42,812 nucleotides of DNA, taken from positions 1-42,812 of the forward strand of contig QHVM01000104.1 in NCBI GenBank assembly GCA_003223555.1. Reading direction: 5' to 3'. Both the position numbers and the translations under genes were made by a program. The DNA comes from Acidobacteriota bacterium (GTDB taxonomy: Bacteria > Acidobacteriota > Vicinamibacteria > Fen-336). This document shows, piece by piece, positions 1-42,812 of this stretch. Positions within the stretch are counted from its first letter, which is position 1, and every line of letters begins with the position of its first letter. Below the pieces are notes generated by a model. It worked only from the letters and a program-made list of their open reading frames with translations, was not told where the DNA came from and ran no database searches.

Positions 1-291
1 GAGGCGTGTTCCCACGCCGGCCCTCTGGGTGCTTGGGGCGACGTACGCGTGGCGCACCAGCGCAACGTCTCCTCTGTCCTGAATTCCCATCACACCCAAC
101 AGGCGCCCCTCCTCCTCCGCGACCCAGAAGACGACGCCTCCAGCGATCTCCTTCGCCAGCTCATCCGCCGGCATGTACGGCTCGTGCCAGCGGTCTACCG
201 GTATCACGCCGCGATAGGCGCGCGCAGCGTCGTTGACGATTGCCAACATCGCTGCGAAATCCGCGTCCACGCTTTGTCGAATGACTGTCAT
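1..291 (-). CDS. GNAT-family N-acetyltransferase, 3' end outside window
   Basis: Reading the minus strand from ATG at 291 gives 97 codons without a stop before the window edge, so the C-terminus is missing. The N-terminal part has the GNAT layout: an opening strand (MTVIRQSVDADFAAML), a helix region, then a beta-hairpin VFWVAEEEGRLLGVMGI, followed by LVRHAYVAPSTQRAGVGTRL. The last stretch is acetyl-CoA binding motif A (V-x-x-x-x-Q-R-x-G-x-G-x-x-L). GNAT enzymes move an acetyl group from acetyl-CoA to an amine. The substrate cannot be told from sequence. It lies 59 nt downstream of the truncated FAD-oxidase fragment on the same strand. Confidence 0.8.
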   Translation of the reverse strand, partial: MTVIRQSVDADFAAMLAIVNDAARAYRGVIPVDRWHEPYMPADELAKEIAGGVVFWVAEEEGRLLGVMGIQDRGDVALVRHAYVAPSTQRAGVGTRL

Positions 292-350
292 TGCTTCGCG
301 AGAGCCCACCCGCGTTATGCGCGCAAGCGACGGTTGTCGAGTCTGAGCAG

Positions 351-1136
351 TTATCCCGCCTGAATGGACAGCGCGTGCCGGAACACATTCCGCGGGTCGT
401 AGCGCGCCTTGATCCGCTGCAGGCGCGGATAGTTCGCCTGGTAATACAGCGCGTGCCAGGGCACGCCCGAGGTATTCAGCGACGGGTCCGCGAGGTCGGT
501 GTCGGGATGATTGATGAATGCTCCTTCATACGCGTCACCCGGAACCGGTACGCCACCAGTCTCCGCGAACAGATCCCGATAGAACGCGCGGACCCATGTC
601 AGGTTCTTCGCCTCTTCCCGCGGATCCAGCCAGCCGGTGGTGCACGCGACGTCGAGGATCGAATCGCGTTGGGCGGAGGCGGTCGCATCGGGCGCGACGG
701 TATTGATCCGTCCACCGTAGGTTGCGAGACCCAGCATCCCGCCCATGACGTCGTGATCGGTGCGAGTCAGATAATCGTACGCGACGGCAATCTGGCGATC
801 CGTGAATCGCGTCTTGAGTAGTGCGTCTTTCACCTTGGTACTCACACCGCCCGGTGGCATCGCGAACAGATCTGGAAACGGGTTCAGCGCGAACTCGAGC
901 CAGGACATGCGCGCGAGCTCGTGGGCCTCGGGTGCCGCGACTCCATCGCCTAACGCCGCCAGATGACTATCCCACTGCCGCTCGGCGGCCGCGCCGGCCG
1001 TGCTCACGCCTCGGATGACGATCTTCCCGAACTGCTTCCGATGCAGCTCGAGGAGAGTCCAGAGCGAGACGTTCCGAGCGCTGTTCGAGACGTGGGGAGT
1101 CGTCTTACCGCTCGGCGAGTATCCGGAGATTGGCAT
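351..1136 (-). pseudogene. FAD-linked oxidase, C-terminal fragment (minus-strand copy)
   Basis: An open frame of 261 codons. From about residue 18 (near 1085) to the end it matches the C-terminal 244 residues of the plus-strand copy at 1510-2241 without gaps; I estimate more than 80 % identity. It includes the substrate-binding region and the berberine-bridge C-terminal segment NYPRLQRIKARYDPRNVFRH. The FAD-binding half expected in front of it (about 200-250 residues) is absent. The first 17 codons are antisense to the start of the other copy and are not family sequence. The gene therefore starts abruptly at a rearrangement point near 1085-1099 and is probably non-functional. The ATG at 1136 is merely the first available codon. 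Confidence 0.7.
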
Positions 1137-2241
1137 GGGCGGTCACGTGCTGGGTGGTGCGTTTGGCTTCCTCTGTCGCCAATACGGGCTCGCCGCCGAT
1201 TACCTGTATGCCGTCGAAGTGGCCACCGTAAACGAGGGCGGACGGGCGAGCAGCGTCGTGGCGACTCGGGAAACGTCCGATCCGCATCGCGACCTCTGGT
1301 GGGCGCATACCGGCGGGGGCGGTGGCAACTTCGGCGTCGTCACCCGGTACTGGTTCCGCTCGCCCGGCACATCCGGCGAGGATCCCGCCCGACTGTTCCC
1401 CCCGGCGCCGGAGTCGATCACGACCTTCAGGGCGGAGTGGAACTGGAGCGACATCGACCGGCCGTCCTTTCTCCGACTGCTCAGGAACCACGGCATCTGG
1501 TGTGAGCGAAACAGCTCCCCGAATGCCTCTCTCTGGACTCTCTTGGAGATCCATCGCAAGCAGTTCGGGAAGATCATCATCCGCGCCGTGAGCACGGCCG
1601 GCGCCGCCGCCGAGCGGCAGGTGGATGACCATCTGGCCGCGCTTGGCGCGGGGGTCGGCGCCCCGCAGGCCCAAGAGCTCGCGCGGATGTCCTGGCTCGA
1701 GTTCGCCTTGAACCCGTTTCCCGATCTGTTCGCGGCGCCCCCCGGCGGAGTGAGTGCCAAGGTGAAGGATGCGCTCCTCAAGAAGCGGTTCACCGATCGC
1801 CAGATTGGCGTGGCGCACGACTACCTCACCCGCACCGACCACGACGTCATGGGCGGCATGCTGGGGCTGGCCACCTATGGCGGTCGGATCAATACCGTCG
1901 CCCCCGATGCGACCGCCTCCGCGCAACGCAATTCGATTCTCGATATCGCATGCAACACCGGCTGGCTGGATCCGCGCGAAGAGGCGAGGAATTTGACATG
2001 GGTCCGATTGTTCTATCGGGAACTGTTCGCGGAGAGCGGGGGCGTACCGGTTCCGGGCGAGGCGTACGATGGGGCATTCATCAATCATCCCGACACGGAC
2101 CTCGCCGATCAGGCCCTGAATATCTCGGGCGTGCCCTGGTATACCCTGTATTACAAGGCGAACTACCCGCGCCTGCAGCGGATCAAGGCACGGTGGGACC
2201 CGCGGGATGTGTTCCGGCACGCGTTGTCTATTCGGGGCGGA
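351..2241. repeat. Diverged inverted repeat made by two FAD-oxidase copies
   Basis: The left arm 351-1085 (read on minus) and the right arm 1510-2241 (read on plus) encode the same 244-residue segment. They differ by scattered, mostly synonymous substitutions. They flank about 425 bp that belongs only to the plus copy. The arms are diverged rather than identical, so these are old paralogues brought together by inversion, or two loci joined in assembly. Confidence 0.7.
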
Positions 2242-2244
2242 TGA
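1099..2244 (+). pseudogene. FAD-linked oxidase (BBE type), N-terminally truncated
   Basis: Family sequence begins around 1099 with LPLGEYPEIGMGGHVLGGAF, the second half of the FAD-binding type-4 domain. It continues through DLWWAHTGGGGGNFGVVTRY, typical of berberine bridge/aclacinomycin-oxidase-like flavoproteins, to the BBE C-terminus NYPRLQRIKARWDPRDVFRH. About 100-130 N-terminal residues that hold the first FAD-binding motif and the usual covalent flavin His are missing. The first possible ATG in frame is 1135. Complete relatives are about 450-520 residues; about 382 remain here. It is head-to-head with the minus-strand fragment, so the rearrangement that joined them removed both N-termini. 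Such enzymes oxidise alcohols or sugars or form C-C bonds; the substrate is unknown. Confidence 0.7.
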
Positions 2245-2410
2245 CCTTCGCAGAAGTGAGATCCGCCGATTGGGCAGACGGCGCAGCTTTAGCGGCCGTG
2301 GAATTTGAACGGCCGGCGTCCTACGACGCCGATCCGGCGATTTCTGGAGACTCCGCCGCACCAAGCCGAGGCGGGCATGCAACACTACGAAAAGCGAGCG
2401 GAGAGAGAGA

Positions 2411-2593
2411 ATGCCATTCAAGAGCCAAGCACAGCGCAGGAAGTTCGCTGAGCTGCTGGTCGAGGGCAAGATTTCGAACGAGACCTTCGAGGAGTGGAAT
2501 CGCGCGACGGGAGGCGCGAAGCTTCCCGAGCGCGTCCGGGCCAAAGCCAGGCCGAAATCCGGGCGCAAGGCCACTTCCCGGCGCAAGCCGTAG
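2411..2593 (+). CDS. Small basic conserved protein (MPFKSxAQRR type)
   Basis: A 60-codon gene starting ATG at 2411 with the purine-rich GAGAGAGAGA just upstream as ribosome binding site. The start MPFKSQAQRRKFAELL followed by a GKISxxTFxEWxxAT segment resembles small proteins found in many soil bacteria and phages whose function is unknown to me. The C-terminal third is Lys/Arg/Ser rich (GRKATSRRKP), which suggests nucleic-acid contact, but this is inference. The preceding 166 bp (2245-2410) after the oxidase fragment show no further gene. Confidence 0.65.
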   Translation: MPFKSQAQRRKFAELLVEGKISNETFEEWNRATGGAKLPERVRAKARPKSGRKATSRRKP

Positions 2594-2609
2594 GGCCCAC
2601 TTTTTGGGC

Positions 2610-2615
2610 TAGAGT
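2610..2615 (+). promoter_or_regulatory. -10-like TAGAGT upstream of the sortilin-like gene
   Basis: TAGAGT lies 26 nt before the ATG at 2642, just after a short GCCCA/TGGGC inverted repeat that follows the stop of the small upstream gene. No convincing -35 is visible. The same TAGAnT form occurs in front of several other genes here. Confidence 0.3.
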
Positions 2616-2641
2616 GACGGCCTCTCACGGAGGCCGACTCC

Positions 2642-5589
2642 ATGCCCACGCGTCGCGTCGCCGCCATCCTGTCGTTGTCCGTCGCCGCCGCCGCGCTCGC
2701 CACCGCAGCCAAGGCCGAGTCCTACGACCCCAGCCTCTTCCGCGAGCTGCGCTGGCGGATGATCGGGCCCCACCGGGGCGGACGCACCAAGGCCGCGGCC
2801 GGCATCCCCGACCGGCCGAACGTCTTCTACGTCGGCGCGGTGAACGGCGGCGTCTGGAAGACCGACGACTACGGCCGGACCTGGCGGCCGATCTTCGACG
2901 ACCAGCCGACCGGCTCCGTCGGCGCCATCGCCATCGCGCCATCCAACCCGAGCGTCATCTACGTGGGGAGCGGGGAAGGCCTCCAGCGGCCCGACCTCTC
3001 GAGCGCCAGGGCCGCCAGATCCCGCAGATCGCCGTCGATCCCAAGGACCCGAGCCGCCTTTTCGTGGCCGTGCTCGGCAGCCCCTACGGGGCGGGGCCGG
3101 AGCGGGGCCTCTTCCGCTCCACCGACGGCGGCCAGACGTTCCAAAGAGTGCTCTACCGCGACGAGGACACGGGCGCCGTCGACGTCGTGCTCGACCCCCG
3201 GGACCCGGCGACGGTCTACGCAGTGCTGTGGGAGTCGCGCCAGGCCCCCTGGGAGAACGGCGTCTTCAACGGGCCCGGCAGCGGGCTCTACAAGTCCACC
3301 GACGGCGGGACGACCTGGCGGCCGCTCACGAAGGGGCTGCCCACCTTCGCCGGGGACGGGCTGGGCCGGATCGGCATCACGGTGGCGCCGAGCGAGCCGC
3401 GGCGGCTCTTCGCGACCGTGGAGGCCAGACGCAACGGCGGGCTGTACCGCTCCGACGACGCGGGAGAAAGCTGGGCGCGGATCAACGCCGACCCGCGGGT
3501 GACGGAGCGCGGCTCGGACTTCGCGGAGGTGAAGGTCCACCCGACCGATCCGGATACGGTCTTCACGGCCAGCGTCGTGACCTGGAAGTCGACCGACGGC
3601 GGGAAGACCTTCGTCGGCTTCCGCGGCGCGCCGGGGGGCGACGATTACCACCGGATCTGGATCAACCCGCTCCACCCGGAGATCATGCTCATCGCCTCCG
3701 ACCAGGGGGCGATCGTGACCGTCGACGGCGGAGAGAGCTGGAGCTCCTGGTACAACCAGCCGACCGCGCAGTTCTACCACGTGAGCACCGACGACGCCTT
3801 CCCCTACCGTGTGTGCGGCGGCCAGCAGGAGAGCGGCTCGGTGTGCATCGCCAGCCGCGGCGACGACGGGGAGATCACGTTCCGCGACTGGCACCCGGTG
3901 GCGGCCGAGGAATACGGCTACGTCGCCGCCGACCCGCTCGACCCGGACGTCGTGTACGGGGGACGGATCACCCGCTACGACCGGCGCACCGGCCAGGCCC
4001 AGAACATCGCTCCCCGGGCGCTGCGCTCCGATACCTACCGCGTCCTCCGCACGGCTCCGGTCCTCTTCTCGCCCACCGATCCCCACACGCTCTTCTTCGC
4101 GTCCAACACGCTCTGGAAGACCGCCGACGGCGGGCGGAGCTGGACCGAGATCAGCCCCGACCTCACGCGGCCGGCCGGGGACGCGCCGCCGAGCGTCGGC
4201 AAGTACCGGGACACGCCGGCGGCCAAGCCGAGCCGGCGGGGGGTCATCTACACCGTGGCCCCTTCCCCGCTTCAGGGGGGAGTGATCTGGGCCGGCACCG
4301 ACGACGGCCTCGTGCACGTGACGACGGACGGGGGGAAGAGCTGGACCGACGTCACGCCGGCGGCGTTGCGCGACCGGCCGTGGAGCAAGGTGTCGCTCCT
4401 CGAGGCCTCGCATTTCGATCCGGCCGCCGCCTACGCCGCGATCAACACGTTCCGCCTCGACGACCTGCGGCCGCACATCTACCGCACGCGCGACGGCGGG
4501 AAGAGCTGGACCGAGATCGTCGGCGGCCTTCCCGACGGCGCGATCGTCAACGCCGTGCGCGAGGACCCCCGGCGCCGCGGGCTCCTCTTCGCGGGCACCG
4601 AGCAGGCGGTGTACGTCTCTTTCGACGACGGCGAGAGCTGGCAGCCGCTCCGCCTCGACATGCCGGCCACCTCCGTCCGCGACCTGGTGATCAAGGACGA
4701 CGACCTCGTCGCGGGCACCCACGGGCGCGGCTTCTGGATCCTCGACGACATCACGCCTCTGCGGCAGGCGACACCCGCCGCCGTACAGGAAGGGGCCTTC
4801 CTCTTCGCGCCCCAGGAGGCGTGGCGCTTCCGCTGGAACAAGAACACCGACACGCCGCTGCCCCCCGACGAGCCGGCGGGCCAGAACCCGCCCGACGGCG
4901 CGATCGTCGACTACTTCTTGAAGGGGCCGGCGGCGGGGACGGTCACGCTGGAGATCCTGGACGGCGCGGGGGCGCTCGTCCGGCGTTACCGCAGCGACGA
5001 CCCTCTCGAGCCTTCCGTCGAGGGCCGCAACATCCCCGATTACTGGATCCGTCCGCCGCAGCCGCTCTCGGGGGCAGCCGGGCTGCACCGCTTCGTATGG
5101 GACCTGCACTATCCGCCGCCCGCGGCCGTGGAGCGCTCGTATCCGATCGCCGCGACCTACCGGAACACGCCGGCCGAGCCGCGCGGGCCGTGGGCCCTGC
5201 CGGGGATGTACACGGTACGACTGACCGTCGACGGGCGGACGCTGACCCGGCCCCTCCGGCTGAAGATGGACCCGCGCGTGAAGCCGTCCGCCCAGGACCT
5301 GCGCGCGCAGCTCGACCGGTCGATGGAGGTCGCCCGTGATCTCGACCTGACCTTCGACGCGCTGCAGCGAGTCAAGAAGGAGCACGCGCGGGCGATCGAG
5401 GGACCGAGAGCGGCCACGCTGGCCGAGCTGGAAACGAAGCTGGCCAGCCTCAACGGCCGCCTGAGCACCCTCTACACGCTGCTGCAGGAGGTGGACGCCG
5501 TCCCGACCGACGCGGCCGTTCAGGGTGCGCAAGAGCTACGGGCACAGGTCGCCTCGGCGGTGGAGGCAGCGCGGGCGGCCGCTCCCTGA
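2642..5589 (+). CDS. Secreted sortilin/BNR-repeat beta-propeller protein, apparent frameshift
   Basis: Starts ATG 2642 behind GGAGG. A Sec signal peptide (MPTRRVAAILSLSVAAAALA, cut after AKA) precedes the mature start ESYDPSLFRELRWRMIGPHR, typical of large VPS10/sortilin-like glycosyl-hydrolase-like proteins of Acidobacteria and relatives. Asp-box/BNR motifs of the SxDGGxTW kind recur (STDGGQTF, STDGGTTW, SDDAGESW, TVDGGESW, TADGGRSW, TTDGGKSW, TRDGGKSW), forming one or two beta-propellers. The last 250 residues are a beta domain and a helical tail. At about 2994-3003 the frame changes after GEGLQRPDLS, and about 20 residues expected in the family (one STDAG-type box) are missing before RQIPQIAVDP. 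Two overlapping frames (2642-~3000 and ~3000-5589) are needed to read the protein, about 982 codons. Its ligand or role is unknown; an extracellular or periplasmic location is inferred. Confidence 0.8.
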
Positions 5590-5601
5590 CCGGCGACCCG
5601 C

Positions 5602-5632
5602 GGCCCGCCGGCGGACGGCCGGACGGCGGGCC
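5602..5632 (+). terminator. GC-rich hairpin after the sortilin-like gene
   Basis: GGCCCGCCG (5602-5610) and CGGCGGGCC (5624-5632) are perfect complements around a 13-nt loop, 13 nt past the stop codon. No run of T follows (TTCGATTG), so it may be a weak terminator or 3'-end stabiliser. Confidence 0.45.
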
Positions 5633-5673
5633 TTCGATTGAAGCGCCGGTTGAGCCGCCCGTTGCGGATCGCC

Positions 5674-5702
5674 TTGACTCCCTCCGCCGGGGGGCGTAGC
5701 CT
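5674..5702 (+). promoter_or_regulatory. Possible sigma70 promoter for the NapD-like/korAB genes
   Basis: TTGACT at 5674-5679 and TAGCCT at 5697-5702 are 17 bp apart. The expected start of transcription is 60 nt before the ATG at 5768. The -35 matches 5 of 6 consensus bases; the -10 is weak. Confidence 0.4.
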
Positions 5703-5767
5703 CGGGATTCAGTTTCTATTTCCGCCCCTCGCCGTGGTGGCGGCCCCTCCCGGCGCAGGAGGATGTC

Positions 5768-6004
5768 ATGCTCGTCGCCAACCTCGTGGTCGAGACCCTT
5801 CCCGGGAAAGCCCGCGCCGTGGCCGAGCGCATGGAACAGATCAGAGGCATGGGGCGCCTCTCGGCCGACGGCGACCACCGCGTCACCGGCACCTGGACCG
5901 TCCCCGACGGCGACACCGTCGAGGGGCTCTCCGAGGTCCTGCAGGCCCTGAACCCGGAGATCCTCTGCGTGTACCCCGCCATGGTCGGGGAGGACGACAG
6001 CTAG
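5768..6004 (+). CDS. Small NapD-like protein
   Basis: A 78-residue protein with ATG at 5768 behind a clear AGGAGG-type site (GCAGGAGGATGTC). It begins with a beta strand MLVANLVVETLPGKARAVAE. The pattern beta-alpha-beta, a second strand (HRVTGTWTVPDG) and a helix (TVEGLSEVLQALNPEI) ending in strand LCVYPAMV resembles the ferredoxin-like fold of NapD, the chaperone that binds Tat signal peptides of nitrate-reductase-like molybdoenzymes. No molybdoenzyme is next to it. Instead korA starts 40 nt downstream in the same direction, so it may serve the 2-oxoacid oxidoreductase or an enzyme elsewhere. The family assignment is by overall pattern only. Confidence 0.5.
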   Translation: MLVANLVVETLPGKARAVAERMEQIRGMGRLSADGDHRVTGTWTVPDGDTVEGLSEVLQALNPEILCVYPAMVGEDDS

Positions 6005-6044
6005 GGCCGCCGCCCCATCTCGACGCGAGGGAGGAGAACAAGGG

Positions 6045-8135
<2,091 letters not shown>

Positions 8136-8151
8136 GAAAGGAACCCGGTCA

Positions 8152-9027
8152 ATGGCCACAGTGGAACTGACGCTCAAGAGCCTGGAAGGACCGGTCGATC
8201 CCGACTGGTGCCCGGGATGCGGCGACTTCGGCGTCCTCAAGTCGCTGAAGGAAGCCATCGTCGAGCTGGGCATCCCGCCCCACGAGGTGCTCGTCGTCTC
8301 CGGCATCGGATGCTCGTCCAACCTGCCCGGGTTCATCCACGCCTACGGCGTGCACAGCCTGCACGGCCGCGCCCTGCCGGTCGCCACCGGGGCGGCGCTC
8401 GCCAACCATGCCCTTCATGTGGTGGCCGTAGGCGGCGACGGTGACGGCTATGGGATCGGCATGGCCCACTTCATCCACGCCATGCGCCGCAACCTGAACC
8501 TCACCTACATCGTCATGGACAACGAGATCTACGGTCTCACGACCGGCCAGGCCTCGCCGACGACGACCGAGGGCCACAAGACGAAGAGCACGCCCCGCGG
8601 CAACGTGGAGAAGCCGGTGCAGCCCCTCGCCCTCGCCCTCGCCTCCGGCGCGACGTACGTGGCCCGCGGCTTCTCCGGCGAGCCGAAGCACCTGACCAGG
8701 CTCGTCGCGGGCGCCATCGCCCACAAGGGCTTCTCCCTCGTCGACGTCTTCAGCCCCTGCGTCACCTTCAACAAGGTGAACACGTACCCCTGGTTCAAGG
8801 AGCGGGTCTACAAGCTCGAGGACGGACCCTACGACCCGGCCGACCTCATGGCGGCCATGGAGAAGTCGCTGGAGTTCGAGCCGCGGATACCGATCGGCCT
8901 GCTCTATCGCAAGGAGAAGCCGACCTACGAAGACACCGAGCCGGTGCTCGAGAAGGGTCCCCTCGTCGATCAGCCCCTGGGACTGGGCCGGGAGGTCTTC
9001 GGCGAGCTGTTGGCCGAGACCATGTAG
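8152..9027 (+). CDS. korB: 2-oxoacid:acceptor oxidoreductase, beta (TPP) subunit
   Basis: 291 residues, start ATG 8152 behind AGGAAAGG. An upstream in-frame ATG at 8101 lies inside korA and is unlikely. It binds thiamine diphosphate and an iron-sulfur cluster and carries out the decarboxylation with KorA. DWCPGCGDFG (from residue 19) holds the conserved cysteines. GGDGDGYGIGMAHFIHAMRR with VMDNEIYGLTTGQASPTT is the TPP/Mg site and the hallmark of the KorB/PorB family. TPYxxxxNKVNTY-like PCVTFNKVNTYPWFK is also conserved. No separate ferredoxin-like delta subunit is encoded next to it. Confidence 0.93.
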   Translation: MATVELTLKSLEGPVDPDWCPGCGDFGVLKSLKEAIVELGIPPHEVLVVSGIGCSSNLPGFIHAYGVHSLHGRALPVATGAALANHALHVVAVGGDGDGYGIGMAHFIHAMRRNLNLTYIVMDNEIYGLTTGQASPTTTEGHKTKSTPRGNVEKPVQPLALALASGATYVARGFSGEPKHLTRLVAGAIAHKGFSLVDVFSPCVTFNKVNTYPWFKERVYKLEDGPYDPADLMAAMEKSLEFEPRIPIGLLYRKEKPTYEDTEPVLEKGPLVDQPLGLGREVFGELLAETM

Positions 9028-9042
9028 AGGGCCGGCCCGAGC

Positions 9043-9067
9043 GTGCGCGCAGCGGGAATGCGCGCAC
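9043..9067 (+). terminator. Hairpin after korB
   Basis: GTGCGCGCA (9043-9051) and TGCGCGCAC (9059-9067) are a perfect 9-bp stem with loop GCGGGAA, 16 nt after the korB stop. There is no T-run. It probably ends or stabilises the korAB transcript. Confidence 0.5.
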
Positions 9068-9129
9068 CCGATGCCGGCATTCGCCCGGTCTAGCCCGCAG
9101 CTTCGTTCCCGGCGGCGATAATCGATCTG

Positions 9130-11001
9130 GTGGGCGAAGCGCCAGGGCCGCGGCGACCTTCTTCCACGCCGAGGGCGGCGCGGCGCCGCCGCCATGCCTG
9201 GTGGCTGGCCGCCGCCGTGGTGCTCGTCGGCGCCGGCGCCCTGGTCGTCCTCCGCGGACGGCCGATGTCTCTGCTCCGTCGGGCGCTCACCAGCCGGTGG
9301 CTGAACCCTGTCCAGTCGGCCCGGTCCACGCCACCGCCCGCGCCGGCCGCCGAGGCGGTGCTCGACCGTCAGTGCCGCGGGCTGGCCGGCCTGGTGGCCG
9401 CGGCGGAGCGGGGCGCCCTCTTCCCCGCCGCCCCCGACCAGGTCCTGGTCGTCGTGGACCAGGGACTCGTCCAGCGGCTGCTGACCGCGCTCACGCCGTC
9501 CGAGCGGGTGATCGCCGACCGCTACCGTGTGGTCGTGACCGGCGCCCGCGTCGCCTTCGAGGACGGCTTCGCTCTCGTGCGCCTGGACGGCCGGGCGAGC
9601 CTGGCCGGAGTGGCGGAGTCGAACGTGTTCGCCGACCTCACCGTCCTGGGCGGCCTGGAGATCCCGGCCGGGCAAGCCTCGCCCGCGGTCCTGAAGGCCA
9701 GCATCCGCGTCCTGGCCGTCGATGCGCGGCGGGTCGACGTCGTGATGTCCAGCCATCAGGCCGAAGGGCTGGTGGAGGAGCTGAGCCGGACCCGGCTGGA
9801 GGCCTTCGCCGCGCTCGCCTCCTCGCTCGAGATCCCGGTCCGCCAGCAGCTCGAGATCACGATCCCCGCCGTCGGTCCCGAGGGGCCGGTGCGGATCGCG
9901 GCCGCTTCGCTGCCGCTGCGCCTCCACCTGCTCGGCGTGCAGGCCTTCCACGGCAAGCTCTGGATCTCGATGGAGGCCTCCACGGGCGCGCCCCGCGGCC
10001 CGGGCGCCCCCGCCCCGGCCATGGTTCCGCCCGCCGACGGGGGAGTCGACCTGCGCGGGCTGTCCCGTGACGAAAGGCTGCAGCGGCTCCGGGACCAGTA
10101 CCAGCGTCTCCACGAGAGGTTCGAGACCCTGCTCTCACGCGAGCCCCGCCTGCGCATGACCGAGCACGTCCCGGGCGACCTGGTGGTGGCGGTCCGGGCC
10201 GGCCTGGTCGACCAGGTGGCCCGGGAAGCGGCCCGCCGCTATTTCGACCAGGTGGCCCTGGACCTGTCGGGCATCGAGATCACCGAGTCCGGTGCGATCC
10301 ACGCGGACACGTTCCTCGGCCGCGTGGAGGCGGGACGGTGGAGCGTCGACGTGGACCTGCGCCACGTACGGGGCCGGCTGCGGACGCGCGACGCGCGGAT
10401 CGAGCTGCAGGCGGGCAACCAGGTTGAGCTGTCGCTGCCGGTCGTCCTGGAGGAAGGCGAGGGGACCGCTTCGGTCCGCTTCGCGTGGCACTCGCACGGC
10501 ATGGCCAAGATCGTGTGCCGCGACTTCGAGGTCCGGCAGGAGATCTCCGGCCGCGTTCGCCCGGAGGAGTACCCCGTCCACGGGAGGTTCGTGGTGGGCG
10601 CCGTGAAGGACTCCCTCGTCGCCACCCCGCGCTTCGATCCCGCGTTCCGGGTGAAGGTGGAGCTGAGCCGCGAGTCCTGGGCCCGCGTGCGGGCCGCCCT
10701 CGAGGCCCAGGACGAGATCACCCGCTGCGGTCTCGGCCTCGATCCCGACAAGGTCTTCGCCCAGCTCCAGGAGCTGGTGCGCAAGGGCTTCCTCGTCCGG
10801 TTGCCCCGCAAGTTCCTCCGCACCGCAGCCCTTCCCGCCGGGGTCACCCAGTCGGTCGACGTGGAGGGGCGGCGGGTGGGACTGACGGTCGCGCAGGACA
10901 CCCTCGAGATCAACCCCGAGGGGCTGTGGTATGGGATCGGCGTCCGGGCCGACATCCCGGGGGCGCCCCGGCCGGCCGCGCTCGGCAACCCACGGCCTTG
11001 A
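9130..11001 (+). CDS. Membrane-anchored protein of unknown function
   Basis: 623 codons from a GTG at 9130; another nearby start is possible because no strong ribosome site is visible. Residues 1-21 are basic, and 22-44 (HAWWLAAAVVLVGAGALVVL) are a single membrane helix, so the rest should lie in the periplasm. The remainder falls into two halves of alternating strands separated near residues 285-340 by a Pro-rich linker and an Arg/Glu-rich helix (LSRDERLQRLRDQYQRLHER). The halves begin similarly (DQVLVVVDQGLVQRLL and GDLVVAVRAGLVDQVARE), which suggests a repeated lipid-binding-like module such as the TULIP or YceB type. That is speculation from pattern. I do not recognise the family. It lies alone between the korAB hairpin and a small lipoprotein. 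Confidence 0.6.
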   Translation: MGEAPGPRRPSSTPRAARRRRHAWWLAAAVVLVGAGALVVLRGRPMSLLRRALTSRWLNPVQSARSTPPPAPAAEAVLDRQCRGLAGLVAAAERGALFPAAPDQVLVVVDQGLVQRLLTALTPSERVIADRYRVVVTGARVAFEDGFALVRLDGRASLAGVAESNVFADLTVLGGLEIPAGQASPAVLKASIRVLAVDARRVDVVMSSHQAEGLVEELSRTRLEAFAALASSLEIPVRQQLEITIPAVGPEGPVRIAAASLPLRLHLLGVQAFHGKLWISMEASTGAPRGPGAPAPAMVPPADGGVDLRGLSRDERLQRLRDQYQRLHERFETLLSREPRLRMTEHVPGDLVVAVRAGLVDQVAREAARRYFDQVALDLSGIEITESGAIHADTFLGRVEAGRWSVDVDLRHVRGRLRTRDARIELQAGNQVELSLPVVLEEGEGTASVRFAWHSHGMAKIVCRDFEVRQEISGRVRPEEYPVHGRFVVGAVKDSLVATPRFDPAFRVKVELSRESWARVRAALEAQDEITRCGLGLDPDKVFAQLQELVRKGFLVRLPRKFLRTAALPAGVTQSVDVEGRRVGLTVAQDTLEINPEGLWYGIGVRADIPGAPRPAALGNPRP

Positions 11002-11032
11002 CGCGCGACGCGGCGAGGGGAATCATCGAGCC

Positions 11033-11437
11033 GTGCGCGGGATCGCCCTCGGCCTGACCCTCGCCCTGGCCGCCGCATGCGAGGCCTCGCGGACCGGCCT
11101 GGGCGCGGTGCCGGTCGGGACGTGGGGCGGCGAGGACGCGGGTCTCGTCGTGAGCGCCGACTCCTCCCACGCCCACATCGGCTGCACCCTCGGCGACGTC
11201 ACCGGCCCGATCCCGCTCGACAGCGAAGGCCGCTTCGACGTCGCCGGCCAGTGGAACGTGGACGCATTCCCCATCGACCGCGGCATCCTCCACCCCGCGC
11301 GGCTGTCGGGACGGACCGACGGCCGGAGCCTCAGCCTCGCCGTGCGCCTGACCGACACCGGACAGGCCCTGGGCCCGGTGGCCCTCACGCTCGGCCAGCC
11401 CCCGCACATGCGCGGCTGTCCCATCTGCCGGCGCTGA
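11033..11437 (+). CDS. Small lipoprotein, unknown function
   Basis: 134 residues from GTG 11033, 31 nt after the previous stop, with GAGGGGAAT upstream. A short signal peptide ends in a lipobox (LALAAAC, Cys at about residue 16), so it should be lipid-anchored. The mature part has the pattern PVGTWGGEDAGLVVSADSSH ... FDVAGQWNVD ... LSGRTDGRSLSLAV, a small beta-barrel-like layout seen in hypothetical lipoproteins with two Cys near the end (GCPIC). The longer open frame starting at 10931 would overlap the preceding gene and lack the signal peptide at its start, so GTG 11033 is preferred. Confidence 0.7.
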   Translation: MRGIALGLTLALAAACEASRTGLGAVPVGTWGGEDAGLVVSADSSHAHIGCTLGDVTGPIPLDSEGRFDVAGQWNVDAFPIDRGILHPARLSGRTDGRSLSLAVRLTDTGQALGPVALTLGQPPHMRGCPICRR

Positions 11438-11454
11438 TTCTGATAGGCTTTGGT

Positions 11455-11528
11455 GGGCCTGTAGTTCAGCGGGTTAGAACGGCCGGCTCATAACCGGTTC
11501 GCCGAAGGTTCGAGTCCTTCCAGGCCCA
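11455..11528 (+). tRNA. tRNA, anticodon CAT (Met, or Ile2 if C34 is modified)
   Basis: A full cloverleaf can be drawn. Acceptor GGGCCTG (11455-11461) pairs with CAGGCCC (11521-11527), discriminator A at 11528. D stem is GTTC/GAAC. Anticodon stem GCCGG/CCGGT has loop CTCATAA and anticodon CAT at 11489-11491. T arm is GAAGG-TTCGAGT-CCTTC. CCA is not encoded. Elongator Met and lysidine-modified Ile2 tRNAs share the CTCATAA loop, so the amino acid is not certain. The first acceptor pair is G-C rather than a mismatch, which argues against initiator tRNA. Confidence 0.93.
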
Positions 11529-12357
11529 GATCGACCGCCCGAAACATCCCGCTCGCCATCCATTGCCGGAACCAGCGGTAGAGCGCGGTCTCGCTCGCCG
11601 CGCGGCGCCCATGCTGCCGGACGGCCGCTGTCACCGCCGCGCCGAGCGGCCGGCCCGCGGCCAGCTCCGACAGCAAGCCGTGCGCGGCGCGGGACAGCTC
11701 CAGCCGGTACACGCTGTAGTCGCGCCGGAACACAACGACCCAGCCGTCCTTGCGGTGGACACGCGGACGGCGGCGCCGCTTGTCGCGCAGGGTCTCGAGG
11801 TACGCGTTGACCGGATGGCGCAGGGCGAGCAGGCGGAAGGCGGCGATCGGCCTCAGCCGGGCCGACGGCCACTGGTCTTCGGGGACGGCCGCCACCGCTT
11901 CGGGACGGATCGGCGGCGTTTCCGCTTCGTCGAAGACCTGGGTCAGGGCCAGCTCGAGGCGGGCCAGGTCGTGGCCGAAGGCCCGGTGGCGCAGCCCCCC
12001 GGCGCGGAGGACGAACTCGGGCAGGTGGTCGCCGAGTCGGTTGAGCGTGTACGAGCGGGAAGGGAACGACGCCACGTAGTCCCGCACCAGCGCGCGAAAG
12101 CCGCGCGGGCCGAGGAAGCGCTTCAGCGCCGGGTAGTCCGACTCGAGCGCCTCCTCCATCCGGAGCAGGTACATGCCCTGGTAGATGCCCACGCGCTCGG
12201 AGGGAGCCAGGCTCCGCGAAGGGAGCACGACCTCCGGCAACCGCTCCGGCGGAAGCTGCCCGGCCGCGGCGGCGATCGCCTCGTCCACCGGGCCGGGATG
12301 GACGACGACGTCCTGCATCCAGCGCTGGACTCGGCCCAGCGGCAGCTCAAGCGCCAC
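11488..12357 (-). CDS. bufC: DUF2063 protein, partner of the MNIO enzyme (BufC/MbnC-like)
   Basis: 289 residues, GTG start at 12357 overlapping the end of the DUF692 gene by 11 nt. The N-terminal domain (VQRWMQDVVVHPGP ... IYQGMYLLRMEEALESDYPALKRFLG) is the DUF2063 putative DNA-binding-like fold. The remainder resembles the second domain of MbnC/TglI-type partners. In characterised systems this protein forms a complex with the DUF692 iron enzyme and presents the precursor peptide for cysteine modification. Its last 13 codons and stop run on the opposite strand of the tRNA gene, so the C-terminus (GLEGLEPSANRL) is encoded by the tRNA complement. Order and overlap show an operon with the two genes upstream. 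Confidence 0.85.
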   Translation of the reverse strand: MALELPLGRVQRWMQDVVVHPGPVDEAIAAAAGQLPPERLPEVVLPSRSLAPSERVGIYQGMYLLRMEEALESDYPALKRFLGPRGFRALVRDYVASFPSRSYTLNRLGDHLPEFVLRAGGLRHRAFGHDLARLELALTQVFDEAETPPIRPEAVAAVPEDQWPSARLRPIAAFRLLALRHPVNAYLETLRDKRRRRPRVHRKDGWVVVFRRDYSVYRLELSRAAHGLLSELAAGRPLGAAVTAAVRQHGRRAASETALYRWFRQWMASGMFRAVDLGLEGLEPSANRL

Positions 12358-13201
12358 GGGCCATCCTCTCCGGCGCCGGCTGCTCGTCACGGTAGGCACG
12401 GGCCTTGAGCGCCTCGGCGTGCAGGACCTCGAAGTCGGGGATGTCCTCGTCCCATTCGTAGAGCGTGGCCACGTTGCCCGTCCGTCGGCACGACCGTCGG
12501 AACAGCTCCCACACCTCGGCCACCGCGTGGTCGGAGTGGGAGTCGAGGATGTGGCTGCCCTTGTGGGTATGGCCGGCCACGTGGTACTGCACCACGCGGT
12601 CGGCGGGTACGTTGTCGACGTACACATTCGGGTCGAAGGCGTGGTTGAAGGAGCTGACGTAGACGTTGTTGACGTCGAGGAGCAGGCCGCAGTCGGCTTC
12701 TTCGGCCAGGCGGGAGAGGAACTCCCACTCACTCATCGTCGAGGCCGCGAATTCCACGTAGGAGGACGGGTTCTCGAGCACGAGCGGCCGCTCGAGGATC
12801 TCGCTGACCTGCCTCACCCGCGCCGCCGTGTGCCGGAGCGCCTCCTCGGTGTAGGGCATCGGCAGCAGGTCGTGGACGTTGCGTCCGGCGACGCCCGTCC
12901 AGCACAGGTGGTCGGAGACCCAGTGCGCGCGGGTGCGCGCGGCGAGGGCCTTCAGCTTGCGCAGGTACTCCCGGTCCAGCGGGTCGGTGCCGCCGATGGA
13001 CATCGAGACGCCGTGCAGCGCCACCGGGTAGCGCTCGGCGACCTGGTCGAGGACCCACAACGGGCGGCCCCCGGTGTCCATGAAGTTCTCGGAGAGGACC
13101 TCGAACCAGTCGACGGCCGGGCGCCGGGAGAGGATGTGGCCGAAGTGGACCGTGCGCAGGCCGACGCCGATGCCGAGGTCGGGGAGGCTCCAACGGTTCA
13201 T
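12347..13201 (-). CDS. bufB: DUF692 multinuclear non-heme iron oxidase (BufB/MbnB-like)
   Basis: 284 residues, ATG start at 13201. A TIM-barrel enzyme of the MbnB/TglH/BufB family, which uses two or three iron ions to modify cysteines of a ribosomal precursor peptide. Visible metal/active-site signatures: SEN (37-39), LHG with His63, SDHLCW with Asp97-His98, LENPSSY with Glu143-Asn144, LLLDVNN with Asp176, YHVAGHTH with His207/His211, and DSHSDH further on. All the usual ligands appear present, so it should be active. It lies between the cysteine-repeat precursor gene (163 nt upstream) and the DUF2063 partner (11-nt overlap), the standard A-B-C order of bufferin operons. Confidence 0.93.
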   Translation of the reverse strand: MNRWSLPDLGIGVGLRTVHFGHILSRRPAVDWFEVLSENFMDTGGRPLWVLDQVAERYPVALHGVSMSIGGTDPLDREYLRKLKALAARTRAHWVSDHLCWTGVAGRNVHDLLPMPYTEEALRHTAARVRQVSEILERPLVLENPSSYVEFAASTMSEWEFLSRLAEEADCGLLLDVNNVYVSSFNHAFDPNVYVDNVPADRVVQYHVAGHTHKGSHILDSHSDHAVAEVWELFRRSCRRTGNVATLYEWDEDIPDFEVLHAEALKARAYRDEQPAPERMARGA

Positions 13202-13211
13202 GGATCAAGCT

Positions 13212-13285
13212 GGGGGATGCTAGCGGCGCACCCCCCAGTCTCTCCGCTCGCTCCGCGGGAGTGAATCCTGCTCCGCTCGCAGCTC
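13212..13285. repeat. GC-rich dispersed repeat between precursor and DUF692 genes
   Basis: GCTAGCGGCGCACCCCCC at the left end and TGCTCCGCTCGCAGCTC at the right end resemble the element at 42305-42520 (GCTAGCGGCGCGCCCCC and GCGCTCAGCTCGCAG). It fills much of the 163-nt gap of the operon. Confidence 0.5.
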
Positions 13286-13364
13286 ATTGGTAATGAGGAC
13301 TAGGGAGGAGGAAGCCAAGGCGGCGACCTCCTCCCGGTCACAGATGGAAGCGATCGAGTCGAGA

Positions 13365-13775
13365 CTAGACGCCCTTGCAGCCGCCCTTGCCCTTGCAGGA
13401 GCTCTTTCCGGGCTTGGCCGCCATGTGCTCGGCCTTCACGGGGACCTCGCAGCCGCCCTTGCCCTTGCAGGAGTTCTTGCCCGGACCCGCGCTCTCGGCG
13501 GTCTTGCAGCCGCCGAGGCCCTTGCAGTCGTTCTTCCCCTTGCAGTCGTGCTTGGCCGCCGCCGAGGCGCAGCTGCCCTGACCCTTGCACGCGTTCTTGC
13601 CGTCGGCGCCCTTGCCCTTGCACGAATTGTGGCCCTTGCAGATGTGCGGTTCGGTCGCCTTGGCCGTCGCCTTCTTGGCCGCGGCCGGCTCCTTCTCGTC
13701 CGCAAAGGCTCTGGAGCCCGCCACCATGCCGGCCACGACGGCGCCCATCGCCTTGCTGAACTCTCTACGGTCCAT
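13365..13775 (-). CDS. Tat-exported cysteine-repeat protein, likely bufferin-type RiPP precursor
   Basis: 136 residues, ATG 13775 behind AAGGAGAG. Residues 1-26 are a twin-arginine-type signal (DRREFSKAMGAVVAG ... AFA), so the product should be exported folded or modified. After an Ala/Lys linker come 11 cysteines at 46, 52, 63, 69, 78, 84, 90, 103, 109, 127 and 133. Each pair is exactly six apart in CKGxxxC units (CKGHNSC, CKGQGSC, CKGKNDC, CKGLGGC sharing a Cys, and CKGKGGC twice). The DUF692 and DUF2063 genes follow on the same strand. Known bufferins are periplasmic copper-binding RiPPs whose cysteines are modified by such a pair. The same role is inferred here; the modification is not shown. 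Confidence 0.85.
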   Translation of the reverse strand: MDRREFSKAMGAVVAGMVAGSRAFADEKEPAAAKKATAKATEPHICKGHNSCKGKGADGKNACKGQGSCASAAAKHDCKGKNDCKGLGGCKTAESAGPGKNSCKGKGGCEVPVKAEHMAAKPGKSSCKGKGGCKGV

Positions 13776-13823
13776 TCGTTTCTCTCCTTGATAAACCGGT
13801 TGCCGACCAGGGATCGGGAAGCT

Positions 13824-13852
13824 CTTATCCTCCCTTTCGCGGGCCCTGTCAA
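13824..13852 (-). promoter_or_regulatory. Sigma70-like promoter of the bufferin-like operon
   Basis: On the minus strand TTGACA (13847-13852) and GATAAG (13824-13829) are separated by exactly 17 bp. The predicted start near 13817 leaves a leader of about 40 nt containing the AAGGAGAG ribosome site before ATG 13775. The -35 is perfect and the -10 matches 4 of 6. Confidence 0.65.
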
Positions 13853-13908
13853 GATCGGCGGGACCCGACAGCGACAACGCCGGCCGAAACCCGGGCATTC
13901 CCAGGGAA

Positions 13909-13917
13909 TGCTAGAAT
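13909..13917 (+). promoter_or_regulatory. Extended -10 (TGCTAGAAT) upstream of the zinc-ribbon gene
   Basis: TGCTAGAAT ends 30 nt before ATG 13948. It has the TGn extension and 5 of 6 bases of the -10 consensus; no -35 is obvious. It is divergent from the bufferin-like promoter. Confidence 0.4.
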
Positions 13918-13947
13918 GCTCGGCCGGAAGGACATCCAAGACCCCGA

Positions 13948-14679
13948 ATGAACGCCGACCTCGAGAGGCTCATCCGGCTCCAGCGCGCCGAGACCGACCT
14001 GCGCCGGGTCGAGGGCGAGCTGTCCGAGGTGCCCCGCCGCCGGGCCGATCTGGACGCCGCGCTGGCGGCCGAGAAGGCCCGGTTGGAGGCCGCCCGCCAG
14101 GAGCTGGCCGGGGGCCAGAAGGCGCGCCGCCAGCACGAGGGCGAGCTGCAGGACCTGGAGGCGAAGCGCTCGCGCCTCAAGGGCCAGCTCATGGAAGTCA
14201 AGACGAACAAGGAGTACACGGCCATGCTCCACGAGATCGAGGCCGTGGAGCGCGACATCCGGGCCCGCGAGGACCAGATCCTCTCCGAGATGGAGCGCGG
14301 GGAGACCCTGGCCGTCGAGGTCAAGCGGGAGGAAGACCTCTACCGGCAGGCCGAGGAGCGGCACCGGACCCAGGGCCGCGCGCTCGACGAGCGCGCGCGG
14401 GCTCTCGGCGAGCAGGCCGGCCGGCTGGGCGCGGAGCGCGACGCGGTGGCGGCCACCGTGCCCCCCGGCGTGCTGGAGCTGTTCCACCGCGTGGCCCGCC
14501 TGCGGGGCGGGGTGGCGGTGGCCGCGGCCCAGGACGGCATGTGCCAGGTCTGCCACGTGAAGCTGCGGCCCCAGATGTACGTGGACCTCAAGCGCAACGA
14601 GGAGATCATGCAGTGCCCGGCCTGCAACCGCATCCTCTATTACGAGCCCGCTCCCCCCGTGGTCGCCGCGGAGCCCTGA
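13948..14679 (+). CDS. Coiled-coil protein with C-terminal zinc ribbon (COG1579)
   Basis: 243 residues. Residues 1-170 are a long heptad-rich helix pair with the conserved turn EVKTNKEYTAMLHEIEAVER (about 84-103). A C4 zinc ribbon then uses Cys199, Cys202, Cys223 and Cys226 (GMCQVCHVKL, MQCPACNRIL). This is the usual length and layout of the COG1579 family, widespread in bacteria, proposed to bind nucleic acid, with no settled function. The RNase HI-like gene begins at its stop codon, so the two are translationally coupled. Confidence 0.9.
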   Translation: MNADLERLIRLQRAETDLRRVEGELSEVPRRRADLDAALAAEKARLEAARQELAGGQKARRQHEGELQDLEAKRSRLKGQLMEVKTNKEYTAMLHEIEAVERDIRAREDQILSEMERGETLAVEVKREEDLYRQAEERHRTQGRALDERARALGEQAGRLGAERDAVAATVPPGVLELFHRVARLRGGVAVAAAQDGMCQVCHVKLRPQMYVDLKRNEEIMQCPACNRILYYEPAPPVVAAEP

Positions 14680-15104
14680 CCGCCACGGGGGAGGAGCTCC
14701 ACCTCCACATCGACGGCGCCAGCCGGGGCAACCCCGGCGAGGCCGGCTTCGGCGTGCACGTCGCGACGCCGCAGGGAGAGGAGCTGGCCGGGCTCTACGG
14801 CTACCTCGGCCGGGCCAGCAACAACGTGGCCGAGTACCAGGCCCTGCTGCACGGGCTGCGCTACGCGCTCGCCCGCGGAGCGCGCCGGGTGCGCGTGTTC
14901 TCCGACTCGGAGCTGGTGGTGCGGCAGATGGCCGGTCAGTACCGCGTCAGGCATCCGGACATGGTGCGCCTGTACCGCGAGGCGCGGGAGATGATGAGCC
15001 GGTTCGAGCGGGCCGACATCGCGCACGTGCGGCGCGAGCAGAACAAGGAGGCGGACCGCCTGGCCAACCGGGCGCTCGACGAGCGCGCGTCGAAGCTCGA
15101 TTAG
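14676..15104 (+). CDS. RNase HI-like protein
   Basis: About 142 residues. The RNase H fold is clear: LHIDGASRGNPGEAGFGVHV carries the first catalytic Asp, NNVAEYQALLHGL the Glu, RVFSDSELVVRQM the second Asp, and NKEADRLANRAL the last acidic position. It would cleave RNA in RNA-DNA hybrids, as do stand-alone rnhA-like genes often found next to COG1579 genes. No ATG, GTG or TTG start is available before the first conserved residues. CTG at 14676, overlapping the previous TGA, is the best guess, meaning either a CTG start or re-initiation after the upstream stop. Its stop overlaps the convergent pgeF stop by 4 nt. Confidence 0.85.
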   Translation: MTATGEELHLHIDGASRGNPGEAGFGVHVATPQGEELAGLYGYLGRASNNVAEYQALLHGLRYALARGARRVRVFSDSELVVRQMAGQYRVRHPDMVRLYREAREMMSRFERADIAHVRREQNKEADRLANRALDERASKLD

Positions 15105-15871
15105 GCGGTGAACCCGACGTAGTTGATCATGCGGCCCGCCCCCCTGCCCTCGCGGCGGTACGAATGGTAGAGGTCGGCCCGGCAGTACGTGCAGTCGGCC
15201 ACCCGGTGGAGGCGCTCTTCGGCCAGGCCGGCCTCGCGGAGCTGGCGCTCGTTGAGGCCGCGGACGTCGAGGTGGGGCCGCCCGCGCGGCCCGGGACGGA
15301 AGAACGCGGCGCCGCTCGCGCCGAAGGCGTCGCGCAGCTCGTCCCCCACCTCGTAGCAGCACGGCCCGATGCCGGGACCGGTGACGGCGAGGAGGTCGCC
15401 CGGCCGCGATCCCCCGGACACCAGCGCCGCAACCGCCGCCCGCGCCACGCCCGCCGCCGAGCCGCGCCAGCCGGCATGCGCGGCGGCGACCGCCCGCCGG
15501 ACGGGATCCACGAGGAGGATGGGCAGGCAGTCGGCGGTCTCGATGCCCAGGATGAGCCCGGGCGACCCGGCCACCGCGGCGTCGCCTTCCGGCCGGCCGG
15601 ACCACGGCGCGCGGCGCACCCCGGCCCCGTGGACCTGCTTCAGCAGGTGCAGGCGGCCGAATGGACGCAGCGCTTCGGCGACCCGCCGCCGGCTCCCCTC
15701 GCTGCTTTCAGCGCCAGCGGGGGGCTTGGGGGGGCCGAAGGGCCCCCCCAGCTCGATAGCGAGCGCGAATTCATTTCGCGCGAGCGTTACGACCCGCTGC
15801 TCGAAGCCGTGCACGAGCCCGGGCACCTCGTCGAGGGCGCTCACCCGGACGGCGCGGATCGTGGAAGACAT
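15101..15871 (-). CDS. pgeF: Peptidoglycan editing factor PgeF (YfiH, laccase-domain family)
   Basis: 256 residues. The core contains LLKQVHGAGV, ETADCLPILLVD, AAAHAGWRGSAAGVARAAV, GPGIGPCCYEVGDEL and the C-terminal VADCTYCRADLYHSYRREG. These supply the conserved Cys and His residues of this zinc enzyme family. The family acts on purine nucleosides in vitro; PgeF of E. coli removes mis-incorporated Ser from UDP-MurNAc-peptides. The N-terminal part is unusual: after HGFEQRVVTLA a 75-nt GC-rich repeat (15711-15785) is read through and adds about 25 residues (starting RNEFALAIELGG), replacing the usual NLGxHxGDxP segment. It is convergent with the RNase HI-like gene and divergent from the acpS-like gene. 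Confidence 0.9.
   Translation of the reverse strand: MSSTIRAVRVSALDEVPGLVHGFEQRVVTLARNEFALAIELGGPFGPPKPPAGAESSEGSRRRVAEALRPFGRLHLLKQVHGAGVRRAPWSGRPEGDAAVAGSPGLILGIETADCLPILLVDPVRRAVAAAHAGWRGSAAGVARAAVAALVSGGSRPGDLLAVTGPGIGPCCYEVGDELRDAFGASGAAFFRPGPRGRPHLDVRGLNERQLREAGLAEERLHRVADCTYCRADLYHSYRREGRGAGRMINYVGFTA
15711..15785. repeat. 75-nt GC-rich repeat inside pgeF
   Basis: About 80 % identical by eye to 36329-36403 in murE and in the same orientation. Both ends (GCGC..AGCGGGGG and CGCGCGAGCG) and the internal G-run/C-run pair are shared. At 75 nt it keeps the reading frame of pgeF open. Confidence 0.7.
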
Positions 15872-15889
15872 CTCTTCATCCTAAACCGG

Positions 15890-15895
15890 TAGACT
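15890..15895 (+). promoter_or_regulatory. -10-like TAGACT directly before the acpS-like gene
   Basis: TAGACT ends 7 nt before the GTG at 15903, so transcription from it would start at about the first codon, giving a leaderless mRNA. The whole divergent gap to pgeF is only 31 bp. Confidence 0.35.
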
Positions 15896-15902
15896 CGGAC
15901 TG

Positions 15903-16271
15903 GTGGATCCCGACGGCGTCGTGGCCAGCGCCCTCGAGGTGCTCGAGATCGCGGAGGTGGCGCGGCTGCTCGAGGGCGGCCCCCACCCCTTCAGCGCGGA
16001 AGAGCTGGCCTTCGCTCGCGCGCGGTCGGACCCCGAGCGGCGGCTTGCGGCGCGGCTGGCCGCCAAGCGGGCCGCGGCGCGGCTGCTGGGCGGCGACGTG
16101 ACTCCCGCCGACGTGGAGGTCTGGCGCCGGCCCGGCGGACCGCCGCGCCTGCGACTCTCTTCCCGGGCCGAGGACCGCCTGCGCGAACGGGGCGCCGACC
16201 AGACGCTGGTCAGCCTGACCCACGAGCGGCGCCACGCGGCGGCGGCCGTGCTCCTGCTCCGCTCTCGATGA
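15903..16271 (+). CDS. AcpS-like phosphopantetheinyl transferase with altered metal site
   Basis: 122 residues from GTG 15903. The order of motifs follows AcpS, which transfers phosphopantetheine from CoA to acyl carrier protein. LEVLEIAEVARLLEG stands for the GxDxVEIxRI motif, FSAEELAFARARSDPERRLAARLAAKRAAARLLG for the ER..RFAAKEAxxKALG motif, and VSLTHERRHAAAAVLL for the VSISHxxxxA strand. Two metal-binding acids differ: the usual Asp is Glu12, and the Glu of AAKEA is Arg56. It may therefore be a diverged or inactive paralogue. The stop overlaps the ATG of the next gene (ATGA), showing a two-gene operon. Confidence 0.7.
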   Translation: MDPDGVVASALEVLEIAEVARLLEGGPHPFSAEELAFARARSDPERRLAARLAAKRAAARLLGGDVTPADVEVWRRPGGPPRLRLSSRAEDRLRERGADQTLVSLTHERRHAAAAVLLLRSR

Positions 16272-17266
16272 GGTGGGTCCTCCTCGTCCTCAAGCTCCTC
16301 GGCCTCGCGCTGCTGCTGGGCGCGGCGGCCGCCGTCTGGCTGGCCTTCGCGCCGGCGGGCGACGCCTCCCCGCATCCGTTCAACCACGACCGCAACGCGG
16401 TCTGGCTGGAGCACCGCTGGCTGGAGCGCGGCCACCCCGGGGCCGAGATGGAGGAGCTGTTCTCGTCGCTCTCCCGCCGCGGCATCACCTACGCCTTCCC
16501 CCACCTCATCCCCTTCAACAGCGCCGGCCGCCTGCCCCTGCACAACCGCGAGCAGATGCGGGCGCTGCTCGCGGTGGCCCGCCGGGTGGCCCCCGAGGTC
16601 AAGGTGCTGCCGTGGGTGGGCGGGCTGCGGTCGGGCTGGCGCCGGGCGCGGTCGGGCACCATCGACCTCGACGACATGGGGCAGCGGCAGCGCATGGTGG
16701 CCGAGTGCCGCGGGCTGGTGGACGAGGGCTTCGACGGCATCCACCTCGACGTCGAGCCCGTCGACGACGGCAACGACGAGTTCCTCTCGCTGCTCCAGGC
16801 CCTGCGCACCGCGGTGGGCAGCAAGGCGCTGCTGTCGATCTCCGCCATCCGGCCGGGCCCCTTTCGTCTGCTGTTCGCGCCCAACCTCTTCTGGACGCCG
16901 GACTATTACGGCCGGGTCGGCGCGCTGGCCGACCAGGTCGTGGTGATGGCCTACGACACCGGCCTGCCGACCTCCGCCCTGTACCGCCGGTACCTGGCCT
17001 ACGCCGCGCGGAGCGTCACCGAGGAGATGCTGCGTTCGAACGCCCGCGCGCGCGTGCTGGTCGGGATCCCGACCTACGACGAATCGGGCTTCATGCATCG
17101 GGCGGGCGTGGAGACGCCGGAGAACGCGCTGCTCGGCGTGGTGGCCGGACTGCGGGGCGTGGGGGGCGGCGGCACCTTCGAGGGGGTGGCGATCTACGCG
17201 GAGTGGACGACCGACGAGTCGGAGTGGCGCACGTACGAGCGCCTCTGGCGCGGCCGGGCCGACTAG
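16268..17266 (+). CDS. GH18-like membrane-anchored glycosidase
   Basis: 332 residues. Residues 5-28 are a membrane anchor or uncleaved signal (VLLVLKLLGLALLLGAAAAV). The barrel shows the family-18 catalytic strand FDGIHLDVEP at about 155-164, giving the DGxxxDxE pattern with a likely acid Glu. It also has SISAIRP, a strand ending VVVMAYDTGLPTS (the conserved MxYD), and a C-terminal strand GVAIYAEWTT. GH18 members hydrolyse beta-1,4-linked GlcNAc polymers such as chitin or peptidoglycan glycans, or are inactive lectin-like forms. An envelope location is inferred. The start codon overlaps the acpS-like stop by 4 nt. Confidence 0.8.
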   Translation: MRWVLLVLKLLGLALLLGAAAAVWLAFAPAGDASPHPFNHDRNAVWLEHRWLERGHPGAEMEELFSSLSRRGITYAFPHLIPFNSAGRLPLHNREQMRALLAVARRVAPEVKVLPWVGGLRSGWRRARSGTIDLDDMGQRQRMVAECRGLVDEGFDGIHLDVEPVDDGNDEFLSLLQALRTAVGSKALLSISAIRPGPFRLLFAPNLFWTPDYYGRVGALADQVVVMAYDTGLPTSALYRRYLAYAARSVTEEMLRSNARARVLVGIPTYDESGFMHRAGVETPENALLGVVAGLRGVGGGGTFEGVAIYAEWTTDESEWRTYERLWRGRAD

Positions 17267-17402
17267 GCCGGGCCGCTCGTGGCCGCGAACCTCTACGCCA
17301 TCGGGTACGTGGACTCCCTGCTTCTCGACCGGACCGACAAGGCGCTCGAGATCGACGGCAAGTCGCCCCGCGCCCGGCTATCCCCTCGCCCGCCGCTGAC
17401 CG

Positions 17403-18113
17403 TCAGGCCGCGGCCTGGCGGTCCTCGACGATCTGCCCGTCCCGGATCTGGACGATGCGCGAGGCCAGGCGGGCGATCGCCTGGTCGTGGGTGATCATCA
17501 CGATCGTCTGGCCGGCGGCGTGCAGCGCGCGGAAGAGGCCCACGATCCCCTGGCCGGAGGCGGAGTCGAGGTTGCCGGTCGGCTCGTCGGCGAGGATGAT
17601 GGCCGGCCGGTTCACCAGGGCGCGCGCGATGGCCACCCGCTGCATCTGGCCGCCCGACAGCTCGGTGGGCTTGTGGTCCATGCGGTCGGCCAGGTCCACC
17701 CGGCGCAGCATCTCTTCCGCGCGCTCCTTCCGCTCGCGCGCGCCCGCCCCCGCGAACAGGAGCGGCAGCTCCACGTTCTCGAGCGCGCTCGCGTAGGGCA
17801 GCAGGTTGAAGTTCTGGAAGACGAAGCCGACGTGCCGGTTGCGGATCTCGGCCAGCCGGTTCCGGTCGAGCCCGGCCACCTTCTCCCCCGACAGCACGTA
17901 CTCGCCCGAGGTGGGGGTGTCCAGGCAGCCGACGATGTTCATGAGGGTCGACTTGCCCGAGCCCGAAGGCCCCACCACCGCCACGTAGTCGTTGCCGCCG
18001 ATGTCGAGGTCGATGCCGCGCAGGGCCTCCACCTCGACCCGGCCCGTGCTGTAGGACTTGCGGATCCCGCGCATGAGGATCATGGGACCCCCGACCTTCG
18101 GCTCTTCGCTCAT
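17403..18113 (-). CDS. ABC transporter ATPase, MacB/LolD type
   Basis: 236 residues, ATG 18113 overlapping the TGA of the permease (TGATG). Walker A GPSGSGKST (48-56), Q-loop FVFQNFNLLPYASALENVEL, signature LSGGQMQRVAIARAL, Walker B ILADEPTGNLD and H-loop MITHD are all intact. The sequence type (ALRGIDLDI, NIVGCLDTPTSGEYVLSG) is that of type VII (MacB/LolD/FtsE) systems, which move substrates within the periplasm or across the outer membrane instead of through the inner membrane. It is last in an operon adaptor-permease-permease-ATPase. The adjacent 136 nt (17267-17402) hold no gene I can support. Confidence 0.93.
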   Translation of the reverse strand: MSEEPKVGGPMILMRGIRKSYSTGRVEVEALRGIDLDIGGNDYVAVVGPSGSGKSTLMNIVGCLDTPTSGEYVLSGEKVAGLDRNRLAEIRNRHVGFVFQNFNLLPYASALENVELPLLFAGAGARERKERAEEMLRRVDLADRMDHKPTELSGGQMQRVAIARALVNRPAIILADEPTGNLDSASGQGIVGLFRALHAAGQTIVMITHDQAIARLASRIVQIRDGQIVEDRQAAA

Positions 18114-19378
18114 CACTCGTACCTCAGCGAGACGGCGGGGTTCACGCCCGCGGCCCGGCGCGCCGGGAAGTAGCCGGCCAGCATGCCGATCGTCCCCAGC
18201 ACCACCGAGGTGCTGAGCGCGATGGCCGGCGAGAACGTGGGCCGCCCCAGGAACTCGAACGCCTCGCCCTTGAGCGGCAGGGCGGCGATCACGGCCATGA
18301 GGCCCAGGGAGACGGCGGTGCCCAGCACCCCGCCCATCACGGTCATCATCAGGGCCTCCATCACGAAGGGGGCCATGACCTGACGGACCTTGGCCCCGAG
18401 CGCCATCTTCACGCCGATCTCGCGCGTGCGCTCCTTCACGACCGCGTACATGATGTTCGCCACCCCCATCCCGCCCACGAACAGGGTGAGGGCGCCGATG
18501 ATGCCGAGGAAGACCTGGATGCCGAGGGCGATGTTCTCGGTGATGCGCTGGTTCTCGCGGGTGTCCCAGATGCCCAGCGCGCGCCGGTCCTCGGGGTCGA
18601 AGCGGTACTTCTTCCCCAGCACCCGGTAGATCTCGGACTTCGCCTGGTCGCCCGCCTCCATGCTCACCGGCGCATACACCATGTTCCCCGGTCGGGCGTC
18701 GGTGTACATCGACTTGAACGTGGGGGCGGGGATGGTGGCCTGGCCCTTGTCGGGCCCGCTGTACATCCCCATCATCACCTTGGCCTGCATCACGCCCACG
18801 ACCAGGAAGGTCGACTGGTTGATCTGGACGGTGCGGCCGATGGGATCGGCGGCGCCGAAGAGGTCCTTGGCCAGCTCGTCGCCCAGGAACACGACCCGCC
18901 GCTTCTCGGCCAGGTCGGCCTCGTCGATGAAGCGGCCGCCCGCGCTCGGGATCAGGTTGCGCATGGGCCCGAAGGAGGGATCCACGCCGCGCACGCGGGC
19001 GTTGACGGACTTGGCGCCGAGGCTCACGGGAACGCGGCGGGAGTACTCGCGGCTGATGGCGGCCAGCTCCGGGATACGGGCCTTCAGCAGATCCATGTCC
19101 TCGTCGGTGAACTGGATCGGCCGGCCCGAGTTCAGGCCCGCCCAGGCGCGGGTGGTGGCGCCCGGCCACAGCACCCCGATGCCCTCGCCCATGCCCCGCA
19201 CGGTGCGATGGAAGGCCCGCTTCATGCCCTCGCCGAAGGAGAGCAGCATCACGATCGACAGCGTGCCCCAGGCGATGGCGAGGACGGTCAGGGCGATGCG
19301 CTTGCGGTTGTGGGCGGCGTCGGCGCGGAAGAGCCGCCACACCATCGCCACCTCGGCCTTGGACAGGACCGCGCTCAT
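18113..19378 (-). CDS. MacB-like ABC permease, second copy
   Basis: 421 residues, ATG 19378, overlapping the stop of the first permease by 4 nt. Layout: one N-terminal membrane helix (RIALTVLAIAWGTLSIVMLL), a large periplasmic domain (MacB_PCD), and three C-terminal helices of the FtsX domain (LGIIGALTLFVGGMGVANIM, VVKERTREIGVKMALGA, then two more helices ending FPARRAAGVNPAVSLRYE). No ATPase is fused, so it uses the separate ATPase downstream. It is paralogous to the preceding gene, and the pair probably forms a heterodimer. Confidence 0.9.
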   Translation of the reverse strand: MSAVLSKAEVAMVWRLFRADAAHNRKRIALTVLAIAWGTLSIVMLLSFGEGMKRAFHRTVRGMGEGIGVLWPGATTRAWAGLNSGRPIQFTDEDMDLLKARIPELAAISREYSRRVPVSLGAKSVNARVRGVDPSFGPMRNLIPSAGGRFIDEADLAEKRRVVFLGDELAKDLFGAADPIGRTVQINQSTFLVVGVMQAKVMMGMYSGPDKGQATIPAPTFKSMYTDARPGNMVYAPVSMEAGDQAKSEIYRVLGKKYRFDPEDRRALGIWDTRENQRITENIALGIQVFLGIIGALTLFVGGMGVANIMYAVVKERTREIGVKMALGAKVRQVMAPFVMEALMMTVMGGVLGTAVSLGLMAVIAALPLKGEAFEFLGRPTFSPAIALSTSVVLGTIGMLAGYFPARRAAGVNPAVSLRYE

Positions 19379-20551
19379 GAGAGCTTCAGGGCCACGACGG
19401 GGTCGAGCATCGACGCCCGGCGGGCGGGAAACCAGCCCGCCGCCATCCCGATGAGGCCGAGCAGCGTGGCGGTGGTGAGGATGACGATGGGAGAGGCCTG
19501 GGGCGTGCCGACGTACTCGTCGAGCGAGGCCGGGAAGACGGCCATGACCAGCAGCGTGATGAGGAAGCCGAGCGCGCCCCCCGCCGCGGTCAGCGTGAGC
19601 GTCTCGGTGAGGAACGCGCGTGCGCTCCTCCACCACCACGTACATGATGTTGGAGACGCCGATGCCGCCCACGATGAGCGTGAAGGAGCCGATGATCGCC
19701 AGGAACGCCCGGAAGGTGCCGAAGAACACGCGGAAGAACTTCTCGCCCTCGGTGGTGTCCCACATGCCGATCGCTTCCTTGTCCTTGGCATCGAACTGAT
19801 GGCGGCGGCCGAGCACCTCGTAGACCCTCCGGGTGACGTCGGGCACCATCGCGGCGTCCCGGGCCTGGAAGATGAAGTTGCTCACGTAGCGCTCGGTGAA
19901 GAGGCCCTTGTAGGTGGCCTCGGGCAGGAACGCCTTGTCCACGTCCCGCCCGCTGTAGCTGGAGTCCTGCTCTTTGTGCTCCATGACCCCGATGACGAGG
20001 AAGGGCACGTTGTCGATCATGATCGTGCGCCCGACCGCCTCCCCCTCGCCGAAGAGGTCCCGCTTGAGCTTGTCGCCCAGGAAGACCACCCGGCGCCGGC
20101 GGTTGATGTCGAGGTCGTTGACGTAGCGGCCGCCGGCGGCGGGGATGATGTTGCGCATCACCGCGAAGACGGGGCTCGTCGCGGACATCTGGGGGGTCAG
20201 CCGCACCCGCTCCCGCCGGAAGGCGCTCTTGTCGCGCTCGTACTCTCCGGAGAACATGGCCTCGGGGATCTCCCGGCGCAGCGCCTCCATGTCCTCCTCG
20301 TTCACCCGGATCCGCCGGCCCTTGCCCAGTCCCTGATAGGGGATCGAGGTCCGGGAGGGCCAGCAGATCACGATGTTCTCGCCGAGGCCGTGCTGGTTCT
20401 TCTCGATGCGCTTCTGCAGGCCCTCGCCGAAGGCCACCAGCAGCGAGACCGACACCGTGCCCCAGGTGATCCCGAGCAGGGTCAGGAGCGTGCGCACCTT
20501 CTGGTGGCGCACGTCCTGCAGCATCTGCCGGAGAAACGATAGCGAGGTCAA
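19375..20551 (-). CDS. MacB-like ABC permease, first copy, apparent frameshift
   Basis: Start TTG at 20551, 15 nt after the adaptor stop. The N-terminal helix (VRTLLTLLGITWGTVSVSLL), the periplasmic MacB_PCD domain and the first FtsX helices (FLAIIGSFTLIVGGIGVSNI) read in one frame up to VVVEERTR. The sequence then continues in another frame as AFLTETLTLTAAGGALG to FPARRASMLDPVVALKLS. The conserved EIGxKMALGA segment (about 19 residues), present in the sister gene, is missing exactly at the switch (about 19613-19625). Either a deletion inactivated this copy or the assembly dropped about 58 nt. The rest is well conserved, so the gene was recently functional. Confidence 0.8.
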
Positions 20552-20566
20552 CGGAATTGCCCTTTG

Positions 20567-21649
20567 CTACTCGATCTTCTTGGGGGGGCGCTCGACGACC
20601 TGGTCCTTGAGCTTCAGCCCCTCGGCCACCTCGACGTTGATGCCGTCCGAGAGGCCGACCTTGATGTCCTTCTTGACCGGCTCGGCCTCGCCCGCCCCCG
20701 GCACTTCGACGGTTGCCTTGCCTTCGGTGAAGGTGACCAGCCGCTCGGGCAGCAGCAGGACGTCCTTCTTCTCGCGGACCACGATGTCGGCGTTGGCCGA
20801 GTATCCCGCGCGGAGGGTCACGCCGCTCGGCAGCAGCTCGATCTCCACGTCGAAGAGCGTGGCGCCCTCGGCGGTCTTGGACTTGGGCGCGATCTTGTAC
20901 ACCCGCCCTTCCACCGCGCGGTCGGGGATCGCCCCGACCTTGATGCGGGCCGGCATGCCCTCTCGGAGCTTTCCGACGTCGATCTCGTCCACCGTTCCCT
21001 TGAAGACGAGGGTCGACATGTCGGCGAGGTTGGTGAGCGCGGTGCCCGCCTGGTAGGAGGTGAGCGGCACGACCGGGTCGCCCTCGTTGACGAGCAGCTC
21101 CAGCACCGTCCCGGCGATCGGAGCGCGGATGATGGATTCCACGTGGGAGCTCTGGGTGCGACCCTTCTGGAGGAGGGCCAGCCGCTCCGTGGACAGGTTG
21201 AGCTTGATGCGGGCCTCCTCGACGTCCTTGTCGGCCTGCTCCGAGTCCTGGCTGGAGAGGATGCCCTGCCGGCTCAAGGTCTCCGACCGCTCGTGGCGCT
21301 TCCTGGCCTGGTCGTAGGCGTTCCTGGACATGTCCAGGTCCCGCTTGGCCTCGGTCAGCTCCAGCGGCGTCGGGTCGGGCAGGATCTCGAAGAGCGGCTC
21401 GCCCGCCGCGACCTTGTCCCCCACCTCATGGAAGGAGTGCTGCACGATGCCGGAGATCTTGCTCTTGACCGCGATCTCGCGCTTCGGGCGGATCGCCCCC
21501 ACCGCCAGCGCCTTCTCGACGACCGGGCCGCGGGCGACCTCGACCAGCTTGTACCCCTTGTCGTTCTTGGAGTTGGAGCGGCTGTACAGGACGGCCGAGA
21601 GGCCACCCACCACGACCAGCACCGTGACGGCGATGACGCCTTTGCGCAT
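20567..21649 (-). CDS. MacA/HlyD-type periplasmic adaptor protein
   Basis: About 360 residues. ATG 21649 is chosen; GTG 21658, three codons earlier and closer to the GAGGAG site, is equally possible. One N-terminal membrane helix (GVIAVTVLVVVGGLSAVLY), then the split lipoyl domain (GxVxxxxVxxGDKVAAGEPLF and IRAPIAGTVLELLVNEGDPV), an alpha-hairpin between them rich in Arg/Glu/Gln (about 105-170), and beta-barrel and membrane-proximal domains. This is the standard layout of adaptors linking an inner-membrane transporter to an outer-membrane channel. No TolC-like gene is present in the window. It is first in the four-gene transporter operon. Confidence 0.9.
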   Translation of the reverse strand: MRKGVIAVTVLVVVGGLSAVLYSRSNSKNDKGYKLVEVARGPVVEKALAVGAIRPKREIAVKSKISGIVQHSFHEVGDKVAAGEPLFEILPDPTPLELTEAKRDLDMSRNAYDQARKRHERSETLSRQGILSSQDSEQADKDVEEARIKLNLSTERLALLQKGRTQSSHVESIIRAPIAGTVLELLVNEGDPVVPLTSYQAGTALTNLADMSTLVFKGTVDEIDVGKLREGMPARIKVGAIPDRAVEGRVYKIAPKSKTAEGATLFDVEIELLPSGVTLRAGYSANADIVVREKKDVLLLPERLVTFTEGKATVEVPGAGEAEPVKKDIKVGLSDGINVEVAEGLKLKDQVVERPPKKIE

Positions 21650-21726
21650 GACGGACACCTTTCTCCTCTCGGACGTCTCCCCCTAAGACGCTCGACAGGG
21701 GCCTCCGGGTTCAGAAAAGTTCGAGG

Positions 21727-21748
21727 AAAAGCCCGGGAAAGCCGGGCC
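21727..21748 (-). terminator. Rho-independent terminator after the radical SAM/lipoprotein genes
   Basis: Read on the minus strand: GCCCGG, loop CTTTC, CCGGGC, then TTTTCC. The stem begins 5 nt past the stop codon at 21752, and the T-run corresponds to AAAA at 21727-21730. Confidence 0.6.
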
Positions 21749-21751
21749 GAG

Positions 21752-22165
21752 CTACTTCCGGAGGACGAGCAGCGTGGCCCGGTACTCGGCGGGGGTCGGG
21801 GCGGCGTCCGCGCGAGGCAGGGGCGCGAGATAGGCGAGGCGCACCCGGTAGCCGCCCACTTCGGCCTCCGCCGGATAACGGCCCGACGTGTGCAGCTCCG
21901 AGCGCGACGCCGCCGACCCGCTCGGCCGGACGGCCAGGACCACCACCGCGTCGCCCTCCCACACGCAGGTGACGCCCGTCGGGCAGCGCGAGTCCGCGCT
22001 CACGCCGTAGAACGTGACGCGCAGGCCTCCGCCTTCGACCTGGGCGGTCTGGCCCGGCGCGAGCGTGAACTCGGCGTCCAGGCGCACCGTCCGGGGATCG
22101 ATGGGCGAGGTGGCGCAGGAAACCAGGAGGAGAAGCGCGACGAGGGATGGCGACGCCCCGCTCAA
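21752..22165 (-). CDS. Small lipoprotein with DSRCP/CVW motif
   Basis: About 137 residues. The likely start is TTG 22165, overlapping the radical SAM stop (TTGA). The signal peptide LVALLLLVSC ends in a lipobox Cys. The mature part has a strand-rich pattern FTLAPGQTAQVEGGGLRVTF, then SADSRCPTGVTCVWEGDAVV, with two Cys likely forming a disulfide, then HTSGRYPAEAEVGGYRVRLA. The same DSRCP..CVW pattern occurs in other small lipoproteins of unknown function. A terminator follows directly. Confidence 0.7.
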   Translation of the reverse strand: MSGASPSLVALLLLVSCATSPIDPRTVRLDAEFTLAPGQTAQVEGGGLRVTFYGVSADSRCPTGVTCVWEGDAVVVLAVRPSGSAASRSELHTSGRYPAEAEVGGYRVRLAYLAPLPRADAAPTPAEYRATLLVLRK

Positions 22166-23982
22166 GATCGGGCGGCCGGCGCTCCCGCCTCCGCCCGCAG
22201 GTAGAAGGGCGAGGTGCCGAGGGCCTTCCACTTCTCGGGCAGCCGGTAGAGGGGGTTCGGGCTCTCGATGCACACGCCGCAGCGGATGCAGCCCTGGATC
22301 TCCGGGCAGTGGGCCGAGAGGCGCTCGGCCAGGCTGCGGTCCAGCTCGCGCAGGTAGTAGGCCTTGCTGACGCCGTTGTCGATGAGGTCCCACGGCAGGA
22401 CCTCGTCGCGGCCGCGGCCGCGGAAGAGGTAGAAGCCGGCGTCGAGCCCGGCCGCCTTCATCGACCGCTTCAGGTCCGTGCCCTGGAGGCACGCGATCTC
22501 GAGCGCGTCGGCCACCCGCCGGTCTCCCAGCGCGAGCAGCGACTGCGAGAAGCCGGTGCGCGCGCTCTTGAGGATGGCGTCGACATTGGGCATCCGGCCG
22601 AAGGCCTTGCGCAGGAACTGCAGCTTCCGGTCGGTCTCCTTCGGGTCCTCCATCGGGAGCCACTGGTAGGGCGTCCCCGGCTTGGGCACGAACGGGTTGA
22701 CCGAGGGGTGGATCCGGCCGACGCGGCCGCGGGCCCGGGCGACGTCGAGCATCCGCTGGCGGATCTGCTCGGTGAGGGTGACGATCGCCTCCACGTCGGA
22801 ATGCTCCTCCCCGGGCAGGCCGACCATGTAGTAGAGCTTCAGGTTCTGGATGCCGTTCTCGAAGATCCAGGTCGCCTTGTCCAGGATCTCGGCGTTGGTG
22901 AACTGCTTGTTGAGGATGCGCCGCATGCGGTCCGAGCCGCACTCGGGGGCGAGGGTGAGGCCCTGCACGCCGGTGTCGGCGAGCTTGAAGACGAACTGCG
23001 GCGTCAGGTCGTCCAGGCGGAGCGAAGCCACCGACACCTCGTAGCCGAGGCCGGCCAGGTCCTCCACGATGCCGTCGATCTCCGGGTGGTCGCACACCGC
23101 GGTGGAGACGAGGCCGATGCGGCCGGTGAAGGCCCGCACCTCGCGGGCCCGGTCCACGATCACCTGACGCGAGAATCCCCGCACGGGCAGGTAGTTGTAG
23201 CCGGCCCAGCAGAAGCGGCACATGCACGGACATCCCCGCGAGATCTCCACCATGAACTTCATGGACATCTCGGTGTGGGGAGTGAGGATCACCGACTGGG
23301 GGAGAGCCATCCGGTCCGGCCATCCCCGCTGGCGCACGATGCGGCCCGGGCCGTCGTAGCCGGCCACCGTCCCGTCGGCGTGGTAGCGCGCCTGGTAGCG
23401 GGAGGGGACGTAGAAGCCGTCCTTCTCCGACAGGGATTCCAGGCCGCGCCGGGGGTCGGAGGCGCCGGCGAGGGCCTCCATCATCCTCGGGACCAGGGCC
23501 TCGCCCTCGCCCACCGCGACGAGGTCGGCGAAGGGCGCGAGCGGCTCCGGGTTGAGGAACATGGCCGCCCCGCCGAGCACCACCACCGGGTCGCCGGGCC
23601 CGCGTTCGGCGGCGCGCAGCGGCACCCCGGCCAGGCGCAGCATGCGCAGGACGTGCAGGTAGTCGTTCTCGAACGAGACCGAGAAGGCGAGGACGTGGAA
23701 GCGGGCGAGGTCGGTGCCGGACTCGAAGCTCGTGAGGCGGTGGCCGCGGAGCGTCAGGTCCTCCCGATCCACGTCGTCGGGAAGGAATGCTCGCTCGCAG
23801 ATCACGTCTTCCTGCGCGTTCAGGAGCTGGTAGACGCCCTGGAATCCCAGGTTCGACATCCCCACGAAATAGAGGTTCGGGTAGCAGAGGGCCACCCGCA
23901 GGGCGCCGGTCCGCTTCTCGGGAGCGAGGCGGACCTCGTCCCTCAGCAGCGCGCGATGCCGTTGTCGGAGCCGTCTCTCCAC
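22162..23982 (-). CDS. Radical SAM protein with B12-binding-like N-terminus
   Basis: 606 residues from GTG 23982. The N-terminal region (RVALCYPNLYFVGMSNLGFQ ... VVVLGGAAMFLNPEPLAPFA) resembles a cobalamin-binding Rossmann domain. The radical SAM core follows with the CxxxCxxC cluster motif in ISRGCPCMCRFCWAGY at about residue 250. Further motifs are EISRG, TLAPECGSDRMRR and KLYYMVGLPGEEHSDV. A Cys pair near the end (QGCIRCGVC) could bind another cluster. This matches the TIGR03960-type family often linked with a DUF2344 protein. No DUF2344 gene is adjacent here. The reaction is unknown. It is divergent from the AI-2E-family permease and is followed by a coupled lipoprotein gene. Confidence 0.88.
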   Translation of the reverse strand: MERRLRQRHRALLRDEVRLAPEKRTGALRVALCYPNLYFVGMSNLGFQGVYQLLNAQEDVICERAFLPDDVDREDLTLRGHRLTSFESGTDLARFHVLAFSVSFENDYLHVLRMLRLAGVPLRAAERGPGDPVVVLGGAAMFLNPEPLAPFADLVAVGEGEALVPRMMEALAGASDPRRGLESLSEKDGFYVPSRYQARYHADGTVAGYDGPGRIVRQRGWPDRMALPQSVILTPHTEMSMKFMVEISRGCPCMCRFCWAGYNYLPVRGFSRQVIVDRAREVRAFTGRIGLVSTAVCDHPEIDGIVEDLAGLGYEVSVASLRLDDLTPQFVFKLADTGVQGLTLAPECGSDRMRRILNKQFTNAEILDKATWIFENGIQNLKLYYMVGLPGEEHSDVEAIVTLTEQIRQRMLDVARARGRVGRIHPSVNPFVPKPGTPYQWLPMEDPKETDRKLQFLRKAFGRMPNVDAILKSARTGFSQSLLALGDRRVADALEIACLQGTDLKRSMKAAGLDAGFYLFRGRGRDEVLPWDLIDNGVSKAYYLRELDRSLAERLSAHCPEIQGCIRCGVCIESPNPLYRLPEKWKALGTSPFYLRAEAGAPAARS

Positions 23983-24014
23983 TGGATCTGCTCTCTCCCC
24001 GAAGGAGAACGACC

Positions 24015-24020
24015 ATTATA
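24015..24020 (-). promoter_or_regulatory. -10 box TATAAT for the radical SAM gene
   Basis: A perfect TATAAT on the minus strand lies 33 nt before the GTG at 23982. The -35 region is poor. The overlapping plus-strand TATAAC at 24017-24022 is 20 nt before ATG 24042 and may serve the divergent permease gene. Confidence 0.4.
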
Positions 24021-24041
24021 ACCCGCGCGGGCGGGCATAAG

Positions 24042-25160
24042 ATGAAGCCAGTGGCGACTGCCAAGGACACGCGCGGCGCAGGGAAGCCGCCGGCCGAGGC
24101 GGCCGATCCCCGCCGCGTCCGGCCGGCCTTCAATCCCGTGACCGGCCTGTTCGTCCTCGCCTGCCTCTACACGGTCTACTTCGCGCGTCCGGTCCTGTTG
24201 CCGCTGACCCTGGGGCTGATCCTGGACTTCCTGTTGCGCCCGGCGGTGCGGGCCCTGCGGCGATGGCACCTGCCCGAGCCGGCCGGGGCCGCGCTGGTGA
24301 TCGTCGCCCTCCTGGGGGGGATCACCTTCGGCCTCTACGAGCTCTCCGGGCCCGCTTCGGACTGGCTGGCCCGGGCTTCCCGCAGCCTGCCCCAGGTCGA
24401 GTCCCGGCTGCGGAAGGTGCTGCGGCCGGTGGAGAAGGTCACCCAGACCGCCGAGCAGGTCGACAAGCTGGCCAGCGTGAAGCCCGGCGCAAACGCGCCG
24501 GTCCCCGAGGTCCAGGTACGGGAGGGAGGCGTGGGGGCGGCGCTGTTCGGCGGAACGCAGGCCTTCCTCGAGCTGGCGGTCGTCACCTTGACGTTCCTGT
24601 TCTTCCTCCTCGCCTCGGGAGACCGCTTCCGGCGGCGCGTGATCGCGCTCTTCTCAGCCCCGGCGGACCGCGGCGGGGCCGGGGACATCTCTCGCGAGAT
24701 CGAGAAGCAGGTCTCCCACTACCTCTACGCGACGACCGGCGTCAACGCCGCCTTCGGGGTCGTGGCCGGAGCGGCCATGTGGCTGCTCGGGATGCCGAAC
24801 GCGCTGCTCTGGGGAGTGATCGCGGGGGTCACCAGCTTCATCCCCTACCTGGGCGGGCTGGTGAGCGCCGTCCTCATCGGCCTGGCCGCGCTGCTGACCT
24901 TCCCCGAGACGGGCCCGGTGGTCACGACGGTGCTCGTGTTCCTGGTCCTGGACACGCTGAAGGGATACATCCTGGTCCCTCTCGTCATGGGGCGCCAGTT
25001 CACCCTCAACCCGGTGTCACTCTTCGTGGGGCTGATCTTCTGGTGGTGGGCGTGGGGCGTCCCGGGCGCGCTCCTCGCCGTGCCCCTCATGGCGATCTTC
25101 AAGATCTTCTGCGAGCGCGTGGAGCCGCTCGCGCCCCTGGCGAAGTTGCTCGAGGCGTAG
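24042..25160 (+). CDS. AI-2E family permease (PerM/TqsA-like)
   Basis: 372 residues from ATG 24042. Multiple membrane helices: TGLFVLACLYTVYFARPVLL, PAGAALVIVALLGGITFGLY, AFLELAVVTLTFLFFLLASG, and later GMPNALLWGVIAGVTSFIPY and ALLTFPE. The family signature is GxxNAxLWGVxAGxxxFIPYLG, followed by DTLKGYILVPLVMGRQFTLNPV. Members export autoinducer-2 or small ions, and the substrate of this one cannot be told. Open frame upstream to 23787 is antisense to the radical SAM gene, so ATG 24042 is preferred. It is convergent with ftsZ, with only 2 nt between the stops. Confidence 0.9.
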   Translation: MKPVATAKDTRGAGKPPAEAADPRRVRPAFNPVTGLFVLACLYTVYFARPVLLPLTLGLILDFLLRPAVRALRRWHLPEPAGAALVIVALLGGITFGLYELSGPASDWLARASRSLPQVESRLRKVLRPVEKVTQTAEQVDKLASVKPGANAPVPEVQVREGGVGAALFGGTQAFLELAVVTLTFLFFLLASGDRFRRRVIALFSAPADRGGAGDISREIEKQVSHYLYATTGVNAAFGVVAGAAMWLLGMPNALLWGVIAGVTSFIPYLGGLVSAVLIGLAALLTFPETGPVVTTVLVFLVLDTLKGYILVPLVMGRQFTLNPVSLFVGLIFWWWAWGVPGALLAVPLMAIFKIFCERVEPLAPLAKLLEA

Positions 25161-25162
25161 CT

Positions 25163-26365
25163 CTAGTCGCCCCCTCCTCCGCCGGCCTGCTTGCGCAGGA
25201 ACGCGGGGACGTCGAGGTCCAGGCGCGACGAGCCGCCGGAGGCGGCCTTGGCGTTGGGCGTCTTGCGGTAGAAGCCGCCCGCCTCCGCGGCCGGGGCCGG
25301 GCTGGGCAGCGCGGCGGGGCTGACGTAGTTCGACAGGTCGACCGGCGTCGAGGGCACCTTCCGCTGTCCGCGCGAGAACCCGGTGGCGATCACGGTCACC
25401 TTCACCACCTGCCCCATGTGCTCGTCGGTGACGATGCCGTAGATGACGTTGGCCTCGGGGTCGGCCACCTTGGTGATGAGGGCGGTGGCCTCGGACGCCT
25501 CGGCCAGGCTCAAGTCCGGCCCGCCGGTGATGTTGACGATCACGCCCCGCGCCCCTTCGATCGAGGTGTCCTCGAGGAGCGGGTTGGAGACCGCGCGCTG
25601 GGCCGCCTCCACCGCGCGGTTCTCTCCCTCGCCGATCCCGGTGCCCATGACCGCGTGGCCCATGCCCTTCATGACCGCCCGCACGTCGGCGAAGTCGAGG
25701 TTGATCTGGCCCGGCACGGTGATGATGTCGCTGATCCCCTGCACCGCCTGGCGCAGGACGTCGTCGGCGACGCGGAACGCCTCCGCCACCGGCGTGTTGC
25801 GGGCCACCGTCTGGAGCAGCCGGTCGTTGGGGATGGCGATCACCGAGTCAACGCAGTCGCGGAGCTGGGCCAGGCCGTCCATGGCCTGGCCCATGCGGCG
25901 CTTGCCCTCCAGGCTGAAGGGCAGGGTGACCACGGCCACGGTGAGGACGTTGCCGCTCTCACCGCCGAGCTGGCCGGCGATCGACGCGACGACCGGCGCC
26001 GCCCCGGTCCCCGTCCCGCCCCCCAGGCCGGTGGTGATGAAGACCATGTCCGAGCCCTCGAGGGCGTCGCAGATCTTCTCCGTGTCCTCGACCGCGGCCT
26101 GGCGGCCGGTGTCGGGGTTGGCCCCCGCGCCCAGCCCCTTGGTGAGCTTGCCGCCGATCTGGAGCTTCACCGGGGCGCGGTTGGCCTTGAGGGCCTGGAG
26201 GTCGGTGTTGATGGCGATGAACTCCACCCCCTGGAGCCCGGCCGCGATCATGCGCCCCACCGCGTTGCCGCCCCCGCCACCCACCCCGACCACCTTGATG
26301 TGGGCGCCGCGGCACTCGTCGTCTGCGAACGTGATCCGGCTCGCTCCGTCGTTCTCTCTGACCAT
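25163..26365 (-). CDS. ftsZ: Cell division GTPase FtsZ
   Basis: 400 residues, ATG 26365 behind AGGAGGTCTC. Polymerises at midcell into the Z ring. [15 protein letters not shown] (25-39), the tubulin signature [10 protein letters not shown] (115-124), NTDLQAL and the T7-loop area [10 protein letters not shown] are intact. A Pro/Ala-rich linker leads to the C-terminal peptide [10 protein letters not shown], the usual binding tail for FtsA, followed by a Gly run. It is the last gene of the dcw cluster. The small zinc-ribbon gene ends 8 nt before its start. Confidence 0.98.
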
Positions 26366-26373
26366 GAGACCTC

Positions 26374-26556
26374 CTATGCCCCCTCGGAACAGCCGGTCAT
26401 GAACCCGCAGCGGAGGCAGATCCGCTTGCAGTGCAAGGCGACGACCTCGGCTCCGCACATCTCGCAGCGCGGCCCGCCCGCGTCCTCCCGGGCCTTGGGC
26501 TGCGGCCGCCGGACCGGGACCGGAGGAAAGACGAGCCCTTCTGACTTGCCTTCCAA
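26374..26556 (-). CDS. Small zinc-ribbon-like protein between ftsA and ftsZ
   Basis: 60 residues from TTG 26556 with a strong AGGAGG five nt upstream. It begins 9 nt after the ftsA stop and ends 8 nt before ftsZ, so it is a true operon member. Six cysteines lie in the C-terminal half: CEMC (31, 34), HC (42-43), CLRC (47, 50) and C56, enough for one zinc site. The N-terminal 30 residues are Pro/Arg-rich and probably unstructured. I do not recognise the family. A role in division or in tuning FtsA/FtsZ is suggested only by its position. Confidence 0.75.
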
Positions 26557-26565
26557 GGCCGCCTC

Positions 26566-27813
26566 CTAGAAGAAGTCCGACAGCCAGCCCATGAGACGCC
26601 CGGTGACCTTGCCGAAGGTCCCCGTCGCCGCCGGACGCGACGCGGCGATGCCGCGCCCGGCCCGGTTGCGATACCCGGAGAGGACCAGCCCCACCGCCGT
26701 CGAGTAGACGGGGCTCGCCACCACGTCCACCAGCCCCCCGATCCCGGACGGCGTGCCGCGCCGCACCGGCATGTCGAAGATCTGCTCGGCGATCTCGGGC
26801 ATCCCCTCCAGGATCCCGCCCCCCCCGGTGAGCACGACGCCGCTGTTGAGCGAGCGGTCGAAGCCGGCCCGGCGGATCTCGTTGAAGATCATCTGGCACA
26901 GCTCCTCCGCCCGCGCCTGCACCACGTCGCCCAGCACCTGGCGGGCCATGATGCGCGGCTTGCGGCCCCCCACGCTCGGCACCTCGATCGAGTCCTCGTC
27001 GGGCACCATCGAGGTCAGCGCGCAGCCGTGCTTCTTCTTGATCTTCTCCGCCTCGTTCACCGGAGTCCGCAGGGCCACCGCCACGTCGTTGGTGAAGTGC
27101 TCGCCGCCCACCTGTAGCAGGCCGGTGTGCCACAGCGAGCCCTTCTCGAAGATGACGAGATCGGTCGTGCCGCCCCCCACGTCGACGAGGGCCACCCCCA
27201 GCTCCTTCTCGTCCGGGGTCAGGCACGCCTCGGCGGCCGCGAGCTGGGTGAGCACGGTGTCGGCGACCTCGAGGCCGGCCCGGTTCACGCACGTGATCGT
27301 GTTCTGGCACGCGGTCGACGAGCAGGTGATGACGTGGACGTTCACCTCCAGCCGGGTGCCCGTCATCCCGGTGGGGTCGCCGATCCCGTCCTGGTCGTCG
27401 ACCACGAACTCCTGGGGCAGGACGTGGAGGATCTCGCGGTCCATGGGGATGGAGACCGCCTTGGCCGCCTCGATGGAGCGCCGCACGTCCTCGCGCTCGA
27501 TGAGGCGGTTGCGGCTGGACACCGCGATGACCCCCCGCGAGTTGAAGCCGCGGATGTGCGTGCCGGCGATGCCGACGTAGGCGGAGCCGATCTCCACCCC
27601 CGCCATCAGCTCGGCCTCCTCCACCACGCGCTTGATCGACTCCACGGTCGCCTCGAGATTGATCACCACCCCCTTGCGGAGGCCCTTGGACTCGGCCTGG
27701 CCGATGCCGATGACGTCCAGGCGGCCCTCCTCGGTGATCTCGGCCACGATGGCGCAGATCTTGTGGGTCCCGATGTCCAGGCCGACGATGTATCGGTCTT
27801 TCTTTTTCGCCAC
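26566..27813 (-). CDS. ftsA: Cell division protein FtsA
   Basis: 415 residues from GTG 27813, directly after the ftsQ TGA. An actin-like ATPase that ties FtsZ to the membrane and recruits later proteins. Phosphate 1 [18 protein letters not shown], the 1C domain ([20 protein letters not shown]), phosphate 2 [14 protein letters not shown], and adenosine motif [12 protein letters not shown] are present. The C-terminal amphipathic end [11 protein letters not shown] is the usual membrane-targeting helix. Upstream GGGGGTAAT is a weak ribosome site, consistent with coupling to ftsQ. Confidence 0.97.
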
Positions 27814-28716
27814 TCAATTACCCCCAGTACCGCCGGCACCGGATGTGCGGGCGGCCGCCGGCTCCGCGCACCGCTTGGCGACGATCCGGTCGCGGTAGCG
27901 CAGGTCGAAGTACTCCGCGTCGGGGCAGCGCGCGAGCAGCTCCTTGCGCAGGGCGAGGAAGGCCAGGAACGTCTCCCGCCACGGCGGCGCGCCCATGCGC
28001 ACGAGCTCGCCCGCTCCCCGCAGCACGAGCCGCAGGTCCCCCGACTCCTCCACCTCCAGCTCCGAGACCTCGCCGCCCAGGGTCCCCAGGTCGCGCAGCA
28101 GCGCCCCCGCCCGGCCGGCCCGCTCGCGTCGGGCTTCGCCGGTCCGGCCGGCCAGGCCCCGCACGATCGGCAGGTCGAAGCCGGCGGTGCGCGGCCCATA
28201 GAGGTCGATGAGCGAGCCGTCACCGTCCATGAGGTACAGCCGGTCCACCTCGGCCAGGGCCAGCGGCTCGCGCTCGCGGATCTCGACCCGCAGCGTGTCG
28301 GGGAGCGTGCGGGAGACCGAGGCCTCGGCCACCCAGGGCGAGGCGCGGAGGCGCGCCTTGAGGGCCTCGATGTCGAGGCCGAGGATGTTCTCCCCCACCG
28401 CCGGCCCCAGCAGCTCGCGCACCTCGCCTTCGGAGAGGAAGTGGCTGCCCCGAACCTCCACCCGGCCCACCCGCAAGCGCTCGCTGGCCATGACCCGGGA
28501 GTAGGAAGCCCAGGCCGCGAAGAGCACGACCAGCATCCCGCCCGTGACCTCCAGCAGCACGATCGCCCGCCCGACCCAGCCCCGCCGCGCGCGGCGGACG
28601 CGGGTCCGGCGATTGGGACGGAGGAAGGGCGCCTCCTCGGCCGGCGCGGGCAGCTCCACGGGCACGATGCGCAGGCCGCGCTGGCGGCGGTCGGTCAGAT
28701 GGCGCCGCTCGCTCAT
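27814..28716 (-). CDS. ftsQ: Cell division protein FtsQ
   Basis: 300 residues, ATG 28716 overlapping the murC stop by 4 nt (ATGA). A basic cytoplasmic tail, one membrane helix at about 53-72 ([20 protein letters not shown]), then the POTRA domain ([20 protein letters not shown] ... [20 protein letters not shown]) and the FtsQ beta domain. It is a divisome scaffold protein acting with FtsL and FtsB. The tail after residue 285 is low in complexity. Confidence 0.93.
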
Positions 28717-30086
28717 CCCTGCCTCCGGCGGAGCAGCTCCTCGCCCAGTGTCCAGACGTTGCCCGCGCCCAGGGTGAGCACCACGTCGCCTTCCCGGACC
28801 TCCTCCAGCAGCCTCTCCATCGCCGCCTTCAGGTCCCCGGCGTAGCCGACCTGCCGGTGGCCGCGGGCGGAGATGGCGCGGGCCAGCGCCTCGGCGCTGA
28901 CGTCGGGGAGCGGCTCCTCGCCGGCGGGGTAGACGTCGCAGAGCAGCAGGACGTCGGCGTGGTTGAAGGCGCGGCAGAACTCGTCCCACAGGAGCTGCGT
29001 GCGCGTGTAGCGGTGGGGCTGGAACAGCACCACCGTTCGCCGCCCCGCCGCCCGCGTGCGCAGCGTCTCCAGGGTGACCCGGATCTCGGTGGGATGGTGG
29101 CCGTAGTCGTCCACGACCAGCACGCCTCCCGCCTCCCCCCGCACCTGGAAGCGCCGGTCGACCCCCGTGAAGGAGGCGAGCCCTTCCTCGATGGCGGCGA
29201 ACGGCACGCCGAGGTCGAACCCGACCGCCACCGCGGCCAGCGAGTTGAGGACGTTGTGCGCGCCGGGCACCGCCAGCTCCACCTTACCGAGCGGGGAGCC
29301 TTCCAGCACCGCCTGGTAGACCGCGCCGGTGGGCTTGAGCTGCACGTCGCGGGCCGCGACCTGGGCCTGGCCCGCGACCCCGTAGGTCACCAGGCGGCGC
29401 TCCACGCGAGGCAGGATGTCCTGCACCGGCGGGTCGTCCAGGCACATGATGCCCGCGCCGTAGAAGGGCACCTTGTTCACGAATCCCAGGAACGCCTCCT
29501 GGACGTCGGCGAGGTCGCGATAGGTATCGAGGTGCTCGCGGTCGATGTTGGTGACGACGGCGAGGGTCGGCGAGAGCTTCAGGAACGAGCGGTCGGACTC
29601 GTCGGCCTCGGCGACCATGAACTCGCCCTTGCCGAGCCGGGCCCCCGAGCCGAGCACTCCGAGCCGCCCGCCCACCACCACCGTGGGGTCGAGCCCGCCG
29701 CGGGCGAGCACGAGGGCGACCATGGAGGTGGTGGTCGTCTTGCCGTGGCTGCCCGCGACGGCCACGCCGTACTTCAGCCTCATCAGCTCGGCCAGCATCT
29801 CGGCCCGCGGGATGACGGGGATGCCGAGGCGGCGGGCCTCCTGGACCTCGGGGTTGTCGCCGCGCACCGCGGTGGAGGCCACGACCACGTGGGCGTCGGC
29901 GACGTTGGCGGCGGCGTGGCCCTCGAAGAAGCGGGCCCCCATCGAGCGCAGGCGGTCGGTGACGGCGGAGCGGCGCAGGTCGGAGCCGGAGACGGCGTAG
30001 CCGAGGTTCAGCAGCACCTCGGCGATCCCGCTCATCCCCGAGCCCCCGATCCCCACGAAGTGGATCCTCTGGATCTTGCGAAACAC
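28713..30086 (-). CDS. murC: UDP-N-acetylmuramate--L-alanine ligase MurC
   Basis: 457 residues from GTG 30086 with GGAG six nt upstream. Adds L-Ala to UDP-MurNAc. N-terminal [17 protein letters not shown] (9-25) binds [15 protein letters not shown] (111-122) is the ATP loop, and [35 protein letters not shown] and FQPHRYTRT are family landmarks. It starts the distal part murC-ftsQ-ftsA-zinc protein-ftsZ after the only long gap of the cluster (194 nt, filled by a palindromic repeat). No murB or ddl gene follows, unlike in many proteobacteria. Confidence 0.98.
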
Positions 30087-30100
30087 TTACTGCTCCACCG

Positions 30101-30277
30101 GCCTTTCAACGCAGAGAACGCAGAGAACGAACGGAGAGGACGCAGAGGAGAAAGCAGAAACAGCAGGGACACTCTCGCCGGACCTTCGATGGGCTTCGAA
30201 GGGGTCAGGGCGCATCCGTTCCGTTCCTTGTCTCTGCCTCCTCTTCGTTCTCCTCTGCGTCCTCTGCGTTAAAAGGC
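30101..30277. repeat. Imperfect palindromic repeat (GCAGAG-ACGCAGAG type) between murG and murC
   Basis: The left arm 30101-30138 starts GCCTTTCAACGCAGAGAACG. The reverse complement of the right arm (30277 back to about 30239) starts GCCTTTTAACGCAGAGGACG, and the arms stay alignable for about 36 nt. Further GACGCAGAGGAG copies lie inside the left half. The 100-nt centre includes CTTCGATGGGCTTCGAAG. It is AT-richer and purine-skewed compared with the neighbouring genes, so it looks like an inserted MITE-like or dispersed repeat that a transcript could fold into a long hairpin. Confidence 0.75.
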
Positions 30278-30280
30278 AAT

Positions 30281-31348
30281 TCATGCTCGAGCCTCCAGCA
30301 GGTCGGCGACGCGGGCGGCCGCGTCGGGGCGGCCGAGCCCCCGCGCCGCCTCCTCCATCGCCTCGAGGCGGCCCGGCGTCCCCACCGTCTCCATCACCGC
30401 GCGGGCCAGCGACTCGCCGCCGAGATCCTTCTCCTCGATCATCCGGGCCGCCCCCGCGGCCTGCAGCGCGCGGGCGTTGCTGCGCTGGTGGTCGTCGGCG
30501 GCCAGGGCGAAGGGCACCAGCAGCGACGCCTTGCCGGCCGCGGTCAGCTCGGCGCACGTCGTCGCTCCGCTCCGGCAGAGCACCAGGTCCGCCTCGGCGA
30601 AGCGCGCCTCCATGTCGTCGAGGAACTCCACGACCTCGGCCTCGCGCGAGGCGGCCGCATAGGCCGCCGCCACCTCGTCCCGCATCGCCACCCCGGTCTG
30701 GTGGACGATGCGCAGGCGGTCCGGGCCCGGCAGGTGGGGCAGGGCGGCGACGAGCGCCCGGTTCAGCACGCGCGAGCCCTGGCTGCCCCCGAAGGCGAGC
30801 AGCGCGAGGGGCGGGGCATGGGGCTTGCGCGGCAGGCGGGCGAAGCCGCCCCGGACCGGGTTGCCGGTCACGACCCCCTTGCTCCCGAACTCCCGCCGCG
30901 TCTCCTCGTAGGCGCAGGCGGCCCGGCGGACGAAGGGCCGCAGGACGCGGTTGGTGAAGCCGGGCTTGGCGTTGGGCTCCAGGATCACCGTCGCCACCCC
31001 CAGGAGGGCGGCCGCCAGCACCACCGGACCGCCCGCGTAGCCGCCCACGCCGAGCACCGCGGCCGGGCGCAGGCGGACGACGAGCGCCGCCGCGCGGACG
31101 AGCCCCCAGGGCAGGACGAGGACCCCTTCGAGCGCACGGGCGAGCCCCACGCCGTTGAGAGGCAGGATCGGCAGCAGCACCAGCTCGTGGCCCGCCCGCG
31201 GCACGAGGCGCGACTCGAGCCCCTTCGGCGTGCCGGCGAAGACGACCCGCGTCGCGGCGTCGCGCCGGCGCAGCTCGTCGGCCACCGCGATCCCGGGGAA
31301 CAGGTGCCCTCCGGTGCCCCCCGCGGCGATGAGGAAGGTCGGGGGCAT
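30281..31348 (-). CDS. murG: MurG, lipid II-forming N-acetylglucosaminyltransferase
   Basis: 355 residues from ATG 31348, 3 nt after the ftsW stop. Transfers GlcNAc from UDP-GlcNAc to lipid I on the inner face of the membrane. G-loop 1 AAGGTGGHLFPGIAVADEL (8-26), the middle loop GVGGYAGGPV, and the donor-binding part LLAFGGSQGSRVLN, with CRSGATTCAELTAAGKASLL and PFALAADDHQRSNA, match GT28 glycosyltransferases. EPNAKPGFTNRVL replaces the commoner EQNAxxGxxN form, as in several non-proteobacterial groups. Confidence 0.97.
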   Translation of the reverse strand: MPPTFLIAAGGTGGHLFPGIAVADELRRRDAATRVVFAGTPKGLESRLVPRAGHELVLLPILPLNGVGLARALEGVLVLPWGLVRAAALVVRLRPAAVLGVGGYAGGPVVLAAALLGVATVILEPNAKPGFTNRVLRPFVRRAACAYEETRREFGSKGVVTGNPVRGGFARLPRKPHAPPLALLAFGGSQGSRVLNRALVAALPHLPGPDRLRIVHQTGVAMRDEVAAAYAAASREAEVVEFLDDMEARFAEADLVLCRSGATTCAELTAAGKASLLVPFALAADDHQRSNARALQAAGAARMIEEKDLGGESLARAVMETVGTPGRLEAMEEAARGLGRPDAAARVADLLEARA

Positions 31349-31351
31349 CGT

Positions 31352-32443
31352 TCAGTCGGCATGTTGCGATACGTTCAGCACCAGCCCCACCGCGACCAGC
31401 GTGAACAGGAGCGACGATCCGCCCGCGCTCAGGAACGGCAGGGGGATGCCCTTCGTGGGCAGCAGCCCGACGACGACACTCACGTTGATGAGGGCCTGGA
31501 GGACGACGGCCAGGGTCAGCCCGGCCGCGAGCAGCATGCCGAACGTATCGGGAGCCTTCCAGGCCGTCCGGACCCCGCGCCAGAGGAAGACGACGAAGGC
31601 CAGCACGACCGCGCAGGCGCCGATGAGCCCCAGCTCCTCCCCCACCACCGCGAAGATGAAGTCGCTGTACGGGTAGGGCAGGTAGAAGAGCTTCTGCCGG
31701 CCCTGCATGAAGCCCACCCCCGCCACGCCGCCCGTGCCCACCGCGATGAGGCTCTGGATGACCTGATAGCCGGTGCCGCGGGGATCGGAGTACGGGTTGA
31801 GGAATGCTTCGATGCGGTCGCGGCGGTAGGCGGCGGTCATGACCGCCTGATAGAGGAGCGGCACGCCGAGCACGGCCAGCCCGGCGAAGTAGCGCAGCCG
31901 CACGCCGCCGATGAGGAGCATCACTCCGCCGATGGCCAGCAGCACCAGCGCGCTGCCGAGGTCGGCCTGGATGAAGATGAGGTAGGCGAACCAGCCGAGG
32001 AGCAGCAGGGCCGGGAAGAGGGAGGGCAGGAACTCGTTCACGCGCTCTCCCTTCCGCTCGAGGTGGTAGGCGAGGAAGAGCACCGCGGTGAGCTTGGCCA
32101 GCTCCGCGGGCTGGAAGGACAGGCCGCCCAGCCGGATCCACCGGTGGTGGCCGTTCACCGGGTTCATGAAGAGCACCACGATGAGGAGCAGCGTGGTGAG
32201 GACCACCGCCGGGTAGACCACCACCGGCTGCCGCAGCTTGCGGTAGTCCATGCGCATCGCCGCGCCCATGACGAGGAGCCCGAGGGCGGCCCACGTCACC
32301 TGCTTGATCAAGAAGTGGTAGGCGTTGCCGTAGGACTCCTGGGCCTGCGCCGACGACGAGCTCCACACCATGACCAGGCCGGTGGCCACGAGGGCCACGG
32401 TGACGGCGAACAGGGCGGTGTCGGATGACAGCTTCTTCGCCAT
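31352..32443 (-). CDS. ftsW: FtsW, septal peptidoglycan glycosyltransferase (SEDS family)
   Basis: 363 residues from ATG 32443, 2 nt after the murD stop. About ten membrane helices. Polymerises lipid II together with FtsI. Landmarks: GLVMVWSSSSAQA, RWIRLGGLSFQPAELAKL, LIFIQADLGSALVLL with the conserved Asp, RRDRIEAFLNPYSDPRGTGY, LIAVGTGGVAGVGFMQGRQK, PYPYSDFIFAVVGEELGLIG, and LPTKGIPLPFLSAGGSSLL. All these are typical of FtsW/RodA, and the dcw position selects FtsW. Confidence 0.97.
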   Translation of the reverse strand: MAKKLSSDTALFAVTVALVATGLVMVWSSSSAQAQESYGNAYHFLIKQVTWAALGLLVMGAAMRMDYRKLRQPVVVYPAVVLTTLLLIVVLFMNPVNGHHRWIRLGGLSFQPAELAKLTAVLFLAYHLERKGERVNEFLPSLFPALLLLGWFAYLIFIQADLGSALVLLAIGGVMLLIGGVRLRYFAGLAVLGVPLLYQAVMTAAYRRDRIEAFLNPYSDPRGTGYQVIQSLIAVGTGGVAGVGFMQGRQKLFYLPYPYSDFIFAVVGEELGLIGACAVVLAFVVFLWRGVRTAWKAPDTFGMLLAAGLTLAVVLQALINVSVVVGLLPTKGIPLPFLSAGGSSLLFTLVAVGLVLNVSQHAD

Positions 32444-32445
32444 CC

Positions 32446-33849
32446 CTATCTCCGCGCCCCGGTCGGGCCGGCCGGCTCCCTCGGCTCCAGGCGGCGGACC
32501 TCTTCCTTGAAGGCCCGCCCGCGGGCGGCGTAGTCCTCGAACATGTCGAAGGAGGAGCAGGCCGGAGCGAGCAGCACGGTGTCCCCCGGCTTCGCCTCCG
32601 CCCACGCCTTCGCCACCGCCTCGCCGAGGCCGCCGCAGCGGATCACCGGCAGGGAGGAGCCCAGCGCTTCGGCGATCCGCTCCCGGGCCTCGCCGATGGC
32701 CAGTACCGCCTTGCCCCGCGCGGCGAGCGCTCCGGCCAGCTCGTGGAAGTCGCCGCCCTTGTAACGGCCGCCCATGATGACGAGCAGGGGTCCGGCGAAG
32801 GCCTCGATGCCCTTGCGCGCCGCGTCCACGTTGGTGGCCTTGGAGTCGTTGAAGAAGGCGACTCCGCCGATGTCGGCCACGCGCTCCAGCACGTGCTCGA
32901 CGCCGGTGAAGCTGCCCACCGCCGCCGATACCTCCCCGGCCGGGGCCCCGAGCAGGCGGGCGGCGGCCGCCGCGGCGAGGAGGTCTCCGGCCAGGTGCGC
33001 CCCGGGCAGGCGCACCTGGGCGAGAGTAAAGAGGCTCTCCGTCGCGCCGCCGCGCTCCAGCCGCGCCTCCCCGGCGGCGAAGAAGGCGGCCGGACCGCGA
33101 TCCTCCGGCGGGGGCGCGTCCGGGTGGAGGTGAAAGTGCAGTCGGCGGGCCCGGCCTTCGCGGGCCAGGGCGAGGACGGCCGGGTCGTCCGCGTTGACGA
33201 CCGCCCAGTCCGCCTCCGTCTGGTTGCGGAAGATCCGGGCCTTGGCCCGCGCGTAGTCCTCGAAGCTCGGATGGCGGTCGAGGTGGTCGGCGGACAGGTT
33301 CAGGAAGACCGCCACCCGCGGGTGGAAGCTCTCGGTTCCCTCGAGCTGGAAGCTCGAAACCTCGAGCACGAAGAGAGTCTCCGCGGTCGACCCTTCGACG
33401 AGGCCGGTCACCGCCTCGCCGATGTTGCCTCCCACCCGGACGTCCCGGCCCGCCTGCTTCAGCATCGCGCCGAGGGCGGCGGTGGTGGTCGACTTGCCCT
33501 TGGTGCCGGTGACGGCCGCCACCGTCCCGGCCAGGCACCGGAAGCCCAGCTCCAGCTCGGCGATCACTTCCGCGCCCGCCCGGCGGGCGGAGACCAGCTC
33601 GGGAAGGTCCCACGGCACGCCGGGCGACACGACCACCAGCTCGGCGGCGGTGAAGGTCCCCGGCACGTGAGCGCCCAGCTCCAGCCGCGCCCCCTTCTCC
33701 CGCAAGCTCACCACCGGCGGCGGAAGCTCCGCCGCCGGCTTGCGGTCGGTGGCCACCACGCGCGCCCCCCGCCGGAGGAGGAGCTCCGCCGCCGCCACGC
33801 CCGACCGCGCCATCCCGACCACCACCGCGTTCTTGCCCGCCAGCTCCAC
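32446..33849 (-). CDS. murD: UDP-N-acetylmuramoylalanine--D-glutamate ligase MurD
   Basis: 467 residues from GTG 33849 with GAGGAG upstream, 7 nt after the mraY stop. Adds D-Glu. NAVVVGMARSGVAAAELLLR binds UDP; VTGTKGKSTTT (113-123) is the ATP loop; EVSSFQLEG, NLSADHLDRH, FNDSKATN (carbamylated Lys region), IMGGRYKGGDF and LLAPACSSFDMFEDYAARG are family landmarks. The C-terminal 15 residues (EPREPAGPTGARR) are an extra tail. Confidence 0.97.
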   Translation of the reverse strand: MELAGKNAVVVGMARSGVAAAELLLRRGARVVATDRKPAAELPPPVVSLREKGARLELGAHVPGTFTAAELVVVSPGVPWDLPELVSARRAGAEVIAELELGFRCLAGTVAAVTGTKGKSTTTAALGAMLKQAGRDVRVGGNIGEAVTGLVEGSTAETLFVLEVSSFQLEGTESFHPRVAVFLNLSADHLDRHPSFEDYARAKARIFRNQTEADWAVVNADDPAVLALAREGRARRLHFHLHPDAPPPEDRGPAAFFAAGEARLERGGATESLFTLAQVRLPGAHLAGDLLAAAAAARLLGAPAGEVSAAVGSFTGVEHVLERVADIGGVAFFNDSKATNVDAARKGIEAFAGPLLVIMGGRYKGGDFHELAGALAARGKAVLAIGEARERIAEALGSSLPVIRCGGLGEAVAKAWAEAKPGDTVLLAPACSSFDMFEDYAARGRAFKEEVRRLEPREPAGPTGARR

Positions 33850-33856
33850 GGGCTCC

Positions 33857-34887
33857 TCACCTCAGCTTCAGGGTCATGAGGCTGAACAGGGCGAAGATGA
33901 AGGCCACGATCAGGAAGCGGATGATGATCTGCGGCTCCTTCCACCCGATGAGCTCGAAGTGGTGGTGCAGGGGGGCCATGCGGAAGATCCGCTTCCGGGT
34001 CAGCTTGAACGAGGCCACCTGCAGGATCACCGACAGCGCCTCGACCACGAAGAGGCCTCCCACCGCCGCCAGCAACAGCTCCTGCTTGATGAGGATGGCC
34101 ACGGTGCCCAGCGCCGCGCCCAGGCTGAGGCTCCCCACGTCGCCCATGAAGATCTGGGCCGGGTAGCAGTTCCACCACAGGAAGCCCATCGACGCCCCCA
34201 CCATCGCCCCGCAGAAGATCGTCACCTCTCCGGCCCGGGGAAGGAACAGCAGGTCCAGGTACTGGTGCAGCCGATGGCCAGGCCGTCGAGGCCGTCGGTC
34301 AGGTTGACGGCGTTGCTGGCCCCCACCAGCACCATCACCGCGAACAGCGCGTAGAAGACCGACAGGTCCGGCATCACCGTCTTGAAGAAGGGAACGATGA
34401 GGCGGGTGGAGTACTGGCCGGGCTGGGCGAGCGAGGACCAGTACACCGCCGCGCCCACCAGCAGGCCGACCAGCACCTGGAGGGCCATCTTGTCGCGGGC
34501 CCGCAGCCCCAGGTTCCGCTTCTTGACCACCTTCAGGTAGTCGTCGGTGAAGCCGATGGCCCCGAAGGAAACGGTCGAGAGGATCAGGATCCAGACGTTG
34601 CGGTTGGTGAGGTCGGCCCAGAGGAGCGTGGGCACGATGATGCCGGTCAGGACGAGCAGGCCGCCCATGGTCGGGGTCCCGGCCTTGGTCTGGTGGGCCT
34701 GCGGGCCCTCCTCGCGTATGTACTGCCCGACCTGCAGCCGCCGCAGGCGCTCGATCATCCACGGCCCCAGGATGAGGACGAGGAAGAGCGCGGTGAGGCT
34801 CGCCACCGCGGTGCGGAACGTGATGTAGCGGACGACGTTGAATCCGGTCACGTCGTGCCGGAAGAAGTAGAAGAGGTGGTACAGCAC
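33857..34887 (-). CDS. mraY: MraY phospho-MurNAc-pentapeptide translocase, apparent frameshift
   Basis: Starts GTG 34887, 2 nt after murF. Makes lipid I from UDP-MurNAc-pentapeptide and undecaprenyl phosphate. [38 protein letters not shown] and [18 protein letters not shown] are catalytic or hallmark segments in the first frame. After about 34264-34271 the protein continues in another frame with [35 protein letters not shown] and the HHHFEL loop. About 19 residues of one membrane helix expected between are missing, and the switch lies at a GCTGCACC that could mark a short direct repeat. Total length 343 codons against about 360 normally. Because mraY is essential, an assembly error is more likely than a true mutation. 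Confidence 0.9.
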
Positions 34888-34889
34888 GC

Positions 34890-36302
34890 CTATTCCCCAT
34901 CCTTCGCTCGCTCCTCGGCCGGGGGAAAGGCGGCGAGGAGGGCGTCGACGACCGCCTCCATGCGCGCGCCGCGCGAGCCCTTGACGAGCACCGCATCGCC
35001 CGGCCGGACGAGCCGGGGGGCCGCCCCGGCCGCGGCGGACGAGTCGGGGAAGACCGCGAGCGCGTCGCCCTTCATCCCCGCCCGCCGCGCGCCGGCCACG
35101 AAGTGCGCGGCGAGGGGGCCGGCGGCGAAGAGGGCCTGCACCCCGGAGGCGATGCGCTCCCCCGTCCGCCGATGCAGCTCGGGTCCGGCCGGGCCCAGCT
35201 CGAGCATGTCGCCGAGGAAGGCCACCCGGCGCCCCGGCGCAGCGAGGCCCAGGGCGGTCACGGCCGCCTCGACCGCGGCGGGGTTCGAGTTGTAGCTGTC
35301 GTCGAGGAGCGTGATGCCCGCACCGAGGGCCAGGACCTGCCCGCGGTGGCGGGCGGCCTTCATCTCCAGCGCGGCCCTGGCGATCGCCTCCGGGCCGATG
35401 CCGAGGTGGTGGGCGACCGCCGAGGCGGCCAGGAAGTTCGAGAGGAAGTGCGGCCCGGCCAGGGGAAGCGCCACCGCCACGCCGCGGCCGCCGAGGCGCA
35501 GGTCGAAGCGCATCCCGTGGACGGTGCCCCGCCAGTTCTCGGCCGAGACCTCGTAGCGGCGGTCGCGGCCGAACCAGAGGACCTTCCCGCGGTGGGCCTC
35601 CCCGATCTTCCGCACGAGGGGATCGTCGGCGTTGAGCACCGCCACGCCGCCGGGGGCGAGACCCTCCAGCACCTCGGCCTTGGCGGCCGCGATCGCCTCC
35701 ACCGAATCGAAGAACTCGAGGTGCACCGGCGCGACCATCGTGATGACGGCCACGTCCGGACGCGCGAGCGTGGACAGCGCGCGCAGCTCGCCGGCGGCCG
35801 ACATCCCCAGCTCCAGCACGGCCGCGGTGTGCTCGGAGGCCAGCCGGAGGAGCGTCAACGGCAGGCCGTACCGGTTGTTCAGGTTGCCTTCGGTCTTGAG
35901 CACCGGGCCCCTCGTGGCGAGGAGCGCCGCCGTCATCTCCTTGGTGGTGGTCTTTCCCGCCGAGCCCGTGACGGCCACGACCGGGACGTCGGCGGAGGCC
36001 CGTACGTGGTGGGCCAGGTCGGCCAGGGCCTTGGTGGTGTCCTCCACCCGGACGAGGCTCAATCCCCCCGGCGCGGCGACCTCGCGGTGGACGACGGCGG
36101 CGGCGGCCCCGGCCGCGGCGGCGGCGGCGAGGAAGTCGTGGCCGTCGAAGCGCGGGCCGGCGATGGCGAAGAACACCTCGCCCGGCCGGATCGTCCGCGA
36201 ATCGATGGAGACGCCTTCCAGCTCACCGCGGTCCGGGCCGGCCAGCATCTGCCCTCCGGTCACGGTGGCCACGTCCTCCAGGCTCAGCGCGCGCACGGCC
36301 AT
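34890..36302 (-). CDS. murF: UDP-MurNAc-tripeptide--D-alanyl-D-alanine ligase MurF
   Basis: 470 residues from ATG 36302; GTG 36317, overlapping the murE stop (GTGA), is an equally likely start five codons earlier. Adds D-Ala-D-Ala to complete the pentapeptide. [19 protein letters not shown] is the N-terminal murF/murE domain; [12 protein letters not shown] (111-122) is the ATP loop; [46 protein letters not shown] and [12 protein letters not shown] are typical. No ddl gene accompanies it here. Confidence 0.97.
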
Positions 36303-36313
36303 GGCGACCGCCC

Positions 36314-37849
36314 TCACGCCTTCCCGCCGCGCAGCGGGGGATCGGGGGGGGACGGAGAGCCCCCCCCGCCCGAGAGCGAGCGGGGATCCATTCCGCGCGA
36401 GCGAAGGATGAGGTCGCGGGCCACCTGACGGTCGTCGAAGGGGACCGTCCGGTCGCGCAGGACCTGGTAGGTCTCGTGGCCCTTGCCCGCGATCACGACT
36501 GCGTCGCCCGGGCCGGCCATCTCCAGGGCCCGGGAGATCGCCTCCCGGCGGTCCACGATCGCGTGTCGCTCCGCGCGCCGGGACCCGTTCATCCCGCGCT
36601 GGATCTCCTCCAGGATGGCCTCCGGCGGCTCGCTGCGCGGGTTGTCGGAGGTCACGATCACGACGTCCGACAGCCGCGAGGCCACCGCCCCCATCAGCGG
36701 CCGCTTGGTGCGGTCGCGGTCGCCTCCGCACCCGAACACGGTGATGAGCCGGCGCGGCTTCAGCTCCCGCAGCGTCTCCAGCAGGTTCTTGAGGGCGTCG
36801 TCCGTGTGGGCGTAGTCCACGATGACCGCGAAGTCCTGCCCGGCGCTCACCCGCTCCAGCCGGCCCGGCACGCCGGTCATGGTGACGAGGCCGGCCAGGG
36901 CGGTGGCCGGCTCGAGGCCGAGGGCCAGCGCGGCGGTGAGGCCGGCCAGGAAGTTCTCGACGTTGAAGCGACCGATGAGCGGCGTCTCGACCGCCAGCTC
37001 TCCGGCCGGCGTGCGGGCCCGGAAGCGCGTCCCCCTCAGCGAGAGCGTGATGCCGGAGGCGGTGACGTCGGCCTTGCGCTGGATGCCGTATGTCCACACC
37101 CGTCCCCGCGAGACGGCGGCGAGGTCGGCCGCGCGGTCGTCGTCGGCGTTGATCACCGCGTGGCCGCCCTCCCGCAGGTAGGTGTCGAAGAGCCGACGCT
37201 TGGCGGCGAAGTAGCGCTCCATGTCGCCGTGGAAGTCGAGGTGGTCGCGGGTGAGGTTGGTGAAGACCGCGACCTCGAACGCGCAGCCGTGGACGCGCTT
37301 GAGGTCCAGCGAGTGCGAGGACACCTCCATCACCACGTCGGTGCAGCCCTCGTCGGCCATCTGCCGGAAGAGCGCCTGCAGATCGGAGGACTCCGGCGTC
37401 GTCCGCGAGGCCTCCAGCAGCCGCCCGCCGACGCGGTACTGGACCGTGCCGATGAGACCCACCGCGTGTCCGGCCGCCCGCAGCGCGGCGTCGATGAGGT
37501 AGGTGGTGGTGGTCTTGCCGTTGGTGCCGGTCACGCCGACGAGGCGCAGCGAGCGGGCGGGGTCGCCGAGGGCGGCGGCCGAGAGCAGCGCCAGGGCCTC
37601 GCGCGCGTCGGGCACCTGTACCCAGGCGCCCGCCCCGTCGGGCGGCTGCTCGGAGACCACGGCCACCGCTCCTCGCTTGCGCGCCGCGTCGACGAAGCGG
37701 TTGCCGTCGGCGACGGCGCCGCGGATGGCCACGAAGAGCGACCCCGGCGAGAGGTGCCGGGAGTCGTACGTGACCTCGGTCACCGGAAGCGCGGGATCGG
37801 CCTCCAGCCGGGCGTGCGGAACGCGCCGCACCAGCTCGGCGAGGGTCAC
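36314..37849 (-). CDS. murE: UDP-MurNAc-L-Ala-D-Glu--meso-DAP ligase MurE
   Basis: 511 residues from GTG 37849, overlapping the ftsI stop by 4 nt. An upstream in-frame GTG at 37909 would overlap far into ftsI and is less likely. VTYDSRHLSPGSLFVAIRG is the UDP-binding domain, VTGTNGKTTTTY (106-117) the ATP loop, EVSSHSLDLKRV and NLTRDHLDFH the central motifs, and DNPR (402-405) marks the meso-diaminopimelate-adding enzyme. After FDDRQVARDLILRS the last 30 residues are Gly/Pro/Ser-rich (GGGGSPSPPDPPLRGGKA) because the 75-nt repeat at 36329-36403 is read through, giving an atypical C-terminal tail. Confidence 0.96.
   Translation of the reverse strand: MTLAELVRRVPHARLEADPALPVTEVTYDSRHLSPGSLFVAIRGAVADGNRFVDAARKRGAVAVVSEQPPDGAGAWVQVPDAREALALLSAAALGDPARSLRLVGVTGTNGKTTTTYLIDAALRAAGHAVGLIGTVQYRVGGRLLEASRTTPESSDLQALFRQMADEGCTDVVMEVSSHSLDLKRVHGCAFEVAVFTNLTRDHLDFHGDMERYFAAKRRLFDTYLREGGHAVINADDDRAADLAAVSRGRVWTYGIQRKADVTASGITLSLRGTRFRARTPAGELAVETPLIGRFNVENFLAGLTAALALGLEPATALAGLVTMTGVPGRLERVSAGQDFAVIVDYAHTDDALKNLLETLRELKPRRLITVFGCGGDRDRTKRPLMGAVASRLSDVVIVTSDNPRSEPPEAILEEIQRGMNGSRRAERHAIVDRREAISRALEMAGPGDAVVIAGKGHETYQVLRDRTVPFDDRQVARDLILRSRGMDPRSLSGGGGSPSPPDPPLRGGKA
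36329..36403. repeat. 75-nt GC-rich repeat at the 3' end of murE
   Basis: Second copy of the element seen in pgeF at 15711-15785, same length and orientation, about 80 % identical by eye. It contains a run of eight G and a run of eight C that can pair. It is read in a different frame from the pgeF copy yet contains no stop, and it ends 12 nt before the murE stop. Confidence 0.7.
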
Positions 37850-39873
37850 GGAGTCTGCCCGCTCGGCGTCTCCGCCCGGCCGGCGGCCCGGCTCAGGCTC
37901 AGGACGCACGTGGTCACTGCTTCAAGCTCCGTGCCAGGCGCGGGGCTCTGCGCCACGACGCGGCCCGAGCCCTTCAGCTCGACGATGAGGCCCTGGCGCG
38001 CGGCCAGCGTCGCCGCCTCGCGGGCCGACAGGCCCCGCAGCTCCGGCATGCGGGCGGGCCCGCCGGCGCCGGCCGGAGAGGCCGAGGCCGGCCCCGCATG
38101 GAAAGAGGCGGGCCCGGCGGGGGCCTCCGGGCGATAGGCCGACATCCTCAGCATGCGGTCCGCGTCTTCCGGGGGAACCGCCAGCCGGCCCAGCGCCTGC
38201 TCCGCGATGCGGGCGAAGACGGGCGCGGCCACGTCGCCCCCTTCGTTGTGCGGACCGCGCGGGCTGTCGAGCGAGACGAGGATCACCAGGACCGGGCGCG
38301 CGGCCGGCACGAAGCCCACGAAGGAGGCCACGTGATCGACCATGGAATAGCGGCCCGAGGCGTCCACCTTCTGCGCGGTGCCCGTCTTGCCGGCCACCGT
38401 GTACCCCGTGACGGCCGCCCGCCATCCGGTGCCGCGCCGGACGACGCCCTTCAGCAGGTCGGTGAGGGCGTCCACGGCGTCCGCCTCCAGCACCCGGCGC
38501 ACGGCCACCGGCCGCTCCGCCTTCACCACCCGGCCCCCGGCGTCCTCCACCTGCCTCACGATCAGCGGCTTCATCAAGTACCCGCCGTTGGCCACCGCCC
38601 CCATCGCGGTCGCGAGCTGCAGGGCGGTGACGCCGACCTCCTGTCCGAACGACAGCGAGGCCAGCGACAGCGCGCTCCAGCGGGAGGGCGGCCGGAGCAG
38701 CCCGCTCGATTCGCCGGGCAGCTCGATGCCGGTCGCGGCGCCGAAGCCGAAGTCCCGGATGTGGCGGTTGAGGTTCTCGCGGCCGAGCCGCTGGGCGACG
38801 CGGATCATGCCGATGTCGCTCGAGTGGGCGATCACGTCACGGAACGGGAGCTGGTGGAAGACCGCGTGGTCGTTCACGCGCACGCCGGCGATCTCGATCG
38901 CGCCGTCGCCGCAGTCCACCGTCTCGTCGGGGTCGACCACCTTCTCCTGGAGCGCGGCGGCGGCGGTGAAGACCTTGAACACGCTGCCCGGCTCGTAGGC
39001 GTCGGCCACCGCCCGGTTCCGCCAGTGCGAGCTGGGGTAGGCGTTGAAGCGGTTCGGGTTGAATGTGGGACGAGACGCCATGGCCAGGACCTCGCCGGTG
39101 CGGGGATCCATCACGATCGCCACCCCGGAGATCGAGCCCGTCTCGACGACCGCGCGATCGAGCTCCTTCTCCGCCGCGTACTGGATCGCCTCGTCCAGCG
39201 TGAGGACCACGGAGTGCCCCTCGGTGGACGGCTTCTCGGTCGTCTCCACGGGGCGCCGCCGCGCGTCGATGCGGACGCTGACCTTGGCCGCCCGCCCGCG
39301 GATGAGGTCCTCGAAGGCGTACTCGACGCCGCTCATGCCGGTGTTGTCGAGGCCGACGTAGCCCAGCGCCTGCGCGGCCAGCTCGCGCTTCGGGTAGTAG
39401 CGGCGGGTCTCGGTCAGGAACCCGATGCCGTCGAGCTGCAGGTCGCGCACGTCCCGGGCCGCGCGGGGATCCACCTTGCGGCGGACCCACACGAAGGCCC
39501 GGCTGCGCTGGAGCCCGGCGGCCAGCTCGCGGCGGGCGGCGGCGTCGAGACCGAGGGCGCGGGCGAGCGCGGCGGCGGTGTCGTCGGGCTCGTGGACCTC
39601 CTGGGGCACGGCATAGATGCTCTCGGCGTCGACGGAGACGGCGAGCGGCCGGCCGGCCCGGTCGAGGATGGGCCCCCGCCGCGGATCGAGGTTGATCATG
39701 CGCTCGCTCTGCCGGGCGGCCTGCCGCTCGAAGGACTCCCGGCCCAGGACCTGGACCTGGACGAGCCGCACGACGACCACCAGCGCCCACAGGCACACGG
39801 AGAGGGCGACCAGCATGAGGCGCAGCCGGATCAGCCGGTCGCGCACCGTGGGGGGGGAGGCCGGCGCCAGCAT
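37846..39873 (-). CDS. ftsI: FtsI-type penicillin-binding protein with PASTA domain
   Basis: 675 residues, ATG 39873 overlapping the ftsL TGA by 1 nt. One membrane helix (about 20-42), the PBP dimer domain (RRGPILDRAGRPLAVSVDAE), then the transpeptidase with S297-V-F-K300 (YEPGSVFKVF), the second motif as SSD (351-353) where SxN is usual, and KTGTA (496-500). A linker of Ala/Pro/Gly leads to a C-terminal PASTA domain (about 610-665, MPELRGLSAREAATLAARQG ... VVAQSPAPGTELE). It cross-links septal peptidoglycan with FtsW. A PASTA domain on the division PBP is common outside the gamma-proteobacteria. Confidence 0.96.
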   Translation of the reverse strand: MLAPASPPTVRDRLIRLRLMLVALSVCLWALVVVVRLVQVQVLGRESFERQAARQSERMINLDPRRGPILDRAGRPLAVSVDAESIYAVPQEVHEPDDTAAALARALGLDAAARRELAAGLQRSRAFVWVRRKVDPRAARDVRDLQLDGIGFLTETRRYYPKRELAAQALGYVGLDNTGMSGVEYAFEDLIRGRAAKVSVRIDARRRPVETTEKPSTEGHSVVLTLDEAIQYAAEKELDRAVVETGSISGVAIVMDPRTGEVLAMASRPTFNPNRFNAYPSSHWRNRAVADAYEPGSVFKVFTAAAALQEKVVDPDETVDCGDGAIEIAGVRVNDHAVFHQLPFRDVIAHSSDIGMIRVAQRLGRENLNRHIRDFGFGAATGIELPGESSGLLRPPSRWSALSLASLSFGQEVGVTALQLATAMGAVANGGYLMKPLIVRQVEDAGGRVVKAERPVAVRRVLEADAVDALTDLLKGVVRRGTGWRAAVTGYTVAGKTGTAQKVDASGRYSMVDHVASFVGFVPAARPVLVILVSLDSPRGPHNEGGDVAAPVFARIAEQALGRLAVPPEDADRMLRMSAYRPEAPAGPASFHAGPASASPAGAGGPARMPELRGLSAREAATLAARQGLIVELKGSGRVVAQSPAPGTELEAVTTCVLSLSRAAGRAETPSGQTP

Positions 39874-40292
39874 CAGTTCCTCCCCGCCGGTGCGCGCTCG
39901 GAGCCGCTGGCCAGCCGCGAGCCGGCCGGGACCTCGCGCGGCCTCTCCACCACCACCAGCTTCTGGGGGGCGGGGGTGGCGAGGCCGAGGTCGCGCCGCG
40001 CGATCGTCTCCACGCGGTGGAGGTTCTCCAGCGCCGCCTTCTCGAGGCGCAGCTTGCGGTTCTCCTCCAGCAGGCGCTCGCGTTCCTTGGACATCTGCTC
40101 GCGGGCCAGGCTCGTCTGGCGGATCTCCAGGCTCGGCCAGGCGTAGAGCACGAGGCCGCCCACGAGGGCCGCGGCCAGCAGCAGCAGCAGCCAGAGGTCG
40201 CGGCTCGAGCGCGGGTCGACCTCCCGCACGACGTGCGAGTTGTCGATCGCCTTGGGGAGGAGGCCGGTCGCGTCGAGGGCGTCGTCCCTCAC
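39873..40292 (-). CDS. ftsL: FtsL-like divisome protein
   Basis: 139 residues from GTG 40292, overlapping the rsmH stop (GTGA). A short cytoplasmic part, one membrane helix at about 33-51 (LWLLLLLAAALVGGLVLYAW), then a heptad-rich coiled coil (about 60-100, RERLLEENRKLRLEKAALEN), ending RVETIARRDLGLATPAPQKL. This resembles the FtsL/DivIC layout, with sequence too short and variable for a firm family score. Its position between rsmH and ftsI is decisive. The last 25 residues look disordered. Confidence 0.9.
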   Translation of the reverse strand: MRDDALDATGLLPKAIDNSHVVREVDPRSSRDLWLLLLLAAALVGGLVLYAWPSLEIRQTSLAREQMSKERERLLEENRKLRLEKAALENLHRVETIARRDLGLATPAPQKLVVVERPREVPAGSRLASGSERAPAGRN

Positions 40293-41167
40293 GCCGCCTC
40301 CCGCTCGATCGCCCGCAGCCGCGCGCTGCGCGCCCGCGGGTTGCGCCGTACCTCTTCCTCGGCGGGCCGCACCGGCTTGCCGGTGAGCAGGCGGAAGCCG
40401 GCCGCGGCCAGGGCGCGGAAGGACTGTTTGACCTCGCGGTCCTCCAGGCTGTGGAACGCGATGACCGCCATCCTCCCGCGGGGAGCCAGCCGGTGGGCGA
40501 GCGCGACGAGCGCCGCCCCGAGCCCCTCCAGCTCGCGGTTGATTTGGATGCGCAGGGCCTGGAAGGTGCGGGTCGCGGGATCGATGGCCCCCCTCCGGGG
40601 CCGCCGCGCCGCGGCGCGCACGACCGCGGCCAGCTCCAGGGTCGTGCGCAGCGGCGAGCGCCGACGCGCCTCGACGATCCGCCGCGCGATGCGCCGCGAC
40701 GCGCGCTCTTCGCCGAAGCGGTAGAGGACGTCGGCCAGCTCCTTCTCGGGCATCCGGTTGACGAGGTCGGCCGCGGTCGGGCCGCCGCGGCGGTCCATGC
40801 GCATGTCGAGCGGGCCCTCCCGCATCATGCTGAAGCCGCGCTCGGGCCGGTCGAGCTGCAGCGAGCTGAGGCCGAGGTCGAGCAGGATGCCGTCGGGCGC
40901 CTCGTCGAGCAGGCCGGGCAGGTCGCGATAGTCGGCCTGGACGAGCCGGACCCGCGGTCCGAAGCGGGCGAGCGTCTCTCTCGCCGCGAGCAGCGCGTCC
41001 TCGTCGCGGTCGCTCCCGAGCAGGCGGCCGTCGGGCGAGCTGCGCTCCAGGATCGCCGCCGCGTGCCCGCCCGCGCCCAGCGTGCCGTCCACCCAGAAGC
41101 CTCCCCGCCTCACCGCGAGCAGCTCCAGGGTCTGGGCCAGCAGCGCCGGCTCGTGGAGGATGGCCAC
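40289..41167 (-). CDS. rsmH: 16S rRNA (cytosine1402-N4)-methyltransferase RsmH
   Basis: 292 residues from GTG 41167, 1 nt after the mraZ stop. Methylates N4 of C1402 in 16S rRNA using S-adenosylmethionine. GGFWVDGTLGAGGHAAAILE (22-41) is the cofactor loop; GSDRDEDALLAA, LLDLGLSSLQLDRPERGFS, GPLDMRMD, NRMPEKELADVLYRFGEERASRRIA (with the usual breaks), TFQALRIQINREL and IAFHSLEDREVK are landmarks. The N-terminus lacks the HxPVLLxE form but has ILHEPALLAQTLELL. Confidence 0.97.
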   Translation of the reverse strand: MAILHEPALLAQTLELLAVRRGGFWVDGTLGAGGHAAAILERSSPDGRLLGSDRDEDALLAARETLARFGPRVRLVQADYRDLPGLLDEAPDGILLDLGLSSLQLDRPERGFSMMREGPLDMRMDRRGGPTAADLVNRMPEKELADVLYRFGEERASRRIARRIVEARRRSPLRTTLELAAVVRAAARRPRRGAIDPATRTFQALRIQINRELEGLGAALVALAHRLAPRGRMAVIAFHSLEDREVKQSFRALAAAGFRLLTGKPVRPAEEEVRRNPRARSARLRAIEREAA

Positions 41168-41168
41168 A

Positions 41169-41612
41169 TCAAATGCCGAACTCCGAGAGGACCTTTCCGT
41201 CCTCGTCGGTGAAGGGCTCCTTCTTGAACAGCCGCTCCTGCAACCGCTTCAGGTTCCAGACCGCGAGGTGGTTCTGGAGCCCGAGCACGCTCACCTCGCC
41301 GGCCATGGCCGCGCTCTCCCGCAGCATCTGGGGAAGCACGACGCGCCCCTGCCGGTCCATGCTCACGGTCTGGCCGAAGAAGTTGACGCGGTCGAGGAAG
41401 CGGGTCTTCGAGGGATTGGTGGAGGGGACCTCGGCGAGGCGGCGCTCGATCTCGAGCCACACCGCCATCGGGTAGAGGCGAACGTACTCACCGGTCACGC
41501 TGGTGACGAACAGCTCCGCTCCATACTGCGACTCCACGAGCGAGCGGAAGCCGTTCGGGATCTTCAAGCGTCCCTTGTCGTCGACGCGCGCCGGATGGTT
41601 GCCGCGAAGCAT
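41169..41612 (-). CDS. mraZ: MraZ transcriptional regulator, proximal copy
   Basis: 147 residues from ATG 41612 behind GGGGAG. MraZ is a ring-forming DNA-binding protein with two SpoVT/AbrB-type swapped domains. Domain 1 has HPARVDDKGRLKIPNGFR and domain 2 has VSMDRQGRVVLPQMLRESA, each with the D-x-K/Q-G-R motif. It regulates the dcw operon from repeats near the promoter. Here a promoter and three 10-bp-spaced boxes lie 100 nt upstream. It is paralogous to the mraZ copy further upstream. Confidence 0.95.
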   Translation of the reverse strand: MLRGNHPARVDDKGRLKIPNGFRSLVESQYGAELFVTSVTGEYVRLYPMAVWLEIERRLAEVPSTNPSKTRFLDRVNFFGQTVSMDRQGRVVLPQMLRESAAMAGEVSVLGLQNHLAVWNLKRLQERLFKKEPFTDEDGKVLSEFGI

Positions 41613-41713
41613 CGCTCCCCGAGTCTGTGGCGGCCGAGCGACGGGGGGACGAGCCGCGTTCGTCCCGAGGCCGGGCCTTCCGAAGTGGGATCGCTCCCGC
41701 GCGAGGAGCTTCT

Positions 41714-41739
41714 ACCCACTTTTTTCCACAAAATTCCAC
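41714..41739 (-). promoter_or_regulatory. Three MraZ-type boxes at the mraZ-rsmH promoter
   Basis: On the minus strand GTGGAA (41734-41739), GTGGAA (41724-41729) and GTGGGT (41714-41719) are exactly 10 bp apart with 4-bp spacers. Known MraZ sites are TGGGN repeats with the same 10-bp period. The boxes start at the predicted transcription start, so bound MraZ would block initiation or escape. Confidence 0.75.
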
Positions 41740-41743
41740 CTGG

Positions 41744-41772
41744 AGTCTAGAAGGGGCCTCGCGGGGTGTCAA
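41744..41772 (-). promoter_or_regulatory. Sigma70 promoter of the dcw cluster
   Basis: TTGACA (41767-41772) and TAGACT (41744-41749) on the minus strand, 17 bp spacer. The predicted start is about 41737, giving a leader of about 125 nt before ATG 41612. It is the best promoter-like sequence in the cluster. Confidence 0.75.
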
Positions 41773-41784
41773 GGGGAAAATGAA

Positions 41785-42258
41785 CTAGCTCCTGGGTTTC
41801 CCCTGTGGACGCAGGCCTGCCGCGGGAGCCCAGTCGAGGCCGAGCCCGGCGTCGTCGAGCAGACGCTCCGAGTCGCGAAGAAACGAGGCCCAGCGCTCGG
41901 GGGCCCAGACCTCGAAGCGGTTCACGACCCCGATCACGGTCGCCTCACCGCCGAGCCCGGCGGCCGCCCGCTGCGTGGAGGGAACGAGGATCCGTCCTTG
42001 CCGGTCCAGCTCGCAGTCGACCGCGCGGCTCGCCAGCAGCCGCGCCAGGCCCTTGGTCGGCCTGCTGAACGCGGGCAGCGCGACGAGCTGCGCCGCGAGC
42101 TTCTCCCACTCCGTGGGCGGGTAGACGGCCAGGCACTCGTCGAGGACCGTCATGACGACGCCGTGCGCGCCAGCCTCCGCCAGCCGACGGCGGAACGGGG
42201 CGGGGACGGGCAGGCGTCCCTTGGCGTCGAGCCGGTAGCGATAAGTCCCTTTGAACAC
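41785..42258 (-). CDS. MraZ paralogue, distal copy
   Basis: 157 residues from GTG 42258; no clear ribosome site is visible. Both SpoVT/AbrB half-domains are present: FKGTYRYRLDAKGRLPVPAP and CELDRQGRILVPSTQRAAAG. The end is NRFEVWAPERWASFLRDSER plus a 25-residue tail. It is clearly MraZ, but quite different from the proximal copy. The gene stops 172 nt before the proximal mraZ, with the dcw promoter between, and has its own set of three 10-bp-spaced boxes upstream. Two mraZ genes in tandem are unusual; they could regulate each other or form mixed rings. Confidence 0.9.
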   Translation of the reverse strand: MFKGTYRYRLDAKGRLPVPAPFRRRLAEAGAHGVVMTVLDECLAVYPPTEWEKLAAQLVALPAFSRPTKGLARLLASRAVDCELDRQGRILVPSTQRAAAGLGGEATVIGVVNRFEVWAPERWASFLRDSERLLDDAGLGLDWAPAAGLRPQGKPRS

Positions 42259-42273
42259 AGGGGTCTGCGACTA

Positions 42274-42299
42274 TTCCACACTTTTCCCCACATTTCCAC
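42274..42299 (-). promoter_or_regulatory. Three MraZ-type boxes upstream of the distal mraZ
   Basis: GTGGAA (42294-42299), GGGGAA (42284-42289) and GTGGAA (42274-42279) on the minus strand, again exactly 10 bp apart. They end 16 nt before the GTG start. A clear -10/-35 pair is not visible next to them; TTGCTC just upstream is a possible -35. Confidence 0.65.
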
Positions 42300-42304
42300 A
42301 TTGA

Positions 42305-42520
42305 GCAAGGGGGCGCTAGCGGCGCGCCCCCTTGGACCCCGCTCGCGTCTTCCGCGGCGTCGAAGTGAATTCGCCGCCGCTCATCTGGCGGGTCCGCTTC
42401 GCGGCCCCGGGGCGAATGAATCGCGCTCAGCTCGCAGCCTGTGGCGACGGGCCCAGTGCTAGCGGCGGCCCCCCTTGGACCCCGCACGCTGCGAGTTCGC
42501 CTCCGCGCGCAGTCTTGGCT
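42305..42520. repeat. GC-rich dispersed repeat region upstream of the distal mraZ
   Basis: Two units begin GCTAGCGGCGCGCCCCCTTG (near 42315) and GCTAGCGGCGGCCCCCCTTG (near 42459), each running into TTGGACCCCGC. GCGCTCAGCTCGCAG near 42423-42437 matches the end of the repeat at 13212-13285. No gene is seen in 42259-42553. A 12-bp perfect palindrome CTCTTTAAAGAG lies at 42534-42545 next to the HD-GYP stop. Confidence 0.55.
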
Positions 42521-42553
42521 GAAGGCTGTTGCTCTCTTTAAAGAGTCGTGGGG

Positions 42554-42812
42554 CTAGTCGAGGTGCTGGACCTTGTCGAAGAAAAGATCGACCAGGCGGG
42601 CGTCCCACATGCCGATGCTGGCTTCGTCCCGCATGATCTGGAAGGCCTTGTCGCGAGCAAGCGCGCCGCGGTAGGAGCGGACGGAGGTGATCGCGTCGTA
42701 GACGTCGGCGATCGTCAGGCAGCGCAGCGACACCGGGACCTGGTCTCCCTGCAGCTTGTCGGGATAGCCCCGGCCGTCGAGCCGCTCGTGGTGACCCCGG
42801 ATGAGGGTCAGC
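42554..42812 (-). CDS. HD-GYP domain protein, N-terminal part outside window
   Basis: The last 85 residues of a minus-strand gene whose start lies beyond the right edge. IRGHHERLDGRGYPDKLQGD is the HHExxxGxGYP hallmark of HD-GYP phosphodiesterases, followed by PVSLRCLTIADVYDAITSVR, SYRGALARDKAFQIM and a C-terminal helix WDARLVDLFFDKVQHLD. HD-GYP proteins degrade cyclic di-GMP; the usual N-terminal receiver or sensor domain is not in view. The gene points towards the dcw cluster but is separated from it by a repeat-filled gap. Confidence 0.88.
   Translation of the reverse strand, partial: LTLIRGHHERLDGRGYPDKLQGDQVPVSLRCLTIADVYDAITSVRSYRGALARDKAFQIMRDEASIGMWDARLVDLFFDKVQHLD

Follow-up and report, generated by a model that had tools for sequence, protein, structure and literature searches.

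The division and cell-wall (dcw) cluster of this member of the Acidobacteriota is headed by two mraZ genes of different ancestry, each preceded by its own array of three boxes at 10-bp steps, an arrangement that is conserved throughout its order (Fen-336, class Vicinamibacteria). We consider it fairly probable, at roughly 60%, that a native MraZ-B and an extra MraZ-A, acting at two operators, impose two nested negative feedbacks on the division genes. The locus occupies positions 42258-34890 on the minus strand of the window (the whole stretch of 42,812 nucleotides that was analysed), in the order mraZ-A, mraZ-B, rsmH, ftsL, a gene for an ftsI-type transpeptidase and two Mur ligase genes. Apart from one additional leading gene, this is the start of a normal cluster:

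41785-42258, minus strand: mraZ-A, the distal and first gene; GTG start, 157 aa, PF02381
41169-41612, minus strand: mraZ-B, rsmH-proximal; ATG start, 147 aa, PF02381
40289-41167, minus strand: rsmH (mraW); PF01795, E 6.3e-95
39873-40292, minus strand: ftsL; PF04999, E 1.1e-10
37846-39873, minus strand: ftsI-type penicillin-binding protein (transpeptidase) with a C-terminal PASTA domain
36314-37909, minus strand: Mur ligase, probably murE from gene order
34890-36338, minus strand: Mur ligase, probably murF from gene order
42272-42301, minus strand: operator A, boxes ATGTGGAAAT, GTGGGGAAAA and GTGTGGAATA at 10-bp steps
42270-42298, minus strand: candidate promoter of mraZ-A, predicted as TGGAAA (42298-42293), 17 nt and AATAGT (42275-42270), overlapping operator A
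41710-41739, minus strand: operator B, boxes GTGGAATTTT, GTGGAAAAAA and GTGGGTAGAA at 10-bp steps
41744-41772, minus strand: promoter of mraZ-B and the division operon, TTGACA-N17-TAGACT

The initial annotation had described two diverged mraZ genes ahead of rsmH, and both open reading frames are indeed complete and directly precede rsmH; their products are 32% identical, i.e. two thirds of the residues differ. Further upstream on the same strand, the end of an HD-domain (HD_5) gene (42554-42812) is cut by the window edge. A 32-nt direct repeat (42315-42346 and 42458-42489, 91% identical, 143 bp apart) lies just upstream of operator A, and its 16-nt core, CCCCCTTGGACCCCGC, has no other occurrence in the genome.

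Both proteins belong to the MraZ family by their half domains, DxxxR motifs, MraZ fold and position at the head of the dcw cluster before rsmH. Against the Pfam MraZ model (PF02381, family cut-off 23 bits) MraZ-A scores 107.5 bits and MraZ-B 69.8 bits, each over two half-domain stretches, and no further match above this cut-off was found elsewhere in the genome. With the stricter NCBIfam model TIGR00242 (cut-off 98.35), MraZ-A passes (119.6) and MraZ-B fails (73.4). On these model scores MraZ-B is the more divergent copy, and MraZ-A, the extra copy, is of the mainstream MraZ type; the latter also matches PDB entry 1n0e (E 4.9e-14) and is closer to the MraZ of Listeria (41% identity) than to MraZ-B. 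The DxxxR motif in each half is invariant in 11 A sequences and 17 B-type sequences. The predicted structures of MraZ-A and MraZ-B (pLDDT 83 and 91, respectively) find their best PDB matches in the MraZ proteins of M. pneumoniae and M. genitalium (E values of roughly 1e-9 to 1e-10), and the only strong structural matches of either model are MraZ structures. Both models also match the MraZ-promoter complexes 9r4j and 9sz7, DNA complexes of this family having been solved only recently.

Related genomes bear out the doubling. Of 17 genomes of the order, 16 contain the locus, and each of these has A-B-rsmH on a single contig; the 17th, 63% complete, gave no mraZ match. In the other Vicinamibacteria examined, rsmH is preceded by one mraZ, of the B type. 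The initial annotation had regarded restriction of the second mraZ to one assembly, or lack of conservation of the boxes in relatives, as grounds for abandoning its proposal; the second gene extends well beyond one assembly, and relatives have retained the boxes ahead of each of the two mraZ. Among 396 sampled Acidobacteriota, a second A-B-rsmH tandem occurs only in lineage f31 (G080 = L069, G092 = L068), in whose class the one other family examined has a single mraZ. The f31 genomes are small (2.2-2.3 Mb). Additional MraZ-like matches in four genomes (G115, G161, G243 and G305) were discarded as tandems, the copies being on separate contigs. That the named genomes involved are metagenome-assembled would fit an assembly or binning artefact, but the same gene order recurs, each time within one contig, in 16 genomes of the order and in two of another lineage, and the two genes differ at two thirds of their residues, which together make such an origin of the doubling wholly improbable.

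The ancestry of the two genes was assessed by a maximum-likelihood tree of 120 MraZ sequences, with topology tests on 147 columns; sampling beyond Acidobacteriota was thin, consisting of records from a plasmid collection and one sample from the phylum of a Planctomycetota-labelled MAG. MraZ-B lies inside the Acidobacteriota clade (100/100), and on this placement is the native Acidobacteriota MraZ. MraZ-A falls outside this clade, amid sequences from Bacillota, Actinomycetota and Planctomycetota; the A copy of lineage f31 is placed likewise. The earlier description of the genes as tandem paralogues thus holds as far as tandem is concerned, but not in the sense of a recent duplication. Adjacency and membership in one family are what a tandem duplication within this lineage would produce; however, MraZ-A stands outside the whole Acidobacteriota clade and nearer to Listeria MraZ than to MraZ-B, and a clade uniting A and B is rejected (lnL 65 lower, p-AU 0.0036), so that the tree and the AU test rule out a recent event and leave this origin very hard to credit. 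In the same tests, a clade of A with the A copy of f31 has a likelihood equal to that of the free tree and is not rejected, and neither is a clade of A with all Acidobacteriota MraZ (p-AU 0.4). MraZ-A may accordingly have been gained horizontally, or may go back to a very old duplication whose second copy was widely lost, the p-AU of 0.4 leaving room for the latter; transfer needs fewer events. The deep placement of MraZ-A is soft, since it rests on 147 columns and long branches. Lineage f31 may have gained its second mraZ independently of this order. In the Planctomycetota-labelled MAG, an Acidobacteriota-type mraZ with an interrupted frame (L063:425-1030, 49% identity to B) lies beside an rsmH fragment, possibly through mis-binning or transfer. 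Whatever their origins, both mraZ genes are under purifying selection, with dN lower than dS in every pair compared (dN/dS about 0.06-0.30 for A and 0.04-0.25 for B, NG86).

The MraZ of Mollicutes binds (AAAGTGKN3)3, where K is G or T, and binds even a differently spaced site (PMC5282649). GTGK triples at a 10-bp step are present in 9 of 16 A regions and 13 of 16 B regions, as well as in 27/54 single-mraZ Acidobacteriota and 10/13 other bacteria, compared to a shuffle mean of 0.03 or less; at other steps from 6 to 14, no such triples were found in any of the four sets. GTGK arrays also precede mraZ in E. coli, where the region has the same 10-bp GTGG array, and in Bacillus, Legionella and Burkholderia. 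Operator B, which begins at position 41739, has GTGG in all three boxes in the main family, with TTGG as the middle box in family f2, and such an array is also found in single-mraZ relatives. Operator A in its true register reads ATGT / GTGG / GTGT in the window (42301-42272, box 1 being ATGT) and GTGT / GTGG / GTGT in most relatives, the first G sometimes being replaced by A or T. Its conservation falls away upstream of the boxes: across 12 genomes of the family, pairwise identity is 0.87-0.92 in the operator A boxes (0.92 in box 1), and about 0.25-0.3 immediately upstream of box 1.

The initial annotation had listed three GTGGAA boxes in 10-bp phase for each gene. This is correct for the proximal set, but the distal GTGGAA words sit at 0, 8 and 20, i.e. 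at spacings of 8 and 12 bp, and the 10-bp period is regained only when the boxes are read as GTGK from 2 bp further upstream. Because the distal register differs in this way, the two sets, once called nearly the same, are better described as similar: operators A and B differ consistently in boxes 1 and 3. This difference between GTGT and GTGG is within the published tolerance for K and need not matter. When the 5.39-Mb genome is scanned with a pattern based on both arrays, operators A and B are the only two matches. No third site, and hence no sign of a larger MraZ regulon, was found, although weaker sites may be missed by a pattern so derived.

The promoter of mraZ-B is well defined. TTGACA-N17-TAGACT agrees with the consensus at 10/12 positions (shuffle mean 0.1 sites), and no second site of this kind lies within 41600-42600; the boxes of operator B begin 4 nt past the -10 element of this promoter and so cover the predicted start site, in line with the earlier proposal of a single promoter that places the proximal boxes at the start of transcription. 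The mean score of this promoter over 15 genomes is 9.9/12 (shuffled 5.4), and in relatives operator B lies 4-6 nt past TTGACA-N17/18-TAGACT or a near variant. Promoter and boxes follow each other in the same way in the class's single-mraZ relatives, so this control layout of mraZ-B is ancestral.

The situation upstream of mraZ-A is different. No promoter of the B type was found upstream of its boxes, where the mean best score (5.3/12) equals that of shuffled sequences (5.3), and a conserved sigma-70 promoter upstream of operator A was dismissed, its scores being at shuffle level. The sole conserved promoter candidate there lies over the boxes themselves, with a conserved TGGAAA and a -10 that reads AANANT. 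The distance from box 1 to the mraZ-A start codon is fixed at 43 nt in most of the main family and is 39-40 nt in others. The conserved boxes, the AANANT element and the fixed distance together suggest that mraZ-A is transcribed from TGGAAA-N17-AANANT overlapping operator A, as a nearly leaderless message with the start codon 11 nt past the -10. The score of this candidate, 7-8/12, is weak by itself; its apparent conservation could also have a different cause, since it overlaps boxes that are themselves strongly conserved.

In E. coli and M. genitalium, MraZ acts as a repressor of the operon to which mraZ belongs; loss of mraZ in E. coli has no obvious phenotype (PMC8475190). The autorepression systems of E. 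coli, Mycoplasma genitalium and M. gallisepticum resemble the present one in protein family, fold and DxxxR motifs, in GTGK boxes at 10-bp steps and in position before rsmH, and mraZ-B shares their layout of -35 and -10 elements followed by boxes. The known cases, however, have one mraZ and one operator, unlike the two genes of different ancestry and two operator layouts found here. In other Vicinamibacteria and Acidobacteriota with a single mraZ, the dcw operon has a gene, promoter and GTGG boxes of the mraZ-B type, but lacks mraZ-A and operator A. The closest parallel is the f31 tandem, in which an outlying and then a native mraZ precede rsmH, each with a box array; it differs in having a TTGACA promoter before two GTGG boxes at both genes. 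No mention of two mraZ genes was found in the literature searched, which covered a minority of subscription journals. The two-mraZ dcw arrangement is real and conserved and, as far as this literature shows, undescribed, though built wholly of a known regulator family and a known operator type.

We propose that two repressors of the MraZ family, different in descent, are encoded in the dcw operon of this order, each array being, by analogy with the characterized systems, a putative site of repression. MraZ-B is the native regulator, and its promoter, followed by three GTGG boxes that cover the predicted start site, is the ancestral one. Retention of this promoter with its boxes makes it most likely that MraZ-B stops RNA polymerase at the start site and thereby represses its own gene together with rsmH-ftsL-ftsI-mur. 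The extra MraZ-A would act upstream with its own three-box operator; as the only conserved promoter candidate lies inside these boxes, MraZ bound there would exclude RNA polymerase directly from the promoter of a nearly leaderless message. Putative read-through from mraZ-A into mraZ-B, combined with two self-limiting operators, would result in the two nested feedbacks.

Cross-control between MraZ-A and MraZ-B, as first suggested for this locus, is plausible and compatible with the sequences. In its full form, both proteins would recognise both arrays interchangeably and jointly set one level of repression: both arrays fit the published GTGK consensus, MraZ-A and MraZ-B both keep their two DxxxR motifs, and the pattern built from both arrays has no other site in the genome. 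Yet the fourth position of boxes 1 and 3 in operator A is consistently T among the genomes compared, as opposed to GTGG in operator B, and the proteins are only 32% identical, so that we judge complete interchangeability possible but somewhat short of an even chance. The conserved T hints at some binding preference, which together with the separate ancestry of the proteins would also suit an insulated pair, with MraZ-A reading operator A only and controlling mainly itself and the distal promoter, and MraZ-B reading operator B only. Mollicutes MraZ, however, accepts G or T at this position and binds even a differently spaced site (PMC5282649), and such tolerance favours at least some cross-binding; strict insulation is rather doubtful. 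It is tempting to go further and regard the locus as a conserved two-regulator dcw switch, in which MraZ proteins of separate origin and structurally different operators, one over a promoter with a leaderless message and the other over a start site, are insulated or combined in mixed rings, but we hold this only tentatively, as the less likely outcome.

MraZ is very widespread, and that a whole order should keep two MraZ proteins of different descent, with a conserved operator for each, suggests that this control matters there. The locus is also a natural setting in which to compare operator classes, GTGT/GTGG/GTGT versus three GTGG boxes, and promoter overlap versus start-site block. If the two-regulator switch were true, the division genes of these bacteria would be subject to two separately tunable negative feedbacks.
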